Below, piece by piece: positions 1-64,000 of a DNA stretch of 64,000 bases. A program made the position numbers and the translations under genes. The notes below the pieces were generated by a model that saw only the letters and a program-made list of their open reading frames with translations, was not told the DNA's origin and ran no database searches. The first letter of the stretch is position 1; each line of letters starts with the position of its first letter. Where the stretch lies: assembly GCA_016871175.1 (NCBI GenBank), contig VFZL01000001.1:1-64000 (forward strand). The letters are read 5' to 3'. This DNA comes from Acidimicrobiia bacterium. GTDB lineage: Bacteria > Acidobacteriota > Vicinamibacteria > Vicinamibacterales > CAVVIG01.

Positions 1-137
1 TGCCTCCTGCTCGCGTATGCCATCCCTATCCTCTGCGGCGGCTTGGCGTCATTACCTAAGGCAAGAGCCGGATGCGGGAAATCCGCTCGTCCGGATCTGT
101 GGAGGGGGGCATGGGCAACCATGATTCTTACTCCGAC
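1..137 (+). mobile_element. 3' end of a group II intron (domains V and VI)
   Basis: No convincing protein is seen here, but the RNA reads as the 3' end of a bacterial group II intron. Positions 65-97 form a 33-base hairpin that starts GAGCCGG, has a GAAA-type loop at 78-81 and returns as TCCGGATC; it carries the AGC triad expected of domain V. It is followed by a second hairpin (about 101-134) with stem CATGG/CCATG closed by a GCAA loop and an unpaired A near 130, as expected for domain VI and its branch point. The likely 3' boundary is the AC at 136-137. The reverse transcriptase and 5' part would lie left of the window. This is pattern recognition by eye; a covariance model search would settle it. 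Confidence 0.65.
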
Positions 138-321
138 TCTTCCATGGCGTCTGAACGAGTTGGGACCAGCTGGAACTGTCATGTGGGCGATGCAGCCCAG
201 CGACCCAAGACGCGATTCGGCGGCTGGGCGTCGTGCGAACTGGCGAAGGAGGCGGTTCTGGGTCTTGGGACAGTCCTGAGACGAGACTGGCGACTGCTAC
301 CGTGGCAGCGAGGGGACTTGA
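138..321. other. No gene recognised between intron end and tRNA
   Basis: About 180 bases follow the intron boundary. The short open frames here lack recognisable protein features, and no clear promoter or terminator is visible. It may be the 3' exon flank of the intron. Confidence 0.4.
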
Positions 322-395
322 TGGAGCGGGCTACGGGGATCGAACCCGTCTAACTGGCTTGGGAAGCCAGGGCATTACCACTATGCTAAGCCCGC
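322..395 (-). tRNA. tRNA-Gly (anticodon CCC), CCA encoded
   Basis: Read on the minus strand, a 7-base acceptor stem GCGGGCT/AGCCCGC encloses a D arm (AGCATAGTGGTAATGC), an anticodon stem CTGGC/GCCAG with loop TTCCCAA, and a T arm with ACGGG/CCCGT stem and the GGTTCGATCCC motif. The anticodon CCC decodes GGG glycine codons. The 3' CCA appears to be encoded at 322-324. Variable loop and all arm lengths look normal, so the gene should be functional. Confidence 0.95.
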
Positions 396-465
396 TCGGT
401 GAATGGACGTCTCCTGAAGACTGTATCGTCCAGGCTCGAAATCTTCAATTGCAAATCTGCAATCG

Positions 466-1821
466 TCAACTCCTGATTAGCCCGAGCACCTCGTCGCGCC
501 TAGTGGCCATTTGCTCAGGCGTTGTCGCCTCGAGGTTGAGGCGGAGCAGTGGCTCGGTGTTCGACGCCCGGACGTTGAAGTGCCAGTCCGGATACTCGAT
601 CGAGAGGCCGTCGAGTCGGTATTGTGTGGCGTCGGGGTAGGCGGCCCCTATCTGCTCCAGCTTGGGCGGGACCGCGGCCATGCTCGACAGTGTCGTGTTG
701 ATCTCGCCGCTGATGAAGTACTTCGCGCGGAGCGGCTCGAGGAGATCGCGCAAGCTCTTGCCCTTCTTCGACATCAACTCGAGGATGAGCAACGCCGGAA
801 TGAAGCCGTTGTCGGCGTAGAAGTTGTCTCGGAAGTAGTAGTGCCCGGTGACCTCGCCGCCGAAGATCGCGTTGGTCTCGCGCATCCGTCGCTTGAAGAA
901 CGCGTGACCGACGCGATTCATGAGCGACGTCCCGCCGTACTGGGCGACGACATCGCGGACCGCATAGCTGGCCCGCAGGTCGTAAATGATGGTCGAGCCG
1001 GGGTGCTTCAAGAGAAACGCCTCAGCGAGGAGGGCTGTCACGAAGTCGCCCGACACGAACTCTCCAGTGCCGTCGATGAAGAAGCAGCGGTCGGCGTCGC
1101 CATCCCACGCAATCCCGATATCAGCCCTCTCGGCGAGCACGCCCTCGGTGATGTCAACCCGATTCTCCTCGATGAGCGGGTTCGCCTCGTGGTTCGGAAA
1201 CCGTCCATCGATCTCGAAGCAGAGCCGTGTCGTCTTGCAGGGCAGTCGGTCGAAGAGGAGTGGCCCGATCAGGCCACCCATACCGCTGCCGGCGTCGAGG
1301 ACCACCGTGAACGGCCGAATCACGGACGGATCAATGAACGACATCACGTGCTCGACGTACGGCTCGACGACGTCACTCTTGCTCACGGTACCGCGCGTCG
1401 CGGCCGCCTTCGGCAGACCGCCATTGGCGATCATGTCGCGTATGTCGCCGATACCGGCGTCGCCAGACAGCGGGAACGCGTGCTGCCGCACCATTTTCAT
1501 GCCGTTGTACTGCTTCGGATTGTGTGACGCGGTGACCTGGACCCCGCCATCCAGTCCGTCCTTCGCGACGCCGAAGTACAGGACATCGGTCGGGATCATC
1601 CCGAAGTCGACGACATCCGCGCCCATGCTGGTCGCGCCCTCGATGAACGCCGATGCCAGGCTGGGCGAGGATAGGCGCATATCACGTCCGACGCCGATCC
1701 GTTTCGCCTGAAGATAGGTCACGAACGCGGCGCCGATGGCTCGCGCGCCGTCCTCGTGCACTTGATCGGGATACGTGCCGCGAACGTCGTAGGCCTTGAA
1801 GATCTCTGGATTCAGTGTCAT
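466..1821 (-). CDS. manB: Phosphomannomutase/phosphoglucomutase
   Basis: A 451-residue alpha-D-phosphohexomutase that interconverts hexose 6-phosphate and hexose 1-phosphate, feeding nucleotide-sugar synthesis in the cytoplasm. The catalytic phosphoserine loop TASHNP has Ser at about residue 99, the Mg-binding loop DGDADR lies at 240-245, the sugar-binding GEVTGH at 322-327, and the phosphate-binding RASNTEP loop is near the C-terminus, so all four active-site loops are present. Length is normal for the family. It follows the sugar-nucleotide pyrophosphorylase by 9 bases on the same strand, which suggests that the two supply an activated sugar, probably GDP-mannose or a related donor, for surface polysaccharide. 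Whether glucose or mannose phosphate is preferred cannot be read from the sequence. Confidence 0.9.
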   Translation of the reverse strand: MTLNPEIFKAYDVRGTYPDQVHEDGARAIGAAFVTYLQAKRIGVGRDMRLSSPSLASAFIEGATSMGADVVDFGMIPTDVLYFGVAKDGLDGGVQVTASHNPKQYNGMKMVRQHAFPLSGDAGIGDIRDMIANGGLPKAAATRGTVSKSDVVEPYVEHVMSFIDPSVIRPFTVVLDAGSGMGGLIGPLLFDRLPCKTTRLCFEIDGRFPNHEANPLIEENRVDITEGVLAERADIGIAWDGDADRCFFIDGTGEFVSGDFVTALLAEAFLLKHPGSTIIYDLRASYAVRDVVAQYGGTSLMNRVGHAFFKRRMRETNAIFGGEVTGHYYFRDNFYADNGFIPALLILELMSKKGKSLRDLLEPLRAKYFISGEINTTLSSMAAVPPKLEQIGAAYPDATQYRLDGLSIEYPDWHFNVRASNTEPLLRLNLEATTPEQMATRRDEVLGLIRS

Positions 1822-1830
1822 CGAATGTTC

Positions 1831-2886
1831 CTACACCCGGCTGTAGTCGGTGATCGTCGACTTGTCGCCGAGAATCACGCCGGCGTCGACGACGGCATTG
1901 CGACCGACGTGGCACTGCCGCCCGAGGACCGACCGCCGCACCTCGGCCTCCGCGCCGATCCGCGTGCCCGACCAGACGACGGCCTGATCGATGACCGCGC
2001 GCTCCTCCACATGACACTGCCGGCCGATGACGCTGTAGCGGCCGATGCGGGCGCCAGCCTTCACGACGGCGCCGTCATCGATGAAGCACGGACCCTCGAG
2101 CATCACGCCCTCGTCGACCTTGGCCTTGCGCGACACATACGGGCGATTGGCCTCGCCGTCGAAGGGTGGGGTGCGATACCGCTGTTCCATGATGTCGCGG
2201 TGGACCTGCAGGTACTTCTCTGGGGTCCCGATGTCGATCCAGTAGCCGCGATGGATCACCGCGATGAATGTCTCACGTCGCTCGATGAGCGATGGGAAGA
2301 AGCTGCGCTCGATCGACCAGGGCGTGTCCTTGGGGATGCGATCGAAGGTATCCGGTTCGAGAACGTAAATCCCCGCGTTGATGGTATCGCACGTGATCTC
2401 TTCCGGCTTCGGTTTCTCGAGAAACCGCCGGATGTTCCCGTCCTCGTCGGTTTCCACGAGGCCGTACGCCGACGGATTCTCGACCGGCGTGAGCACGATG
2501 GTGGCCTTGGCTCTTCGCTCGCGGTGCCGCGCGATCACCGCCGCGAGATCAATATTCGTCAGGACATCACCGTTGAAGACGACGATCGAATCGTGCAGCG
2601 ACTCGCCGGCGTAGCGAACCGCGCCCGCGGTCCCGAGCGGCGCGGGTTCGACCACGTAGCGGATGCTCATCCCCGACTCGCTTCCGTCGCCGAAGATCTC
2701 CTCGATCCGCCGGGGCTGGTAATTGAGGCTGAGGATGACCTCGTCTATCTCGGGTACGTGCTTGAGAAGGTCGAGCTGGTAGTGGAGAAACGGTCGTTCG
2801 AGAATCGGAACGATGGGCTTGGGTGTGTGCAACGTCAGCGGTCTGAGGCGCGTGCCTTTGCCCCCTGCGAGGAGGATCGCTTTCAT
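1831..2886 (-). CDS. Sugar-1-phosphate nucleotidyltransferase (mannose-1-phosphate guanylyltransferase-like)
   Basis: A 351-residue NDP-sugar pyrophosphorylase. It opens with MKAILLAGGKGTRLRPLT, the nucleotide-binding signature of the family, and has the FNGDVL motif typical of the metal-binding region. After about residue 240 it becomes a left-handed beta-helix of hexapeptide-like repeats, as in the mannose-1-phosphate guanylyltransferase/GlmU-type proteins. I chose the ATG at 2886, which starts directly at the Rossmann-like fold; an upstream in-frame start would add 13 residues without similarity. It lies upstream of the mutase gene in one transcription unit and is divergent from pgsA with 44 bases between. 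Substrate (mannose-1-P or glucose-1-P) is an inference. Confidence 0.85.
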   Translation of the reverse strand: MKAILLAGGKGTRLRPLTLHTPKPIVPILERPFLHYQLDLLKHVPEIDEVILSLNYQPRRIEEIFGDGSESGMSIRYVVEPAPLGTAGAVRYAGESLHDSIVVFNGDVLTNIDLAAVIARHRERRAKATIVLTPVENPSAYGLVETDEDGNIRRFLEKPKPEEITCDTINAGIYVLEPDTFDRIPKDTPWSIERSFFPSLIERRETFIAVIHRGYWIDIGTPEKYLQVHRDIMEQRYRTPPFDGEANRPYVSRKAKVDEGVMLEGPCFIDDGAVVKAGARIGRYSVIGRQCHVEERAVIDQAVVWSGTRIGAEAEVRRSVLGRQCHVGRNAVVDAGVILGDKSTITDYSRV

Positions 2887-2930
2887 ACGAAACAAGGATG
2901 TTATCATGGCGCTCGACACGGTCATGCCTT

Positions 2931-3545
2931 ATGAACCTCCCGAATTCGCTGACGCTCACGCGCATATTCCTCGTGCCGCTGTTGGTGGTCGTGTTGCTGA
3001 CGAAGTTCGAGGGTCGCGCGATCTTTGGTGTGAGTGAGGAACTGGTGGGCGCCGCGATCTTCGCGATTGCATCGGTCACCGATTGGCTGGACGGCTTTGT
3101 CGCGCGTCGTCGGAAGCAAGTGACGCCGTTCGGGCAAATCATCGATCCGCTCGCCGACAAGCTGCTCACGTCCGCCGCGTTCATCTCGCTCGTCCAGCGC
3201 GACCTCGCGCCAGCCTGGATGGTGGCCGTGATCATCGGCCGGGAGTTCGCGGTCACCGCACTGCGGAGTCTGTTCTTCTCCCGAGGCACGCCTATTCCGG
3301 CCTCACCGCTGGGAAAGATCAAGATGGTGGCGCAGGTCGTCGCCATCCTTGCGCTCATCTTGGGCGACCGTCACCTCGGGAACTTTCTCGTGATCGGGCA
3401 TGCCGCGCTGTGGGTCGTGCTCGTCACGGCCCTCCTATCGGCTGCGGATTACTTCCGTCGCTTCAACGTGGCGCAACCGGCGCGCGCCGGCGTCACCGAC
3501 ATCGCCGTGGCGCGCGAGCAGCGCCGCGGACGACGGGCTGTCTAG
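2931..3545 (+). CDS. pgsA: CDP-diacylglycerol--glycerol-3-phosphate 3-phosphatidyltransferase
   Basis: A 204-residue integral membrane enzyme that makes phosphatidylglycerol phosphate from CDP-diacylglycerol and glycerol 3-phosphate, the committed step to anionic phospholipids. The CDP-alcohol phosphotransferase motif DG-x2-AR-x8-G-x3-D-x3-D is complete in the stretch that begins DWLDGFVARRR and ends DPLADK (residues about 46-74). Several hydrophobic helices flank it. The start MNLPNSLTLTRIF at 2931 matches the usual N-terminus; an upstream ATG at 2898 would add 11 unlikely residues. The C-terminal 30 residues are Arg/Ala-rich and probably cytoplasmic. It converges with bamD. Confidence 0.9.
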   Translation: MNLPNSLTLTRIFLVPLLVVVLLTKFEGRAIFGVSEELVGAAIFAIASVTDWLDGFVARRRKQVTPFGQIIDPLADKLLTSAAFISLVQRDLAPAWMVAVIIGREFAVTALRSLFFSRGTPIPASPLGKIKMVAQVVAILALILGDRHLGNFLVIGHAALWVVLVTALLSAADYFRRFNVAQPARAGVTDIAVAREQRRGRRAV

Positions 3546-3553
3546 CCGGCGAA

Positions 3554-3573
3554 GAGAGCTGACAGCCGAGAGC
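3554..3573 (+). repeat. Dispersed GAGAGCTGA-type repeat, copy 1
   Basis: A purine-rich GAGAGCTGACAGCCGAGAGC unit directly after pgsA. Closely related units occur after trpE, across the end of the chorismate mutase gene, after the JAMM gene and inside the spermidine-synthase-like gene. Confidence 0.6.
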
Positions 3574-3602
3574 GGAAGCCAGAGATCTGAAGGCGTCGTG
3601 CG

Positions 3603-3623
3603 CCAGGCCGGATCGCGGCCTGG
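3603..3623. terminator. Hairpin between convergent pgsA and bamD
   Basis: A 7-base perfect stem CCAGGCC/GGCCTGG with a 7-base loop sits between the two convergent stop codons. There is no T tract on either side, so it may be a weak or factor-dependent bidirectional terminator. Confidence 0.4.
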
Positions 3624-3628
3624 ATCGA

Positions 3629-4615
3629 TCAACGCGGGGAAACGACCGGTGTGCCGGCGGCGCTCTGGCCACCCTCGCCGACCGGCGTGGCTGCCGGGGT
3701 CGCGGGCGGCGCCGGTGTGTGGGCTGGCGCAGTCCCAGACGTGGCAACGGCCGGCGCAGCCGCGCCGGCGGCGGGTTTCGAGGCTGGCAGTTTGGCGTTC
3801 CCGGCATTGGCCGATTTCAGCGTCTCAATCCGCTTATGCGTATCCTCGAGGTGCTCGCTCTGCTGGAACTCGGCCACGAGCCTCTCGAAGTAAGGGAGCG
3901 CTTCCGCCGGCCGCCCTACCTTCACGAGTGCTTCGCCGAGGTAGAAGTACGCCCCGTCGCGCGTCGTGTATTCGGGGTCGGTCTTGATCAACGTGCTGAG
4001 CCGATCGATCGCGCCTGGGAACCACCGCTGGCGGTAGTAGAACACGCCGACCTGGTAGTCAGCTTCACTCAACCGATCCTTGGCCTCGCGCAGCTTTGCC
4101 TTCACTTCAGGCATCAGCTGGCTGTTCGGGTACCGTGCCACCAGGATCTGCAGCTCGCGGATCGTGTCCCGCGTCTCGGTCTGGTCGCGCTGGGGTGCAC
4201 GCATCTGACGGAAGTACGTCATCGCGATCTTGTACTGCGCGTAGTCCGCGCGCGGATTCGTGGGGTAAAACGAGAGGAACTCCCGGAACTCGTTCTGCGC
4301 CAGGACCAGGGCCTCGGTATTTCCTTCGCCAAGGTAGGTATCGCCGATCGCCAGCTTGGCGTCGGGCCGGTGCGGGCTTTGGGTGTATGTCTCGGTGAGC
4401 TGCTTGAAGAACTCACGCGCGGTCAGCCACTTCTTCTCCTTGAGAAGGGCATTGCCCCGCTCGAAGAGGAACTGATCGGGCTGCATCGTGCCGGGGGGCA
4501 CGGCGCCTCGCCCCTTGGCTGCGCACGCCCCGAGCATCAGGACGAGCGCCAACAGCAGCAATCGCTCGAATCCTGGCGCGCGACGCCGGCCGGTCACGAG
4601 ATACTGAGAAGCCAT
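3629..4615 (-). CDS. bamD: BamD-like outer-membrane assembly lipoprotein
   Basis: A 328-residue lipoprotein. The N-terminus has a hydrophobic stretch ending in the lipobox LGAC with Cys at about residue 31. Residues 45-260 form tetratricopeptide-like helices with the YfiO/BamD pattern (repeated Y/F-x-R/K pairs, for example PNSQLMPEVKAKL), the scaffold that joins BamA and the other Bam proteins in folding outer-membrane beta-barrels. The last 60 residues are a low-complexity Ala/Pro/Thr tail, unusual for BamD of model proteobacteria. Its start overlaps the 3' end of the epimerase gene by 22 bases, and it is the last gene of the long aroC-to-bamD operon. The presence of a BamD-like protein supports a diderm host. 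Confidence 0.8.
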   Translation of the reverse strand: MASQYLVTGRRRAPGFERLLLLALVLMLGACAAKGRGAVPPGTMQPDQFLFERGNALLKEKKWLTAREFFKQLTETYTQSPHRPDAKLAIGDTYLGEGNTEALVLAQNEFREFLSFYPTNPRADYAQYKIAMTYFRQMRAPQRDQTETRDTIRELQILVARYPNSQLMPEVKAKLREAKDRLSEADYQVGVFYYRQRWFPGAIDRLSTLIKTDPEYTTRDGAYFYLGEALVKVGRPAEALPYFERLVAEFQQSEHLEDTHKRIETLKSANAGNAKLPASKPAAGAAAPAVATSGTAPAHTPAPPATPAATPVGEGGQSAAGTPVVSPR

Positions 4616-5532
4616 CGATGCTCGGCGGTCAACCCTTCTTCGAGCCCCACTGTCGGGGTGAACCCCAGTTCCGCTTTGGCGCGAGCCGTGTCGGCGAACG
4701 TGTGCCGCATATCACCCTTCTGCGGTGGCTGACGATCGATGACCGGCTCGCGTCCGGTCACACGGCCGATCATCCGCAGGACCTCATTCACGGTCACCCG
4801 TGAACCCCCTCCAATATTGTATACGCCGCCGGGGAGCCCTCGCGTGGCGGCCTGGACGTTTGCCTCAACCGCGTCATCTACGTAAGTGAAGTCGCGGGTC
4901 TGCTCGCCGTCCCCGTACAGCGGAATGGCCTCGCCGCGATGGACGGCGCGGAGGAACTTGTGAAACCCCATGTCCGGACGCTGACGCGGCCCATAGACCG
5001 TGAAGTAGCGCAACGAGGCGGTGGGCACCTTGAAGTTGTGCCAGTAGAGCAGGCACAACTGCTCGGCGGCCAGCTTCGTCACGCCATACGGCGAGAGCGG
5101 CTGAGGCAGCGCATCCTCCCGCATCGGCAGCGGGACATCGTCTCCATAGACCGACGAGCTCGATGAGTACACGAGACGTTCGATCGGCCGGCCGACGCAC
5201 GCTTCCAGGAGCACTAGGGTGGCCTCGATGTTGTTCTCCGTATAGACGCGAAAGTCGCGCCCCCAGCTCTTCCGAACGCCGGCCTGCGCCGCGAGGTGAA
5301 ACACGTGCGAGCGGTCGGCTAGGAGGTCGGCGAGCGGGGCCGCCTGGATCGTCGACTCGATGAACCGAAACCGGCCCTCGGCCTGGAGCCGCTCGAGGTT
5401 GCGTTCCTTGTCGGCACGCGAGTAGTAGTCCGTGAAGCAGTCGAGGCCCACCACGTCGACGCCGTCGCGAACCAACCGTTCGGCGAGCGTGGACCCAATG
5501 AAACCGGCCACGCCGGTGACCAGCGCCTTCAC
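4594..5532 (-). CDS. NAD-dependent nucleotide-sugar epimerase (extended SDR)
   Basis: A 312-residue extended short-chain dehydrogenase/reductase. The N-terminal GVAGFIG nucleotide-binding glycine motif, the HLAAQAGVR segment, the catalytic Ser run (SSSSSVYG) and YGVTK (Tyr-x3-Lys) are all present, and the substrate-domain segment YGPRQRPDM resembles UDP-glucuronate 4-epimerases. It therefore probably epimerises a UDP-sugar for polysaccharide or lipopolysaccharide synthesis. The GTG start overlaps the stop of the thioesterase gene (GTGA), so the genes are translationally coupled. UDP-glucose 4-epimerase or dTDP-glucose dehydratase activity is less likely but not excluded. Confidence 0.85.
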   Translation of the reverse strand: MKALVTGVAGFIGSTLAERLVRDGVDVVGLDCFTDYYSRADKERNLERLQAEGRFRFIESTIQAAPLADLLADRSHVFHLAAQAGVRKSWGRDFRVYTENNIEATLVLLEACVGRPIERLVYSSSSSVYGDDVPLPMREDALPQPLSPYGVTKLAAEQLCLLYWHNFKVPTASLRYFTVYGPRQRPDMGFHKFLRAVHRGEAIPLYGDGEQTRDFTYVDDAVEANVQAATRGLPGGVYNIGGGSRVTVNEVLRMIGRVTGREPVIDRQPPQKGDMRHTFADTARAKAELGFTPTVGLEEGLTAEHRWLLSIS

Positions 5533-5957
5533 TCGGGTTCCCCTTCCACGTCCGCCGCGGCGAACATCTCCCGGGCGCGGGCCGGCAGTCGGCGAGGCCG
5601 CCCCGTCGCATCCAGCGTTGCGTGTTCGGTGTGTCCTTCGGCGAGCACCGCACCATCCGCGGCGCGCGTCACGCGATACTCGAACCGGACGCGGATCGGC
5701 GAGACCAAGGCGCCTGCGGCGTGAACGTCGAGCTCGTCATCGTAGCGCGCAGACTCGAGATACTCGCAGTGCGCTTCGATCGCGGGGAGCGTGAAACCGG
5801 CTTCTTCCATGTCGCGGTACGTCCAGCCGGCCCTGCGCAGCAGATCCGTGCGCGCGACCTCGAACCAGACGAAGTAGTTGGCATAGTAGACCACACCCAT
5901 CTGGTCGGTTTCCGCGTAACGCACGCGGAGGCGTGAGGTCGATCGAGGTCCGGTCAC
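5529..5957 (-). CDS. ybgC: YbgC-type acyl-CoA thioesterase
   Basis: A 142-residue hot-dog fold thioesterase. The hallmark segment YAETDQMGVVYYANYF near residue 15 carries the catalytic Asp and the conserved Tyr/Asn of the 4-hydroxybenzoyl-CoA thioesterase/YbgC family. In other bacteria YbgC sits next to the tol-pal genes and acts on acyl-CoA or acyl-ACP species; here it sits between rpe and the sugar epimerase instead. The GTG start overlaps the rpe stop codon (GTGA). The true acyl substrate is unknown. Confidence 0.85.
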   Translation of the reverse strand: MTGPRSTSRLRVRYAETDQMGVVYYANYFVWFEVARTDLLRRAGWTYRDMEEAGFTLPAIEAHCEYLESARYDDELDVHAAGALVSPIRVRFEYRVTRAADGAVLAEGHTEHATLDATGRPRRLPARAREMFAAADVEGEPE

Positions 5958-6634
5958 TGTGGTGCGACGAGCGCGGCGTTCGCCTTCTCGCGCAGCTGCC
6001 GAGTGGCCTGCTCGGGCGTGCCTCCGCTGAACACCGCGTGGCCGGCCACCAGGATCCGCGCGCCCGCGGCCACCACCTGAGGCGCCGTCGTGAGGTCAAT
6101 CCCGCCGTCGATCTCGATGAGCGCATCACGGTTGCCGGCCGCGTCCAGCAGCGCCCGGACCTCGGCCACCTTGCGCGTGCTGCGGGGGATGAACTGCTGG
6201 CCGCCGAATCCAGGGTTGACGGACATCACGAGCACGAAGTCGACGTCCCCGGCGACCTGTTCCAACGCGCTCACCGGCGTCGACGGATTCAAAACGACGC
6301 CCGCCTTGACGGACAAGGCCTTGAGTGCCTGAAGCGTCCGGTGCAGGTGCGGGAGCACCTCGACGTGCACGGAGATCATCGACGCGCCGGCACTTGCGAA
6401 GGCCTCGATGTAGCGGTCCGGATCCGCGATCATCAGGTGCACGTCGAGCGGAACCTTCGCCACCCTCCTCAGAGACTTGACGACAGGCGGTCCGATCGTG
6501 ATGTTGGGCACGAAGTGCCCGTCCATCACGTCGACGTGAATGAAGTCCGCGCCACCCCGTTCGACCGCGGCCACGGCGGCGCCGAGCGCCGCGAAGTCGG
6601 CCGAGAGGATCGACGGCGCGATCTGCACGCTCAT
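5954..6634 (-). CDS. rpe: Ribulose-phosphate 3-epimerase
   Basis: A 226-residue TIM-barrel enzyme that interconverts ribulose 5-phosphate and xylulose 5-phosphate in the pentose phosphate pathway. Conserved segments include APSILSADF at the N-terminus, the metal-site region HVDVMDGHFVPN, LDVHLM, VMSVNPGFGGQ and EIDGGI. Length is standard. I placed the start at the ATG of MSVQIAPS because the larger open frame only extends into the upstream gene in another frame. The start overlaps the stop of the PASTA gene (ATGA), and its own stop overlaps the YbgC start. Confidence 0.95.
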   Translation of the reverse strand: MSVQIAPSILSADFAALGAAVAAVERGGADFIHVDVMDGHFVPNITIGPPVVKSLRRVAKVPLDVHLMIADPDRYIEAFASAGASMISVHVEVLPHLHRTLQALKALSVKAGVVLNPSTPVSALEQVAGDVDFVLVMSVNPGFGGQQFIPRSTRKVAEVRALLDAAGNRDALIEIDGGIDLTTAPQVVAAGARILVAGHAVFSGGTPEQATRQLREKANAALVAPQ

Positions 6635-7353
6635 CGGCTGACCTCGAGCGACACGGGCTCGCCGGCGTCGATCTGGAATCCACCCTGCGGGCTCTGCCGG
6701 ACGACGAAGCCCGCCGGAATTCCCGGATACGGCGTGGACCCGACGACGGTCACGCGGAAACCCTGCTCTCGTAGGAGTGCGGCTGCGCGCTCGCCGTCGA
6801 CGCCGATCAGATCGGGCATCACGTAGCTGATACCCTGTTGGCCGCGATTGACGAGCAGCCTCACATTCGAGGCGCCGGCCTTGGCCGCCGGATCCTGCGC
6901 GACCACGACGTCTGACGCATACGCCGCCGAGCGAATTTCGGCCACCCCGCTCAACTCGAGCCCCTCTTCGACGAGCCGCGCCTGGGCGGCGCGTTCGGTT
7001 TCGCCCTCGAGCAACGGAACGGTCGCCGAACGGGGACCGGCGCTCAGCCACACCCGCACGCTCCGTTGTCGACGCGTGGTGACCCCCGGCGCTGGCTCCT
7101 GGCCCAACACGTGTCCCGCTGGAACCTTGGCGTCCGGACGCCGCTGGTCGTCGACCCGGACAGTGAGGCCTCGTTGGTTCGCCAACGCGGTGGCCTGGTT
7201 CGGCAGTCGATTCAGGAGATCCGGGACCTCGACTTCACGGGCGCGGATCGCCACCCGCATCGAGATGAGCGTGAACAGCACGAAGGTCGCGGCCAACGCA
7301 CCCAGCAGGACGAAGAACTTGCCCGCGCTCCAGACACGGGTCGTGAAGGCCAT
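6631..7353 (-). CDS. Membrane-anchored PASTA-domain protein
   Basis: A 240-residue protein with a short cytoplasmic start, one membrane helix (residues about 14-33) and three successive PASTA domains (about 40-105, 106-172, 173-240), each beginning with the VPDL/VPLL/MPDL motif. PASTA repeats bind peptidoglycan fragments or beta-lactams and usually follow a Ser/Thr kinase or a penicillin-binding protein; here no catalytic domain is attached. Located between rsmB and rpe in a housekeeping operon. It could act as a cell-wall sensor or anchor, but that is an inference. Confidence 0.8.
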   Translation of the reverse strand: MAFTTRVWSAGKFFVLLGALAATFVLFTLISMRVAIRAREVEVPDLLNRLPNQATALANQRGLTVRVDDQRRPDAKVPAGHVLGQEPAPGVTTRRQRSVRVWLSAGPRSATVPLLEGETERAAQARLVEEGLELSGVAEIRSAAYASDVVVAQDPAAKAGASNVRLLVNRGQQGISYVMPDLIGVDGERAAALLREQGFRVTVVGSTPYPGIPAGFVVRQSPQGGFQIDAGEPVSLEVSR

Positions 7354-7373
7354 GTGCACAGAAGCGTACTACA

Positions 7374-8822
7374 CTAAGCGGGGCGCTGCCCGACCCCCAA
7401 CTCCGCGCCGATCGACGCGAGTTCAGGCGCGGAGGGACGTCGAAAGATGATCCCAAAGAACGCGTCGAGCCCATGACGCGGCGGTGATGTGCGCAGCGCG
7501 CCGTCGGCATCGAACAGCACGGGAGCCAGCGCGCTGTGCGCCGCGCGGGCGTCCAGGCGAGCAAATGCGTGCTGCGCGGCGAACGTCGCTGCCACCTCCT
7601 CGTTTTCCTCCGGCTCGCTCGAGCATGTGGCGTACACGAGCCGTCCCTCCGGCGCGACCACGGCAGCGGCGTTCGCCAGCATCGTCTGCTGTGCGCGGGC
7701 GAGCACCAACAAATCGCTCGGCTGCCGTCGCCATTTGATATCCGGATCCCGACGCAACGTGCCGAGCCCGGAGCAGGGGGCATCGACCACGACGCACTCG
7801 AAGACGGGTGCGAATGGCAGTGGCCGTTGCAGGTCGGCCCGCACCACGCGTACGTGGTCCGCGCCAGCGGATTCCAGGGTCCGACGAAGCAGGGCGACGC
7901 GATGCTCGCGTACGTCGCATGCCACGAGCAGGTCACCGGCACGGCGACGCTTCGGCAGACCAGCACCGGTCACCAGTTGCGCTGCAGCGAGCGCGGTCGT
8001 CCTGCCCCCGGGTGATGCGCACGTGTCGAGCACGCGGCGCCCAGGATCGGGTCCGGCCAGCAGAGGCACGAGCTGCGAGGCTTCGTCCTGCACCACGAAG
8101 AGCCCGTGGAGCCGATCGAGCGCTTCGAGTTGAGCCCGATCGCCGCGAGGCAGATGCAGGCAGTCGGGACCGAACCGACCGCGCTCGGCCTGTATGCCGA
8201 GGTCGGCCAACTGTGCCTGGAGCGTGGTCACCGTTGTTCGGATCGTGTTCGCCCGGATCGTGAGCCCCGGCGGCGTGTTGTTGTAGGCGAGCCACCGCTC
8301 CGTCGCCTCGAATCCAATCCGATCCAGCCAACGCTCGACCAGCCATCGTGGGTGCGACAGCGTCGTCGCGAGGTACGCCAGCACCGCCTCACGATCCGCG
8401 GGGTCGGCTGGCTTCTGCGGAAGCGGCAGCGCGCGTCGACGCCTCGACAGCGTCCGCAGGACCGCGTTGACGAAGCCGCGCGCACTCTGCTTGCCGGCTC
8501 GCGCCACGAGGTTCACGGCATCGTCCACGACCGCGGCGGCCGGCACTCGCGTGAGGTGGAGTAGCTGGTAGGCGCTGAGCCGCAGGATCTCCAGGACTTC
8601 GGGATCGAGCCGCTCAATGGGACGCTTGGCGAAGATGCCGATCAGGTGATCCAGCGCCGCCCGCCACCGCTGAACGCCGGAAACGATGTCAGTCGTGAGC
8701 GCGCGGTCTCGCGGGTCGGCCAGGTGCGCACGGGCAAGCTCGATCTCGGTCCCGAGGTCGCCCCCGCCAGACGAAAGCGCCCGCAAGCACTGGAACGCCG
8801 CCACCCGAGCGGGCGCGATCAT
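7374..8822 (-). CDS. rsmB: 16S rRNA (cytosine-967-C5)-methyltransferase
   Basis: A 482-residue protein with an N-terminal NusB-like RNA-binding domain (about 1-135) and a C-terminal Rossmann methyltransferase domain. The AdoMet site region DTCASPGGRTTAL, the catalytic DAPCSG motif and the second cysteine ATCS are present, which defines the RsmB/NOL1 m5C methyltransferase family. It is coupled to fmt by an ATGA overlap, a gene order (def-fmt-rsmB) that is common across bacteria. The N-terminal NusB part distinguishes it from RsmF. Confidence 0.95.
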   Translation of the reverse strand: MIAPARVAAFQCLRALSSGGGDLGTEIELARAHLADPRDRALTTDIVSGVQRWRAALDHLIGIFAKRPIERLDPEVLEILRLSAYQLLHLTRVPAAAVVDDAVNLVARAGKQSARGFVNAVLRTLSRRRRALPLPQKPADPADREAVLAYLATTLSHPRWLVERWLDRIGFEATERWLAYNNTPPGLTIRANTIRTTVTTLQAQLADLGIQAERGRFGPDCLHLPRGDRAQLEALDRLHGLFVVQDEASQLVPLLAGPDPGRRVLDTCASPGGRTTALAAAQLVTGAGLPKRRRAGDLLVACDVREHRVALLRRTLESAGADHVRVVRADLQRPLPFAPVFECVVVDAPCSGLGTLRRDPDIKWRRQPSDLLVLARAQQTMLANAAAVVAPEGRLVYATCSSEPEENEEVAATFAAQHAFARLDARAAHSALAPVLFDADGALRTSPPRHGLDAFFGIIFRRPSAPELASIGAELGVGQRPA

Positions 8823-9784
8823 GGCGCCGACGTGAATCGATCACCGGCGATGATGCGGTGACCGGACAAGAACTCGCGCGTGCGCATCGGTCGCTTCCCT
8901 TCGGCCTGAAGCTCGAGCACGTTGATGACTCCAGCCCCCGTCGAGACACGCAGCGTGTCACCTTTGGCTTCGAGAATCGTCCCGGGAGGCGTGACAGGTG
9001 AGCCCTCCGCGCCATCTTCGGCCGATGAACGGAGCAGGATCAGCCGCTGACCGTTCAGATACGAGTACGCGTGCGGCCAGGGATGCATCCCGCGAACCAG
9101 GTCATGCACGCGGTGAGCGGATTGTGTCCAAACGACGAGGCCGTCCTCTTTGGTCAGGCGATGTGCGTAGGTAGCGAGATGGTCGTTCTGCGGTACCTCT
9201 TCAATCGGACCGGCCGCCAGACGGTCCACGGTCTGCGCGAGGAGCAAGCCGCCCAATCGCGCTAGATCGCGTTCAACGTCGTCAGCCGTTTCGTCTGGGC
9301 CGATGGGTCGATGGGCCGTTGCCAACATCGCTCCGGCATCAAGAGCTCTCACCACGCGCATGATCGTGATGCCGGTTTCAGATTCTCCGGCCGCGACCGC
9401 ACGCTGAATCGGCGCCGCACCCCGATACCTCGGCAGCAGTGAGGCATGAACGTTGATCATGCCGAGGCGTGGAGTTGAAAGCACCGCCTCGGTGAGGATC
9501 TTGCCGTACGCCGCGACGACCCCCAGATCCGTGCGAAGCTCGGCAAGCTGAGTCAGGAATGCAGGGTCCTTAATCGAGGTCGGTTGAAGGACATGCAGAC
9601 TCGCTTGCAGCGCGCGCGCCTTGACAGCGCCCTCGACGACATTCTGTCCGCGGCCGCGTGGCCGATCCGGTTGCGTGACGACCCCGACGACGGGATGGCG
9701 AGAGGAGAGAAGCGCCTCGAGCGTCGGGACGGCGAATGCCGGCGTGCCGAAGAAGACGATCCGGAGGGGGCCGGCCGCTACCAT
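8819..9784 (-). CDS. fmt: Methionyl-tRNA formyltransferase
   Basis: A 321-residue enzyme that formylates initiator Met-tRNA with 10-formyl-THF. The N-terminal VFFGTPAFAVPTL segment, the catalytic INVHASLLPRYRGAAPIQ region (Asn, His) and the GITIM.....DAG segment are all present, followed by the C-terminal tRNA-binding domain. The gene overlaps the def 3' end by 7 bases and rsmB by 4, so the three are one translationally coupled unit. Length is normal. Confidence 0.95.
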   Translation of the reverse strand: MVAAGPLRIVFFGTPAFAVPTLEALLSSRHPVVGVVTQPDRPRGRGQNVVEGAVKARALQASLHVLQPTSIKDPAFLTQLAELRTDLGVVAAYGKILTEAVLSTPRLGMINVHASLLPRYRGAAPIQRAVAAGESETGITIMRVVRALDAGAMLATAHRPIGPDETADDVERDLARLGGLLLAQTVDRLAAGPIEEVPQNDHLATYAHRLTKEDGLVVWTQSAHRVHDLVRGMHPWPHAYSYLNGQRLILLRSSAEDGAEGSPVTPPGTILEAKGDTLRVSTGAGVINVLELQAEGKRPMRTREFLSGHRIIAGDRFTSAP

Positions 9785-10287
9785 TTCCCCGCGCGGGTGA
9801 GCTTTCGGATCTTCGTCACGATGAGATCGCGCTTGATGCCGCGCAGCCGATCGACGAAGAGCGTGCCGTCCAAGTGATCCATCTCGTGCTGGAAAGCGCG
9901 GGCGAGCAGCTCGGTTCCCTCTTTCTCGAACGACTCGCCGTGGCGATTGAGTGCTTTGACGACGGCACGGGCCGGCCGCACGACCGTGGCGTTGAAGCCC
10001 GGCACGCTCAGACAGCCCTCTTCCTCGAGCTGCATGCCGTCACGCTCGACGAACTCGGGATTGACGAACGTCATGAGTCCATCGCGCTCGCGGCCGACGG
10101 AGAGATCCACGACGAAGATCCGCACTGACACGCCGACCTGAGGTGCCGCCAGACCCACGCCTGGGGCAGCGTACATCGTCTCGATCATGTCGTCGATGAG
10201 CCGCTCGATGTCTGGTGTGATGGCTGCGACCGGCTCGGCCCTCTGATGCAGGGGCGCTTCGCCGTACTTGAGGATCGGACGAATCAC
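9778..10287 (-). CDS. def: Peptide deformylase
   Basis: A 169-residue metalloenzyme that removes the N-terminal formyl group from new proteins. All three family motifs are visible: GVGLAAPQ (about 44-51), EEGCLS (about 89-94, Cys metal ligand) and QHEMDH (about 133-138, two His ligands and catalytic Glu). It stands 6 bases downstream of aroC and directly upstream of fmt, the enzyme that makes its substrate. Confidence 0.96.
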   Translation of the reverse strand: MIRPILKYGEAPLHQRAEPVAAITPDIERLIDDMIETMYAAPGVGLAAPQVGVSVRIFVVDLSVGRERDGLMTFVNPEFVERDGMQLEEEGCLSVPGFNATVVRPARAVVKALNRHGESFEKEGTELLARAFQHEMDHLDGTLFVDRLRGIKRDLIVTKIRKLTRAGKW

Positions 10288-10293
10288 GACGCG

Positions 10294-11502
10294 CTAGGCC
10301 TTCACCCGGAAGCGGCTGTCGGTTCGTGCCTGGCACGCCGTGCAGTTCGCGACGAACTCCTCGAGGGAATCGCCGCCGAATTTCTCGAGCGCCGCCTCGG
10401 CCAACACGATGGCGACCATGGCTTCGCCGACCACAGCTGCGGCGGAGACCGCACAGACGTCGCTGCGCTCGATTGCCGCAGGACTCTCTCGCATCGTCGT
10501 CACGTCGACCGATCGGAGCGGTTTCATGAGGGTCGCGATCGGCTTCATGTACCCTCGCACGCGGAGGTCCTCGCCGTTAGTGATGCCGCCCTCGAGGCCG
10601 CCGGCGTTGTTCGTGGGCCGCTTGACACCCAAGGGCGGGCCAGGAGGAGCGTCGAGCGGCAGAATCTCGTCGTGGATCTTCGACCCAGGGAGCCCCGCGA
10701 CTTCTGGTCCGCGGCCGATGCCCACCGCCTTGATCGCCTGAATCGACATGAGCGCCTGGCCCAATCGACCGTCGAGCTTGCGGTCCCACTGCACGTGGCT
10801 GCCAAGGCCAGGGCGTACGCCGTGAGCGATCACCTCAAAGCAGCCGCCGACGGTGTCGCCCGCTTCGCGCGCGGCGTCGATGGCGCGCATCATCGCCCGT
10901 TCCACTTCAGGGTCCACGCAGTGCAGCGGTGAATCCTCCGCGATCGCGCGGGCCCGCTCGTAGGTGACGGCGAGCGGATCGCCAATCGACGCGGCGCCGA
11001 TTGTCACGACATGGCTGACGATGTCGGTGCCGACCGCGAGGAGTAGTTGGCGGGCGACGGCTCCCACCGCCACTCGCGCGGCCGTCTCACGTGCGCTCGC
11101 CCGTTCGAGGATGTTGCGGATGTCGGGCGACCCGTACTTGGCGATGCCCGCCAGGTCCGCGTGCCCTGGACGAGGGCGTGTCACGGCGGGTCGGTCAGTA
11201 CCCGGTACCTCGGGCGGTGCCACGCCCTCGATCGCCATCGTCCGACGCCAATTCTCCCAGTCCTTGTTGGCGATCATCATCGTGATGGGTGCCCCCGTCG
11301 TCACGCCGTGACGGACGCCGCTCACAAACTGCGCGCGGTCGGACTCGATGGCCATGCGTCGGCCACGGCCGTATCCCAGCTGCCGCCGCCGAAGCTCGCG
11401 ATCGATCGCTGCGAAATCGATCGTGAGACCGGCGGGGATGCCTTCCAGGATGGTGACGAGCGAGGGGCCGTGGGACTCACCAGCAGTCAGAAAACGCAGC
11501 AT
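10294..11502 (-). CDS. aroC: Chorismate synthase
   Basis: A 402-residue FMN-dependent enzyme that converts 5-enolpyruvylshikimate 3-phosphate to chorismate, the last shared step to the aromatic amino acids. Signatures include TAGESHG at the N-terminus, GYGRGRRMAIESD and RASARETAARVAVGA. It is the first gene of the long minus-strand operon and lies about 11 kb from the aro/trp operon, so it is not under the trp leader. The ATG at 11502 has a TAGAAT box 9 bases upstream and no Shine-Dalgarno, suggesting a leaderless transcript. Confidence 0.95.
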   Translation of the reverse strand: MLRFLTAGESHGPSLVTILEGIPAGLTIDFAAIDRELRRRQLGYGRGRRMAIESDRAQFVSGVRHGVTTGAPITMMIANKDWENWRRTMAIEGVAPPEVPGTDRPAVTRPRPGHADLAGIAKYGSPDIRNILERASARETAARVAVGAVARQLLLAVGTDIVSHVVTIGAASIGDPLAVTYERARAIAEDSPLHCVDPEVERAMMRAIDAAREAGDTVGGCFEVIAHGVRPGLGSHVQWDRKLDGRLGQALMSIQAIKAVGIGRGPEVAGLPGSKIHDEILPLDAPPGPPLGVKRPTNNAGGLEGGITNGEDLRVRGYMKPIATLMKPLRSVDVTTMRESPAAIERSDVCAVSAAAVVGEAMVAIVLAEAALEKFGGDSLEEFVANCTACQARTDSRFRVKA

Positions 11503-11511
11503 CGACGCTCG

Positions 11512-11517
11512 ATTCTA
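11512..11517 (-). promoter_or_regulatory. -10-like box TAGAAT for aroC
   Basis: On the minus strand TAGAAT ends 9 bases before the aroC ATG. A transcription start about 7 bases downstream would leave almost no 5' UTR. No good -35 box was found. Confidence 0.45.
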
Positions 11518-11606
11518 TCCGAAAAAAATGCGATCTCCGGTCCGCGCTCGGCCCTTTTCCGAGTCATCGCCTCGGTCCCGCTTCTTGCACCGGTCAGGAG
11601 CGCGAG

Positions 11607-14600
11607 GTGCGCGTGGAGCTGTTTGCCGATCGATTCATCGTAACGGACGTGGAGGCGGAGCGACGAACGGCGCCAGCAGCGCCCGGTGTACCGGGCCCGA
11701 CCATGCGACGCGCGATCGATGTGTCGTGCGGCGAGCTCATCACACTCGTGCATTCCAGCGAGGGAGAACCGAGCGAGCAGCTGCGATGGTCGTTGCGCTG
11801 CGGTCGTTTTGCCAGCATCCACCATCCGCACGTGTCGATGCTCATCGATTTCGGTCTCATCGAAGAGGGGCGTCGATTCGAGGCTTGGCGGGGCGTCGAC
11901 CCGTGGAACGGCGACCCGCGGGAGGCCGAGCGCGCACGCGATCGCACGACGACGTACTTGAGTGCAAGCGATCTGACGCCCTGTGGCCCCGACGCACGCG
12001 TGGTGCGATGGCGCGGTCGCGCCGTTGTCATCCCGAACGCGAGCGCGGGCCAGGACGCGAGCACGTCGTCCCCAGGCGCGAACGTGGCGCCGGCGCTCGC
12101 GACATGCGGCCTCGAATCGATCGGCCGGTCGGCGGTCGCCGGTGTGGCCGAGCTCTTGGGCGACCCCACGAGGTGCGAGCCGACGGCCGTGGCGATCTGG
12201 GGTGCCGCCGGCAGCGGACGCCATGTTGCCGCACACACGCTGGCGCGCGTCGCACGCGTGAACGGCTTCGTGCCGGTGGACGCAGCTCTCGACGACGCGG
12301 CCGTCTGGCGCGCCATCGGCGACCGTTCGGTCCTGCTGATCGATCGGCAGTTCGAGGGACTCTCTGGGCACGGGATGACGCCCGTCTCCAAGCGTGGTCG
12401 CTCGAAGGACGTTCGTTCGGGCGGGCGCGGTTGGCGCCGGTTGCTCGATGTCGTCAGTCGACGCGGGCGAGCACACCTGCTGCTCATGTTGACGTCAGAG
12501 CCGATGCCACGCGTGCCGAGCCTGCGCCTCGAGCCCGTGCCGACCCACGTCCTTGCCGAAGCCGTGCGCCCGTTCGCATGGGTGGCGGGCCGGCGGACGG
12601 CAGTCGAAAGCGCCGCTCGGCGCGCGGGTGGTCAGCCGGGACGGTTCGCGGCCGTGCTCTGGCACGCACCAAGGCTGGTGCGCGATGCCTCGATGGTCGC
12701 CGAACGGGCGCCCGACTACGGGGAGGCGGCGTCTGGAAGCGTCAAGCGTCCACCTCGGCGCGCCTGGCCCGTTTCAGGGGACGTCGCGGCCCTCCGGCAC
12801 AAGCTGCAGAGCGCCATGCAGCGGCTCGAGACCGGTCGGCACACGTCGGCCATGCGTGCGCTCCGCAGCATCGTGCTGGCCCTGGCGCGCCGGAAAGACT
12901 GGGGGGCCGCCGTGCACGGCGCAGCGACACTCGGCAGCGCGCTCCTCGCGCGCGGGCAGGCTGCGGAGGTCGGGCGATTGCTCGATGACGCCATCGGTTG
13001 GGCCGAAGAGGCGCAAGACGAGGCCGCGATGGGAGCGCTCTCGCTGGTCCGGGCCGACTGGCACTTGCACCACGGTGCGCTCGGGGAGGCGGAGGCTGTC
13101 GCGCGCAGCGTGCAGTCGGTCGCGGCGGCGCGCGACGACGCCACGCAACACACCGCCGCCGTGGTGGCACTTGCGCGCACGTTGTTCTGGCAGGCCCGGT
13201 TTGCGGAGGCTGGCGACGTGACGGCCCGGGTGGACGTGGGCCGCTGCAGCCCTCGCGAAGCCGTCGCGCTGGCGATCGCCACCGCCCGCAACGCCGTCGG
13301 GTGTCCTGCAGCCGGGGGAGGGCATAGGCTTGCATCCCAAGCCTTGGCGGCGGCGGAGCGCCTCGGCGAGCCGCGATGGCTCTCAAGGGCCCACGGTGTC
13401 GTGGCGTTTGCGCACGCCGCGGCAGGCGATGGGGCGGCCACCCACAACGCCGTCAGGCAGACCGTCGCCAACGCCCGCGCGGCGCACGATCCGCACGTCG
13501 CTCTGCATGCGCGCCTGCTGGGCGCCGAAGTCGATCGACGAGACGGCCGCAACTCATCGGCGACACGCCTCCTTGCACACCTTGCCCGGTTGCCGCGAGG
13601 AGCCTTGTCGGCTGCGCTGGAGGCGCGTGTCGCGCTTCTGCGCGACCTCCTGGCAGGCGGATCGCCGGAGCTGACCGCCGACCGTCTCGCCGCCTCGACC
13701 GGCCTTCGCGCGCTGCCGCTCTTCGCGCCGCCACGAACACTGCTGCCGTTTGCCGAACCCCAGCTCGAGGACGTGTTGGATCTGGTCGCGCGTCTGCAAG
13801 CCGCCGAGGACGATCGGGCCGCGTTGGTGGCCCTGTGTGCGGGTCTCCGCCAGCACCTGCGGGCAGCCGCTGTCGGCTTCCTCGTGGAGCACGGGACCAC
13901 GCGCTGCCTGGCGGCGTCGGACGGAGCACGTCTCGACACGGAGATCGCAGATCGCGCCCTCGCCGCCGGCCAACTGGTCACCGTCCACCCCGACGCCGGT
14001 GGGGCCGAGGCTGGTACGCCAGTTCGCCACGGCGGGCAGACGGTCGGGGCGCTGATCGCCCGGTGGAGCGCAGGCGTCACGCCGCGATCGGAGCGGGTGG
14101 CCGCGCTGTTGGCTCTTGGTAGCGCTCTCGGGGGACCTGCCCTCCTAGCCGCGGCACGCGGACAGGCACCGGGGCTGGCCGACGAGCTCTCGGGCGTGAG
14201 CGAGAGCATTCAAGCGGTCCGGTCAGCGATCGAGCGGGCTGCGCCGGTGTCGTATCCCGTCCTTGTGGAAGGCGAGAGCGGCAGCGGCAAGGAGCTCGTC
14301 GCGCGCGCGCTGCATCGGCGCAGTCCCCGCCGCGATCGACCGTTCGTGGCCGTCAACTGCGCCGCCCTCCCGGACGACCTCCTCGAGGCCGAGCTGTTCG
14401 GGCATACGAAAGGGGCCTTTACGGGTGCGATGATCGAGCGGCCCGGCGTCTTCGAGGAGGCGCACGGAGGCACGCTCTTTCTGGACGAGGTCGGCGAGTT
14501 GTCGGCACGCGCACAAGCCAAACTGCTGCGGACGTTGCAAGAGGGCGAGGTACGGCGAGTCGGGGAGAACGTCTCCCGGCGCGTCGATGTGCGAGTCGTC

Positions 14601-15158
14601 GCGGCGACGAATCGTCAGCTGCGAGCAGAAGTGGCCGCGGGCCGATTCCGGCTGGATCTGCTCTATCGCCTGGACGTCGTACGGATCGTCGTTCCACCGC
14701 TACGTGAGCGAAGGTCGGATCTCGCGTGCTTGATTGAGCGGTATTGGCACGAGGCGACCGAGCGGGTCCGCAGTCGAGCGATGCTGAGCGCGGCCACCCT
14801 TGCGGTGCTCGCGCAATACCACTGGCCGGGAAACGTCCGGGAGCTCCAAAACGTGATGGCAGCGCTTGCGGTCCGCGCACCGAGGCGTGGCGTCGTTTCT
14901 CCGACGGCCTTACCGTGGGCCGGCGTGGGATCGACGCTCGATGCTGCGGCGGCCTCCGACCGATTGGACACCGCACGCCGGGCGTTCGAAACGCAGTTCG
15001 TCCGGTCGGCGCTCGTGCGGGCGGGCGGGCATCGTGGGCGCGCCGCGACAGCGCTCGGTTTGTCGCGGCAAGGCCTGACGAAGCTGATGTCGCGCCTGGC
15101 GATCGCGGACCACGGTGAAGAGCCGGATCCGTCTCGGGCGCGGCGCGTCATGCCGTAA
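11607..15158 (+). CDS. Giant sigma-54-dependent activator with pseudokinase-like, P-loop-like, TPR and GAF-like regions
   Basis: A 1,183-residue regulator. Residues about 60-100 contain HPHVSMLIDFGLIEEGRR, reminiscent of a Ser/Thr kinase N-lobe, but no kinase catalytic loop follows. Around 199-206 a P-loop-like GAAGSGRH has Arg in place of the expected Lys. Residues about 395-700 are Ala/Arg-rich helical repeats of TPR type, and 715-850 resembles a GAF domain. From about 860 a complete AAA+ sigma-54 domain follows: GESGSGKE Walker A, GAFTGA at about 935, and LFLDEVGEL Walker B. A Fis-type helix-turn-helix (GRAATALGLSRQGLTKLM) ends it. GAFTGA implies real contact with sigma-54. The GTG start has an AGGAG 6 bases upstream. 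It diverges from aroC; its target genes and signal are unknown. Confidence 0.85.
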   Translation: MRVELFADRFIVTDVEAERRTAPAAPGVPGPTMRRAIDVSCGELITLVHSSEGEPSEQLRWSLRCGRFASIHHPHVSMLIDFGLIEEGRRFEAWRGVDPWNGDPREAERARDRTTTYLSASDLTPCGPDARVVRWRGRAVVIPNASAGQDASTSSPGANVAPALATCGLESIGRSAVAGVAELLGDPTRCEPTAVAIWGAAGSGRHVAAHTLARVARVNGFVPVDAALDDAAVWRAIGDRSVLLIDRQFEGLSGHGMTPVSKRGRSKDVRSGGRGWRRLLDVVSRRGRAHLLLMLTSEPMPRVPSLRLEPVPTHVLAEAVRPFAWVAGRRTAVESAARRAGGQPGRFAAVLWHAPRLVRDASMVAERAPDYGEAASGSVKRPPRRAWPVSGDVAALRHKLQSAMQRLETGRHTSAMRALRSIVLALARRKDWGAAVHGAATLGSALLARGQAAEVGRLLDDAIGWAEEAQDEAAMGALSLVRADWHLHHGALGEAEAVARSVQSVAAARDDATQHTAAVVALARTLFWQARFAEAGDVTARVDVGRCSPREAVALAIATARNAVGCPAAGGGHRLASQALAAAERLGEPRWLSRAHGVVAFAHAAAGDGAATHNAVRQTVANARAAHDPHVALHARLLGAEVDRRDGRNSSATRLLAHLARLPRGALSAALEARVALLRDLLAGGSPELTADRLAASTGLRALPLFAPPRTLLPFAEPQLEDVLDLVARLQAAEDDRAALVALCAGLRQHLRAAAVGFLVEHGTTRCLAASDGARLDTEIADRALAAGQLVTVHPDAGGAEAGTPVRHGGQTVGALIARWSAGVTPRSERVAALLALGSALGGPALLAAARGQAPGLADELSGVSESIQAVRSAIERAAPVSYPVLVEGESGSGKELVARALHRRSPRRDRPFVAVNCAALPDDLLEAELFGHTKGAFTGAMIERPGVFEEAHGGTLFLDEVGELSARAQAKLLRTLQEGEVRRVGENVSRRVDVRVVAATNRQLRAEVAAGRFRLDLLYRLDVVRIVVPPLRERRSDLACLIERYWHEATERVRSRAMLSAATLAVLAQYHWPGNVRELQNVMAALAVRAPRRGVVSPTALPWAGVGSTLDAAAASDRLDTARRAFETQFVRSALVRAGGHRGRAATALGLSRQGLTKLMSRLAIADHGEEPDPSRARRVMP

Positions 15159-15169
15159 GATGGCGCCGC

Positions 15170-15563
15170 GTGGTCCGCTGGCTCGTGCATCGCGTGAGGA
15201 TCTTTGGGCCGCGTGTCGACGGGCCACCTGGGCGTGTCGCTCCGCACGAACGAACCTGTGCTCGATCCGCTCCTGGCACGCGTGCCGGCGACGCTCGCGT
15301 TGGCCGTCGCGGCGCTCGCGTTGGCCATCACGGTGGCTCTGCCGCCGCTTGGCATGGCGGGCGCCATCATCGGGGAGGCCTCCCTGAGCTTTCTCGGCCT
15401 CGGCGTGCAGCCGCCGACACCGAGCTGGGGCTCGATGCGCAACGGGGGCCGCGTCCATCTGCTCGATGCGCCCCACCTGACCGTCTTTTCAGGCCTCGCG
15501 ATTGCGCTCGTCGTCCTCGGATTCACCTCTTCGGGTGACGGCCTGCGCGAGCTCGTCGATTGA
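15170..15563 (+). pseudogene. Fused remnant of two oligopeptide ABC-transporter permease genes (dppB-dppC type)
   Basis: The first bases encode a typical DppB N-terminus ([13 protein letters not shown]) in one frame; a second frame (from about 15204) continues with [20 protein letters not shown], the conserved middle of DppB, then a short transmembrane stretch, and after [20 protein letters not shown] it is unmistakably the C-terminal part of the other permease, DppC, ending [10 protein letters not shown]. The structure is best explained by a deletion that removed the end of dppB and most of dppC and joined the rest, plus a frameshift near the start. No partner ATPase or binding protein lies nearby. 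Its last 75 bases overlap the 3' end of the convergent TPR gene. Confidence 0.75.
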
Positions 15564-17033
15564 CACCGCTTCCGGTGAAGCCCGCGACCGTGTGCTCAGC
15601 GGCCGCGATTGAGACGCCGCGCGCGCGAGGAGGTCTTCGTCGTTGGGCGCGACGTCGAGCGCCTTACCGAGCGAGGCCTTTGCGACGCTCACGTCACCGG
15701 CTTGCGCGTCCGCTTGCGCGAGGCCCTTCAGCCATCGCGGATTCGCAGGTTCGGATGCCAGCGCGCGCTGGAGCCAGCGCTGGGCGCTGGCCACGTCGTT
15801 CGCGGCCAGCGACAACAGGCCGAGTCGGCCAGCGCGCGTCGCGGCATCTGAGTCTTCGCCGACGAGCGCGTGGTAATCGAGCAGCGCGGCGCGAGCCGCC
15901 TCGGGCTCGTGCTGCTGCTCCGCGACGTCTGCGAACGCGGCAAGCGCAGTGGGCGCGACGGGGAACCGGCGGGTGGCTTGTTCCAGGATCCGTCGCGCCG
16001 CGTCGAGCTCGCCGTTACGAGCCAGTGCTCTGCCGTACAAGCTCAACCCTTCACTCGACGCAGACGGTCCGGCGCCGAGGTGATCGAGCGCCTCGATGGC
16101 CTTCTGAATCGCGTCGGCGTCGCTATACGTGATCCCCACATCGAGCCACATGCGCCCCAGTTCTTGGTACACCCGGGGGTTATCTGGCGATCGCTCGATC
16201 GCGTTGGCGAACGTCACGGCGGCGGCCTCCGGATGGCCGGCCCGCGCATGCGCCACACCCACCGCGATCTGACGCTCCACGTGCGTGCTGTCCAGCGCTG
16301 CCAGCACCTGCAATTGCTCGAGCTGGTTGGGATAGCGACCGACGCTCTCGTACAGCGCCGCAAGCTCCTCGCGGGCCGGGATGAGCCCCGGTGCCAGCGT
16401 GACCGCACGTTCGAAGGCCTCCACCGCTTCTTGCGTGTGCTGCTGATCGCGGTGGCACAAGCCGAGCAGGTAGTGCGCGTCGGCCAGACGGGCATCCAGG
16501 GCGATCGACTCGGCGAGTGAGGCTATGGCGCGGTCTATGTGGCCGAGTCGGTAGAGGGCGAGGGCGAGGGCGAGCTTGTAGTGGACCCGCGGCACTCGGC
16601 TCTCCACCCGGAGCCGCTGTTCGTACGTGTCGACGGCCCGGTCGAATCGTTGCCGAGCGGCATAGACGTCGGCGAGCAGCTCGAGCGGCAACGGCGCGGC
16701 CGGATCCAGTTGCACGGCCGCGCGCAGATCCCGCGTGGCGGCGTCCAACTCGCCCCGTCGGCGGTAGGTTTCGCCACGCCGGAGATGGGCGAGCATCGAG
16801 TCGGGCCGGAGCGCCACGGCGCCGCTGAACGCTTCGATCGCGCCGAAGGTGTCACCCGAGGTCAGCGCGACGTCGCCTCGGGCCAGTAGGCCGCGGTAGC
16901 TTCGCTCGCGGCCCGCGGTCTGTAGCCCGACAATGACGCCAACGGCGACCAGGCCGAGAACGCCCACGGCCAGGACCACGCGCTTCACCCAGCCATGCTG
17001 CGTCCCTCTTCCCTGGATTGCCAATCGAGGCAC
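15489..17033 (-). CDS. Membrane-anchored TPR protein
   Basis: A 514-residue protein with one N-terminal membrane helix (about 18-36, [18 protein letters not shown]) and a long array of tetratricopeptide repeats (about 45-465) with the W/L-G-Y-A-F-A-P spacing of TPRs, for example [11 protein letters not shown] and [16 protein letters not shown]. Such arrays serve as protein-binding scaffolds; no enzyme domain is seen. The last 25 residues are encoded antisense to the permease remnant, so the original C-terminus may have been changed by the deletion that created that remnant. Specific function unknown. Confidence 0.75.
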
Positions 17034-17123
17034 GAGCGACGGAACTTTCGCGTCTCCCAGGGGTCTAAAGCCGGTACAGTGGGATCAGCACTCGCAGAGG
17101 TCACGGGCATCGCTAATATCCGC

Positions 17124-17729
17124 GTGAAACAGGCGCGCGCTGCGGGGTGGGCGGAGGTCGCAGACCGAGAAGCCACCCTCCTGAACCGTTGCGCGGCTGG
17201 CGAGGAGGCGGCGTTCGCCGAGCTGATAGCCGAGCACCAGCGGATGGTGGTGCAGTTAGCCATGAACTTGCTCGGGGACCGTGATGAAGCGCTCGACCTC
17301 TCGCAAGAGGTCTTCCTCCGCGTGTTCCGCACCATCCGAAAATTCCGGGGACAATCGGCGCTCCGAACCTGGATCTACTGCATCGCCGTGAATCAGGCGC
17401 GGAACTGCCACCGCTTCTAGAGGCGTCGGTACCGCGGCGCTCAGGTGTCGCTCGATGCGCACGTGGAGGCTCACGGCGAGCTGCCCTCCGATCGCGGCAC
17501 CGGGCCCGATCGCGTCTTCGCGCAGAAGGAGCTCTCGACCCGCCTTCAGCGGGCGCTGGACGCCCTGCCATTTGATCAACGCACCGCCATCATCTTGCGG
17601 GAGGTCGATGGGCTGAGCTACGACGAGATCGCGTTCTCTTTGGGCGTGGCTGTCGGCACCGTCAAGTCTCGGCTCACGCGGGCGCGACAGGCGCTGCGAA
17701 TCGAGCTGAGAGAATTGAGGGTGGTATGA
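17124..17729 (+). pseudogene. ECF sigma factor interrupted by an in-frame TAG
   Basis: A sigma-70 family (RpoE-like) gene. Region 2 (LSQEVFLRVFRTIRKF and LRTWIYCIAVNQARN) and region 4 (LPFDQRTAIILREVDGLSYD and GVAVGTVKSRLTRAR) are well preserved in one reading frame, but codon 17418-17420 is TAG. It follows ARNCHRF and precedes RRRYRGAQVSLD; in relatives this position is usually Trp, so a TGG to TAG change explains it. A sigma factor cut between regions 2 and 4 should not work. I chose GTG at 17124 as start; an upstream ATG at 16995 is in frame. The stop codon overlaps the anti-sigma start (ATGA), the usual arrangement for a co-expressed pair. Confidence 0.8.
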
Positions 17730-18590
17730 AGCCCCTGACCTGTGCTGCCACGCGACGTCGCCTCACCGCCTTTCGCGACCGTGAGCTCCCGGTGCCTGAG
17801 CAGATCGCGGTCGCTGCGCACCTCGAGTGGTGCGACGACTGCGCGGAAGTGATCGACGATGACCGGGTGGTGGGCCACGTGCTGCGGAGTATGTTGCCAC
17901 GCCGGACGGTCCTGACGGCCGACGAGCAGGCGACGTTCCCGGCTGCCGTGGTCAGCCGCATGAGAGCGGAGCGGAACGTCTCGTGGGCGGCGGGGCTCCA
18001 GTTGATGTTCGAGGACGCCCATCTGATGTATGCAGGTGCGGCAAGCGCGGCGGCGCTCATGGTGTGCACGGTGGTGATGCTCGGCATGATGCGCTACGCG
18101 ACCAGTACGCCGCGGCCCGAGTCCCTCGCCGCGCTCATCAACTTCATGACGCCGGGCTCAAATCAGAATCCGGTGGTACCGCGGCCCGGCGTGCTCATGC
18201 CCAGGTCGCTCGACGCCGTTCGACGAGCTTCTCGCGACCAAGGCCGGGATCGACGAAGAAACGATGGTCATGTTAGCGGCGACTGTCACCCGCGAGGGCC
18301 GGGTCGCGAACCTCGGGCTCTTGGATCAGTTGGGTGACGAAGTGTCGCCGGACGCCGAGGAGGCCAGAGGGGTCGCGAACCTGCTCGACGCCGTGTCCCG
18401 CGCCCGCTTCGAGCCCGCGAGCGTGGCCGGGCTGCCGGTCGCGGTCAACATGGTGTGGATGGTGGCGCATACCACCGTCCGCGGCACGCCTGTCGCATCC
18501 GAACCGCCCGTCGTCGTCTCACCGCCCGCGAAGAAACGCCGCGTCGCCTCGCTGGCCGAGTCCATCGAGTTCGCGCTGCGAAGCGCCTAA
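17726..18590 (+). pseudogene. Anti-sigma factor with TonB-C-like tail, frameshifted
   Basis: The N-terminal part has the zinc-binding anti-sigma motif HLEWCDDC (residues about 32-39) and a membrane helix (LMYAGAASAAALMVCTVVML, about 92-111). Near 18211-18222 the coding frame shifts: upstream the frame reads RSLDAV, downstream another frame reads DELLATKAGIDEE and continues with VTREGRVANLGLLDQ to a domain like the TonB C-terminal fold (RFEPASVAGLPVAVNMVW). A single-base insertion or deletion there joins both parts. Together with the stop in the adjacent sigma gene the whole pair looks inactive. The upstream frame alone would give 203 residues with a nonsense tail. Confidence 0.75.
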
Positions 18591-18617
18591 GCCGCGGGGT
18601 CGCGCCCCGAGTCGCCA

Positions 18618-20918
18618 CTATCGTCGTGCGGGCGCGTCCACGTGGGCCGTGGCGACGTTGTTCAAGGCATCCTGCGCGCGAATGCTCAGGCCGCGCGGCC
18701 CCAGCTCACCCTGCACGGTGACCGTGAATCGCTCGGCGCGCGAGTCCGCCATCCCGTCGGTTGCGAAGGCCGGCCTCCACACCACGCCGTCCAGGGAGTA
18801 CTCCACCTTCAGAATGGGTGAGTGCTCATCTCGCACCTCGAGGGCGATGGTCGTCCGCCCGCTGTTCATCTGCGGCGCTTGTGTCGTGATCGTCGGAGGC
18901 GCATTGTCGATCTCGAAGATGGTGCTGTCCATCTCCCCCGTGAGCGCTGTCTCGCCGGCATTGGAAGGCGCATCCGACGCGAGCACGCGGACGATGTAGG
19001 TGCCGTTGGGGACGGCGGTGGTGTCCCACACCAAGATCGGCTCGATGAGGCCCTGTCGAAGCACCTTCCACGTCGTCTCACCCTCGCGCCGATAGCGAAC
19101 CTCGAACGTCAGCTCGTCCTCGTTCTCGTCGGCGGCGCGCCAGACCAGGGTCTGCAGCCCTTTCGAGTACGTCTTGCGGCCGAGCGCCGGACCCGAGGAT
19201 CCGGATCCCGGGTTCATCGCTGCGTTGGTGAGCTTTCGTTCCGGCGTGGTCTGGTTGTCGAACCCTGCGAGGTCTGGGTCGCCGCCGCTGTACGGCTTCT
19301 GGAACACGATCCCCGGCGGGTGGACCGTGATGGATTGCACCTGCGGTCGCAGATTGCGCTGCAGGTATGCCACGGACACCGAGGTCAGTGTCGGCGAATC
19401 GGAGCCTGACAACCGCACGCGCCACTGGAGGTAACGTGCCTTGGGACTGACGATCGGAGAGCCGCCCAGAGCGGAATACGGTGCGGACCAGTCGCTCCAC
19501 GTGTCGTTCGGCGTAGCTGAGTTCCCGGACCGCGTCGAAACCTCGATGGTGCTCCCGGATGGGACGCTGCCGCGCCAACTGATGGCTCCCCAGCTCGACA
19601 CCATTCCGGCGTCACGCGGCTCGGATTCATACGCGCCGCGCGAGGCCCGGTCCGCAGACAGGCGATACACGCGGCCGGGATTGGCGGTGGCGTAGTACAC
19701 GCGCCCGCGGGTGTCGCGCCAGAGCGAGGTGACCTGCTGACCACCCGCCGTCGCCACCAACGTCGGATCGAGCTGTTCGCCCTCGAGGCGATACAGCTTG
19801 CCTCGATTGCCGGTGGCGATGACCAGCCGGTTCTGTGCATCGAACGCGACGTCGTACGGCGAATCGTCTCTGGATTCCCAGAGCTTGTCCCACAGCCCAT
19901 CGGGTGCGATCCGGAACACACCACCTTTCAGCGTCCGTCGATCGGAAGTGGCGCTGCCACTGCTCGCACCCGCGTCGACCACCACTCCGGTGATTTCGGT
20001 CGATACCGACACCGTCGGCGTGCCGCCGCCCGATGGCTCGGCCGCGCCTGCGGGCGCCGGTGACGTCGACGGACCGGGGTCCGCGCGCGGCGGCGGCGCG
20101 CTGCCCGTCCGACCGTTCACGGCCGCGACGTACAGCACGCCCTTCGGGTCGTGGCGCAGCGAGCGGACCTCTTCGAACGGTGTATCCAACAAGAGGAATG
20201 CCTTCCCCTGCGGGTCGACGCTGAGCACGCGTCCCGGGGAATCGGTCCCGATGATGATGTTCCTTCCGCCGGGTTCGATGGCAACCGCGGTCACGTTGGT
20301 CGCCTGGGCCGCGTAGAGCTTTGCGCCGGTGCCGTTGGGCGCGACGCGATAGACGTTCCCCTTCGGGCCCGTCGCGACGAAGAGCTCCCCGCGCGCGTCG
20401 GAGGCCAGGGCCCAGATGTACTTTTCCTCGGGCTCGAAAAACGTCGTGGCGATGCCGCGGCGATCGACCTTGTAGACCTTCCCGTCCGGCGAGGTGCCCA
20501 CATACAGCCCGCTGTCCGGCGCGGGAGCGAGTGCGTGAGCCTCGAGCTCCTCGGCGTCGAAGAACAGCGTGCCTCGCCCGTCACTGTCGATGCGGAACAC
20601 CTTGCCTTCGTTGCCGGTGCCGACCCACATGGCGTTGTCCGGCGCCGGAATCATGGACCACAGGAAGGGTGCGGCTGTCTCGTACACCAGCTCGCTCGCT
20701 GCGCCAATCGTCAACTGGCCGCGGCTATCGATGGACAGGCTGTCGAGCTCGCCCTTGAGGAACTCCGCCTGCGTGGCGGCTTGAAAGAATTTGGGCGACG
20801 AGGCGAACATGGGCCATGTGAGGAGGCCGGTGAGCGCGGCCGCTACGGCTAGCGTGCAGCGCCCGCATGCACGCACGCGATGCGGTATCCGATGGAGCCG
20901 GACCGAGGAATGTGCCAT
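18618..20918 (-). CDS. Secreted beta-propeller protein with Ig-like C-terminal region
   Basis: A 766-residue exported protein. An N-terminal signal sequence (hydrophobic run TLAVAAALTGLLTWPMFASS) precedes about seven blades with recurring GKVYRVD/GKLYRLEG-type motifs (for example NEGKVFRID, DGKVYKVDRRG, KGNVYRVAPNG, RGKLYRLEG), as in WD40/SMP-30-like propellers. A Pro/Ser/Gly-rich linker interrupts the propeller around residue 280-310. The C-terminal 350 residues contain beta-sandwich-like segments (TYIVRVLASDAPSN, SPILKVEYSLDGVVW) resembling fibronectin/Ig modules. The ATG at 20918 is chosen because the signal sequence follows it. It could sense or bind ligands at the cell surface; function unknown. 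Confidence 0.7.
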   Translation of the reverse strand: MAHSSVRLHRIPHRVRACGRCTLAVAAALTGLLTWPMFASSPKFFQAATQAEFLKGELDSLSIDSRGQLTIGAASELVYETAAPFLWSMIPAPDNAMWVGTGNEGKVFRIDSDGRGTLFFDAEELEAHALAPAPDSGLYVGTSPDGKVYKVDRRGIATTFFEPEEKYIWALASDARGELFVATGPKGNVYRVAPNGTGAKLYAAQATNVTAVAIEPGGRNIIIGTDSPGRVLSVDPQGKAFLLLDTPFEEVRSLRHDPKGVLYVAAVNGRTGSAPPPRADPGPSTSPAPAGAAEPSGGGTPTVSVSTEITGVVVDAGASSGSATSDRRTLKGGVFRIAPDGLWDKLWESRDDSPYDVAFDAQNRLVIATGNRGKLYRLEGEQLDPTLVATAGGQQVTSLWRDTRGRVYYATANPGRVYRLSADRASRGAYESEPRDAGMVSSWGAISWRGSVPSGSTIEVSTRSGNSATPNDTWSDWSAPYSALGGSPIVSPKARYLQWRVRLSGSDSPTLTSVSVAYLQRNLRPQVQSITVHPPGIVFQKPYSGGDPDLAGFDNQTTPERKLTNAAMNPGSGSSGPALGRKTYSKGLQTLVWRAADENEDELTFEVRYRREGETTWKVLRQGLIEPILVWDTTAVPNGTYIVRVLASDAPSNAGETALTGEMDSTIFEIDNAPPTITTQAPQMNSGRTTIALEVRDEHSPILKVEYSLDGVVWRPAFATDGMADSRAERFTVTVQGELGPRGLSIRAQDALNNVATAHVDAPARR

Positions 20919-20979
20919 AGGTCTGATGCGGCGTGCGCTGAGGATGGGCGCCAGGTGACGGTCGTCCACTCGCGTTCGT

Positions 20980-22842
20980 TCAATGCGCCATCGAGAGCGT
21001 CAGCGTTCGGACCCCGCTCACCGTGTAATCGGTGGCAAGAGACCACTCGCCCAGCGTGGCGCTGCTCAAAGCGTTGAAAGTGCCGCCGGCGCGGTCGGCT
21101 TCCATGACCGCCAGCACGGACGGCGGCAGCGACGACAGCGCCTCGCCGTTGATGACGGCACCCGCGTCGCCGCTCATCAGCTTCACGTAGATGGCGTTGT
21201 TCCGCCTCGTCCGATTGAGCGCGCGGACGATTTGGTTCACCGAGCGTCGCTGCGGCAACCGCAGCTCGCGCTGCTCAGCCTGCTGCAACCGCTGCCCATC
21301 GGAGACGATGACCGAGAGGCTGCCGGTCGCGTTGGCTGGGATGTCGATGGGAATGGTCCGGACCTGGTCTTCGCCACGAAACGTGCGGATCAGGACCTTG
21401 AGCGGCACCGTCTTGCCCGGCCGTGGCCGAGGATCGTCGAGCCACACGCGCTCGAGGGTCGCCGTCTGGACCTTCTCGCTCGTGCGCACCACGAGGTCCA
21501 GCCGCTCGATGTCGACCGGCTCGGCGTCGTTGGTGATGAGCGCCGTCAGCGGCGCCACGACGAATGCGGAGGCCGGCGTCACCGAGTTGTCGCCCGAGTA
21601 GACGTTCTGGAACGAGATCGTCCCGTGGTTCCGAAGCGCCGCCTTGGCCTCGACCGCGTAGGTGGTCGTCCCGAATTGCCGCTCGTACGACGTGAGCGTC
21701 TGCAGCAGCGACGAATAGGTCATGAGTGGCGTGAAGAGCTGGTCGCGTACGACCTCGAACCTGAAGGTCCGCGTGCCGCCGCGAGCGGAGGTGAGCTGCA
21801 TCGAGACCGGAACCATCTTCGGCCCAGGTCCGAGGCGTCCCGCGATCGCCGTCGCGCGATCCTGCAGCATCGTTCCAATCGTGTCGCCGGTCGTCGAGAG
21901 CTTGATAGACGAAAAGAGGCTGGGCAACACCGTGTAGACATAGGCCCGCGTCATGGGGAATTCCGTGGGGCCCAGGTTGTACATCGGATGGCCGAATGCG
22001 TAGACGCGATCGCCGTCGATGTGCGTCACGGTGCCCGTGCCGCCAAGGAGGAGATCGCCCGTGACGAAGTTCACGCCGACCGCGTCGCCTGGCTTGAGCG
22101 GGCCATCGAACGGCATCAACCCGGCGGTCGGTGCGGCGGCCGCGGCGCCAGCCATCGGCACGAAGCCCTGATCGCCAAACGCGGCGCCGAGGATGTCGGC
22201 CACGTCGCCGTTGAATCCAGACATGACCAGGGGTGTGGCGATGGGGCGGAGCATGGTGCCGACCGCGCGGCCGTCAAATCCTGCCACCGTGGGCTCGCCC
22301 GCGATGAGACGGGCATCACCCTGGCGCTCGGCGAAGGGACGGTTCCAATTCAAGGCCCGACGGAACGCCGCGACCAGATTGTCTCGGCTGATCGGGTACT
22401 CCATCTGAATGCGCGCGGCGATCGGGCGCGGTGTGCTGAGCGCCGTCGCCTCGGTCATCTCGGCAATCGGCGTGATCCCCGCGATGGGCTCCTTGGAGAA
22501 GTTGCCCAGCGAGTAGGAGACGGCGCCAATGAGACGGCCGTCCACGTAGACTGGGCTGCCGCTCATGCCCGCGATCACCCCGGTGTCGGCGAGCGGCCCG
22601 CCCTCCAGGCGCGCCAGAATCAAGTTCCGCTGCGGCCCCATCACGTTCTCGATGACCCCGAGAATGTGCGCCTTGAACTCCTCGACCCGGGTGCCGTTGA
22701 ACACGGTGCGCCCGATCCCAACCATGCCAGGCCGGAGGTCGGACGGTGGCATCTGTCGACTCTGCGCCGTCACGCGCGATGAGCTCGACAGAACCGACAG
22801 GGCTACTGCAAGGCAGCAGGCGGGGAACAAGTACCTGAACAT
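20980..22842 (-). CDS. SpoIVB-type S55 family serine peptidase-like protein
   Basis: A 620-residue exported protein. Signal peptide MFRYLFPACCLAVALSVLSS, then at about residues 40-150 the S55 peptidase features: DLRPGMVGIGRTVF, and GMSGSPVYVDGRLIGAVSYS, where GxSGSP holds the presumed nucleophile Ser. SpoIVB in Bacillus is a sporulation signalling protease; non-spore-formers have long versions like this one with a large C-terminal beta-rich region of unknown role. I start at the ATG 22842 because the signal peptide begins there; upstream sequence belongs to the promoter region. Divergent from the aro/trp operon. Confidence 0.75.
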   Translation of the reverse strand: MFRYLFPACCLAVALSVLSSSSRVTAQSRQMPPSDLRPGMVGIGRTVFNGTRVEEFKAHILGVIENVMGPQRNLILARLEGGPLADTGVIAGMSGSPVYVDGRLIGAVSYSLGNFSKEPIAGITPIAEMTEATALSTPRPIAARIQMEYPISRDNLVAAFRRALNWNRPFAERQGDARLIAGEPTVAGFDGRAVGTMLRPIATPLVMSGFNGDVADILGAAFGDQGFVPMAGAAAAAPTAGLMPFDGPLKPGDAVGVNFVTGDLLLGGTGTVTHIDGDRVYAFGHPMYNLGPTEFPMTRAYVYTVLPSLFSSIKLSTTGDTIGTMLQDRATAIAGRLGPGPKMVPVSMQLTSARGGTRTFRFEVVRDQLFTPLMTYSSLLQTLTSYERQFGTTTYAVEAKAALRNHGTISFQNVYSGDNSVTPASAFVVAPLTALITNDAEPVDIERLDLVVRTSEKVQTATLERVWLDDPRPRPGKTVPLKVLIRTFRGEDQVRTIPIDIPANATGSLSVIVSDGQRLQQAEQRELRLPQRRSVNQIVRALNRTRRNNAIYVKLMSGDAGAVINGEALSSLPPSVLAVMEADRAGGTFNALSSATLGEWSLATDYTVSGVRTLTLSMAH

Positions 22843-22854
22843 GGACTCAATTCG

Positions 22855-22883
22855 GTTATAGAGGCAAAGTGTAGAAGGGTCAA
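22855..22883 (-). promoter_or_regulatory. Sigma70-type promoter for the S55 peptidase gene
   Basis: On the minus strand TTGACC (22883-22878), a 17-base spacer and TATAAC (22860-22855) match the housekeeping consensus well. The -10 box ends 12 bases before the ATG at 22842, leaving a leader of about 6 bases. Confidence 0.7.
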
Positions 22884-22901
22884 GGGGATTCGGGCCATTC
22901 G

Positions 22902-22931
22902 TTGACACTGGCGCGAGCGGTCTGCTATCGT
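22902..22931 (+). promoter_or_regulatory. Sigma70-type promoter of the aro/trp operon
   Basis: TTGACA at 22902-22907, an 18-base spacer and TATCGT at 22926-22931. The -35 box is a perfect consensus. Transcription would start near 22938, a few bases before the leader reading frame. It lies back to back with the S55 peptidase promoter, with 18 bases between the two -35 boxes. Confidence 0.7.
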
Positions 22932-22944
22932 GCGAACTTCCGTG

Positions 22945-23058
22945 GTGCATCGACTGCCTCTTGCCCGTTCCGAGCGTCCCGTCCGCGCGGCCGTTGTGTC
23001 TGCGTGGCGGTGGTATTGGAGCCTGGGAGAAGAGGCTGTTGCACGGGCCCGAGCCTGA
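22945..23058 (+). CDS. Putative trp-type leader peptide (contains WRWYW)
   Basis: A 37-codon reading frame, GTG to TGA, between the operon promoter and the terminator hairpin. Codons at 23005, 23011 and 23017 are TGG (Trp) and 23014 is TAT (Tyr), giving the cluster W-R-W-Y-W. Three Trp in five codons is far above chance, and the frame sits where a trp leader should be. GTG at 22945 or 22942 is the likeliest start, only a few bases after the predicted transcription start; a GTG at 22996 would make a 20-residue peptide with the same Trp cluster. No Shine-Dalgarno is seen, so translation would be leaderless or near-leaderless. The stop codon lies past the first pairing segment, as ribosome-mediated attenuation needs. 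Confidence 0.65.
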   Translation: MHRLPLARSERPVRAAVVSAWRWYWSLGEEAVARARA

Positions 23059-23119
23059 CCACCGCGCGACCGATTCCGAAGAGCCTCTTCAGCCCCCCGG
23101 TTGAAGAGGCTTTTTTTTT
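23029..23119 (+). terminator. Trp-type attenuator: antiterminator and T9 terminator
   Basis: GAAGAGGCT at 23029-23037 and TGAAGAGGCT at 23102-23111 are near-identical, and both are complementary to AGCCTCTTCA at 23082-23091. The 23082/23102 pairing makes a 10-base-pair stem with a 10-base loop followed by nine T (23111-23119): a textbook intrinsic terminator. The 23029/23082 pairing (9 pairs) excludes it and would be the antiterminator. AGCCT at 23020-23024 can pair with AGGCT at 23033-23037 to protect the upstream arm. The Trp codons lie 10-24 bases upstream of 23029, so a ribosome stalled there leaves the antiterminator free, while one at the stop codon 23056 covers it. Confidence 0.75.
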
Positions 23120-23122
23120 GCA

Positions 23123-23155
23123 CCGCTCTGCGACGCACCCGTTCACGCAGAGCGG
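23123..23155 (+). promoter_or_regulatory. Perfect 10-bp hairpin after the attenuator
   Basis: CCGCTCTGCG (23123-23132) and CGCAGAGCGG (23146-23155) form a perfect stem with a 13-base loop, 3 bases after the T tract. No T tract follows it. It could protect the 5' end of the readthrough transcript or be a second control point. Role unknown. Confidence 0.4.
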
Positions 23156-23252
23156 CGGCGCGCAGAGCGCGCCCGCGAGAAGCGGGAGCGGGGCGCCGGG
23201 TTCCCGCTGAGCAACCGAGCCGGGGCCTGGGACGGGCCCCATGGAAGGAGTG

Positions 23253-24752
23253 ATGCCGCAGCGACTCTGCGTCGTGGCCATGGCCGCGACACTCGACGAC
23301 CTCCGCCGGCAGCGGGACGCCGCTTTCGACGCCGACCTTGTCGAGCTGCGGCTGGACGCGCTCCCCCCCGCCGAGCTGGACGTGGCGGGCGCCCTTCAGG
23401 GACGGCGGACCCCGGTCATCGTGACGTGTCGCGCCCAGTGGGAGGGGGGGCACTTCGCGGGCTCCGAGGAGGAGCGGCGCCAGGTGCTGGCGCAGGCGCT
23501 CGATCGGGGCGCGGAGTACGTCGACGTCGAATGGAAAGCCGGCTTCCACGATCTGGTGCGGGGACCGCAGCGGGAGCGGATCGTCCTGTCACACCACGCG
23601 TTCGACGGGGTGCCCGATGACTTCGCGCAACGCGCCCGTGAGATGCGCGCGCACGGAGCCGGCGTCGTCAAGCTGGCGGCGATGACGCACCGGCTGAGCG
23701 ACTCGGCGACACTCTTACAGGTGGCGCGCGCGGTGCAGGGGCTGGACGAAACCGGGCCCGGCCGCGCGATTATCATCGCGATGGGTCAGTGTGGAGAGGT
23801 GTCGCGCGTGTGTCCGTCGCGATTCGGGTCGGTCTGGTCGTACGCCGGTTCTGTGGCCGGCATCGGCCAACTGGACCCCCGAATGCTGCTCGATCGGTAC
23901 CGCTTCCGCGCCCTCACGACGGACACACGGCTCTACGGGATCGTTGGGCGACCGGTCGGGCATTCCGTCTCGCCCGCGATGCACAATGCCGCCTTCGGCG
24001 CGACAGGCGTCGACGGCGTGTACCTCTCGCTGCCCGCTGTCGACGTCGAAGACTTCGTGGCGTTTGCCCACGCGTTCTCGCTGTCGGGCGCGAGCGTCAC
24101 CATCCCGTACAAGGTGGCCCTCAAAGACCGTGTCGACTGCGTTGATCCGCTGGCCCGCGACGTCGGGGCGATCAACACCTTACGGATGGATGGTGACCGC
24201 TGGCAGGGAACCAACACCGACGTCGCGGGGTTTCTGCGTCCGCTCACTGATCGTGGTACGGTGCTGCGTGACATGCGGGTGGCGATCGTCGGGGCCGGTG
24301 GATCCGCTCGTGCCGTTGTCGCCGCCCTGCGATCAGTCGGTGCGCGTGTCACCGTTCACGCGCGTCGACCGCAGAACGCCTGTGCGCTGGCACAGGCGTG
24401 TGGTGACGTCGTGGCTGGCGCCTGGCCGGTTCCAGAGGGCTCTTGGGATCTCCTCGTCAATTGCACGCCGGTCGGGATGCACCCCGATACCGGCGCCTCC
24501 CCGGTGGCCGCCACAGGATTGGCGGGCCTTGCGCGTCGCACGGTCTACGACCTCGTGTACAACCCGCTCGAGACGCAGTTGCTGAAGGACGCCCGACGCG
24601 CGGGGCTTGCGACCATCGGCGGGCTCGACATGTTGGTGGAGCAGGCGCGCGATCAGTTCCTTCTGTGGACCGGCATCCGGCCGGAAGCAGCGGTGATGCG
24701 CGAGGCCGCGCTGGCGCGGCTCGCCGAGTTCGGAGCAACCCGAGAATCATGA
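23253..24752 (+). CDS. aroDE: Bifunctional 3-dehydroquinate dehydratase / shikimate dehydrogenase
   Basis: A 499-residue fusion that performs two successive shikimate-pathway steps: dehydration of 3-dehydroquinate, then NADPH reduction of dehydroshikimate. The type I dehydratase half (1-about 222) has its catalytic pair in LSHHAF (His, about 113) and VVKLAAM (Schiff-base Lys, about 139). The dehydrogenase half has GHSVSPAMHN (about 236-245), NTDVAGF and the nucleotide motif GAGGSARAV. Fused AroDE is typical of plants and is scattered among bacteria. ATG 23253 or 23241 are both possible starts; a GGAAGGAG lies between them. It is the first structural gene behind the attenuator and overlaps trpE by ATGA. 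Confidence 0.92.
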   Translation: MPQRLCVVAMAATLDDLRRQRDAAFDADLVELRLDALPPAELDVAGALQGRRTPVIVTCRAQWEGGHFAGSEEERRQVLAQALDRGAEYVDVEWKAGFHDLVRGPQRERIVLSHHAFDGVPDDFAQRAREMRAHGAGVVKLAAMTHRLSDSATLLQVARAVQGLDETGPGRAIIIAMGQCGEVSRVCPSRFGSVWSYAGSVAGIGQLDPRMLLDRYRFRALTTDTRLYGIVGRPVGHSVSPAMHNAAFGATGVDGVYLSLPAVDVEDFVAFAHAFSLSGASVTIPYKVALKDRVDCVDPLARDVGAINTLRMDGDRWQGTNTDVAGFLRPLTDRGTVLRDMRVAIVGAGGSARAVVAALRSVGARVTVHARRPQNACALAQACGDVVAGAWPVPEGSWDLLVNCTPVGMHPDTGASPVAATGLAGLARRTVYDLVYNPLETQLLKDARRAGLATIGGLDMLVEQARDQFLLWTGIRPEAAVMREAALARLAEFGATRES

Positions 24753-26224
24753 AGATCACGACGTTCGAAGAGTTCACCGAGCTGGCGCGACGCGCCACCT
24801 TCGTGCCGGTCTGCAAGGAGATCGTGGCGGACCTGCTGACGCCGGTGTCCGCCTTCCTGAAGATCGCCGAGGACGCCGACTACGCGTTCCTCCTCGAGAG
24901 CGTCGAGGGTGGCGAACACGTGGGGCGCTACTCGTTCCTCGGGAAGGACCCGTTCCTCATCCTGCGTGCGCGCGACGGAAAGACGACCATCGATCGCGCA
25001 GGGGTCGTGAGCGAGAGCACGCGCCCGTTCATCGAGACGCTGCGATCGCTCATGGCGGATTTTCGCTCGCCCTTTGTCCCGGGCCTGCCCCGATTCACCG
25101 GTGGAGCCGTCGGGTATTTTAGCTACGGAGCGGCCTCGTGGTTCGAGCCGGTGCTGGGTGACCTCGGGGCCGGCCCGGACGGCGCCGATCAAGCTGGCTG
25201 GATGCTCTTCGACACCGTGCTTGCCTTCGACCACGTGCAGCGTCGGATCCTCATCATCGCGAACGCGCGCATCACCGGAGACGATGACCTCGAGTCGCTG
25301 TATCAGTTCGCGTGCGCGAAGATTCAGTTCCTCGAGCGTGAGCTCGAGCGGAACCTGTCGATCACGCGTCGCGAGAGCCCACGGCCGCTGACGATGACGT
25401 CGAACGTCACCCGTGAACAGTACGAAGCGGCGGTTCGGGCGGGGAAAGAACACATCGCAGCGGGCGACATCTATCAGGTGGTCTTGTCGCAGCGGTTCGA
25501 GGCGGCCGTCGACGCCGATCCATTCACGGTCTACCGAGCGCTGCGGCACGTCAATCCGTCGCCGTACATGTACTTCATCCGCATGGGCGGGGTGTCGGTG
25601 GTCGGTTCCTCGCCAGAGATGCTGGTCCGCGTCGAAGGCACGCGCGTGGAAACCCATCCGATCGCCGGCACGCGCCCGCGTGGAAGGACTGAGGCGGACG
25701 ATCAGCGGCTCGGTGAGGAGCTCAAGCGCAATGAGAAGGAACGCGCGGAGCACGTGATGCTCGTCGATCTTGGCCGTAACGACGTGGGTCGCGTGTGCCA
25801 GTACGGGTCGGTACGGGTGCCGCAGTTCATGGCGCTCGAACGCTTCTCGCACGTCATGCATCTGACGTCGGTCGTCGAGGGCACGCTCGCGCCCGACCGC
25901 GACCGGCTCGACGCGCTCGTGTCGTGTTTTCCCGCGGGCACCGTGTCCGGGGCGCCGAAGGTGCGCGCGATGCAGATCATCCGCGAGCTCGAGCCGAGCG
26001 GCCGCGGCCTGTATGCGGGCGCCGTCGGCTACGTGGACTTCGCGGGCAACCTCGACTGCTGCATCGCGATCCGCACGATCATCATGTTCGGCGGGACGGC
26101 CTACGTGCAGGCCGGCGCCGGCATCGTGATGGACTCGAATCCCACAGCGGAATACGAAGAGACGCGCGACAAGGCCCGCGCGCTCATCCGAGCCCTCGAG
26201 CTCGCGCAGGCGGGGCTGAACTGA
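24749..26224 (+). CDS. trpE: Anthranilate synthase component I
   Basis: A 491-residue chorismate-using enzyme that, with TrpG, makes anthranilate. The N-terminal FLLESVEGG segment (about 46-54) is the LLES motif where tryptophan binds for feedback inhibition, so allosteric control is probably kept in addition to attenuation. The catalytic C-terminal half has SSPEML, HPIAGTRPRG, LVDLGRNDVGRV and PAGTVSGAPKVRAM, all hallmarks of TrpE. It is coupled to aroDE by an ATGA overlap. PabB is excluded as first choice by the LLES motif and the trp neighbours. Confidence 0.95.
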   Translation: MKITTFEEFTELARRATFVPVCKEIVADLLTPVSAFLKIAEDADYAFLLESVEGGEHVGRYSFLGKDPFLILRARDGKTTIDRAGVVSESTRPFIETLRSLMADFRSPFVPGLPRFTGGAVGYFSYGAASWFEPVLGDLGAGPDGADQAGWMLFDTVLAFDHVQRRILIIANARITGDDDLESLYQFACAKIQFLERELERNLSITRRESPRPLTMTSNVTREQYEAAVRAGKEHIAAGDIYQVVLSQRFEAAVDADPFTVYRALRHVNPSPYMYFIRMGGVSVVGSSPEMLVRVEGTRVETHPIAGTRPRGRTEADDQRLGEELKRNEKERAEHVMLVDLGRNDVGRVCQYGSVRVPQFMALERFSHVMHLTSVVEGTLAPDRDRLDALVSCFPAGTVSGAPKVRAMQIIRELEPSGRGLYAGAVGYVDFAGNLDCCIAIRTIIMFGGTAYVQAGAGIVMDSNPTAEYEETRDKARALIRALELAQAGLN

Positions 26225-26243
26225 CGCAGACGAGAGCAGAAGA

Positions 26244-26260
26244 CCGAGAGCTGAGAGCGG
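26244..26260 (+). repeat. Dispersed GAGAGCTGA-type repeat, copy 2
   Basis: CCGAGAGCTGAGAGCGG in the 60-base gap between trpE and trpG, the only long gap within the trp genes up to trpA. Confidence 0.6.
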
Positions 26261-26284
26261 ACATCTTCAATACTTGAGACTCCC

Positions 26285-26860
<576 letters not shown>

Positions 26861-26878
26861 GTCTCGGAGTCCGTACCG

Positions 26879-27916
26879 ATGTTCTCGACCTTGATGGAGA
26901 AGCTGACGCGCCGCGAAGATCTGACGAGTGATGAAGCTGCCAGCTTCATGGCCGAGGTCATGGAGGGCCGTGCACAGGATGCGCAGATCGCGGGATTCCT
27001 CGTCGGTCTGGTCATGAAGGGCGAGCGCCCGGTGGAACTCGTCGGTCTGGCGCGGACGATGCGCGCACATGCGGTGCAGCTGTCCACCCCTCCGAGCCGC
27101 GTGTTCGATACCTGCGGGACCGGCGGCGACCGGTCCGGGACGTTCAACATCTCGTCGTGTGTCGCGATCGTGGTGGCGTCGTGCGGCTTGCCCGTCGCCA
27201 AGCACGGCAACCGGTCCGTGTCCAGTCAGTCCGGCAGCGCCGATGTGTTCGAGGCGCTGGGTGTGCGTGTCTCGGCGTCGCCGGCCGTCGTCGAACGCTG
27301 CCTCGCCGATGCGGGACTCGGCTTCTTCTTTGCGCCGACGTTTCACCCGTCGATGCGGTACGCCGCGGGTGCTCGGAAGGCACTGGGCGTGCGCACCGCA
27401 TTCAACCTGCTCGGACCGCTGACGAACCCCGCTGGTGCGAGCCGACAGCTCGTGGGCGTGCCGCGTCCTGAGTTCACCGAGTTGCTGGCCCGTGCCCTGA
27501 TGTTGCTCGGGTCGGAACGCGCGTGGGTCGTGCACGGCGCGGACGGCATCGATGAAATCTCGACGACCGGGTACACCAAGGTCTCGGAGTGTCGAGACGG
27601 CGCCGTGAACACCTTCTACCTGCACCCATCCGACGTCGGCCTGTCGAAAGCCGCCCCCGACGCCCTGCGCGGGGGCTCCGCGGTCGAGAACGCGCGCATC
27701 GTCGAAACGGTGCTCGCCGGCACGCGCGGGCCAGCGCGCGACATCGTGCTGTTCAATGCTGGCTCGGCGCTGTTCATTGCCGGTGCGTCCCCCTCGATCG
27801 ACGACGGCATGACGCGCGCCGCGGAGGCCATCGACCGCGGTGACGCGCGCCGGACACTCGATCGAGTGGTGTCGCTGTCGACAGCTGGGGAGCTGGCGAC
27901 CGGAGCGGGCGCATGA
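26879..27916 (+). CDS. trpD: Anthranilate phosphoribosyltransferase
   Basis: A 345-residue enzyme that couples anthranilate to PRPP. The conserved DTCGTGGDRSGTFNISS segment (about 78-94) holds the PRPP-binding glycine loop, and KHGNRSVSSQSGSADVFEALG follows; the FFFAPTFHPSM and RTAFNLLGPLTNPA segments complete the family pattern. Its 3' end overlaps trpC by ATGA. Length is standard. Confidence 0.95.
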   Translation: MFSTLMEKLTRREDLTSDEAASFMAEVMEGRAQDAQIAGFLVGLVMKGERPVELVGLARTMRAHAVQLSTPPSRVFDTCGTGGDRSGTFNISSCVAIVVASCGLPVAKHGNRSVSSQSGSADVFEALGVRVSASPAVVERCLADAGLGFFFAPTFHPSMRYAAGARKALGVRTAFNLLGPLTNPAGASRQLVGVPRPEFTELLARALMLLGSERAWVVHGADGIDEISTTGYTKVSECRDGAVNTFYLHPSDVGLSKAAPDALRGGSAVENARIVETVLAGTRGPARDIVLFNAGSALFIAGASPSIDDGMTRAAEAIDRGDARRTLDRVVSLSTAGELATGAGA

Positions 27917-28725
27917 GTGGGCAGGCGACGGCGGATCTTCTCGCGACGATCGTGGCGGCCACGCGCCGGAGCGTCGAGACGCGCGCGCACGAGGAGTCGA
28001 TCGAGGCCCTGGCCGATCGCGCCAGCCGCCGAACGACAAGGCCGGGCTGTTTTCGGGACGCGTTCGGCCACGCCGCACGCTTGAGCGTCATCGCCGAATG
28101 TAAGCGTCGGTCCCCGTCTAAGGGGGTGTTGCGCGCGGACTACGATCCGGTCGCGATCGCGGTGGCGTACGAGCGCGCGGGCGCATCGGCGATCTCCGTC
28201 CTGACGGAGCCGTCGTTCTTCGACGGATCGCTGGCTCATCTGGAAGCCGTGCGCGCCGCGGTGTCGCTGCCCCTACTCCGAAAGGACTTCATCATCTCCG
28301 AGTATCAGTTGCTCGAGGCGCGTGCCTCGGGTGCGGATGCCGTCCTGCTCATCGTGTCTGCGCTGCCGCCCGCCGAGCTCCGACACCTGCACCTCCGTGC
28401 CCTGGCGCTCGGTCTGGATGTGCTCGTCGAGGTGCACAGCGAGGACGAGCTACGCATGGCTTTGGATGCGGGTGCCACGCTCGTCGGCGTCAACAATCGC
28501 AACCTGCGGACGCTGGCCGTCGACGTCACGCTGTCCGAACGGGTCATCGCCCAGGTGCCTCGCGAGGTCGTGGCTGTCAGCGAGAGCGGTCTTCGGTCGG
28601 GCGGAGATCTCATCCGATTACGTGCGTTCGGCTACTCAGCGTTTCTCATCGGCGAGCGGTTCATGACCGAACGGGATCCCGGCCAGGCGCTCTCTCGTCT
28701 CTTGGCGGAGGCGTCACCCGCGTGA
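27913..28725 (+). CDS. trpC: Indole-3-glycerol phosphate synthase
   Basis: A 270-residue TIM-barrel enzyme that closes the indole ring. Catalytic segments AECKRRSPSKG (Lys, about 59-69), LLRKDFIISEYQ, VGVNNRNLRTL and VAVSESGLRSG are all in place. It is not fused to trpF, which follows as a separate gene with a GTGA overlap. Length is normal. Confidence 0.95.
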   Translation: MSGQATADLLATIVAATRRSVETRAHEESIEALADRASRRTTRPGCFRDAFGHAARLSVIAECKRRSPSKGVLRADYDPVAIAVAYERAGASAISVLTEPSFFDGSLAHLEAVRAAVSLPLLRKDFIISEYQLLEARASGADAVLLIVSALPPAELRHLHLRALALGLDVLVEVHSEDELRMALDAGATLVGVNNRNLRTLAVDVTLSERVIAQVPREVVAVSESGLRSGGDLIRLRAFGYSAFLIGERFMTERDPGQALSRLLAEASPA

Positions 28726-29366
28726 CTCAGGTGCTGGTCAAGATCTGCGGCATCACGCGCGAGGTGGACGCTCGGGCAGCGGTGGCGTGTGGCGCGTCGG
28801 CGATCGGGTTCATCTTCTGGCCGAAGAGCCCACGATTCATCGACCCGTACCGCGCGCGGCGCGTCGCGCGTGTGCTGCCGGCGTTCGTGACTCCCGTCGG
28901 CGTGTTCGTCAATCAGCCGGTCGAGTACGTGAATGCCGTGTCCAGTCTCGTGGGTCTCGGCGCGGTGCAGCTGCACGGGGACGAGACGCCTGCGTACGCG
29001 GAAGGCATTCGGCGGCCGATCATCCGCGCGGTGGGCGCCGATGCGCTCGACGAGGAGCGCCGGTGGTCGGATGAAGTCGTACTGCTCGTCGACGCCCATG
29101 ATCCCGTGCAACGCGGTGGAACCGGGCGCACGTCGGATTGGAGCGTGGCGGCCGCGCTCTCCGCGCGGCGGCGAGTCGTGCTGTCGGGTGGGTTGACCCC
29201 GGACAACGTCACCGCTGGGCTCGCCGCCGTCCGGCCCTTTGGCGTGGACGTGTCGTCCGGAGTCGAGACGGCACCCGGGATCAAGGACGCAGCGCGATTG
29301 CAGGCGTTCTTTGCGCAGGTCCGCGCGGCGTCAGCCGAGGACAGACGGTCAGAGGTGTCACGGTGA
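28722..29366 (+). CDS. trpF: Phosphoribosylanthranilate isomerase
   Basis: A 214-residue TIM-barrel enzyme that isomerises phosphoribosylanthranilate. It begins [12 protein letters not shown] with the catalytic Cys, contains QLHGDE, and has the catalytic Asp in LLVDAHD followed by [11 protein letters not shown] and [11 protein letters not shown] start within the trpC stop (GTGA), and its own stop overlaps the trpB GTG. Confidence 0.94.
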
Positions 29367-30619
29367 CGAATGGTACGAGTGGGGCGATCAGGACCGGGCG
29401 ACGCGATCCGGACGCCCGCGGCTACTTCGGCGAGTTCGGCGGCCGATACGTGCCCGAGACGCTGGTGGAGCCGATTGAAGCGCTCGAGCGGGCGTATGTG
29501 GCCGCGCGAGACGATGAGCGCTTCCAGGCGGAGCTGCAGCGGTTGCTGAGTCAGTACGTCGGTCGTCCGACACCCGTGTACGAGGCGCGACGGCTCACCT
29601 CGATGCTCGGGGGCGCCCGGATCTTCTTGAAGCGCGAGGACCTCACTCATACCGGCGCGCACAAGATCAACAACGCGCTCGGCCAGGCGCTGCTGGCGGT
29701 GCGCATGGGGAAGCGGCGGATCGTGGCCGAGACAGGGGCCGGACAGCATGGCGTCGCGACGGCGACCGCGTGCGCGCTGCTCGGTCTCACATGCCATGTC
29801 TATATGGGCGCGGAGGACATGGATCGGCAAGCGCTCAACGTGTTCCGGATGCGGCTGCTCGGCGCGGAGGTCATCCGCGTGGACGCCGGGAGCCGCACGC
29901 TCAAGGACGCGATCAACGAGGCGATGCGTGACTGGGTCACGCATGTGCACGACACGTACTACCTATTGGGTTCAGCGCTCGGCCCGCATCCCTATCCCCT
30001 CATGGTGCGCGAATTCCAGTCGGTCATCGGACGCGAGGCCCGTCAGCAGATCGCGCAGCTTGCCGGTCGGCTTCCAGACGCCGTCGTCGCGTGCGTCGGT
30101 GGCGGCAGCAACGCCATTGGTATCTTCGATGCATTCATCGACGACCCGTCCGTGCGACTCGTGGGTGTCGAAGCCGGTGGCGAGCGCATCACGAAAGGCC
30201 GACACGCCGCGCGATTCGCGGGTGGCAGCACCGGGATTCTTCAAGGCACGCGCACGTTCGTCCTCCAGGACGAGGACGGCAACATCGAGGTGACGCACTC
30301 GGTCTCTGCGGGACTCGACTATGCCGCCGTCGGACCGGAGCATGCGTGGCTCCGCGCGATCGGCCGTGCCGAATACGCGTACGCCACGGATGCTGAGGCC
30401 GTGGACGCGTTTCAAGCACTGGCCCGCCTGGAAGGCATCCTGCCCGCGCTGGAGTCCGCGCACGCAATCGCGTACCTCACGACGTTCGCGCGGGAGCTCG
30501 GACCAGACGCCATCGTCCTGGTGAATCTGTCGGGTCGCGGCGACAAAGACGTCCACACGATGGCGAAGCAGCTGGCCGCTCAAGGCGTGACTCTTGGGGC
30601 CGGACTCGGGGTGCCCTGA
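29363..30619 (+). CDS. trpB: Tryptophan synthase beta chain
   Basis: A 418-residue PLP enzyme that joins indole and serine. The PLP Lys lies in [13 protein letters not shown], followed by [14 protein letters not shown], the phosphate-binding GGGSNAIG loop and NLSGRGDKD near the end. This is a TrpB1-type protein expected to pair with TrpA. I chose the GTG at 29363, which overlaps the trpF stop; a longer upstream frame runs through trpF in another frame and is not needed. Confidence 0.95.
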
Positions 30620-31428
30620 TGTCCCGTCTTGTAGAAACCTTCGCCCGGCTCCACCGCGACGCTCAGCCCGGCCTCGTCACCTACACAACCGCCGGTGATC
30701 CGGATTTGCCGCGATCCGGGCAGATCCTCAGAGCGCTCGACCGTGCCGGTGCCGACGTGCTCGAGGTGGGCGTGCCCTGGACGGATCCCCTGGCCGACGG
30801 ACCGGTTATCCAGCGCGCGACCGAGCGTGCGCTGGCGGCGGGAGGCAGCCTTCGGCACACGCTCGCGCTGGTCCGGTCGATTCGCGCCGATGTGCGCGCA
30901 CCGATCGTGATCTTCAGTTATGTCAATCCCATCGCCCGCATGGGAGAAGCGGCCTTCGCCCGGGCGGCCGGCGAGGCCGGTGTCGACGGCGTCCTGGTGC
31001 TCGACTTGCTGGTCGAGGAAGCCGCATCGTTCCGGGAGATGCTCGCGGACGTGGGTGTCGACACGATCTTCCTGCTGAGTCCGACGACCACGGACGCGCG
31101 CATGGCGCGTGCGGGTCGGTTGGGCAGCGGGTTTCTGTACTGCATCTCGCGGCTGGGCGTGACAGGCGCGCGCGACGACGTGTCGGCTGATGCGAGCGCC
31201 TTGGTGCGGCGCATTCGGGCGCACACGGATTTGCCCATCGCTCTCGGCTTTGGCCTCTCCAGGCCCGAGCAGGTGGCCGAGGTGGGCACGTTCGCCGACG
31301 CCGCGGTCGTGGGAAGCGCGTTGGTGTCCCGCATAGCCGAGGCCAGCTCGTCGCCTCGCCTCGAAGACGACGTTGCCGCGTACGTGCGCGGCTTGAAGCG
31401 CGCCTGCGAGACCGCGCGCGTGAGATGA
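30619..31428 (+). CDS. trpA: Tryptophan synthase alpha chain
   Basis: A 269-residue TIM barrel that cleaves indole-3-glycerol phosphate to indole. The catalytic Glu and Asp are in EVGVPWTDPLADGPVIQ (about 48-64); GFLYCISRLGVTGAR and GFGLSRPEQ follow. The start is coupled to trpB (TGATG) and the stop overlaps the chorismate mutase gene (ATGA). Confidence 0.94.
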   Translation: MSRLVETFARLHRDAQPGLVTYTTAGDPDLPRSGQILRALDRAGADVLEVGVPWTDPLADGPVIQRATERALAAGGSLRHTLALVRSIRADVRAPIVIFSYVNPIARMGEAAFARAAGEAGVDGVLVLDLLVEEAASFREMLADVGVDTIFLLSPTTTDARMARAGRLGSGFLYCISRLGVTGARDDVSADASALVRRIRAHTDLPIALGFGLSRPEQVAEVGTFADAAVVGSALVSRIAEASSSPRLEDDVAAYVRGLKRACETARVR

Positions 31429-31751
31429 CCATGAGCGCTCTCGACGACTTGCGTCGCGACATCGATCGGGTGGATGAAGTGCTGGTGCGGCTGTTGAACG
31501 AACGCGCGCGGTGCGTTTGTGAGATCGGCCGCATCAAGAAGGAGCTCGGCATCGAGGTGTACCAGCCGGATCGAGAGAAGCAGGTTCTCAATCACGTCAG
31601 GAGCGTGGGTGCCGAAGGGCCCCTTGGCGGCGACGCCATTGCGCGCCTGTTCGAGCGCATCATCGATGAGGCCCGTCGGCTCGAACGGCGCGTCGTGCAC
31701 GGCGAGCGCGACGAGGGCGGGCCAAACCCGATGACGAGGGCCGAGAGCTGA
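31425..31751 (+). CDS. Chorismate mutase, AroQ type
   Basis: A 108-residue all-helical chorismate mutase making prephenate for Phe and Tyr. The pattern LRRDIDRVDEVLVRLLNERA, then GRIKKELG and YQPDREKQVL matches the AroQ family, with the basic residues that bind chorismate. It is a free-standing domain, neither fused to DAHP synthase nor to prephenate dehydratase. The last codons and the stop lie inside a copy of the dispersed repeat, suggesting that the repeat changed the C-terminus. Confidence 0.9.
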   Translation: MTMSALDDLRRDIDRVDEVLVRLLNERARCVCEIGRIKKELGIEVYQPDREKQVLNHVRSVGAEGPLGGDAIARLFERIIDEARRLERRVVHGERDEGGPNPMTRAES

Positions 31752-31778
31752 GAGTGAAGAGCCGAGAGCTGAGAGCCG
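31741..31778 (+). repeat. Dispersed GAGAGCTGA-type repeat, copy 3 (double)
   Basis: CCGAGAGCTGAGAG at 31741-31754 and CCGAGAGCTGAGAGCCG at 31762-31778 in direct orientation. The first unit contains the stop codon of the chorismate mutase gene. Confidence 0.65.
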
Positions 31779-31806
31779 AACACTCAGATCGGAAAGCGAG
31801 TGAGAT

Positions 31807-32853
31807 ATGGTTGTCGTGATGGATGAGCGCGCGACCGAAGCGCAGATCGAGAACGTGGTCGCTCGACTCGTCGAGATGGGAATGGACGTGCACCGATCGA
31901 CCGGTGTCACGCGGACCGTCCTAGGCGTGGTCTGGCAGGGTCGGCCCGATGCAGGCATCATCCAGTTGCTCGACGGCGTGCACGAGGTGCTGCGGATCTC
32001 CGAGCCGTACAAGCTGGCCGGGCGCACCTTCAAGCCGGAGAGCACGGTCGTGAAAGTGGGCGACGTCCGTATCGGTGGCGATGAGGCGATCGTCATCGCG
32101 GGGCCCTGCTCGGCGGAAAACGAGAAGCAAGTGCGGACGACGGCCGCTGCCGTCAGACGTGCCGGAGCGAAGGTCCTGCGAGGGGGCGCGTTCAAGCCGC
32201 GCAGCTCACCGTACAGCTTCCAGGGGCTCGGCGAGCCTGGGCTGCAGCTGCTTCAGGATGCCGCGAAGGCGGAGAACCTGGCGCTCGTCTCGGAGGTGAT
32301 GGAGATCGCGCAAATCCCGCTGATCGAGAAGTACTGCGACATGTTCCAGGTCGGCGCGCGCAACATGCAAAACTTTGGGTTGTTGCGAGAGCTTGGGCAC
32401 GCACGCAAACCCGTGCTGCTCAAGCGCGGCATCTCCGCGACGATCGAGGAGTGGCTGCTGTCGGCGGAGTACATCCTCAGCGGTGGGAACACGGAGGTGG
32501 TGTTGTGCGAGCGTGGCATTCGCACCTTCGAGACGGCCACGCGCAACACGTTCGACGTCTCCGCGATTCCGGTCGTCAAGAAGCTGAGCCACCTGCCGAT
32601 CGTGGGCGACCCGAGTCACGGTGCTGGCCGGAGGGATATGGTCGCGCCGATGGCGCGTGCAGCGGTCGCTGCCGGCGCAGATGGGCTCATCATCGAAGTG
32701 CACTGCGATCCCGACCGCGCCCTGAGTGACGGAGCGCAGTCGATGTTCCCTGCGCAGTTCGACCGGCTGATGGCCGAACTGCGGATCATCGCGCCCGCCA
32801 TCGGCCGGAGCATCTGCGTCGAGCCGACCCCGCGCCGCGGATGGGGCACGTAG
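31807..32853 (+). CDS. aroF: 3-deoxy-7-phosphoheptulonate (DAHP) synthase, type I beta with regulatory N-terminus
   Basis: A 348-residue enzyme that condenses PEP and erythrose 4-phosphate, the first shikimate-pathway step. Residues 1-about 70 form a ferredoxin-like (ACT-like) domain as in the Thermotoga-type enzyme, which in that family mediates inhibition by Tyr or Phe. The catalytic barrel has [44 protein letters not shown] and [13 protein letters not shown]. The gene is 55 bases after chorismate mutase, separated by the repeat, and 6 bases before tyrA. Combining this position with the leader suggests that entry into the whole pathway is controlled by tryptophan-linked attenuation. Confidence 0.93.
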
Positions 32854-32859
32854 CGAGCC

Positions 32860-33756
32860 GTGTCAGCGGCCAGCGGACCATCCATGTCACCGACGGGCGC
32901 CTTCGACCGCATCGGCATCGTGGGTCTGGGGTTGATCGGTGGTTCGATCGCGCTGGCCATCCGGCAGCGCAACCCGACGCTGCGCATCATCGGGATGGAC
33001 AACGCCACGGTGCTGGACGCGGCCGGACGTCTAGGCGCCATCCACGACGGCGTGTCCGATGCCGCCGGGCTCGCCGACGTCGACCTGCTGATCTTGGCTG
33101 CCCCGGTCCGGCAGAACCTGCGCGCGCTCGAGCCGATCGGCACCTGCCTTCGCCGGGATGCGGTGATCACAGACACCGGCAGCACCAAGCGGCAAATCGT
33201 GGACGCCGCGCGCGGATTGCCCGCACACGTGACGTTCATCGGGGGGCATCCGCTTGCAGGGGCCGCCGTCGGCGGGCTCGACCACGCGCGCGACACGCTG
33301 TTTGCCGGCCGCCCGTGGCTGTTGACCCCGGAGGACGAACGGTCCGCGCCCGAGCTCGAACGGCTCATCGCCTTCGTCTCGACGCTTGGCGCGTTGCCAT
33401 CGGTGATGCGTGTGGAGGTCCATGATCGCCTGATGGCGTTCCTGAGCCACCTCCCGCAGCTCACCGTGAGTGCCCTGATGTCGGTCGTTGGCTCGGCCAC
33501 GCGGGAGGAAGGCCTCGCGTTCTCCGGACCGGGGCTCATCGACAGCACGCGGCTGGCGTCAAGTCCCGCCGCGATCTGGCAGGACATCGTGGCCACCAAC
33601 GCCGATCAAGTGGGGCCCGCACTCGACGCGCTCATCGCTTGCCTGCAGGAGTTGCGCGCCGACCTCGGACGCGGCGATCGCTTGGATGCCGTGTTCGATG
33701 CCGCGAACCGCTGGCGACGGGCGTTGCCCAAGTTCGATGTGACGCGCCAAGTATAA
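32860..33756 (+). CDS. tyrA: Prephenate (or arogenate) dehydrogenase
   Basis: A 298-residue NAD(P)-dependent enzyme for tyrosine synthesis. The Rossmann motif IGIVGLGLIGGS (about 20-31), TDTGSTK, GGHPLAG and the catalytic-helix segment FLSHLPQL are present. There is no fused chorismate mutase or ACT domain. GTG start 6 bases after aroF. The last bases, including the stop codon, contain the -10-like box of the following gene. Confidence 0.92.
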   Translation: MSAASGPSMSPTGAFDRIGIVGLGLIGGSIALAIRQRNPTLRIIGMDNATVLDAAGRLGAIHDGVSDAAGLADVDLLILAAPVRQNLRALEPIGTCLRRDAVITDTGSTKRQIVDAARGLPAHVTFIGGHPLAGAAVGGLDHARDTLFAGRPWLLTPEDERSAPELERLIAFVSTLGALPSVMRVEVHDRLMAFLSHLPQLTVSALMSVVGSATREEGLAFSGPGLIDSTRLASSPAAIWQDIVATNADQVGPALDALIACLQELRADLGRGDRLDAVFDAANRWRRALPKFDVTRQV

Positions 33757-33757
33757 T
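33752..33757 (+). promoter_or_regulatory. TATAAT box at the tyrA stop, upstream of scoA
   Basis: A perfect TATAAT spans the tyrA stop codon and ends 9 bases before the scoA ATG. No convincing -35 box at 16-18 bases. It could give a nearly leaderless scoA transcript separate from the aro/trp operon. Confidence 0.45.
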
Positions 33758-33766
33758 CGCTGGTCT

Positions 33767-34462
33767 ATGAGCAAAGTGTTGCCGAGCGCCGACGCCGCCG
33801 TGGCGCTCATTCCCGACGGGGCGTCGATCCTCATGGGTGGATTTGGGCTGTGCGGCATCCCTGAAAACCTGATCAAGGCGCTGCACGCTCGCGGGACGAA
33901 GAACTTGACGGTCATCTCGAACAACGCTGGCGTGGACGATTTCGGCATCGGCGTCCTGCTCAAAGCGCGGCAGGTGCGGAAGATGATTGCCACCTATGTT
34001 GGCGAGAACAAGGAGTTCGAGCGACAGTTTCTCGCGAACGAGATCGAAGTGGAGCTCGTGCCACAGGGCACGTTCGGCGAGCGGATTCGGGCCGCCGGCG
34101 CCGGCCTCGGGGGCTTCTTCACCCCAACCGGATACGGCACGGTCGTGGCCGAGGGCAAGGAGACCCGTGTCATCAATGGGCGGCCGCACGTCTTCGAACA
34201 GCCGCTCGGCGCTGACTTCGCGTTCGTCCACGCGTGGAAGGGCGACCACGTCGGCAACCTCGTGTATTACAAGACCGCGCGCAACTTCAATCCGATGATG
34301 GCCACGGCGGCACAGGTCACGATCGCCGAGGTCGAGACGCTGGTCGAGCCCGGCCAGATCGAACCCGATCACGTCGTCACGCCGGGCATTTACGTCCGGC
34401 ACATCCTTCAGGGCGATTCCTATGAGAAGCGCATCGAACGGCGCGTGGTCCGCCAGAACTGA
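33767..34462 (+). CDS. scoA: 3-oxoacid CoA-transferase subunit A
   Basis: A 231-residue CoA-transferase alpha subunit. Family segments GASILMGGFGLCGIPENLI, TVISNNAG, FGIGVLL and GGFFTPTGYGT are present; with subunit B it moves CoA from succinyl-CoA to an acetoacetate-type acid. It lies 10 bases after tyrA, directly followed by subunit B (6 bases) and a thiolase gene, the classic order for ketone-body or acetoacetate use. That thiolase is broken here. Confidence 0.9.
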   Translation: MSKVLPSADAAVALIPDGASILMGGFGLCGIPENLIKALHARGTKNLTVISNNAGVDDFGIGVLLKARQVRKMIATYVGENKEFERQFLANEIEVELVPQGTFGERIRAAGAGLGGFFTPTGYGTVVAEGKETRVINGRPHVFEQPLGADFAFVHAWKGDHVGNLVYYKTARNFNPMMATAAQVTIAEVETLVEPGQIEPDHVVTPGIYVRHILQGDSYEKRIERRVVRQN

Positions 34463-34468
34463 CCGAAC

Positions 34469-35122
34469 ATGGATGTACGAGAACGGATCGTCACACGCAT
34501 CGCCCGTGAGCTGCACGACGGGGATTACGTCAACCTGGGTATCGGCCTGCCGACGCTGGTGGCGAACCACCTGCCGCCCGGCGTCGATATCACCCTCCAC
34601 TCGGAGAACGGGCTGCTGGGCGTGGGGCCCTACCCGACCGAGGCCGAGGTCGATCCCGCCCTGATCAACGCGGGCAAGGAGACCGTGACGGAGCGAATCG
34701 GGGCGTCGTACTCGAGCAGTGCCGAGTCGTTCGCGATGGTCCGCGGCGGTCACATCGACGTCACGGTCCTCGGCGCGCTGCAGGTGGACCAGGAGGGCAA
34801 TCTGGCCAACTGGATGATTCCCGGCAAGATGGTCAAGGGGATGGGTGGTGCGATGGATCTCGTGGCGGGTGCGAAACGGGTCATCATTGCGATGGAGCAC
34901 ACGACCAAGGATGGCGTCCACAAGATCCTCACGCGCTGCACGCTTCCGTTCACGGGGCTCAAGGTCGTGAATCTCATCGTCACCGACCTGGCCGTCATCG
35001 AGGTGACGCCCGCCGGGTTGCTGTTGCAGGAGGTGGCTGCCGGCGTCACCGTCGACACGGTGAAGGCCGCCACCGGTGCGCCGCTCATCATTCCAGAGAA
35101 AGTAGGCCGGTTTGGCGAGTAA
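34469..35122 (+). CDS. scoB: 3-oxoacid CoA-transferase subunit B
   Basis: A 217-residue beta subunit carrying the active-site Glu in [13 protein letters not shown] (about 47-59). [25 protein letters not shown] and HTTKDG match the family. It partners subunit A. Its stop overlaps the thiolase start by 11 bases. Confidence 0.92.
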
Positions 35123-36131
35123 CTCCGACGTCGTCATTCTTAGCGCCTGCCGCACGCCGATTGGATCGTTCGGCGGCACGCTCAAGTCGCTGTCAGCGCC
35201 CGACCTGGCAGCGATCGTGATCAGAGAAGCCCTGTCTCGCGCTGACGTCCGACCCACCGAGGTCGGCGACGTGATGATGGGGTGTGTGCTCCAGGCCGGG
35301 GCGGGCATGAACGTGGCCCGTCAGGCGGCGCTGAAAGCGGGCATGCCGGTTGAGATCCCCGCCGAGACGGTGAACCGGGTCTGCGGATCGGGGTTGCAGG
35401 CCGTTGTTCACGCGCTGGAAGCGATTCGAGTCGGCTACGTGGACACGGTCGTGGCTGGTGGCACCGAGTCCATGTCCAACGCTCCGTATCTCCTGACCGG
35501 TGCACGCTGAGGCTATCGCATGGGCAACGCGACGGCGCTCGACGCCTTGGTAGGTGAAGGGCTGACCTGCGCCATCCACAGCTGTCACATGGGCATCACC
35601 GCCGAGGAGGTCTCGTCGCGCTATGTGCTGTCGAGCCTCAAGCCGGCCTTTCAGAAGGGCGGCACGGTGACGGCCGGCAAAGCCTCGGGCATCAACGACG
35701 GCGCCTCAGCGGTCGTCGTGACGACAGCCGAGCGGGCGCAACAGGGGAACGTGAAGCCCCTCGCGCGCACCCTTGCCCACGCCACGACCGGCGTGGACCC
35801 CAAGATCATGGGCATTTGGCCGGTGCCGGCCGTCCGCAAGGTGCTCGAACGCGCCAACCTCAAGGCGGTGGAGATTGATCTGTTCGAGATCAACGAAGCG
35901 TTCGCGGCGCAGTCCGTGGCGGTCGTCCGGGAGCTCGGACTCGATCCCTCACGCGTCAACGTGAACGGCGGCGCCATCGCGCTCGGCCATCTGATTGGCG
36001 CCAGTGGCGCGCGCGTTCTCACCACGCTCGTGCACGCGCTGCGAACGCGCCGGGGCCGCTACGGTGTGGCATCGCTGTGCATCGGTGGCGGCATGGGGAT
36101 CGCGATGGCCGTGGAGTCGCTGCCGGACTAG
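35112..36131 (+). pseudogene. atoB: Acetyl-CoA acetyltransferase with in-frame TGA and internal deletion
   Basis: The 5' part (35112-35510) encodes a thiolase N-terminus with [14 protein letters not shown] and the active Cys in [12 protein letters not shown] (about residue 90), then runs [13 protein letters not shown] and hits TGA (35508-35510). In thiolases this codon is normally Trp (GARWG), so a TGG to TGA change fits. The same frame goes on: [20 protein letters not shown], then it jumps after SSRYVL to [23 protein letters not shown], missing about 50-60 residues usually present between. The C-terminal catalytic motifs [15 protein letters not shown] and CIGGGMG remain. Two independent lesions make a functional enzyme unlikely. 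Confidence 0.8.
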
Positions 36132-36151
36132 CGGGTGGCGCGAGGCCGCGG

Positions 36152-36559
36152 GTGCGCTGGACCATCACGGGCGAGGTGCTCGAACGTCTCAAGGCCCACG
36201 CGTGCGACGCGCGACCTCGAGAGTGCTGTGGCTTGTTGCTCGGTCGATCCGGACACGTGATCGCGGCCAGACCCGCGGCGAACTTGGCGACGAGCCCCGA
36301 CCGATTCGAGCTCGACCCCCAGGCGCATGTCGCCGCCATCCGTGCAACCCGCGGCAGCGACGTCGGCGTGGTCGGTTTCTATCACTCGCATCCCCACTCC
36401 GTACCCGTTCCCTCCCAAAGCGATCTTGCTGAATCGACCTATCCCGAGGCGCTGCACGTCATCATCGGCTACCCGACCGCGTCAGAAGCCGATGTCCGCG
36501 CATACCTCCTTCGGGATGGGGGATACGTGGAGGTCGAGCTCGTGAGGATTGAAGGCTGA
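36152..36559 (+). CDS. JAMM/MPN-family metalloprotease-like protein (Mov34 type)
   Basis: A 135-residue zinc hydrolase-fold protein. The JAMM motif is complete: a Glu in RECCGLLLG (about 24-32), then HSHPHSVPVPSQSDLAES, matching HxH-x7-S-x2-D. Bacterial single-domain members commonly remove C-terminal residues from ubiquitin-like sulfur carriers (ThiS/MoaD type) or lie in cysteine synthesis clusters. No such partner is near, so its substrate cannot be inferred. Starts with GTG at 36152; an upstream ATG would read into the thiolase end. Confidence 0.8.
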   Translation: MRWTITGEVLERLKAHACDARPRECCGLLLGRSGHVIAARPAANLATSPDRFELDPQAHVAAIRATRGSDVGVVGFYHSHPHSVPVPSQSDLAESTYPEALHVIIGYPTASEADVRAYLLRDGGYVEVELVRIEG

Positions 36560-36575
36560 CAGTCACGGGGCTGGG

Positions 36576-36588
36576 TCAGCTCTCAGCC
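36576..36588 (-). repeat. Dispersed GAGAGCTGA-type repeat, copy 4 (reverse)
   Basis: Read on the minus strand: GGCTGAGAGCTGA, in the gap between the JAMM gene and the TonB receptor. Confidence 0.45.
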
Positions 36589-36660
36589 GTCACCTCACAG
36601 CGTTCAGCCGACTCACGAGCATGCTCCCGTCAGGCGAGAAACCCAGAGCAGTCGTGACCG

Positions 36661-39123
36661 TCAGAAGCTGACACGAAGTCCCACGTGGAACAGCCGTGGC
36701 GGTTGATACGCGATTGGTGTTCGATCGTCAGGGAGCTGGGCGGTACGTTCTTCGACGTCGTAGTTCAGGCCGGTAAGGTTGTAGCCGTCCAGGATCGCTT
36801 CGAGCTGGCGACCGCCGATGCGGAAGGCTTTCGACAGCCGGACGTCGAGCGCGGCGATGAATCGAAATCGCGAGTCGCCGGCCGCGAAAGCGCGCACGGC
36901 TTCGGTGCCCTGCGGCAGCGTCGGAAACACGAGGACACGCGTGAAGTTCTGGCCGTCCTGATAGCGCGCGATGGCACCGACACGCACGTCCCAGGGCAGT
37001 CGATACACGGTGCTCAGCTTGATGGTGAACGCGCGGTCGTTGAACAGCCGTCCCCGCCGAAACGGGTCGGCGTTGGGCGAGATGTAGGTCTCCGAAACGA
37101 CCGACTGGTCGTTCTCCAGCGGACCGTAACCCAGCGCGGCGGACGGGCCGCGCGAGATGCTTGCCGTGGCGCCACCGTAAAATGTCAGCCGCTCTGCTGA
37201 ATACTGCCCGGAGATCTCGAGGCTACCCGAGTAGGCCGCCTTCAGCCCCAAGTTCGTGAGGAGGTAGCGATCCGCGCCGAACGATGCCGGTGAACGGCCG
37301 TACACGGGGATGATCTTGTCGTCTCCAGGCGAGCCGACGTTGGCGCCGGGGTCCTCCACGAGGGTGACGGCGTGTACCGCGGCTGGCGCGCCCAGATTGC
37401 GCAGCGCCATGAACCCGTGCTCTCGTCGTCCGACGGCCGCGATCTGCAACCGTGACCGAGCGCTCGGAGCGAGCTCAAATCCGAACGAGAGCTCGTCCGA
37501 CGTCGGACGCGCGAGGTCGGCGTCGATGCGGACGAAGTCGCTGAGACCGCCCGTGCCCGGGCCCACGCGCGCGACGATGGGGGTGACGCCGAGAACGGGA
37601 CCGACGCGCGGATCCCATCGGTACACGGCCGCCCATGGCGCCGCCGGATCGCCAAACGCGAGCAGATCGAGCGCGAGGCGCACAGCGGACTTCGTGTAGC
37701 CGACGAACGCGTAGCTCCGGCCCCGTTCGCGGAGTCGCCAATCCAGGCGCGCGCGTGGCAAAACCGTGGTCCATCCGATCCCCTCGCCGGCTCCTTTGGC
37801 CGATCCGGACACCGCTTCGACTCGTAGGCCGGCGCTCGCGGTCAGCCGATCGCTGAGGCGGACGGTGTCACTCGCGTGGACGGCGAACAGGAAGGATCCG
37901 CGCCGTGACGGCGAGGTGGGATTTCGGAAGGACCAGATGCGGGACGGTAGGGTATCGGTTCGCTCCAACGCCGTGGTCACGGTCGACACGGGCGTACGCT
38001 GCGAGGCGCCCACCGCATCCACGCCCGCCGTGACGACGTGGGTGCTGCTTCGCCACATGGGCGTGCCCTGCGTGCGGGCGCCGAGGGTCCACTGCCGAAC
38101 GGTCCCGTGGGGCGAGGCGACGACGGTCCACACCGGACCGTCGACCAGCCGTTCGACGGTGGCGCTGGTCGACGCGACGTTGTGGGTGCGAGCTCTCTGC
38201 GTGTACGCGGTGAACAGGCGCGCCGGCCATCGCCGATTCCGCGAGGTGCTCCATGCGGTCTGCACGTGTCCGCTCGTCTCGTCGGTGTTGGCCTGCGGCG
38301 CGCCGAACGCCTGCCGGAACTCGAAGGGAGTCTGCGTGCGCTGGAACCAGCCCGTCGTGCGCCACGCGCCGCCCCCGTCGCGGAGGCGCAGCACCGAGCC
38401 GAACGCGGATGCGAGGGACGCCTCGCGTGCGTCTCGCTCCCCCCGGTCAAGCTGGCTGGCGAGCGTCCAGCTGGCTGCCAGCGAGAGCGCCACTCGATCA
38501 CTCAACAGACCCGTGCCGACCCAGTCCAGCCGATCCCGCCCCCTGAGCCGGGCGATCGAAGGCTGCCCGGTTGCCGGTGCCACGCGGGAGAGCCCTCCGT
38601 GTGAGAACGAAGCGGTGCCGGTGTGCTGCCATCGTGCCGACTGCTCGCGCGGGTCGATCGCCACCGGGTCGAGCGTGACCGCCAGGCCTGTCGCATTGAC
38701 GTCGCTTCCGATGAGGCCGGTGGCGACACGAACGCGCTGCCAGGGGCTCAAATCCGGAAAGAGCAGCGGCGCCCCGGAGCCGTTTGGATCGGAGATGTCC
38801 ACGTCACCGATCAGCACGCGCGTCTGGCTCCACGACGCTTGAAATCCGCCGATGCGCGACGGTCGGCCAAGATACAGGCCACCGTTTGCGAACCGATCCG
38901 AGATGAGCGACGGTTGCAGGGTCTCGAGGAGGGCGAAGAGGCTGTCGCCGAGCGGCAGATCCCTGAGGAATCTGTTGTCGTAGTCGAACCCCAGCGTCTG
39001 CGGGTGAAGGGCCCCGACATCGGTGCCGGGGTGTCGATCTGCGGCCTGCGCTGACGCCCAACCAGCCGTCAGAAACAGCCACAGCGGAACCGCCGCGAGT
39101 GCCCGCGCTCCGAACCGACGCAT
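36661..39123 (-). CDS. TonB-dependent receptor-like outer-membrane protein
   Basis: An 820-residue outer-membrane protein. A signal peptide (ALAAVPLWLFLTAGWASAQA) is followed by a plug-like region (residues 45-200) and a long series of amphipathic beta strands, finishing in GLRVSF with a C-terminal Phe, the outer-membrane sorting signal. No N-terminal carboxypeptidase-regulatory domain is seen, unlike many acidobacterial receptors. The ATG at 39123 overlaps the PHP gene stop (TGATG), so both are coupled. The cargo is unknown; its position after glycolate oxidase and a PHP protein suggests an organic ligand rather than iron, but that is speculation. Confidence 0.7.
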   Translation of the reverse strand: MRRFGARALAAVPLWLFLTAGWASAQAADRHPGTDVGALHPQTLGFDYDNRFLRDLPLGDSLFALLETLQPSLISDRFANGGLYLGRPSRIGGFQASWSQTRVLIGDVDISDPNGSGAPLLFPDLSPWQRVRVATGLIGSDVNATGLAVTLDPVAIDPREQSARWQHTGTASFSHGGLSRVAPATGQPSIARLRGRDRLDWVGTGLLSDRVALSLAASWTLASQLDRGERDAREASLASAFGSVLRLRDGGGAWRTTGWFQRTQTPFEFRQAFGAPQANTDETSGHVQTAWSTSRNRRWPARLFTAYTQRARTHNVASTSATVERLVDGPVWTVVASPHGTVRQWTLGARTQGTPMWRSSTHVVTAGVDAVGASQRTPVSTVTTALERTDTLPSRIWSFRNPTSPSRRGSFLFAVHASDTVRLSDRLTASAGLRVEAVSGSAKGAGEGIGWTTVLPRARLDWRLRERGRSYAFVGYTKSAVRLALDLLAFGDPAAPWAAVYRWDPRVGPVLGVTPIVARVGPGTGGLSDFVRIDADLARPTSDELSFGFELAPSARSRLQIAAVGRREHGFMALRNLGAPAAVHAVTLVEDPGANVGSPGDDKIIPVYGRSPASFGADRYLLTNLGLKAAYSGSLEISGQYSAERLTFYGGATASISRGPSAALGYGPLENDQSVVSETYISPNADPFRRGRLFNDRAFTIKLSTVYRLPWDVRVGAIARYQDGQNFTRVLVFPTLPQGTEAVRAFAAGDSRFRFIAALDVRLSKAFRIGGRQLEAILDGYNLTGLNYDVEERTAQLPDDRTPIAYQPPRLFHVGLRVSF

Positions 39124-40262
39124 CAGTCGAGTTCCTGAACAGAGCTCGCCGCGGCCATGGTGCGAGTTCTGGTCGTGCGAGCCGGCAGGCGCACCGGCCA
39201 CAGCATGACGAAGGCGACCAGTAGCGCCGCCAGGACGCCGACGCGGAGCCGCCACGTGCGCAGCGCGTCGATGGCGGCAAGGGGCGGCTGCAGAGGTTCT
39301 TGTGTCGTGCGAAAGATGGGGTTCAAAAAGATGATCGTCTGTGGCGTGCGGATCACCGTCCTCAGATACGTGTCGGCCTGCGTGAAGGTGTACTGCGCCG
39401 AGTGACCCCCCAGATGTGTCGACCGAAACGCGCCGTCCTGCCCGAAGAACTCGATCACGGCAGGGGCGCCGGTGACCGATACCGACACGGTGCCGCCGGT
39501 ATCGACGGTCACGCTCGAGACCGACGCATCCATCTGTCCTGGACGCTCACCCCGACGCTCCACGGCGTAGGCGCGGCCGGCTCGCAAGGCACTCACCAGA
39601 TCCGGTGCCGACGAGCTCGCCGCGTCGATCATCGTCCACGCCGCCGCCGTTCGCCGAGGGTCGGTGATGTCGTGGGTATCGTCGTTCCCCAGCGCCCAGA
39701 CGGGATGCCCGCTGGAGAGCGCTGCGTCCCACGGTGCGGTCGACTCGAACGGTCCGTTGACGACCTCGATGAAATGGTATCCGGTCAGAAAGGCGAGGTT
39801 GGTGGCGTCGTACGCTTCGCGCGTGTCCGGGTGCGGTAGCGCGACGAGAGCCCCGGAGCGTGCGACACGATCGAGGATGAACTGTTGCTGGCTGAGCCCC
39901 TGCCAGAAAGGGAAGTCGAACCAGACGACGTGATGCGCACCGATCGCTAACTGATGCCGCTTCGTGAGGTTGTACCCGTGCTCGTACATGGCCAGCGTGT
40001 CGACGCCTTGGTGTGCGGCGATGCTGTGATAGTTCGATATGCCCGCGACGTCGTACCCGAGGCGCTTGTACGAGGCGACGACTTCTTCACTGGTCTGTTC
40101 GCCGTTCGTCAAGCCGCCCCACGCCCGCCCGTGCGCGTGGAGGTTGGCGCGTCGCCAGTGGCCCTGCATGTCGGCGTAGGGGTTGTAGAACCGCGGTCCA
40201 TGAAAGGCGCGTGGCTCAGGAAAGCGGTAGACCGGGCTCCACATGTACGGCAGCCCGACCAA
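39123..40262 (-). CDS. PHP-fold metal-dependent phosphoesterase-like membrane protein
   Basis: About 379 residues. Metal-ligand segments of the PHP fold are visible: ANLHAHGR, YDVAGISNYH, LVALPHPDT and LGNDDTHD. A membrane helix lies near the C-terminus (LRVGVLAALLVAFVMLWPV). Upstream of the TTG at 40262 the same frame continues with the hydrophobic LTPQRALLAAVVL without an ATG or GTG, so the true start may be a rare codon (for example CTG near 40298) and the protein would then have a second, N-terminal membrane anchor. The catalytic domain would face the periplasm. It follows glcF and is coupled to the TonB receptor gene. Confidence 0.7.
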   Translation of the reverse strand: MVGLPYMWSPVYRFPEPRAFHGPRFYNPYADMQGHWRRANLHAHGRAWGGLTNGEQTSEEVVASYKRLGYDVAGISNYHSIAAHQGVDTLAMYEHGYNLTKRHQLAIGAHHVVWFDFPFWQGLSQQQFILDRVARSGALVALPHPDTREAYDATNLAFLTGYHFIEVVNGPFESTAPWDAALSSGHPVWALGNDDTHDITDPRRTAAAWTMIDAASSSAPDLVSALRAGRAYAVERRGERPGQMDASVSSVTVDTGGTVSVSVTGAPAVIEFFGQDGAFRSTHLGGHSAQYTFTQADTYLRTVIRTPQTIIFLNPIFRTTQEPLQPPLAAIDALRTWRLRVGVLAALLVAFVMLWPVRLPARTTRTRTMAAASSVQELD

Positions 40263-40363
40263 GACGACCGCCGCCAGTAGCGCGCGTTGCGGGGTCAGGC
40301 GCGGACCTCGAGCCGTGAGACCGGCTGGGTGAGAACCGAGGCGTCCATAGGGTCCGGGTCATT

Positions 40364-41683
40364 CTATCGGGTTCTCGGAAGATCACTTCCGCGAATGGAC
40401 GCGTCAATCACCTCGACGATGTGCATCACCGGGGGCGCCTGCTGATTCGATGGCGACGACGCCCGGATCTGCAGGATGCAGCCCGGATTCGACGTGACGA
40501 CGAGGTCTGCGTTGGCCGCCGCGAGCTGCTCCGCCTTGCGCCGTCCGAGCGAGCTGGCCATCTCCGGCTGAACCAAATTGAAGATGCCGGCACTGCCGCA
40601 GCAGACGTCGCTTTCCCCAATCGGGACCAGCTCGACGCCCGGAATCGCGTCCAGGATCTGGCGTGGCTGGCTCCGCACGCCCTGGCCGTGCGCGAGGTGG
40701 CAAGCGTCGTGATACGCAATCCGCGCGCGGACCGGGTGGCGCGGCGCTCGAGGCGCGAGGTCGGCCAAGATCTCCGTGACGTCGCGCACCTTCGCCGCAA
40801 ACGCCCGGGCCCGTGAAGCCCATGCCGGGTCGTCGTGCAGCAGCTCGCCGTACTCCTTCATCGTCGATCCGCAGCCGGCTGCATTGATGGCGATGTGATT
40901 CACGGGGTTCTGCTCGAAGACCGCGATCAGCTGGCGCGCGAACTCCTTCGCCCGCTCCCGAGTGCCCGCGTGGAGCGCGAGGGCGCCGCAGCATCCCTGC
41001 GCACGAGGGGCGACGACGTCGCACCCTTCGGCCGCGAGGACGCGGACGGTGGCGGCGTTCACCTCGCCAAAGAATACCCGCTGCACACAGCCGGTCACGA
41101 CTCCGATGCGAGCCCTAGGTGGCCCGACTGCTGGCGTCCGTTCGGCCACCTCGTCCGCCGGCGCGGATTCGGGCGCCAACTGCGCCAGCGCCCGCAGCCG
41201 CTGCGGCAGCAGGGCCAACAACGTCGGCTGCCGTTTGATCAGCGTGGCCAGCTTCATCGGGAGGGCCAGGAACCGCAAGCGTCCGGGGTAGGGGAGCACC
41301 CAGAACAACAGGTGACGGAACCAGCGATCGCTGATCGTCCGCGGCGCGTGTTGCTCGATCACGGCCCGCGTCTGTTCGATGAGCGGTCCGTATTGGACGC
41401 CCGATGGGCAGGCCGTTTCGCACGCCAGGCATCCGAGGCAGGTGTCGAAGTGGGCGACGATGTCGGCCGAAAGGGAGGCGCGTTGGTGAAGCGCGGCCTT
41501 CATCAGGTAGATGCGGCCCCGCGGCGAATCCATCTCCTGCCCGACCTCTAAGTAGCTCGGGCAGGTCGCCAAGCAGAAGCCGCAGTGCACGCACTTGTCG
41601 ATGAGCGGCTCGAGCGCCGCCAGCGGCGCGAGCGGATCCGGTCGCGGCGAGTCGGGGCGCTCCGCTGTCGCCACGCCGCTCAC
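40364..41683 (-). CDS. glcF: Glycolate oxidase iron-sulfur subunit
   Basis: A 439-residue subunit with two 4Fe-4S motifs, CVHCGFCLATCPSY (about 36-49) and CLGCLACETACPSG (about 88-101), and two C-terminal CCG domains (GCCGAL, CCGSAG) typical of GlcF/LutA/HdrB-type proteins. It passes electrons from the flavin subunits to the quinone pool at the inner membrane. GTG start overlaps the glcE stop (GTGA). A longer frame continues upstream through glcE in another register and is not real coding sequence. Confidence 0.93.
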   Translation of the reverse strand: MSGVATAERPDSPRPDPLAPLAALEPLIDKCVHCGFCLATCPSYLEVGQEMDSPRGRIYLMKAALHQRASLSADIVAHFDTCLGCLACETACPSGVQYGPLIEQTRAVIEQHAPRTISDRWFRHLLFWVLPYPGRLRFLALPMKLATLIKRQPTLLALLPQRLRALAQLAPESAPADEVAERTPAVGPPRARIGVVTGCVQRVFFGEVNAATVRVLAAEGCDVVAPRAQGCCGALALHAGTRERAKEFARQLIAVFEQNPVNHIAINAAGCGSTMKEYGELLHDDPAWASRARAFAAKVRDVTEILADLAPRAPRHPVRARIAYHDACHLAHGQGVRSQPRQILDAIPGVELVPIGESDVCCGSAGIFNLVQPEMASSLGRRKAEQLAAANADLVVTSNPGCILQIRASSPSNQQAPPVMHIVEVIDASIRGSDLPRTR

Positions 41684-42876
41684 GTCAGCCCCCCGGGTCC
41701 GCCTCCTGGACACAGCGTGCCGCGCGGATCGAATTGCGCCTTCACCGCCCGCATCAGTTGCTGCACGGCCGGGTTCCCAACCTCGTCCCAGCGGGGCGTG
41801 GCGTGCGCGACCTCTGGGTCGGTGGCGAGCACACTGACGTGACCGTTCGCCGATTTCAGCCTTGTCCGAAGCTGGCCGACCAGCGCGGCCGTTTGTGCGT
41901 GGTCGCCGTCCACATGAACGAGCACGGCCCCGAGCAGCGCCCGGCCAATCGCCACGACCCGGAGTCCCGATTCGGATGCGAGCGATTGAAGCGCGGTGAG
42001 GAGCTTCGGGAGGTCGACCGGAAGGACCCCGACGCGCAGGAGCGTGCCGGCGTGTCGTCGCACGCTGGTCGCATGCCGCTCCCAACACGGCTTCTCTTCG
42101 GTCTCGGTCAGAATCTCGGCGGTGGCGCCGTGGTGTGCCGCCAAGCGCGTCAAAACCGCGGCCTGCTGCTCGGCGGCGGCGACGGTGGTCTCGAATCGCA
42201 GCAGGCAGCGCGTGTCGGGCCACGCCACCTCGGCGGCCGAGGGCGTGAGCGGCGACTGCGTGATGGCGATGAGCAGCGCGCGAGCCTCGGCTTCGCTTCG
42301 TGTACGGACGACCACCGTGCGCGACGCAGGTGGCTTCGGTGAGAGCTTGAACGTGGCGGAGGTGATCACCGCCAACGTGCCGAACGACCCGCACAAGAGG
42401 CGCCCGATGTCATAGCCCGCAACATTCTTCACCACGCGGCCACCGCCCTTGGCGAGGCATCCGTTCGCCAGGGCGAATTCGACACCGATGAGCAGGTCGC
42501 GCGGCGCTCCGTAGCGGTGCCGGCGCGGACCGCTGTCGTTGGTCGCAATGAGACCCCCAACGGTGCAGTGATCGCCGGCCCAGGGGTCGAGGGGAAGCCA
42601 CTGTCTCTCTCCGGCAAGCAGGGCATTGATGTCTGCCAGCGTGGCGCCGGCCGGAGCGGTGACGATCAGATCGCCCGCGCTGTGCTCGATCGGCGCGTTC
42701 AGGCGCTTGAGAGAGAGCACAACATCGGCCCGCTGGGGTGGTACGCCCCACCTCGCTTTGGTGCGATTGCCGCACACGACGACGGCCTGGCCCTGCGTAT
42801 CGGCGCGACGCAACAGGTCCGCCACCTCGCTGGCGGCGGTGGGTTCAACCTGCTGGAGTGTGGCCGCGTCCGGCAT
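41680..42876 (-). CDS. glcE: Glycolate oxidase subunit GlcE (FAD-binding)
   Basis: A 398-residue FAD-binding (PCMH-type) subunit of glycolate dehydrogenase. The FAD motif region CTVGGLIATNDSGPRRHRYG and GGRVVKNVAGYDIGRLLCGS are characteristic of GlcE and separate it from GlcD. The ATG at 42876, 5 bases after glcD, gives a protein of typical length; the open frame extends further upstream but would overlap glcD. Confidence 0.9.
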   Translation of the reverse strand: MPDAATLQQVEPTAASEVADLLRRADTQGQAVVVCGNRTKARWGVPPQRADVVLSLKRLNAPIEHSAGDLIVTAPAGATLADINALLAGERQWLPLDPWAGDHCTVGGLIATNDSGPRRHRYGAPRDLLIGVEFALANGCLAKGGGRVVKNVAGYDIGRLLCGSFGTLAVITSATFKLSPKPPASRTVVVRTRSEAEARALLIAITQSPLTPSAAEVAWPDTRCLLRFETTVAAAEQQAAVLTRLAAHHGATAEILTETEEKPCWERHATSVRRHAGTLLRVGVLPVDLPKLLTALQSLASESGLRVVAIGRALLGAVLVHVDGDHAQTAALVGQLRTRLKSANGHVSVLATDPEVAHATPRWDEVGNPAVQQLMRAVKAQFDPRGTLCPGGGPGGLT

Positions 42877-42881
42877 GCGTA

Positions 42882-44366
42882 TCAGAACCGCTCGGCGAGC
42901 CCTGCGCGCTCGATCGGGTGAGCGCGATAGGGTCCCGGCACTTCGCCGCATAGACGCGGCGTGGGAAATACCTTGCCCGGGTTGCAGAGGCTGCGGGGGT
43001 CGAACGCGCAACGCACGCGCTGCATCGTGTCGAGATCGTCGGTCGTGAACATCTTCGCCATCGAGGCCCGCTTGTCCGCACCAACACCGTGCTCGCCCGT
43101 CAAGGAGCCGCCGGCGTCGAGACAGTACTCGAGGATCTCGGACGCGACCCATTCCGCGCGTTCAGCCTGACCCGGAATCGATTCGTCGTAGCAGATGAGC
43201 GGGTGCAGGTTGCCGTCGCCCGCGTGGAACACGTTGCCAATGCGAAGCCCGGACCGCTGTTCGAGGTCACGAATCCGCCGAAGCACCTCTGGCAGTCGCG
43301 TGCGCGGCACGACGCCATCCTGGACGTAGTAGTTCGGAGAGACGCGTCCCATCGCCGCAAACGCCGCCTTGCGTCCCTTCCAGATGCGATCGCGCGCGGC
43401 GTTGTCGCGCGCGACCTCGACCGTTTCGGCGCCGCTGCGTTGGCAGACGCCTTCAACCCGCGAGAAGAGCTCTCGAACCTCTCCCTCGACGCCGTCCAGT
43501 TCCACAATGAGCACCGCGCTCGAAGGAGGGAAGTTGGGGTGGACGGCAGCTTCGGCGGCATCGATGGTCAGCCGGTCCATCATCTCAACGGCGGCCGGTA
43601 CGATGCCGCACGCGATAATAGCCGACACGGCTTCACCGGCGGCATCGATCGAAGGGAATCCCGCCAGCAGCGTCAGCACCGCCTCGGGCCTTCTGAGCAG
43701 CCGGACCGTGACTTCGGTGACCACCGCCAGTGTGCCTTCGGAACCGATCAGCACGCCGAGGAGATCGAGACCCGGGTGATCCGGTGTCGGGCCGCCCAGG
43801 CGGATGACGTCCCCTGTGGGCAGCACCGCCTCGACGCCGAGCACGTGATGCACCGTGAAACCGTACTTTAGGCAGTGGGCGCCACCCGAGTTCTCGGCCA
43901 CGTTCCCGCCGATCGAGCAGACGCTCTGGCTCGAGGGATCGGGCGCGTAGTAGAAGCCGAACGGCGCCACCCGTCTGGTGATCTCGAGGTTCGTGACGCC
44001 TGGCTCCACGACCGCGTACTGATTGTCTAGGTCGACGTGGCGGATGTGGGTCATCCTGGCGAGCGAGACGAGCACACCGTCGCGGCGCGGGAGTGCGCCG
44101 CCAGACAGACCTGTCCCGGACCCCCGGGCGACGAACGGCACGCCGTGCTCGTGGCACAGCCGGACCACTGCTGCGACTTCGGCGGTAGAGCGCGGAAGGA
44201 CGACGGCGCCGGGCATTGCACGCAGATGCACCAAGGCGTCCGATTCGTAGGTCAGCAGATCGACCGGATGGCTGAGCAACGCATCCGCCGGAAGCGTACG
44301 GCTCAAGGCCTGCAGGAGAACAGGAGGCAATGGGGCTCCGGGGGACGGCTCGGTCACAGTGGTCAA
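42882..44366 (-). CDS. glcD: Glycolate oxidase subunit GlcD (FAD-linked, catalytic)
   Basis: A 494-residue FAD-linked oxidase oxidising glycolate (or D-lactate) to the 2-oxoacid. ARGSGTGLSGGA (about 80-91), QSVCSIGGNVAENSGGAHCL, the C-terminal NVFHAGDGNLHP (catalytic His region) and LTGEHGVG are conserved. It leads the glcDEF operon, so the three subunits are made together. The start is TTG at 44366 or GTG three codons later. D-lactate is the main alternative substrate; the separate GlcE and GlcF genes favour glycolate. Confidence 0.93.
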   Translation of the reverse strand: MTTVTEPSPGAPLPPVLLQALSRTLPADALLSHPVDLLTYESDALVHLRAMPGAVVLPRSTAEVAAVVRLCHEHGVPFVARGSGTGLSGGALPRRDGVLVSLARMTHIRHVDLDNQYAVVEPGVTNLEITRRVAPFGFYYAPDPSSQSVCSIGGNVAENSGGAHCLKYGFTVHHVLGVEAVLPTGDVIRLGGPTPDHPGLDLLGVLIGSEGTLAVVTEVTVRLLRRPEAVLTLLAGFPSIDAAGEAVSAIIACGIVPAAVEMMDRLTIDAAEAAVHPNFPPSSAVLIVELDGVEGEVRELFSRVEGVCQRSGAETVEVARDNAARDRIWKGRKAAFAAMGRVSPNYYVQDGVVPRTRLPEVLRRIRDLEQRSGLRIGNVFHAGDGNLHPLICYDESIPGQAERAEWVASEILEYCLDAGGSLTGEHGVGADKRASMAKMFTTDDLDTMQRVRCAFDPRSLCNPGKVFPTPRLCGEVPGPYRAHPIERAGLAERF

Positions 44367-44475
44367 TTATGCGTCGGATCCGACACCGACCGCACGGATC
44401 TGGGACGCTCGCGCCGATAGAACACCGTGACGGGGAGACGCCGACGGCACACGGGTTGCCTGCGGGATACGTGCG

Positions 44476-44667
44476 ATGGCGGCTGCAGGCGACTGGCCGG
44501 GGCGCGAGCCCGTTCGATCCGAAGTGGTCTCACTCGGCAACGAAGGACCAATCCGTCTGACCGTGTTTCATGCGCGCGGTCGGATTGTCGAATACTTTCC
44601 TGACACCGCGGCGGCGCTGCGGCGCCAGGGAGAGCTCGAGTATTTGCTCGCAGCTGCTCAAGGTTGA
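44476..44667 (+). CDS. Small hypothetical protein, 63 residues
   Basis: A short open frame starting ATG with text like SLGNEGPIRLTVFHARGRIV and YFPDTAAALRRQGELEYL, plausible for a small alpha/beta protein. I do not recognise a family. It lies 22 bases upstream of the response regulator gene and could be in its operon. It could also be a chance frame in GC-rich sequence. Confidence 0.4.
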   Translation: MAAAGDWPGREPVRSEVVSLGNEGPIRLTVFHARGRIVEYFPDTAAALRRQGELEYLLAAAQG

Positions 44668-44689
44668 TACGGCTGAAGAACCAGAGTGT

Positions 44690-45103
44690 ATGAGCACGAA
44701 CGCGCGATCCAGGGTGTTGATCATCGACGACGACCAGGCGGTCACTGAAACCTTTGCGTGCATGCTGCGCATGGAAGGGCATGAGGTCCGTACCGCCCAC
44801 GACGCGGAATCCGGGCTTCGGGAGGCTCAACAGAATCCCCCGGACGCCATCATCGTCGACCTTCGGATGCCGCTCATCAATGGCTTGGGTTTCCTGTATC
44901 GACTGCGCGGAGAGCCGCGCCATCAGCAGACACCAGTCGCGATCGTCACAGGCGACTACTGTCTCGACGACAGCATCACGCGCGAGTTGACGGAGCTGGG
45001 CGCCCGCCTGTACTTCAAGCCGCTGTGGCTGGAGGACCTGGTGGAGCTCGCCTACGCACTGCTCAGCTCCGACCGGCCGAAAGCGTCTCAATCGAGCAAC
45101 TAA
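44690..45103 (+). CDS. Stand-alone response-regulator receiver protein (CheY-like)
   Basis: A 137-residue single receiver domain: LIIDDDQAV (acidic pocket, about 10-18), phospho-acceptor Asp in IVDLRMP (about 57-63), Thr/Ser in IVTGDY and the conserved Lys in YFKPL. No output domain is attached and no histidine kinase is near. The following gene is a diguanylate cyclase, so a link to c-di-GMP signalling is possible but not shown. Confidence 0.88.
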   Translation: MSTNARSRVLIIDDDQAVTETFACMLRMEGHEVRTAHDAESGLREAQQNPPDAIIVDLRMPLINGLGFLYRLRGEPRHQQTPVAIVTGDYCLDDSITRELTELGARLYFKPLWLEDLVELAYALLSSDRPKASQSSN

Positions 45104-45341
45104 CCCCGCGCCACGCTTCGCCGGTTGCTGGGACCTCGCAGTGCGGGCCACGAAATCTGTAATCCGCGCTCAATTCTGCAACAGCGTGGCATCGTTGGGG
45201 CCGTCGGAGGTCGACTCCGGGCCGGGTCGTTGTTTGCGCAGCGCTGCACGGCTTCGCACCATTTCGTCGCCTTCGCGCGCACTCAGCGGCGTTGTGCCGC
45301 AACCGCACGGTTCTGGCACTCGGGTCGTTCTGTGACGCTTC
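45104..45341. other. Intergenic region before the diguanylate cyclase
   Basis: 238 bases with an AT-richer patch around 45160-45191 that loosely resembles the patch near 440-475. A weak sigma-54-like TGGCAC is seen at 45317-45322 but its -12 element does not match. No gene recognised. Confidence 0.35.
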
Positions 45342-46538
45342 ATGCGTGTGTTCAGACACGGAGACGGTCGACTTCTGCTCGGCCTGGTCATCGGAGCGGC
45401 CGTGATGTTCGGCCAACCCCTCCGCAGCGCGCTCAGTCGTGCAGAGGAGATCTCTCGGGCATACGGCGTGGACGTCGTGCCAGCGTTGGCGATTCTGGTG
45501 CTCGTGCTGACCCTTCACTTCTATCAACGCCAGCGCGACGCCGCAGCCGCCGCACGCCTTGCCGCGCGTGAAACCGACGCTGCGAAACGCCACGCGAAGG
45601 ACCTGGCGCGGTTGGTGGATGCTTCGCAGGCGCTGGCGAACGCCTTGGACCACGGCCAGCTTCGTGTCGAGGCGTGGCGGCACGTCCCGGCCTTGACTGG
45701 CGGCCGTACCGCCTGGGTGGCAGCGACCGAGCCACGGAGCTGGCACTGGATCATGGAACCCGACCTCGAGCAGGAGGCGCATCTCCTCGACCTCGCGCCG
45801 ACCCTGCTGCAGCTCACCGAAGCCGGCCAACATCGACACGAGGGCTGGGCACTCTTTCAGCTCCGTAGCTCCGGACGACCTCTGGGACTGCTGGCGGTCG
45901 AGGATTCCCCAACTCTGACGGACGCCGATCAGCGCCGTATCGAGACACTGGCGGCGATCATCAGCATCGCCGTCAAGAACGTGCAGCTGTTCGACGAGAT
46001 GCAGGTGAGCAGCGTGTCCGATGCACTCACTGGCTGCTTCAACCGCGCCCATGCGTTCGCGACGATTGACAGCGAGCTGCGTCGCGCGCGCCGGAACGGC
46101 CGGGCCCTCTCGATCGTGATGATCGATGTTGACGACTTCAAGCGGGTCAACGATCTGAACGGCCATCTTCTCGGGGACGCCGTGCTCTCGTCCATCGGCG
46201 AAACGCTCCGTCGGTCGCTGCGGTCGAGCGACATCAAGTGTCGGTACGGCGGGGACGAATTCATCGTGATTCTGCCGGAGACACCGCTCGACGGCGCCGA
46301 GCAGGTTGCCGACCATCTCCGGCGTGCGATCGAGCGTGTCGAGCACCCCGGACGAGCGCGGCCGTTCTCCATCGAGGTCAGCCTGGGCGCGTCGGCTGCG
46401 ATCCCAGGAGAGGCGGACACGCTGGCGCTGATCGGGCGCGCGGATGCGGCGATCTATCGAGACAAGTGTCGAAAGGCCCCGGCTCTGCGTCTGGTTGGTT
46501 CGGCATCGCGAGGTGTCAGAGGGTCAGCATCCGCGTGA
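45342..46538 (+). CDS. Diguanylate cyclase with membrane anchor and GAF-like sensor
   Basis: A 398-residue c-di-GMP synthase. Two hydrophobic helices (about 10-25 and 45-62) and a coiled linker precede a GAF-like region (about 85-215) and the GGDEF domain. The active-site RYGGDEF is intact, and RSSD five residues before it is the RxxD inhibitory site, so product feedback inhibition is likely. SDALTGCFNR starts the domain. No EAL or HD-GYP partner is seen. Confidence 0.92.
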   Translation: MRVFRHGDGRLLLGLVIGAAVMFGQPLRSALSRAEEISRAYGVDVVPALAILVLVLTLHFYQRQRDAAAAARLAARETDAAKRHAKDLARLVDASQALANALDHGQLRVEAWRHVPALTGGRTAWVAATEPRSWHWIMEPDLEQEAHLLDLAPTLLQLTEAGQHRHEGWALFQLRSSGRPLGLLAVEDSPTLTDADQRRIETLAAIISIAVKNVQLFDEMQVSSVSDALTGCFNRAHAFATIDSELRRARRNGRALSIVMIDVDDFKRVNDLNGHLLGDAVLSSIGETLRRSLRSSDIKCRYGGDEFIVILPETPLDGAEQVADHLRRAIERVEHPGRARPFSIEVSLGASAAIPGEADTLALIGRADAAIYRDKCRKAPALRLVGSASRGVRGSASA

Positions 46539-46598
46539 GCTCAACCGGCAGGATTCGCCCGCGGTGTGGAGCCCTGCGGTATCATCGCCGGAACGGGC

Positions 46599-47999
46599 AT
46601 GCGAGCCTCCACCTACGTCCGTCTTGGTGTCATGGTCGCAGTAACCACGGCCTGCGGAGGAGACTCCGGCCCCGGAGGCGGCTCGGGAGGGTCGGGGAAT
46701 CAGATCACGGGCCGTGAGCGCCTGGCTTGGGATCAACAGGCGCCCAATCAGCAGGAGCTGAACGGTCTTCGCTATCTGCTATGGGTCGACGACACCCCTG
46801 ACAACATGACCGGTGTCACCTGCGAGCCCTTGCGCTCCGGCGTGGCGTCGTGCGTCGGCGCCTTGCGGCCGATGTCGCCTGGCGAGCATCGATTGGCGCT
46901 TTCGGCCGTCGGGCCGGATGGCTCGTAGAGCGCCAAGTCGGCGGACCTTGTGGTCACGGTCATCGGAGAGAACCGTCTGACGTTCGAGTCGCAGGCCGCG
47001 CCTTCGGCAGAACCGCCGACGATCCAGCGCGAGGCCGATGCGTCGAAGGAGAACACGATCGCTGGTGGCCCACGAGTCGCAGTGATCGCCGACGATCTGG
47101 TCGACGTCACCGACGTCGCCGCCACAGTCGACGGGCGCGCGTTCGTGGCCGAGCGACATGGGGCCGTGCGGATGTGGTCGCCTGAGAACGCCGAATCCAC
47201 GACGGTTCTCACACTCGACGATGTGGTGACCGAGCGCGGGACGGGCCTCCTCAGCGTGGCCCTGGCCCCGGACTATGAGCGAACAGGATACGTCTACGTC
47301 GGCTACACCACGGCGACCGGATTCCGCGTGGCGCGCTATCGCGACCTTGCGGGCACCTGGGCCGAGCGCGCCATCCTGTTCGAGACGCAGCCCGACTCGG
47401 TCTACACGGCGGCGGTCGTCCGTTTTGGCCCGGAAGGTCGTCTGTACGTCGCGCTGGATGACGAAGGCAACCCGCAGGCTCGGGTGGATCTCGGCTCGCT
47501 CAGCGGCAAGGTCCTGCGCCTGAATCGCGACGGAAGCGTGCCTGACGACCAGCCAGGGTACTCACCCATCCACGTGGCGGACGTCCGTCGGCCACGCGGC
47601 TTGGGCTGGACGCCTGTCGGCGATCGCCTCTGGATCGCCAATGGCGCAGACGCCGAGGCCGGCAGCGTCGACGTGGCCCGGTTGGACATGAGCAGCGAAC
47701 CGCGGGCGGCGCGGCGGGTGGTTGTCGCGCGCTACTCGTTCCCCGATGGCGATGTCCCTGGGGCCGTCGCTCTCTATCGCGGGGAGGCCTTCAAGCTGTG
47801 GGACGGCGACCTGCTCGTCGGGCTGCTGCGGTCCGAGCAGCTGTTGCGCCTCGACCTGGATCCCGCCGACCCCGACGCCGTGACGTCGAGCGACATCGTC
47901 CTCGACGGCACCTATGGTCCGATCCGAGCGATGACAGTCGCCCCGGACGGGACGCTCGTCGTGGCGTCCGAGCGGCAGCTTCTGCGTCTGGCGCCATGA
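46599..47999 (+). pseudogene. Lipoprotein glucose/sorbosone dehydrogenase-like gene with in-frame TAG
   Basis: The first part (46599-46928) starts with a lipoprotein signal (VMVAVTTACGGD) and an Ig-like domain, then codon 46926-46928 is TAG after LALSAVGPDGS. The same frame resumes directly as SAKSADLVVTVIG and continues for about 350 codons with a beta-propeller of the PQQ-type/sorbosone dehydrogenase family (LLSVALAPDYERTGYVYVGY, VRFGPEGRLYVALDDEGNPQ, SGKVLRLNRDGSVPDD, RRPRGLGWTP). A single-base change in a Glu or Gln codon explains the stop. The second part alone has its own possible starts but would lack the export signal. It could also be an assembly error. Confidence 0.75.
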
Positions 48000-48027
48000 C
48001 CGATACGCCGACGACAATCGGTACGCA

Positions 48028-48837
48028 TCACGCGAGCACCGCCTGTACGTAGCCGCGATGCTCAGAGAGCGTGACGGGAATCTCGAAGAGCCTGCTGAGC
48101 TGTAGGTCGGTCAAGACCTCTCGCCGCTGGCCGTCGGCCACGACGCGCCCGTCCTTCAACAACACGACGTGTGAGATGGCCGGCACGATCTCCTCGACCT
48201 GATGGGTCACGAGAATCAGCGTCGTACCCGCTTCGGCGACGCGGTTCATCGACGTCATCAAACGATGGCGCGCCGCGACGTCGAGGCCGGCGGCCGGTTC
48301 GTCCAGCAGCAGCGCTGTGGGCGTGGTCACGAGCGCACGGGCGACGAGCACGCGGCGAACCTCGCCCGTCGACATCTCGTCCAAGAAGCGAGAGGAGAGG
48401 TGTGCAGCATCCATGCGGTCGAGTGCAAGTCGTGCGTCTTCTCGCATGTGCGCCGTCACCGCGTCCGGCGGCGTCAGGCCGTGCATCCCGAAGAGGCCGG
48501 AGAGCACCGCGTCGATGGCGCGGATGCGACCGTGACTGTTGCCGTTGACGAACCGGTGATGCAGATCGCTCGATACGACGCCGAGACGGGGCCGCAGCTC
48601 GAACACGTGCCACAGGTCGCGACCCAGCACACGGAGCGATGGGGACCCGTCGGCGTGCGGCACCGGCCGCTCCTGGAACGTGATGAGCTGCATCAGGGCG
48701 GACTTGCCGGCGCCGTTGGGCCCCATGATCGCGGTGTGCTGGCGCGGCGGGATGCGCAGCGTGACGCCATCGAGCGCGCGGACGTCGTTCTTGATGACGG
48801 TCGCGTTCATCAGCTCGAGGATTGCCGGCTCGTTCAT
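48028..48837 (-). CDS. ABC transporter ATP-binding protein
   Basis: A 269-residue ABC ATPase: Walker A GPNGAGKS (about 39-46), signature MSTGEVRRVLVARAL in place of the usual LSGGQ, Walker B ALLLDEPAAGLD and the switch His in LVTHQ. The unusual signature resembles ModF/YbbL-like soluble ATPases. No permease lies beside it; the upstream gene in the operon is a small zinc-ribbon protein. The role is unknown. Confidence 0.85.
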   Translation of the reverse strand: MNEPAILELMNATVIKNDVRALDGVTLRIPPRQHTAIMGPNGAGKSALMQLITFQERPVPHADGSPSLRVLGRDLWHVFELRPRLGVVSSDLHHRFVNGNSHGRIRAIDAVLSGLFGMHGLTPPDAVTAHMREDARLALDRMDAAHLSSRFLDEMSTGEVRRVLVARALVTTPTALLLDEPAAGLDVAARHRLMTSMNRVAEAGTTLILVTHQVEEIVPAISHVVLLKDGRVVADGQRREVLTDLQLSRLFEIPVTLSEHRGYVQAVLA

Positions 48838-49209
48838 TCAGCGGCCGTCAGTCGGATCGTGGTCGCCCGGTACTCCGGACGTTACGCCGTCGTCGATGTC
48901 GTCCAACTCCGGTCCGCCGATGTCCGGGGATGCGGGTGCTGGCCTGCTCGCCGCCGACCCGGCCGGGTTGCGCAGGAGCCAGCGCGCGGTCGCGAGGACC
49001 GCCAAACCCACCGCGCCACCCTTGACGATGTTGGACACGCGTGGTGTGGTGGCCGGGGGCCGTGCAGCAGAGCGTTTTCGCGTGCGCTTGTTATCGACCG
49101 GAACCCAACGGGTCAGGAAGACGAACGCTTCCGCGGCGCAGGCGGGACAGTGGGGGTCCTCATGCAGTTCTTCGCAGTCCAGACAGAGTCGGGCGCTTCG
49201 CAGCTGCAT
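48838..49209 (-). CDS. Small zinc-ribbon membrane protein, hypothetical
   Basis: A 123-residue protein with an N-terminal zinc ribbon CLDCEELHEDPHCPAC (about 9-24) and one hydrophobic helix (GGAVGLAVLATARWLL, about 64-79), followed by an acidic Asp/Gly/Pro-rich tail. No family recognised. Its stop codon abuts the ABC ATPase start, so the two are one operon. Confidence 0.55.
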   Translation of the reverse strand: MQLRSARLCLDCEELHEDPHCPACAAEAFVFLTRWVPVDNKRTRKRSAARPPATTPRVSNIVKGGAVGLAVLATARWLLRNPAGSAASRPAPASPDIGGPELDDIDDGVTSGVPGDHDPTDGR

Positions 49210-49222
49210 ACTGCAGCCAGTC

Positions 49223-49228
49223 TACAAT
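49223..49228 (+). promoter_or_regulatory. -10-like box TACAAT for the DUF4126 gene
   Basis: TACAAT ends 10 bases before the ATG at 49239. No matching -35 box. Fits the leaderless pattern seen for other genes here. Confidence 0.4.
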
Positions 49229-49238
49229 AGACCTGCAA

Positions 49239-49817
49239 ATGGAACTTGTCACTGCCCTCGGTCGCACCATTCCGTTCGCGCTCGCGTCGGGGATCAATCT
49301 CTACGCCACGGTGGCTGTGCTAGGTTTCTCGTTTCGCTACGGCTGGGTGGACCTTCCGGTGGCGTTTCGAGGGTTCGAGCACCCCGTGATCATCGGTACC
49401 GCCTTGACGATGTTCGTGCTCGAGTTCTTCGCGGACAAGATTCCGTGGGTCGATACGGCGTGGGACGCGGTCCACACCGTCATTCGGCCGCTGGGCGGGG
49501 CGCTCGTCGCCGTCACCGCCCTGGGCGAGAGCACGGCCACGATGCAGGCGCTCGTCGCATTGCTGGGCGGCTCGGTGGCGATGACCACCCACCTGTCCAA
49601 GGCCGGCACGCGCGCCGTGGCCAACACGAGCCCGGAGCCCGTGAGCAACTGGACCCTCAGCATCATCGAGAATGTCTTCGCGATCGGATTCTCGTACGTC
49701 GCGCTCCAGTACCCGTACCTGGCCCTGTTGGTGTCTGTCGCCATCCTCACCGTCATTGCGATGTCCGCGACGTTCCTGTACCGCGCTGTTCGCCGACGAC
49801 TCACGCCCCATCCCTAA
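49239..49817 (+). CDS. DUF4126 family integral membrane protein
   Basis: A 192-residue protein of about five to six hydrophobic helices (for example GINLYATVAVLGFSF and YLALLVSVAILTVIAMSATF) with the charged family segment EFFADKIPWVDTAWDAVHT between helices. It matches what I know of DUF4126; no activity is known. The ATG at 49239 is chosen over an upstream frame that runs through the divergent gene. The last 17 bases overlap the convergent aminotransferase gene. Confidence 0.75.
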   Translation: MELVTALGRTIPFALASGINLYATVAVLGFSFRYGWVDLPVAFRGFEHPVIIGTALTMFVLEFFADKIPWVDTAWDAVHTVIRPLGGALVAVTALGESTATMQALVALLGGSVAMTTHLSKAGTRAVANTSPEPVSNWTLSIIENVFAIGFSYVALQYPYLALLVSVAILTVIAMSATFLYRAVRRRLTPHP

Positions 49818-51261
49818 TCACGCGACAGCTTTCGATGTCGAAGCTCGCGGCACCGAGGGCAAGGCGCGTCTGATTCCGGAAGCCTCGGACGAACTGGAGG
49901 AAGCGGTCGACATCCGCGAAGTTGCTGACAAGACCCAGCGACGCGCGAATCGAGCCGGCGCTCTTCCCGCCTCGGTGTTGGATGATCTGCATGAACCGAG
50001 GCAGCGCGATGTTGTCTTCCTGACTGGCTGAGAGCATGTCCTCTTCGGTCAAGCCCTCAGCGGACTCACCGGTGCCCGGATTACAGAAGCACCCGGTTCG
50101 CAGCGAGATGTGTTCGGCGCTGGCGAGCTCCTCGATGCGGCGGTAGTCGAGCAGGTGGCCATCTGGATCGTAGAGGTTCAGGGTGATCGTGCCGCCACGG
50201 GACTCGGTCGTGATCGGACCGTAGATCCGGACCATCGGTCGACCGTTGGAGTGCCGCAACTCGAGTAGTCGCTCGAGCAGCCAGCCCGTCAAGCAGCGTA
50301 CGCGTGTCTCGATGGTCTGGAGCCCGATCCGCTCGAGGCGACGCAGCCCCATGCCCACCGCCGGAATGCTCAGGTAGTTGAGCGTGCCATCCTCGAACCC
50401 GGCTTCTCCAGGCGTCAGGCGATGCACGAACCCCTGCACGGTGGCAAAGCTGACCGTGCCCCCCGCGAACCACGGGCGGCGGAGCTTCGACAGCACGCGC
50501 CGGTGGACCAGGAGGCAGCCGACACCGGTCGGGTACCCGAACATCTTGTAGAACGACAAGGCGACGAAGTCCGCCTGGACCTTCTCGAGATCGAGCCGCT
50601 TGGTTGGCACGTAAGCCGCGGCGTCCAAGAGGACGTCCCATCCGGCGCGATGCGACTCGTCGACGAGCTCGAAGGGGTGTTGCACGCCCGAGAAGTTCGA
50701 CTGGGCCGGGTACGCGAACAAGTGCGCGGCGTCTGAGGCCCGGTCGGCCAGCAGCGCGGTGAGCCGTGCGCGGTCGATACGGAGCTGCGGTACGAGCAGC
50801 GGCGCGTAGGCGACCCGGGCCCCCCGCGCCAGCGCGAACTCACGAATGCCGTTCACCGAGTTGTGGTTATCGAAGGTGAAGAGCGCGCGCCCCTTGGGAT
50901 CGAAGGGGTACGCTTCGCCCACCAGCTTCAGCGCGGCACTGGCGTTGGCGGTGAAGACCGCGATGTAGTCGCGTTCGGCCCCAAACCACGCGAGCACGTG
51001 ACGTCGCGTCCGTTCCACGACGTCCGTGGTGGCCGACGAAGATTCGTTCACCGAGTGGGGATTCCCCAGCACCGAGCTGGTGAGCCACGCGGCGTGCTCG
51101 TGAACGTGTGCTTCGCTGTACAGGCAGCCCCCCGTGTAGTCCAGGTATACGTGGCCCCCTGCATCGAGCCGCCGGTAATCCGAGGCCCTCAGCTCATCGA
51201 TCGCTCTTGTAGCCGCATACTCGGGATACGCTGTGAGGAAGGCACGTTCGGAGGTGTCCAC
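49801..51261 (-). CDS. Class V aminotransferase, molybdenum-cofactor-sulfurase-like
   Basis: A 486-residue PLP-dependent fold I enzyme. DYTGGCLYSEAHV and LGNPHSVNESS near the N-terminus, NHNSVNGIREFA, the PLP-binding Lys in SFYKMFGYPTGVG (about 240) and the Cys-containing RTGCFCNPGTGES (about 395-407) match the N-terminal domain of eukaryotic molybdenum cofactor sulfurases and related cysteine desulfurases. No MOSC domain follows. It could move sulfur to an unknown acceptor; no molybdenum enzyme lies nearby, so the substrate is unclear. Confidence 0.8.
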   Translation of the reverse strand: MDTSERAFLTAYPEYAATRAIDELRASDYRRLDAGGHVYLDYTGGCLYSEAHVHEHAAWLTSSVLGNPHSVNESSSATTDVVERTRRHVLAWFGAERDYIAVFTANASAALKLVGEAYPFDPKGRALFTFDNHNSVNGIREFALARGARVAYAPLLVPQLRIDRARLTALLADRASDAAHLFAYPAQSNFSGVQHPFELVDESHRAGWDVLLDAAAYVPTKRLDLEKVQADFVALSFYKMFGYPTGVGCLLVHRRVLSKLRRPWFAGGTVSFATVQGFVHRLTPGEAGFEDGTLNYLSIPAVGMGLRRLERIGLQTIETRVRCLTGWLLERLLELRHSNGRPMVRIYGPITTESRGGTITLNLYDPDGHLLDYRRIEELASAEHISLRTGCFCNPGTGESAEGLTEEDMLSASQEDNIALPRFMQIIQHRGGKSAGSIRASLGLVSNFADVDRFLQFVRGFRNQTRLALGAASFDIESCRVIRDGA

Positions 51262-51317
51262 GACTCGATTGTAGCGAGCTTGGGCAACCGACGTGCGACC
51301 GGGTTCCGAGCGTCACG

Positions 51318-52886
51318 ATGGTCGTCGACGGTCAGCACGAGGTTCTTGCCTTTCTGTCCACCCCAGCGGCCTATGCCGCCGGAGGCCGATGGCCCGCGCC
51401 GCCTGCGGTCGAGCGCATCGACACCCACAGCGCGGCTGTGTTCCTCGTCGGCGACGCTACGTACAAGCTGAAGCGCGCTGTCCGCTACGACTATCTCGAT
51501 TTCTCCACACTCGACCGTCGCCGGCAGTGCTGCGACGCGGAGGTGGAGTTGAATCGCCGAACCGCACCACACCTGTACCTCGGTGTCGTACCGGTCACGC
51601 GTGAAGAGAGGGGACGGCTGGCCTTGGGCGGCGTGGGTGTTCCGATCGAATGGTTGGTCCACATGCGTCGCTTTCCCGACGATCAACTCCTCGATCGCCT
51701 CGCCAGTCGCGGTGCGTTGCCTCAGACGTTGATGCCACGCCTCGCGCAATCGATTGCCCGCCTGCACACGACCGCCGCGCGGTGTACGGGCCGCTCGGGT
51801 CTTGGCGCGATGCGGTGGGTAGTCGAGGGCAACGAGCTCGGTCTGCGGGACGAGGGTGCTGGTCGGCTCGACGCGAGTCGTCGCGAGCGGGTCATGGCGC
51901 GCGCGCGACAGGAGCTCGACGCCCAGGCGGCTCGGTTGGACGTACGCGCCGACGCGGGTTGGATTCGCGTCTGTCACGGTGACCTCCACCTTGGCAACAT
52001 CGTCTTGCGGGATGGAGCGCCGGTTCTCTTCGACGCCGTCGAGTTCAACGACGACATTGCTTGCATCGATGTCTTGTACGATATCGCGTTCCGGTTCATG
52101 GACCTCTGGCGACGGGAGCTGCGTCGCCAGGCGAACGAGCTCTTCAACCACTACGTGCGTGCGACATTCGATGTCGCGCAGTGCGATGCGCTCGCGCTGC
52201 TTCCGCTGTTTCTCTCGTGTCGATCCGCGGTGCGGGCCAAGACGAGCGTGACCGAGAGCCGCCTGCAGCCCGTCGAGGCGCACGCCGCCGAGCTCGTGAC
52301 CGCGGCGCGCGCGCATCTCATCGAGGCCGAGCAGACGCTGGCGCCCACAACGCCAGTCCTCGTCGCGATCGGAGGCCACTCGGGATCCGGCAAGTCCAGC
52401 GTGTCCCGTGCGGTCGCCGCTGAGGTGGGACGTGTGCCCGGGGCTCTGCATCTTCGGAGTGACGTGTTGCGAAAGCGTCTGGCGGGAGTCGACGAAACGG
52501 CGCGGTTGCCGGCTGATGCCTACACACCCGAATCGCACGAACGGGTCTATGCCGAGCTCTCTCGTTGGGCGCGGGCGGTCCTCGCGGCCGGGCACTCGGT
52601 CATTGCGGATGCGGTATTTGCCACCGAGGACGAGCGTCGTGCGATCGAGAAGGACGCACGGGCGGCTGGGGCTCGGTTCGCGAGCGTCTGGCTCGAGGCC
52701 CCTGCCGACGTGCTGGCGGATCGTGTGGAACGGCGCGCCGGCGACGCGTCCGATGCCACGGCGGCGGTAGTGATCCGGCAACTTGCGCGTGGCGCAGGCA
52801 CCGTTCGATGGTCCGTCGTACAGGCCACCGGATCGCCGGAGGAGGTTGAACGACGTGTCCGAGCGGCGCTCGGTCGGGTGCTATAG
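51318..52886 (+). CDS. Fusion of aminoglycoside-phosphotransferase-like kinase and P-loop kinase
   Basis: A 522-residue two-domain protein. Residues 1-about 320 are an APH-like kinase with CHGDLHLGNIVL (Brenner motif) and the metal-binding LFDAVEFND. From about 345 a P-loop nucleotide kinase domain begins (GGHSGSGKSS) with LRSDVLRKRLAG and VIADAVFAT, similar to gluconate kinase/AAA_33 proteins. This architecture is known in bacteria, though its substrate is not defined. Its TAG stop overlaps the GTG start of the next gene. Confidence 0.8.
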   Translation: MVVDGQHEVLAFLSTPAAYAAGGRWPAPPAVERIDTHSAAVFLVGDATYKLKRAVRYDYLDFSTLDRRRQCCDAEVELNRRTAPHLYLGVVPVTREERGRLALGGVGVPIEWLVHMRRFPDDQLLDRLASRGALPQTLMPRLAQSIARLHTTAARCTGRSGLGAMRWVVEGNELGLRDEGAGRLDASRRERVMARARQELDAQAARLDVRADAGWIRVCHGDLHLGNIVLRDGAPVLFDAVEFNDDIACIDVLYDIAFRFMDLWRRELRRQANELFNHYVRATFDVAQCDALALLPLFLSCRSAVRAKTSVTESRLQPVEAHAAELVTAARAHLIEAEQTLAPTTPVLVAIGGHSGSGKSSVSRAVAAEVGRVPGALHLRSDVLRKRLAGVDETARLPADAYTPESHERVYAELSRWARAVLAAGHSVIADAVFATEDERRAIEKDARAAGARFASVWLEAPADVLADRVERRAGDASDATAAVVIRQLARGAGTVRWSVVQATGSPEEVERRVRAALGRVL

Positions 52887-55381
52887 TGCCGCACGCACCC
52901 ATGGGCTCGTCCTCCTCTGCCCTCCACCGCGGTTCGGTGCTGCTGCTCTTTGTCGGCAGCGGCGTGGCCGCGCTCGTGTACGAGGTCGTTTGGTTCCAGA
53001 TGCTCCAGTTCGTGGTCGGCTCGTCGAGCGTCTCGATGGGCATGTTGCTTGCGACCTTCATGGGCGGCAGCTGTATTGGTAGCGTCTGGTTCGCTCGCCT
53101 GGTGTCGGTGCGACACCACCCGCTTCGCGTCTACGCCGTGCTCGAAGCTGCGATCGGCGCCTGCGCGCTCTTGCTTCTCGTGTTCGTGCCGCTCATCGGT
53201 CGTCTGTATACCGCGTGGGCTGGCGCCGGCCCGTCCGGGTTCCTGCTGCGAGGCGTTGTGGCAGCGGCCTGTCTCCTGCCGCCAACTGTGGCCATGGGGG
53301 CCACCTTGCCCGCGATCGGTCGGTGGGTGGAGATGACACCGCGCGGCCTCTCGTGGCTTGGTTTCTTCTACGCGGGCAACACGATCGGCGCCGTCATCGG
53401 GTGTCTTCTCGCGGGCTTCTACCTGCTGCGTCTTCATGACGTCGTCGTGGCAACGATCGTGGCCGCGTCGGTCAACGGGGTCGTGAGTGTCGTGGCGTGG
53501 ACGCTGGCGGCGCGCGACGAGGAATCTGCGCGCCGTGGAGTCGTGTCGGGCAGCGCCGCCCAACCTGGCGGGCGCGGTGAGCGCTGGCGTCGGGTTGCCC
53601 CGCTTGCGGCGATCCCGCTGTCGGGCTACTGCGCGCTGTCGGCGGAAGTGGTCTGGACCCGATATCTTGCGCTGTCGTTTGGCGCCACCGTCTACTCGTT
53701 CGGCATCATCCTGGCGGTGTTTCTCGGCGGCCTCGGGATCGGCAGCGCTCTAGGCGCGGTGCTTGCGGCGCGCCTGCGCCGACCGGCGGTGGGTCTCGGC
53801 GTGGCGCAACTCCTCACAATTCCTGCCATCTGGTACTCCGGCGTGATGCTCGCCCGCGTGCTGCCGACGCTGGCACCAACGGTCTCGATCACGACGACCG
53901 TCTGGCAAGTCTTCGCCGTCGACGTGAGCCGTGCTGTCGTTGCCGTACTGCCTGGGCCGCTCCTCTGGGGTGCGAGCTTTCCCCTGGCGCTGGCATCCTC
54001 CGGTGGAGCGGACCACGACGGCGGCCGGCTCGTGGGCCGCGTCTATGCCGCGAACGCCCTTGGTGCGATCGTTGGCGCGCTCGCGTCCAGCCTCGTCCTG
54101 ATCGGCGCCGCGGGTAGTCAGGTGACTCAGCAGCTCATGATCGGCGTAGCCGCTGTCGCGGCCATTGTGGCGCTGATGGAGACTGGGCGAGTGGGAGAGC
54201 GGAGAGCTGAGAGCCGAGCGCTCGAGCGAGAGCCGCGCCGCTTTCGGAGTCTGGTGGCACGGCGAGCCGCCCTGGCGACCGCCGTCGGCGGCATCGCGGT
54301 GTTCGCGATCCTGAACGTACCGGCCGTTCCCGCGCTGCTCGTGGCATACGGGCGCCACGCAGCCGCGTGGGCCGGTCACGCCGGAGACGTGTTTTTCGTG
54401 GGCGAGGGGTTACAGGCGTCGGTCGCCGTGTCGCGACAGGCGGATGGCTCACTGAACTACCACAACGCCGGCAAGATCCAGGCGTCGAGCCTTCCACAAG
54501 ACATGCGGCTCCAGCGGATGCTTGGTCACCTCACGACGATCGTGCCGAAAGAGGCGCGATCCGTTCTGGTGATCGGGTGCGGCGCCGGAGTCACGGCCGG
54601 AGCGGTGAGCGTCAGCCCGAAGGTGGAACGCGTGACCATCGCCGAGATCGAACCGCTGGTGCCAGCGGTCGTGTCCCGGCACTTCGCTGCTGTAAACCAC
54701 GACGTGCTCCGCAATCCGAAGGTGCGGGTCCACATAGACGACGCCCGCCATTTTTTGGCGACAACGGACGAGCAGTTCGACGCGATCACATCCGATCCCC
54801 TCGACCCTTGGGTCAAGGGTGCCGCGGCGCTCTACACGAAAGAGTTCTTCGAGCTCGCGAAGTCTCGCTTGAAGCCAGGCGGTGTGATGACGCTGTTCGT
54901 ACAGCTGTACGAGAGCAGCCCCGAGGCGGTGAAATCGGAAATCGCGACGTTTTTCGAGGCGTTTCCGCACGGCCTCATCTTCGGCAACACGTTCGACGGG
55001 CGTGCCGAGGACACGGTGCTCGTTGGGGCGACGGAGCCGTTATCGGTAGACGTCGACGCGCTCGAAGCGGCGCACCTTGAGGAGGCGCACGCGCTGGCGC
55101 GGCGCTCGCTCGGCGAGATCGGCATCTACTCGGTGGTCGATCTCCTGGGCCGTTACGCGGGCCGAGCCGCTGACCTGAAGCCGTGGCTCGCCGATGCGGT
55201 CGTCACGCGGGATCGCGACCTCCGGCTGCAGTACCTCGCCGGCCTCGGGCTCAACCAACACCTCGGCCGCGACATCTACCGGCAGATCCTCGAATACCGT
55301 CGCTATCCCGACGATGTGTTCATGGCCCGGGAGCCGCACGCCTCGTGGCTGAGAGAGGCGATTGGGCAGGGCGCGGAATGA
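52886..55381 (+). CDS. Membrane-bound spermidine-synthase-like protein (fused MFS-like and SpeE-like domains)
   Basis: An 831-residue protein: 10-12 membrane helices (about 15-500) with the FFYAGNTIGAVIG and VYAANALGAIVGALAS segments typical of the spermidine-synthase-associated transporter-like domain, then a Rossmann aminopropyltransferase-like domain (about 510-720) with VLVIGCGAGVTAGA, TIAEIEPLVPAV and FDAITSDPLDPWVKGAAALY. The residues that contact decarboxylated AdoMet in classic SpeE are only partly kept, so true polyamine synthesis is uncertain. GTG 52886 overlaps the previous stop; ATG 52901 is an alternative. A copy of the dispersed GAGAGCTGA repeat is inside the coding region (54201-54218), in a cytosolic loop. 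Confidence 0.75.
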   Translation: MPHAPMGSSSSALHRGSVLLLFVGSGVAALVYEVVWFQMLQFVVGSSSVSMGMLLATFMGGSCIGSVWFARLVSVRHHPLRVYAVLEAAIGACALLLLVFVPLIGRLYTAWAGAGPSGFLLRGVVAAACLLPPTVAMGATLPAIGRWVEMTPRGLSWLGFFYAGNTIGAVIGCLLAGFYLLRLHDVVVATIVAASVNGVVSVVAWTLAARDEESARRGVVSGSAAQPGGRGERWRRVAPLAAIPLSGYCALSAEVVWTRYLALSFGATVYSFGIILAVFLGGLGIGSALGAVLAARLRRPAVGLGVAQLLTIPAIWYSGVMLARVLPTLAPTVSITTTVWQVFAVDVSRAVVAVLPGPLLWGASFPLALASSGGADHDGGRLVGRVYAANALGAIVGALASSLVLIGAAGSQVTQQLMIGVAAVAAIVALMETGRVGERRAESRALEREPRRFRSLVARRAALATAVGGIAVFAILNVPAVPALLVAYGRHAAAWAGHAGDVFFVGEGLQASVAVSRQADGSLNYHNAGKIQASSLPQDMRLQRMLGHLTTIVPKEARSVLVIGCGAGVTAGAVSVSPKVERVTIAEIEPLVPAVVSRHFAAVNHDVLRNPKVRVHIDDARHFLATTDEQFDAITSDPLDPWVKGAAALYTKEFFELAKSRLKPGGVMTLFVQLYESSPEAVKSEIATFFEAFPHGLIFGNTFDGRAEDTVLVGATEPLSVDVDALEAAHLEEAHALARRSLGEIGIYSVVDLLGRYAGRAADLKPWLADAVVTRDRDLRLQYLAGLGLNQHLGRDIYRQILEYRRYPDDVFMAREPHASWLREAIGQGAE
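54201..54218 (+). repeat. Dispersed GAGAGCTGA-type repeat, copy 5 (inside a gene)
   Basis: GGAGAGCTGAGAGCCGAG within the spermidine-synthase-like gene; it is translated as the Arg/Glu-rich stretch ERRAESRA between two hydrophobic regions, keeping the frame. Confidence 0.5.
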
Positions 55382-55472
55382 GCTTCCTCGCGTCTGGTCT
55401 GGCGCGGGTCGTCGGACGGTCGCCGTCAAGATGACCCGAATGTCCACGGCAGGCCGATCGGACATCCTGACT

Positions 55473-56402
55473 CTAATCTCGCCCCGTCTCTTCCTCCCCC
55501 AACACGGCTAACAGCGAGAGCGGATCGATGCGGGCGCCTGTGGCGCGGACGGCCCAGTGCAGGTGCGGTCCGGTGACACGGCCGGTTGCGCCGACCAGAC
55601 CCACGATGTCGCCTGTGGTGACCGTGTCACCCTCCTGGACTTTGAACGCAGACAGGTGGGCAAAGAGTGAGAAAAGCCCCAACCCATGATCGAGGATGAC
55701 GGTGTTGCCAGAGAAGTAGAGATCCTCCGCGAGCCTCACTCGACCGCGGTTTGGCGCCTTGATTGGCGTGCCCGCCGGGCTCGAGAAGTCGGCGCCGGTG
55801 TGCGGTGAGCTGCGCGTGTTGTTGAACACGCTGCGGCTGCCGAAACGGCTGTTCGCGGTGTCGATCACCGGCCGCGCGAAGGGACCCGACCAGAGCGCCT
55901 CGAGCGCCGGCGATCGATAGACGCTGTTGATTCTTTCCGTATCGCGCTTGATTCGGTCGAGCGCTGCGGGCGGTGGATTGACCATTGCGGGGTTGACCGT
56001 GAGCCGTCGCGTCGGGAACTGCTTGGGCACCACCGTCAGCGACTGCGTCGTCGAGGCTTTGCCAGCCGGCAACGTCGCCGTCACCGTCGTAGGAAACGTG
56101 CCGGGCTTGGTGGTGAGGTCGATGCCGACCAGAGCCACCCACGTGTCGCCCTCACGGCGGACGGCCCGAACTGTGCGTTCGAACGCCGCCACTGTGACGT
56201 TCGTTCCGCCCGGAGGCACCGTGATGGAGTAGAGCACGAGCTCACCGGGTTGCAGTGACCGCGCTTTCGACTCGACAGCGATCGGGGTCTGCGTCGGGAC
56301 CTTGCGGTCCTCCGGTGCCTGAGCCCTCAGGCGTGTCACGGGGAGCAGGGTCAGCACGGCGAGGCTGGTCACGCTCGCAGCAAGGCGACGGTCGAGCTTC
56401 AC
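55473..56402 (-). CDS. Secreted M23-family peptidase (LytM domain)
   Basis: A 309-residue exported protein with signal peptide (VTSLAVLTLLPVTRLRAQA), an Ig-like N-terminal region (about 40-130) and a C-terminal M23 domain. The zinc ligands are visible: HTGADFSSPAGTPIKAPN (His and Asp) and GPHLHW (HxH). It probably cleaves peptidoglycan cross-links or activates amidases in the periplasm. Length is normal. Confidence 0.88.
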   Translation of the reverse strand: MKLDRRLAASVTSLAVLTLLPVTRLRAQAPEDRKVPTQTPIAVESKARSLQPGELVLYSITVPPGGTNVTVAAFERTVRAVRREGDTWVALVGIDLTTKPGTFPTTVTATLPAGKASTTQSLTVVPKQFPTRRLTVNPAMVNPPPAALDRIKRDTERINSVYRSPALEALWSGPFARPVIDTANSRFGSRSVFNNTRSSPHTGADFSSPAGTPIKAPNRGRVRLAEDLYFSGNTVILDHGLGLFSLFAHLSAFKVQEGDTVTTGDIVGLVGATGRVTGPHLHWAVRATGARIDPLSLLAVLGEEETGRD

Positions 56403-56536
56403 AGGTCGATTCTACTCCCGGGATTCATCTCACTTATCGGCTCCGGATCGGCGGGCAAGCAGAACGCCGAAACGCGCAGGCGCCTGGGGATCTGGGCTCG
56501 GAGGTTCGCGCACCCTCCGCTATGCTGGAGATCGGC

Positions 56537-57004
56537 ATGAGCTCGCCCCGCATTCCGCGAGAGCTTGCGGCCCGCCTGCATCGGGACGCTGATGCAGCGC
56601 GCTGGCAGGTGTCCATCGCGCGCTTCGCCGAAGCGCTGGAGGCGACCTGCGCCAAAGCCGACCCGCACTCAAGTCGCTCTGCCCGTGAGACCGAGTCGGC
56701 GCTGCGTGCGCTCCACTTGCGCGACCTGGCCCTCGCCTGCGCGTGCGCCGACGGTCACGAGCCCGCCTGGGAGCACTTCGTCCTGGAATACCGGCCGTCG
56801 CTGTATCGCGCGGCCGAGACGATTCGGCCGGGCGCTGGCCGTGAGCTGGCGGATTCGCTGTACGCGGAGCTCTTTGGCGTCTCGCTGCGCGGAGAGGCTC
56901 GGACCTCGCTCTTCCGGTACTTCCACGGGCGGAGCAGTCTCCCGACGTGGCTGCGCGCGATCCTCGCGCAGAGGCACGTCGACGCGATTCGCTCGGAACG
57001 CCGG
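56537..57004 (+). pseudogene. ECF-like sigma factor, 5' part (split by IS21 element)
   Basis: The 5' 156 codons of a sigma-70 family gene. ATG 56537 has GGAG 7 bases upstream; an upstream in-frame ATG (56522) adds 5 residues. The segment with EYRPSLYRAAETIRPG, ADSLYAELFGVSL and LPTWLRAILAQRHVDAIRSE resembles sigma region 2. At codon 57002-57004 the gene is cut by an IS21-type element; the 3' part resumes at 59756 in the same frame after removal of the element and one target copy (GAA CGC CGG + CAT GAG). The truncated product would lack region 4. Confidence 0.8.
56999..57004 (+). repeat. Left target-site duplication of the IS21 element
   Basis: CGCCGG directly left of the element; the right flank is CCCCGG, one mismatch. 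A 6-bp duplication is within the known 4-8 bp range for IS21 elements. Confidence 0.55.
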
Positions 57005-57161
57005 TGTCGGTTTTCAGCAGGAAGGGACCCTGCCTTTTCAAAACGTTTCCCCCCTGAGGTGTTCCATCGCCTGACCGCGTGGTGACGGTCCTCAGGGTGC
57101 GGTAATCAGCCGGTTTCTGTCCACACTTTCGCCTCCTCGACTGGTCGAGAGCGGAGCCTGC

Positions 57162-57221
57162 GGGCGCTCGGCGGCGGTGGCCGGAGCCCGAGTGCTGGCA
57201 GGTGGTTGCCGCCGAGCGCCC
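57162..57221. terminator. 14-bp inverted repeat downstream of istB
   Basis: GGGCGCTCGGCGGC (57162-57175) and GCCGCCGAGCGCCC (57208-57221) form a perfect stem with a 32-base loop between the istB stop and the left end of the element. No T tract; it may stop or shield transcription at the element boundary. Confidence 0.4.
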
Positions 57222-57249
57222 CCTCGTGAGCGGTGGCTGAGTGTACCCG

Positions 57250-58029
57250 TCATCGCGAGCGCTCCTTGGTGTCCTTGGCGAGCCGCGGCTTGAGCCGGGG
57301 TCGATAGGATTCGCCGTCGATGACGAGATCATAGGCGTTGCTGGTAAAGCGATCGATGGCGCTCTGGGCGCGCACGGGATCGGCGAAGGTCGCGAGCCAT
57401 TCGTCCGGGCCTCGATTCGAGGTCACGATCACCGAGCCGGTACGATAGCGCTCGAGGAGCAGGTCGTAGAGGTCGCGGCTCTCGACGGGATCGAGGACGT
57501 CGATGGCGAAATCATCGAGGATGAGCAGGTCGACGGCGACCAGCTTGCGGAATTCGGCTTCATAGCTGTTGTCGAGCCGCGCGTGCTTCAGCACTTTGAG
57601 CATCTGGTCGGTGCGGACGGCCAGCACGGTGGCGCCGCGCCGACAGGCGACGTGGCCGAGCGCGTGCGCGTGGAAGGTCTTGCCGACGCCGACGGGGCCG
57701 ACGATGGTGACGTGGGCATGGGCGTCCAGGAAGCGCAGCGTGGCGAGCTCGTTGAGGAGCGCGCGGTCGAAGGTGACCTTCGCGGTCGTGTCCCAGTGTT
57801 CCAAGCGCATCCGGGGATCCAAGCGGGCCTTCTGGACGCGCAGTGTGACGGCCAGGCTTTCGCGACGGGTGACTTCGTCGCTGAAGACCTGCAGCAAGAA
57901 ATCCTGATGAGGGATCTTCTGCTGGCGTGCGAGCGTGAGGCGCTCGGGCAAGATGTCGAGGATGCGCGAGAGCTTCAAGCGGCGCAGCACGGCCTTCAGA
58001 TCCGGACTGATGATCTCGGTGGTGGTCAT
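57250..58029 (-). CDS. istB: IS21 helper ATPase IstB
   Basis: A 259-residue AAA+ ATPase (DnaC-like) that helps the IstA transposase select and activate targets. Walker A GPVGVGKT (about 109-116), Walker B LLILDDFAI and sensor segment VIVTSNRG are present. It overlaps istA by ATGA, the usual IS21 arrangement. Confidence 0.95.
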   Translation of the reverse strand: MTTTEIISPDLKAVLRRLKLSRILDILPERLTLARQQKIPHQDFLLQVFSDEVTRRESLAVTLRVQKARLDPRMRLEHWDTTAKVTFDRALLNELATLRFLDAHAHVTIVGPVGVGKTFHAHALGHVACRRGATVLAVRTDQMLKVLKHARLDNSYEAEFRKLVAVDLLILDDFAIDVLDPVESRDLYDLLLERYRTGSVIVTSNRGPDEWLATFADPVRAQSAIDRFTSNAYDLVIDGESYRPRLKPRLAKDTKERSR

Positions 58030-59615
58030 TGGGACTCCTCTCCTTCAGAGGCCGCAGCAGCGAGCGGCAGTTTGTATTGGGTGGCCGGACGGAGATACCG
58101 CGCGAGCGGGATCACGCGCGCGGGCGGGGCGGCGGGCGGGGCCGTGACGCCCTGCTCGAGCATCCGTTTCAGGCGCTTGACGTCCAGCATGTCGGCGCCG
58201 AGCGCGATCGTACAGACCTCCGTCACGCGCGCGGCGCCGTACCGACGCACGAGGCCGAGCAGCGCGTAGACCCGCCGCATCCGTGTCCAGGGCAGGGGGC
58301 TGTCGAGCAGCGCGGCGGCGTAGCGGCCGATGACGTCGCTGGCGGCCTCGGCCTGGCGGCGGAGCGCATCGACATCGCGCATCGCGTAGACACTGCGCTC
58401 GGCCGGGTAATCGCTGGCATCGATCGACTGGGCGCCGGGCGCCTTCCGCGGGTGCGGCTTGATCAGCAGCCCGCGCGCATAGAAGCGGACAGTGTACGCA
58501 TCCGCGCGGGCCGAGAGCCACTGGCCCACGTGCGTATGCGGGATCGAGTAGACCGCTTTGTCGACGGCGGCAAGCTGATCGCGCCCGACCTTCGGCTCGG
58601 CCCAGAGCGGAATGTCGTACGGGGTGGTGGGCGCCGGCAGCAGCAGCCCGTGCTCTTCGGTCTGAAAGTGCTCGAGCGGCCGGCGCTGCGTGCGACTGTG
58701 CCGCCGCAGGCCGTAGTCATTCAGGCACCAGTGTCGCGCATGCGCGCGTGCGTCCTCGAGTCTGATGAGCACTTCGCCGGCGAAGCAGTCATCGCGGACG
58801 CCGGGTACGGTCCGTTCGACGCGCCCCTTGTCGCGAGCATGCCGCACCCTCGCGGGGTCAATGTGAAAATGCCGAGCCTGCGCGTACTCGAGAACCCCGG
58901 CCGTGATCCGCGGCTCAAGTGGGTCGGCCTGCTTGATGAGGGCCTTGGTGTTGTCCGGAATAATGACCTTGAAGACACCTCCGAAAAACTCCCAGGCCGC
59001 TTCACACGCTTCGATCGCCCGCGCGGTCGTTTCTTCGAAGCTGGGATAGACGAAGCGGTGGCGGGAGCGCACCGCGGTAAAGATGAAGGCGCGAAAGCGG
59101 CGCTTCTTCCGCTCGGGGAGCGTGAGCCACCCGACCCAGCCCGTATCGAGCTGCAGCTCCTGACCGGGCTCGCCGTCGAGTACCGGGATCGTCGTCGCGG
59201 TCTTGCCAAACTGCAGCTCGAGGACTGCGAAGCGGTGGAGCGTGGGATAGGCGATCTCGACGCCATGGCGAATGAGCAGCTTCCGAATCTTGGTGAGCCG
59301 GATGCCATCGCCGAGCCAGCGCTCAATCGCCGTGCGCTGCTCAACGCAACGCGCCCAACCGTCGCCCCGGGGCCGACCGCCGCCAGGATGCAGCGCGAGC
59401 AGGACCTGCCGGACTTCCTCATCGCTGATCGTCGCCCGCACGCGGACGCCGGCGGTCGCCGCGGCTCCGAGATAGCGCCGCATGGTTTTCGGATCGAGTC
59501 CCAGCTGGGCGGCGATGCTCTTCTTCGGCAAGCCCTCGCCGCGGAGCCGCAGGACCTCTTTGACTTCGATCATCGTGACCTCGCGATACATGCACGCCTC
59601 CTGATCCCGGGACAC
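58026..59615 (-). CDS. istA: IS21 transposase IstA
   Basis: A 529-residue DDE transposase. An N-terminal helix-turn-helix (LRGEGLPKKSIAAQLGLDPK, about 27-46) is followed by the catalytic core: Asp in QLDTGWVG, Asp in IIPDNTKAL and Glu in DKGRVERTV. The C-terminal region is typical of IstA. ATG 59615 or ATG 59591 (MYREVTM) may be the start. Apparently intact, so the element may still be mobile. Confidence 0.93.
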   Translation of the reverse strand: MSRDQEACMYREVTMIEVKEVLRLRGEGLPKKSIAAQLGLDPKTMRRYLGAAATAGVRVRATISDEEVRQVLLALHPGGGRPRGDGWARCVEQRTAIERWLGDGIRLTKIRKLLIRHGVEIAYPTLHRFAVLELQFGKTATTIPVLDGEPGQELQLDTGWVGWLTLPERKKRRFRAFIFTAVRSRHRFVYPSFEETTARAIEACEAAWEFFGGVFKVIIPDNTKALIKQADPLEPRITAGVLEYAQARHFHIDPARVRHARDKGRVERTVPGVRDDCFAGEVLIRLEDARAHARHWCLNDYGLRRHSRTQRRPLEHFQTEEHGLLLPAPTTPYDIPLWAEPKVGRDQLAAVDKAVYSIPHTHVGQWLSARADAYTVRFYARGLLIKPHPRKAPGAQSIDASDYPAERSVYAMRDVDALRRQAEAASDVIGRYAAALLDSPLPWTRMRRVYALLGLVRRYGAARVTEVCTIALGADMLDVKRLKRMLEQGVTAPPAAPPARVIPLARYLRPATQYKLPLAAAASEGEESQ

Positions 59616-59749
59616 AGCCCGGGACCGGAGACCTCTCTATCGCGCGGTCAGGCGAAAGGGGGGAAAGGCTTTGAAAAACCTCACTCCAGAGGGGGGAAAG
59701 GTTTTGAAAAACTCGTCAGAAAGGGGTCCCTACATTTTGAGAACCGACA

Positions 59750-59755
59750 CCCCGG
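59750..59755 (+). repeat. Right target-site duplication of the IS21 element
   Basis: CCCCGG directly right of the element, matching CGCCGG on the left with one mismatch. Confidence 0.5.
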
Positions 59756-60214
59756 CATGAGCCGCTGCCCGATGAAGATGTCAGTCCTGGTGTCTCCCGC
59801 TCCTTGTCGTCGCCCGCTTCGGCATCAGCTCCCGCGTCGGTGGAGCGAGATCGGTGGGTGTCGCTGGTCCACCGCACGTTGTCCGTCGCGGTTGCAGCGC
59901 TCGATGCGAAGGACCGCTTGCGGTTGAGCTGTTACTACGTCGAATCGCGGACGCTGGCGGAGATCGGCCGCGTGCTCGGCGAGCACGAGGCGACGGTGTC
60001 GCGGCACCTGTCCAGGATTCGCCGACGATTGCGGACTGAGGTAGAGCAGCAACTCCACGAACGTCACGGAATGACGAACGAGGAGATGGCTGAGTGCTTC
60101 GCTTCGGTCAGCAGGGACGCCGGTCCGCTCGACCTGGGTGCGCTCATCAACGCGCCTCCAGCGAGAGCTGGAATGGCGAGAGCGGCAGGCCCAGGAGCCC
60201 CTGAGACGGGATAG
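59756..60214 (+). pseudogene. ECF-like sigma factor, 3' part (split by IS21 element)
   Basis: The remaining 152 codons of the sigma gene interrupted at 57004. The open frame continues from the element boundary as HEPLPDEDVSPG and contains sigma region 4: LDAKDRLRLSCYYVESRTLA, EIGRVLGEHEATVSRHLSRI and RRRLRTEVEQQL. A TTG at 59804 could start a separate product of 136 residues with region 4 only, but that would lack core-binding region 2. The intact gene would have coded for about 308 residues. It precedes an anti-sigma-type gene, its likely partner. Confidence 0.8.
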
Positions 60215-60344
60215 GGGTGCGCGGCGTAGGCTCGACAGACCGCTTGGGCAAGATCGAGGCGGCGCCGCGTTCTAGGGGTAGGAGCCCCGACGCGTGAGAC
60301 CAGGGGGAGAGACCCTGGAGTAACAACGTCAGCTGGAGTGATCA

Positions 60345-61631
60345 ATGCCAGGCCACATCGACCCAAAAGGAGACATTAAGCCAGCGCTGAAGCTCATGCT
60401 GCGGACCTCGTCCGGAGTGGCGGCGTCCGCATGCCCAGATGCCGAGACGTTGGCTGCCTGGCACGAGCGGACGCTGCCGGCCGCCGAGATGGCGGCCTTC
60501 GAGCACCATGCGGCCGAGTGTGCGCGCTGCCGCGCGATGCTGGCGGCGTTCGTGCGAGCGGACCTTGACGGGTTGGGCGCGGAAGCGGGTGAAGGCGTGG
60601 TCGGCTCCTCGCCGTTTTGGCGACGCTGGCGCCTCAACTGGCTGGTCCCAGTCGCCGCAACCGCGACCGCACTGGCGCTGTACGTCGCCGCGCCTGGCCC
60701 CTCCGACGATCGGAGCGCGGCCGGAACTCCGGAGATACTTGACGGGTTGCGGTTGAACGAGCTTCCAACGCCGCCCGAGAAGCCGCGCGACGATTCGACT
60801 GAACCCTCCGCGACGGGTGAGTACCGTGCTGTGGAACCGCCGGCCCCAGGTTCGGCGACTGTCGAGAACCGAGCAGACACGGTCGACCGACGCAATCAGG
60901 GCTATGCCGACGCAAGCAACGACCAGAAAGCCGCCGCGCCCTTGATACAGATGCCGCCCGCGCCGGCGGCGACGGCCCCGCCTCCTGCTGGGGCTTTTTC
61001 GCCGTTCGCCCCGGTACCTGCAGAGCCGAGATCGGCGGAGCCGCCGCCAGTTGTTGCGCCTTTGCCGCCTCGGGCCGAGCGAGACACGGCCGAAGAGGCC
61101 TTACCGCCACTGGCGGCGCGGGTCCCGCCGAGCGAGGTCCCGCCGCGTCCGGGCCCATCGGCCGCCGCGCCGGGGCTTGTGGACGCCCCGGTGCTGGAAC
61201 GGGCCCCGGGCGCCCCGCGACGTGAGCGCGTAGGGGAGCCGAACGAGCAAGCCATCGGCGCTGTCCGCGATCGCGCGGCTCGCGTCGTGCCACTGTCCGG
61301 GGGATCTAGCAGCCTTCGATTCCGCGTCGACGCCGGTCGCCTCGATCGGAGCACGTCCGGTGATGCCTGGAGCCTCGTGCCTCTGCCGGCGGGAGTGTCT
61401 GCGGGAGACATCACCAGCGGCACCGTGTCCGGTCGGACGATTTGGATGGTCGGACGCGGAGGACTCGTGCTCCATGCCCCGGAGGGCGGACCGTTCACGC
61501 GCGTTCCAGGCCCTTCGTCGGCTGACTTGCGTCTGGTCACCGCCGAGGACGCGCGGACTGCGACAGTGCTCACGAGCGACGGGCGGGAGTACTCGACGGC
61601 CGATGGCGGCACGCGTTGGACGGCCCGCTAG
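60345..61631 (+). CDS. Zinc-finger anti-sigma-type protein with proline-rich linker and BNR-like C-terminus
   Basis: A 428-residue single-pass membrane protein. Residues about 30-65 contain a zinc-finger anti-sigma motif (EHHAAECARCRAML, HxxxCxxC), followed by one membrane helix (LVPVAATATALALYV, about 102-116), a 170-residue Pro/Ala-rich linker and a C-terminal beta-propeller-like module (IWMVGRGGLVLHAPEGG, TVLTSDGREYSTADGGTRW) like Ycf48/BNR repeats. The architecture suggests that an outside sensor controls a cytoplasmic sigma factor; that sigma gene, just upstream, is disrupted by the IS element, leaving this protein without its partner. Confidence 0.78.
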   Translation: MPGHIDPKGDIKPALKLMLRTSSGVAASACPDAETLAAWHERTLPAAEMAAFEHHAAECARCRAMLAAFVRADLDGLGAEAGEGVVGSSPFWRRWRLNWLVPVAATATALALYVAAPGPSDDRSAAGTPEILDGLRLNELPTPPEKPRDDSTEPSATGEYRAVEPPAPGSATVENRADTVDRRNQGYADASNDQKAAAPLIQMPPAPAATAPPPAGAFSPFAPVPAEPRSAEPPPVVAPLPPRAERDTAEEALPPLAARVPPSEVPPRPGPSAAAPGLVDAPVLERAPGAPRRERVGEPNEQAIGAVRDRAARVVPLSGGSSSLRFRVDAGRLDRSTSGDAWSLVPLPAGVSAGDITSGTVSGRTIWMVGRGGLVLHAPEGGPFTRVPGPSSADLRLVTAEDARTATVLTSDGREYSTADGGTRWTAR

Positions 61632-61647
61632 CGCACGGAGGCTCACG

Positions 61648-61672
61648 GGTTCACGGGTTCACGGGGTTCACG
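61648..61672 (+). repeat. Tandem TTCACGGG-type repeat
   Basis: Three imperfect units (TTCACGGG TTCACGGG GTTCACG) in the 160-base gap between the anti-sigma-type gene and the DUF4139 gene, which has no other visible feature besides further ACCCTCGA/AACCCT direct repeats at 61683-61706. Confidence 0.4.
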
Positions 61673-61792
61673 CACCCCAAGAACCCTCGATCCGAACCCT
61701 CGAACCTCAGAAACCCGCAAGAACCTTGAACCTGTCCCGTTCTACGAGCAGAGACGCCTTCGCACGTCGCGGGGCCCGAAAGGATTCTGCTC

Positions 61793-63286
61793 ATGACTGC
61801 TCGTCGCTCGACGCTTGCGCTCGCGGCCGCCACCGCCATGGCGATGGCCGCGTCCATCACTCCCGCCGTTCCCGCCGCGCGTGACCTGCTCGCGCTGCCC
61901 GTTGAAGCGGCACCGCCCGACGATGCTCCGCTTGACTCCACACTGGACGACCAGACCGAGCTGGCGATGACCGTTTACAACTCGGACCTCGCGCTGATTC
62001 GAGACAGACGCAAGGTGCGTCTTGGTAAGGGCGCGTTCGACCTGCGCTTTCAGGATATCGCGGCCACGGTCAATCCGGCCACGGTGCACTTCCGGTCTCT
62101 CACCGAGACGGGTCGGGTCAAGGTACTGGAGCAGAACTACGAGTACGACCTGCTCGAGCCCGACAAGCTGCTGCGCAAGTACGTCGGTCGGGACGTGACG
62201 CTGGTGTTGCGCGCCGCCAACGGCACGACGCCGGAAGAGACCGTGAGCGCTCGGCTCCTGAGCTACAACGGTGCTCCGGTATGGCGAATTGGCGACGAAA
62301 TCGTCACAGGCCTTCACGCCGACCACATGCGATTTCCTCAGCTGCCAGCCAATCTCTTTGCGCGTCCGACTCTGATCTGGACGCTGCAGAACACGGGGAC
62401 CGTCCTGCATCAGATCGAAGCGTCGTATCTCGCCACGAAGCTCGCGTGGAAGGCTGACTACGTCTTGACGGTCGGCCGCGACGAAGCGGCCGACATCGAC
62501 GGATGGGTGACGCTCACCAACAACAGCGGGACGTCGTTCAGGAATGCATCGTTGCAGTTGGTGGCCGGCGAGCTCAATCGTGTGCGCCAGATGCTGGGCG
62601 ATATGCGTGCGGAGGCCGACTCTTGCGCAGATGCGCAGATGGTCGACGCCGCTATGGCTCAGGAGGCGTTCTCCGACTACCACCTCTACACCCTTGGTCG
62701 AAAGACCACGATCAACAACCGCGAGACGAAGCAGGTCAGCATGCTCGGCGCCACCGGGTTCCCCATCCGTAAGCGCTACGTCGTCGACGGCCGGGCCTTC
62801 TACTATCGCAACGCGCAGCACCCGGGGTCGCCCGTCAAGGACGATGTCCAGGTGTTCTACGAGTGGAAGAACGAGGAGCGTGCCGGCCTCGGGATGCCGA
62901 TGCCGTCCGGCACAGTGCGCGTGTACCAAGCGGACTCGAAGGGGGGCGTCCAGTGCGTCGGCGAAGACAACATCCGCCACACGCCAAAAGACGAGACGCT
63001 CAAGGTCAAGATCGGCCATGCCTTCGACGTCGTCGCCGAGCGCAAGCAGACGGGTTTCAGGAAGGTGGGCGACAGCACGTACGAGATCGAAGTAGGGGTG
63101 ACCCTGCGGAATCACGAGGCGGTTCCGGTCACCGTCGAGGTCAACGAACCTATCGGCGGCACGTGGCGCATGGTGCGCTCGTCGCATCGGTGGACGAAGA
63201 CCGACGCCTGGGCCTCGCACTTCGAGGTACCGGTCGCCGTGGATGTCGAGGCGATGCTCACCTATCGCGTCCGCGTCACGTACTAG
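61793..63286 (+). CDS. DUF4139-type secreted protein
   Basis: A 497-residue exported protein with a signal peptide (STLALAAATAMAMAASITPA). The middle and end (YNSDLALIRDRRKVRLGKG, YEYDLLEPDKLLRKYVG, LAWKADYVLTVGRDEAADIDGW, TVRVYQADSKGGVQ and FDVVAERKQTGFRK) match the DUF4139/DUF4140 family of beta-rich proteins of unknown function that occur in many bacteria. No enzymatic motif is seen. It could take part in mucoidy or envelope functions, but I cannot support that from the sequence. Confidence 0.75.
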   Translation: MTARRSTLALAAATAMAMAASITPAVPAARDLLALPVEAAPPDDAPLDSTLDDQTELAMTVYNSDLALIRDRRKVRLGKGAFDLRFQDIAATVNPATVHFRSLTETGRVKVLEQNYEYDLLEPDKLLRKYVGRDVTLVLRAANGTTPEETVSARLLSYNGAPVWRIGDEIVTGLHADHMRFPQLPANLFARPTLIWTLQNTGTVLHQIEASYLATKLAWKADYVLTVGRDEAADIDGWVTLTNNSGTSFRNASLQLVAGELNRVRQMLGDMRAEADSCADAQMVDAAMAQEAFSDYHLYTLGRKTTINNRETKQVSMLGATGFPIRKRYVVDGRAFYYRNAQHPGSPVKDDVQVFYEWKNEERAGLGMPMPSGTVRVYQADSKGGVQCVGEDNIRHTPKDETLKVKIGHAFDVVAERKQTGFRKVGDSTYEIEVGVTLRNHEAVPVTVEVNEPIGGTWRMVRSSHRWTKTDAWASHFEVPVAVDVEAMLTYRVRVTY

Positions 63287-63320
63287 GTCAGACGGGGCGA
63301 TTGCCGACCCAGAACTGCTG

Positions 63321-63326
63321 TAATAT
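63321..63326 (+). promoter_or_regulatory. -10-like box TAATAT before the reductase gene
   Basis: TAATAT ends 7 bases before the GTG start at 63334; no good -35 box. It would give a leaderless transcript. Confidence 0.4.
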
Positions 63327-63333
63327 CCCGTGC

Positions 63334-64000
63334 GTGCAGACTCCGTTTCGAGCGTTTCGCTTGTTCGAAGATGGCGGTCGGGTCCAGGGTCGCGTGGTGG
63401 ACGTGGCGCTCGACGATCTCAATCCAGGGGATGTGGTCGTCAAGGTTGCGTACTCCAGCGTGAACTACAAGGATGCATTGGCCGCGACCGGTGGGAAGAT
63501 CGCCCGACGGTTTCCGTTGGTGGGCGGCATCGATCTCGCAGGCGTCGTCGAATCGAGCACCGATCCGCGGTTTCGGAAGAGGGACCCGGTCATTGTCACC
63601 GGCTACAACCTGAGCGTGACGCACGACGGAGGGTACGCGGAGTATGCGCGGGTGCCGGCCGAGTGGGTCGTGCCGATGCCGCCAGGACTGACGGCGCTCG
63701 AGGCGATGACGTTGGGCACGGCCGGGTTCACGGCGGCGTTGTCGCTCGTCGAGATGGAGCGCAACGGATTGACGCCCGCCATGGGCCCGGTGATCGTGAC
63801 CGGAGCGACAGGGGGCGTCGGCAGTATGGGTGTCGCGTGCCTGGTCGCACGAGGCTATCAGGTGACCGCGTTGACGGGGAAGGATCGCGAGCGCGAGTTT
63901 CTTCGATTACTTGGCGTCAAGAGCATCCTGGCCCGCGGCGCTCTCGTCCTTGGCACCAAGCCGCTCGAGAAGGCGCAGTGGGCCGGGGCGATCGACTGTG
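63334..64000 (+). CDS. acuI: Acrylyl-CoA reductase / YhdH-type quinone oxidoreductase, 5' part
   Basis: At least 222 residues, running off the right edge. A medium-chain dehydrogenase/reductase: VAYSSVNYKDALAATG and RFPLVGGIDLAGVVE near the N-terminus, TLGTAGFTAALSL and the nucleotide motif GATGGVGSMGVACLV (about 153-167), with the YhdH/AcuI pattern (VTALTGKDRE). Family members reduce acrylyl-CoA to propionyl-CoA with NADPH; the gene symbol is by family only. GTG start at 63334; a GTG at 63330 is out of frame. Confidence 0.85.
   Translation, partial: MQTPFRAFRLFEDGGRVQGRVVDVALDDLNPGDVVVKVAYSSVNYKDALAATGGKIARRFPLVGGIDLAGVVESSTDPRFRKRDPVIVTGYNLSVTHDGGYAEYARVPAEWVVPMPPGLTALEAMTLGTAGFTAALSLVEMERNGLTPAMGPVIVTGATGGVGSMGVACLVARGYQVTALTGKDREREFLRLLGVKSILARGALVLGTKPLEKAQWAGAIDC

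Follow-up and report, generated by a model that had tools for sequence, protein, structure and literature searches.

The window analysed here, a 64,000-nt stretch of DNA, carries on its plus strand a string of ten aromatic genes beginning with aroDE (23241..24752), a fusion of type I dehydroquinase and shikimate dehydrogenase. This is followed by trpE (24731..26224, start approximate; TIGR00564), trpG (26285..26860; TIGR00566), trpD (26879..27916; TIGR01245), trpC (27913..28725), trpF (28722..29366), an open frame for trpB (29138..30619) in which the TrpB model (TIGR00263) starts only at frame residue 95, and trpA (30619..31428; TIGR00262). The string ends with an aroF-type DAHP synthase gene (31807..32853) and tyrA, encoding prephenate dehydrogenase (32860..33756). 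The genes were named from NCBIfam and Pfam models; for aroDE and tyrA several of the best models fall below their curated cut-offs, while the Pfam domains lie above theirs, bar one shikimate dehydrogenase domain. Direct reading places a Shine-Dalgarno-like GGAAGGAG at 23243..23250 of the plus strand, and the likely aroDE start is the ATG at 23253. The gene on the 5' side of the leader region is divergent, and its protein matches peptidase S55 (E 1e-8). That the genome is acidobacterial, as the original prediction supposed, is borne out by the nearest named aroDE matches (best 80 of 301), which include Luteitalea and Vicinamibacterales MAGs.

Upstream of aroDE, on the plus strand, lies a compact leader. 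It begins with a sigma70-type promoter (22902..22931), seen both by direct reading and in a promoter scan, with -35 TTGACA at 22902-22907, an 18-nt spacer and an extended (TG) -10 TATCGT at 22926-22931; the site has 10 of 12 consensus matches, and one such site was found against a shuffle mean of 0.1. A leader peptide frame (22942..23058), read from the sequence and kept in relatives, starts with GTG at 22942 or 22945, spans 38 codons (translation VVHRLPLARSERPVRAAVVSAWRWYWSLGEEAVARARA) and stops with TGA at 23056; judging from the -10 element, the GTG would lie about 4 nt past the transcription start. Within the frame, codons 23005..23019 read Trp-Arg-Trp-Tyr-Trp, with TGG at 23005, 23011 and 23017 and the tyrosine codon TAT at 23014-23016, 15 nt 5' of the first of three arms. 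This first arm (arm 2, 23029..23037) is the 5' arm of a putative antiterminator and codes for Glu-Glu-Ala within the leader frame. Arm 3 (23082..23091) can pair with arm 2, forming the antiterminator, or with arm 4 (23102..23111), forming the terminator. The sequence GAAGAGGCT is present twice, as arm 2 at 23029-23037 and in arm 4 at 23103-23111, and each copy complements AGCCTCTTC at 23082-23090 in arm 3. The terminator stem AGCCTCTTCA/TGAAGAGGCT is followed by the T9 run of the intrinsic terminator at 23111..23119.

The positions originally given for the promoter, the TGG codons, the repeats and the T9 terminator are right to the base on direct reading, and folding, which had been proposed as a check, agrees with them: RNA 22938-23120 folds at -91.5 kcal/mol (z = -5.7; none of 200 shuffles equals it) and its minimum-energy fold includes the terminator stem. 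A simple terminator scan listed no terminators (shuffle mean 0.7), though the stem is directly readable. A strict arm pattern, demanding an exact 8-nt identity of arm 2, arm 4 and the reverse complement of arm 3 plus T5, occurs on the two window strands at the attenuator site alone and is absent from 1.6 Mb (both strands counted) downstream of 81 loci; it picks up 14 of 81 leaders, and is thus specific rather than sensitive.

Between the switch and the gene, and outside the switch itself, a repeat search located a copy of a GC-rich dispersed repeat (23138..23241, plus strand). Matches to this repeat, which is about 100 nt long, number 12 in the window's genome, counting the copy itself and some short ones, and 32 in genome G001; it is present in 13 of 27 family genomes, one copy lying 3' of a tRNA gene (L006). 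Elsewhere in the window, positions 63-143 match an Rfam group II intron and a tRNA lies at 325-395 on the minus strand.

The leader is not peculiar to this genome. AroDE was found in 24 of the 27 genomes of the window's family, and the leader lies upstream of aroDE in 23 of these 24, the window's included; the 24th is truncated by its contig start. A covariance model (R1) built from the 23 aligned family leaders finds, at E<=0.01, matches in 141 of the order's 162 genomes, covering 82 of 86 genera. From these matches 80 regions, mostly one per genus, were fetched, and a second model (R2), built from 79 leaders, matches 144 of the 162 genomes at E<=0.001, the weakest being G156, a match by model score (E 3e-4). 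The 18 genomes that R2 misses were searched with AroDE: a match at E<=1e-20 is absent in 12 and only a contig-edge fragment is present in the other 6, and no assembly of the order was found that has the aroDE 5' end but not the leader. The 98% complete assembly of one genome in the window's own genus (G025) lacks an AroDE match and offers just a distant TrpE-like one, pointing either to a missing contig or to loss of the operon.

A short frame with clustered tryptophan codons, at least two within six codons, is present in 80 of 81 leaders, though the frame was picked for its tryptophan codons, so that enrichment in tryptophan is not independent evidence. The exception, G142 (L215), keeps the three arms but has a single tryptophan codon in the frame read, which possibly reflects decay of the sensor; DAHP synthase is absent within 12 kb downstream of this leader. 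Run against the best 80 of the 301 aroDE relatives that carry names, R2 detects the leader in five acidobacterial contigs (E<=1e-10), belonging to Luteitalea sp. Dino_bin7, one Vicinamibacterales MAG and three other acidobacterial MAGs. The leader peptides in four of these five are identical to those of G026, G011, G003 and G063, and the named set therefore adds names, not new leaders. By these names the order is very probably Vicinamibacterales. The only other R2 matches in these best 80 are minus-strand echoes of four of the five leaders and a weak minus-strand match (E 0.0025) at a Terriglobia locus (L115).

The gene string is equally widespread. In the long loci, defined as those with at least 11.5 kb of downstream sequence (n=57, window counted), tblastn finds aroDE and all seven trp genes (aroDE-trpEGDCFBA) downstream of the leader in 57 of 57, tyrA in 56 and aroF in 52, and all ten genes stand in the same order in 52. 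The leader precedes aroDE in the window and in all of the 80 fetched regions except that of G056, where it precedes trpE. This gene order suggests that aroDE-trpEGDCFBA-aroF-tyrA forms one transcript. Going by synteny, the leader would govern aroDE, DAHP synthase and tyrA as well as the trp genes, in line with the original prediction.

If the arms are functional, substitutions in one should be matched in the others. We examined an alignment (A4) of 79 leaders, which was fitted to the terminator stem and not to the 2:3 pairing, using as controls versions with partner columns displaced by 1-3 and shuffles, which do not keep relatedness. In the terminator (3:4), 97.6% of 1100 cells are paired against 32.8-61.9% in the slid versions, and two-sided changes number 66 cells against 18.5 on shuffling (0 of 500 shuffles as high). 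In the antiterminator (2:3), the corresponding figures are 88.1% of 766 cells against 43.5-56.1%, and 35 cells against 14.3 (again 0 of 500). Counted by pair, the antiterminator shows no excess: five 2:3 pairs have a two-sided change against 4.3 shuffled (231 of 500), and there are 11 pair types against 10.5 (269 of 500). The clearest sign of covariation is simultaneous change of all three arms: at three columns, A-T-A in arms 2-3-4 has become G-C-G in 6, 4 and 12 of 79 rows, and T-A-T has become C-G-C in 3 rows of 79.

These changes bear on one alternative, that the locus holds a plain intrinsic terminator with a chance tryptophan-rich frame and no attenuation. A terminator alone does account for the T run and the 3:4 stem, but it gives no reason for arm 2 to change together with arms 3 and 4, or for a leader common to 82 of 86 genera; moreover, the terminator sits in front of the operon to which it belongs, and the gene upstream of it is divergent. 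We regard this explanation as highly improbable. Because the tryptophan frame is conserved and both mutually exclusive hairpins co-change across the order, the outcome of the alignment of relatives that had been proposed beforehand, the leader is very probably a ribosome-mediated (leader-peptide) trp transcription attenuator. Its parts, with their conservation, co-changes and spacing, and the gene order are established by sequence and comparison; regulation by tryptophan can be inferred with high confidence, and stalling, together with the direction of the response (increased read-through on tryptophan shortage), would follow from the arrangement.

The attenuator would be expected to work as follows. 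RNA polymerase would begin about 4 nt 5' of the GTG with a ribosome trailing it. A shortage of charged tRNA-Trp, and perhaps of charged tRNA-Tyr, would stall this ribosome on W-R-W-Y-W with its leading edge just short of arm 2, leaving arm 2 free to pair with arm 3, and aroDE-trpEGDCFBA-aroF-tyrA would be transcribed. When these codons are read fast, the ribosome would cross arm 2 to the stop, coming to rest on or beside arm 2, arm 3 would pair with arm 4 and transcription would end at T9.

The spacing is in good agreement with such a scheme. The size of a stalled ribosome's footprint would place its leading edge at about the point where arm 2 begins. As the original prediction held for the window, the tryptophan codons lie at a suitable distance, the first base of the last one being 12-18 nt from arm 2 in 62 of 76 leaders. 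We modelled a stall with RNA that is free from a point 13 nt beyond the first base of the final tryptophan codon and ends at arm 3. The 2:3 pairing (at least 6 expected pairs) is then predicted for 72 of 76 leaders, while 3.5% of 228 shuffles give it; G131 shows hardly any 2:3 pairing at the aligned place. For a ribosome waiting at the stop, the fold gives 3:4 in all 76 leaders, a result that is near built in, since arm 2 is then excluded. All folds of the window leader that include arm 4 contain the terminator, and the choice between 2:3 and 3:4 must therefore be made while the RNA is being transcribed, as it is in known attenuators.

In 74 of 76 leaders arm 2 starts no later than the leader stop, so that an unhindered ribosome passes over it. 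The distance from arm 2 start to stop is 15-21 nt in 63 of 76 leaders and 27 nt in the window, where a waiting ribosome would therefore stand between arms 2 and 3; the earlier suggestion that the leader stop masks arm 2 thus applies in weaker form to the window itself. Arm 2 is out of register with the tryptophan frame in 10 of 77 aligned leaders. A 1:2 protector hairpin is absent from the consensus of 17 leaders of family f1, while a CCAG/CTGG hairpin involving the tryptophan codons appears in the consensus of 14 leaders of family f12, and other pairs in 5 leaders of f14. Promoter sites resembling TTGACA-17/18-TATCGT reach a score of 9 or more in 74 of 80 leaders and of 10 or more in 52 of 79, the latter against 0.75% of mononucleotide shuffles. 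We also considered a strictly leaderless leader mRNA; the leader start lies 7-16 nt past the -10 element in 44 of 74 leaders against a null of 26%, which is suggestive only, and the idea was not retained.

A feature unremarked in the original prediction, whose tryptophan codons are otherwise confirmed, is a conserved tyrosine codon within the cluster. This raises the possibility that the same attenuator senses tyrosine as well as tryptophan, with the tyrosine codon as a further regulatory codon that suits an operon containing tyrA and DAHP synthase genes. Of the 77 aligned leaders 67 are in register, and among these tyrosine occupies position -15 from arm 2 in 45, about as conserved as tryptophan at -18 (48), -21 (47) and -24 (44), with the proviso that relatedness inflates every residue count. 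At -15, tryptophan is found in 9 and phenylalanine in 6, and at -12 tryptophan in 22; of 13 tabulated families, 8 include leaders with tyrosine at -15. The distance from the last tyrosine codon to arm 2 has a median and both quartiles of 15 nt (n=67), tighter than for the last tryptophan codon, with quartiles of 12 and 18 nt (n=76). Of 373 non-tryptophan residues near the tryptophan cluster 93 are tyrosine, compared with 24 of 1722 in the rest of the frame (Fisher test, which ignores relatedness), and 73 of 80 leaders have a tyrosine no more than 2 residues from the cluster. In addition, the sole long locus of the 57 without both tyrA and aroF (G113) reads WWWWC, with no tyrosine.

Several observations weigh against tyrosine sensing. 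Tyrosine is absent or more than 2 residues from the cluster in 7 of 80 leaders; position -15 may instead hold Trp, Phe, Gly, Ser, Cys or Asp; the tyrA-less locus is a single case (G113); and loci that lack aroF only (G143, G062 and G063) still have tyrosine in the frame. R1 was trained on tyrosine-bearing leaders, though the 18 genomes missed reveal no overlooked leader. A fixed place for tyrosine could also serve the RNA or the nascent chain, since TAT:TAC is 36:9 at -15 against a background of 818:2691. Phenylalanine, tried as a third sensed amino acid, was rejected: it accounts for 27 of 373 residues close to the cluster and for 89 of 1722 in the rest of the frame (p = 0.13), which is no enrichment, even if the stretch WWWFFYF or WFWFIYF occurs in three f13 leaders. 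On balance we give joint sensing of tryptophan and tyrosine even chances, and hold with moderate confidence that the leader may respond to tyrosine.

A further explanation places the control at translation as well as, or more than, at transcription, arm 4 being in some relatives the Shine-Dalgarno sequence of aroDE, hidden or freed by the alternative hairpins. Among the 74 leaders with an assignable aroDE start, the start lies no more than 20 nt past arm 4 in 38; in 27 of these 38 arm 4 itself has a Shine-Dalgarno match of at least 4 nt, and just 2 of the 38 have such a match between arm 4 and the start. This leaves arm 4 as the sole ribosome-binding candidate found close before aroDE in 27 of the 74 relatives. 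Yet arm 4 matches equally often in far-start leaders (27 of 36), maybe as a result of purine-rich composition, and 24 of these 36 have no 4-nt match from arm 4 to the start, so aroDE may need none. Furthermore, the Shine-Dalgarno core stands far from the start (by 10-14 nt in 16 of 27 cases, and by up to 25 nt), 11 of the 38 near-start leaders have no match in arm 4, and in the window aroDE has its own Shine-Dalgarno sequence 132 nt past arm 4, with the roughly 100-nt dispersed repeat intervening. At loci such as L149, L157 and L195 (in G005, G018 and G028) the T run touches the aroDE ATG and arm 4 is the nearest purine-rich stretch. Control that acts also, or chiefly, at translation therefore seems unlikely to us. 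In some relatives, though not in the window, arm 4 may have a double role as terminator arm and Shine-Dalgarno sequence. The fullest reading, in which an attenuator responsive to both tryptophan and tyrosine acts order-wide on the whole aromatic supraoperon, with a terminator arm that may double as the aroDE ribosome-binding site (27 of 74), we put forward tentatively, as rather less probable than its absence. If it is true, roughly one in three of the relatives studied would have a single hairpin that blocks both transcription and translation.

How does this leader compare with known systems? In Bacillota, trp operons are known to be controlled by T-box, TRAP-type or riboswitch elements, and this precedent is what would favour such another form of tryptophan control here. 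Against it, Rfam 15 (Trp_leader included) gives no match to the leader at gathering level in a search of the whole window, a search of five leader-bearing loci gives none on the leader at E<=1, and what is found instead is a conserved tryptophan-rich frame; we consider this highly improbable. The closer parallel for the attenuator is in Proteobacteria. In E. coli trpL, tryptophan codons in a leader frame precede an exclusive antiterminator/terminator pair before the first trp-operon gene. A study of Sinorhizobium meliloti describes the same arrangement for its trpL, with tryptophan codons in the leader frame and an exclusive antiterminator and terminator before the first trp-operon gene, as here (PMC7298713). 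According to the same study, the S. meliloti trpL start is the first base of its own RNA and so lies at the transcript 5' end itself (PMC7298713), whereas the leader start here would lie close to that end. Compared with these proteobacterial leaders, the leader described here has no Rfam match, an arm 2 that starts before the leader stop, no conserved 1:2 hairpin found among f1 leaders, a tyrosine codon at a preferred place, aroDE as first gene, and DAHP synthase and tyrA within the gene string. Classical trp attenuators of Actinobacteria (Corynebacterium and Streptomyces) share with it double or triple TGG codons, a GC-rich terminator with T run, and a three-way complementary core, which reads gGCC-rGCy-GGCC in Actinobacteria and GAAGAGGC/GCCTCTTC/GAAGAGGC in the window's family (PMC1262725).

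The suggestion that this control may be undescribed in an acidobacterial genome also fits the literature: no trp attenuator in Acidobacteria is named in the titles and abstract openings of the publications listed by the searches, though an earlier mention is possible (Lopatovskaya et al. 2010 survey). A survey from 2010 reports an associated function for almost no predicted attenuator of Acidobacteriota (PMC2965389), and another study reports a spacing peak for leader genes before structural genes in Acidobacteria, in a context other than a trp attenuator (PMC4833913).

Outside the order, R2 has 7 matches among 31 other genomes of the class, and in a phylum sample of 396 genomes it has 64 matches, 22 of them outside the order and all of these at E 1e-7 or weaker. 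Thirteen weak outside-order matches were inspected. Two of these, G427 and G524 (L228 and L229), from another acidobacterial family, are tryptophan leaders, with WWWY or WWWC frames before a trpB-like gene, G427 having aroF as well. One match (G166) proved to be a terminator before aroDE with no tryptophan frame and was set aside, and tblastn found no aro or trp gene beside the ten others, one of which (G362) does have a WWC stretch. TrpE has matches in 26 genomes of the same class, and in 24 of these the region upstream of TrpE was searched for a cluster of three tryptophan codons plus a T run, which was found only in G190 and G192 (L266 and L264), members of another family of the class in which a tryptophan-rich frame and T runs precede trpE. 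These four leaders from other Acidobacteriota have tryptophan-rich frames like those of the order, a likeness judged by frame reading, and arms unlike the order's.

Taken together, the observations amount to strong comparative evidence for leader-peptide attenuation in Acidobacteriota. The leaders form an evolutionary series of well over a hundred members, along which the peptide frame changes together with the three RNA arms, and they yield the testable idea that a single leader peptide may balance two end products of a branched pathway.
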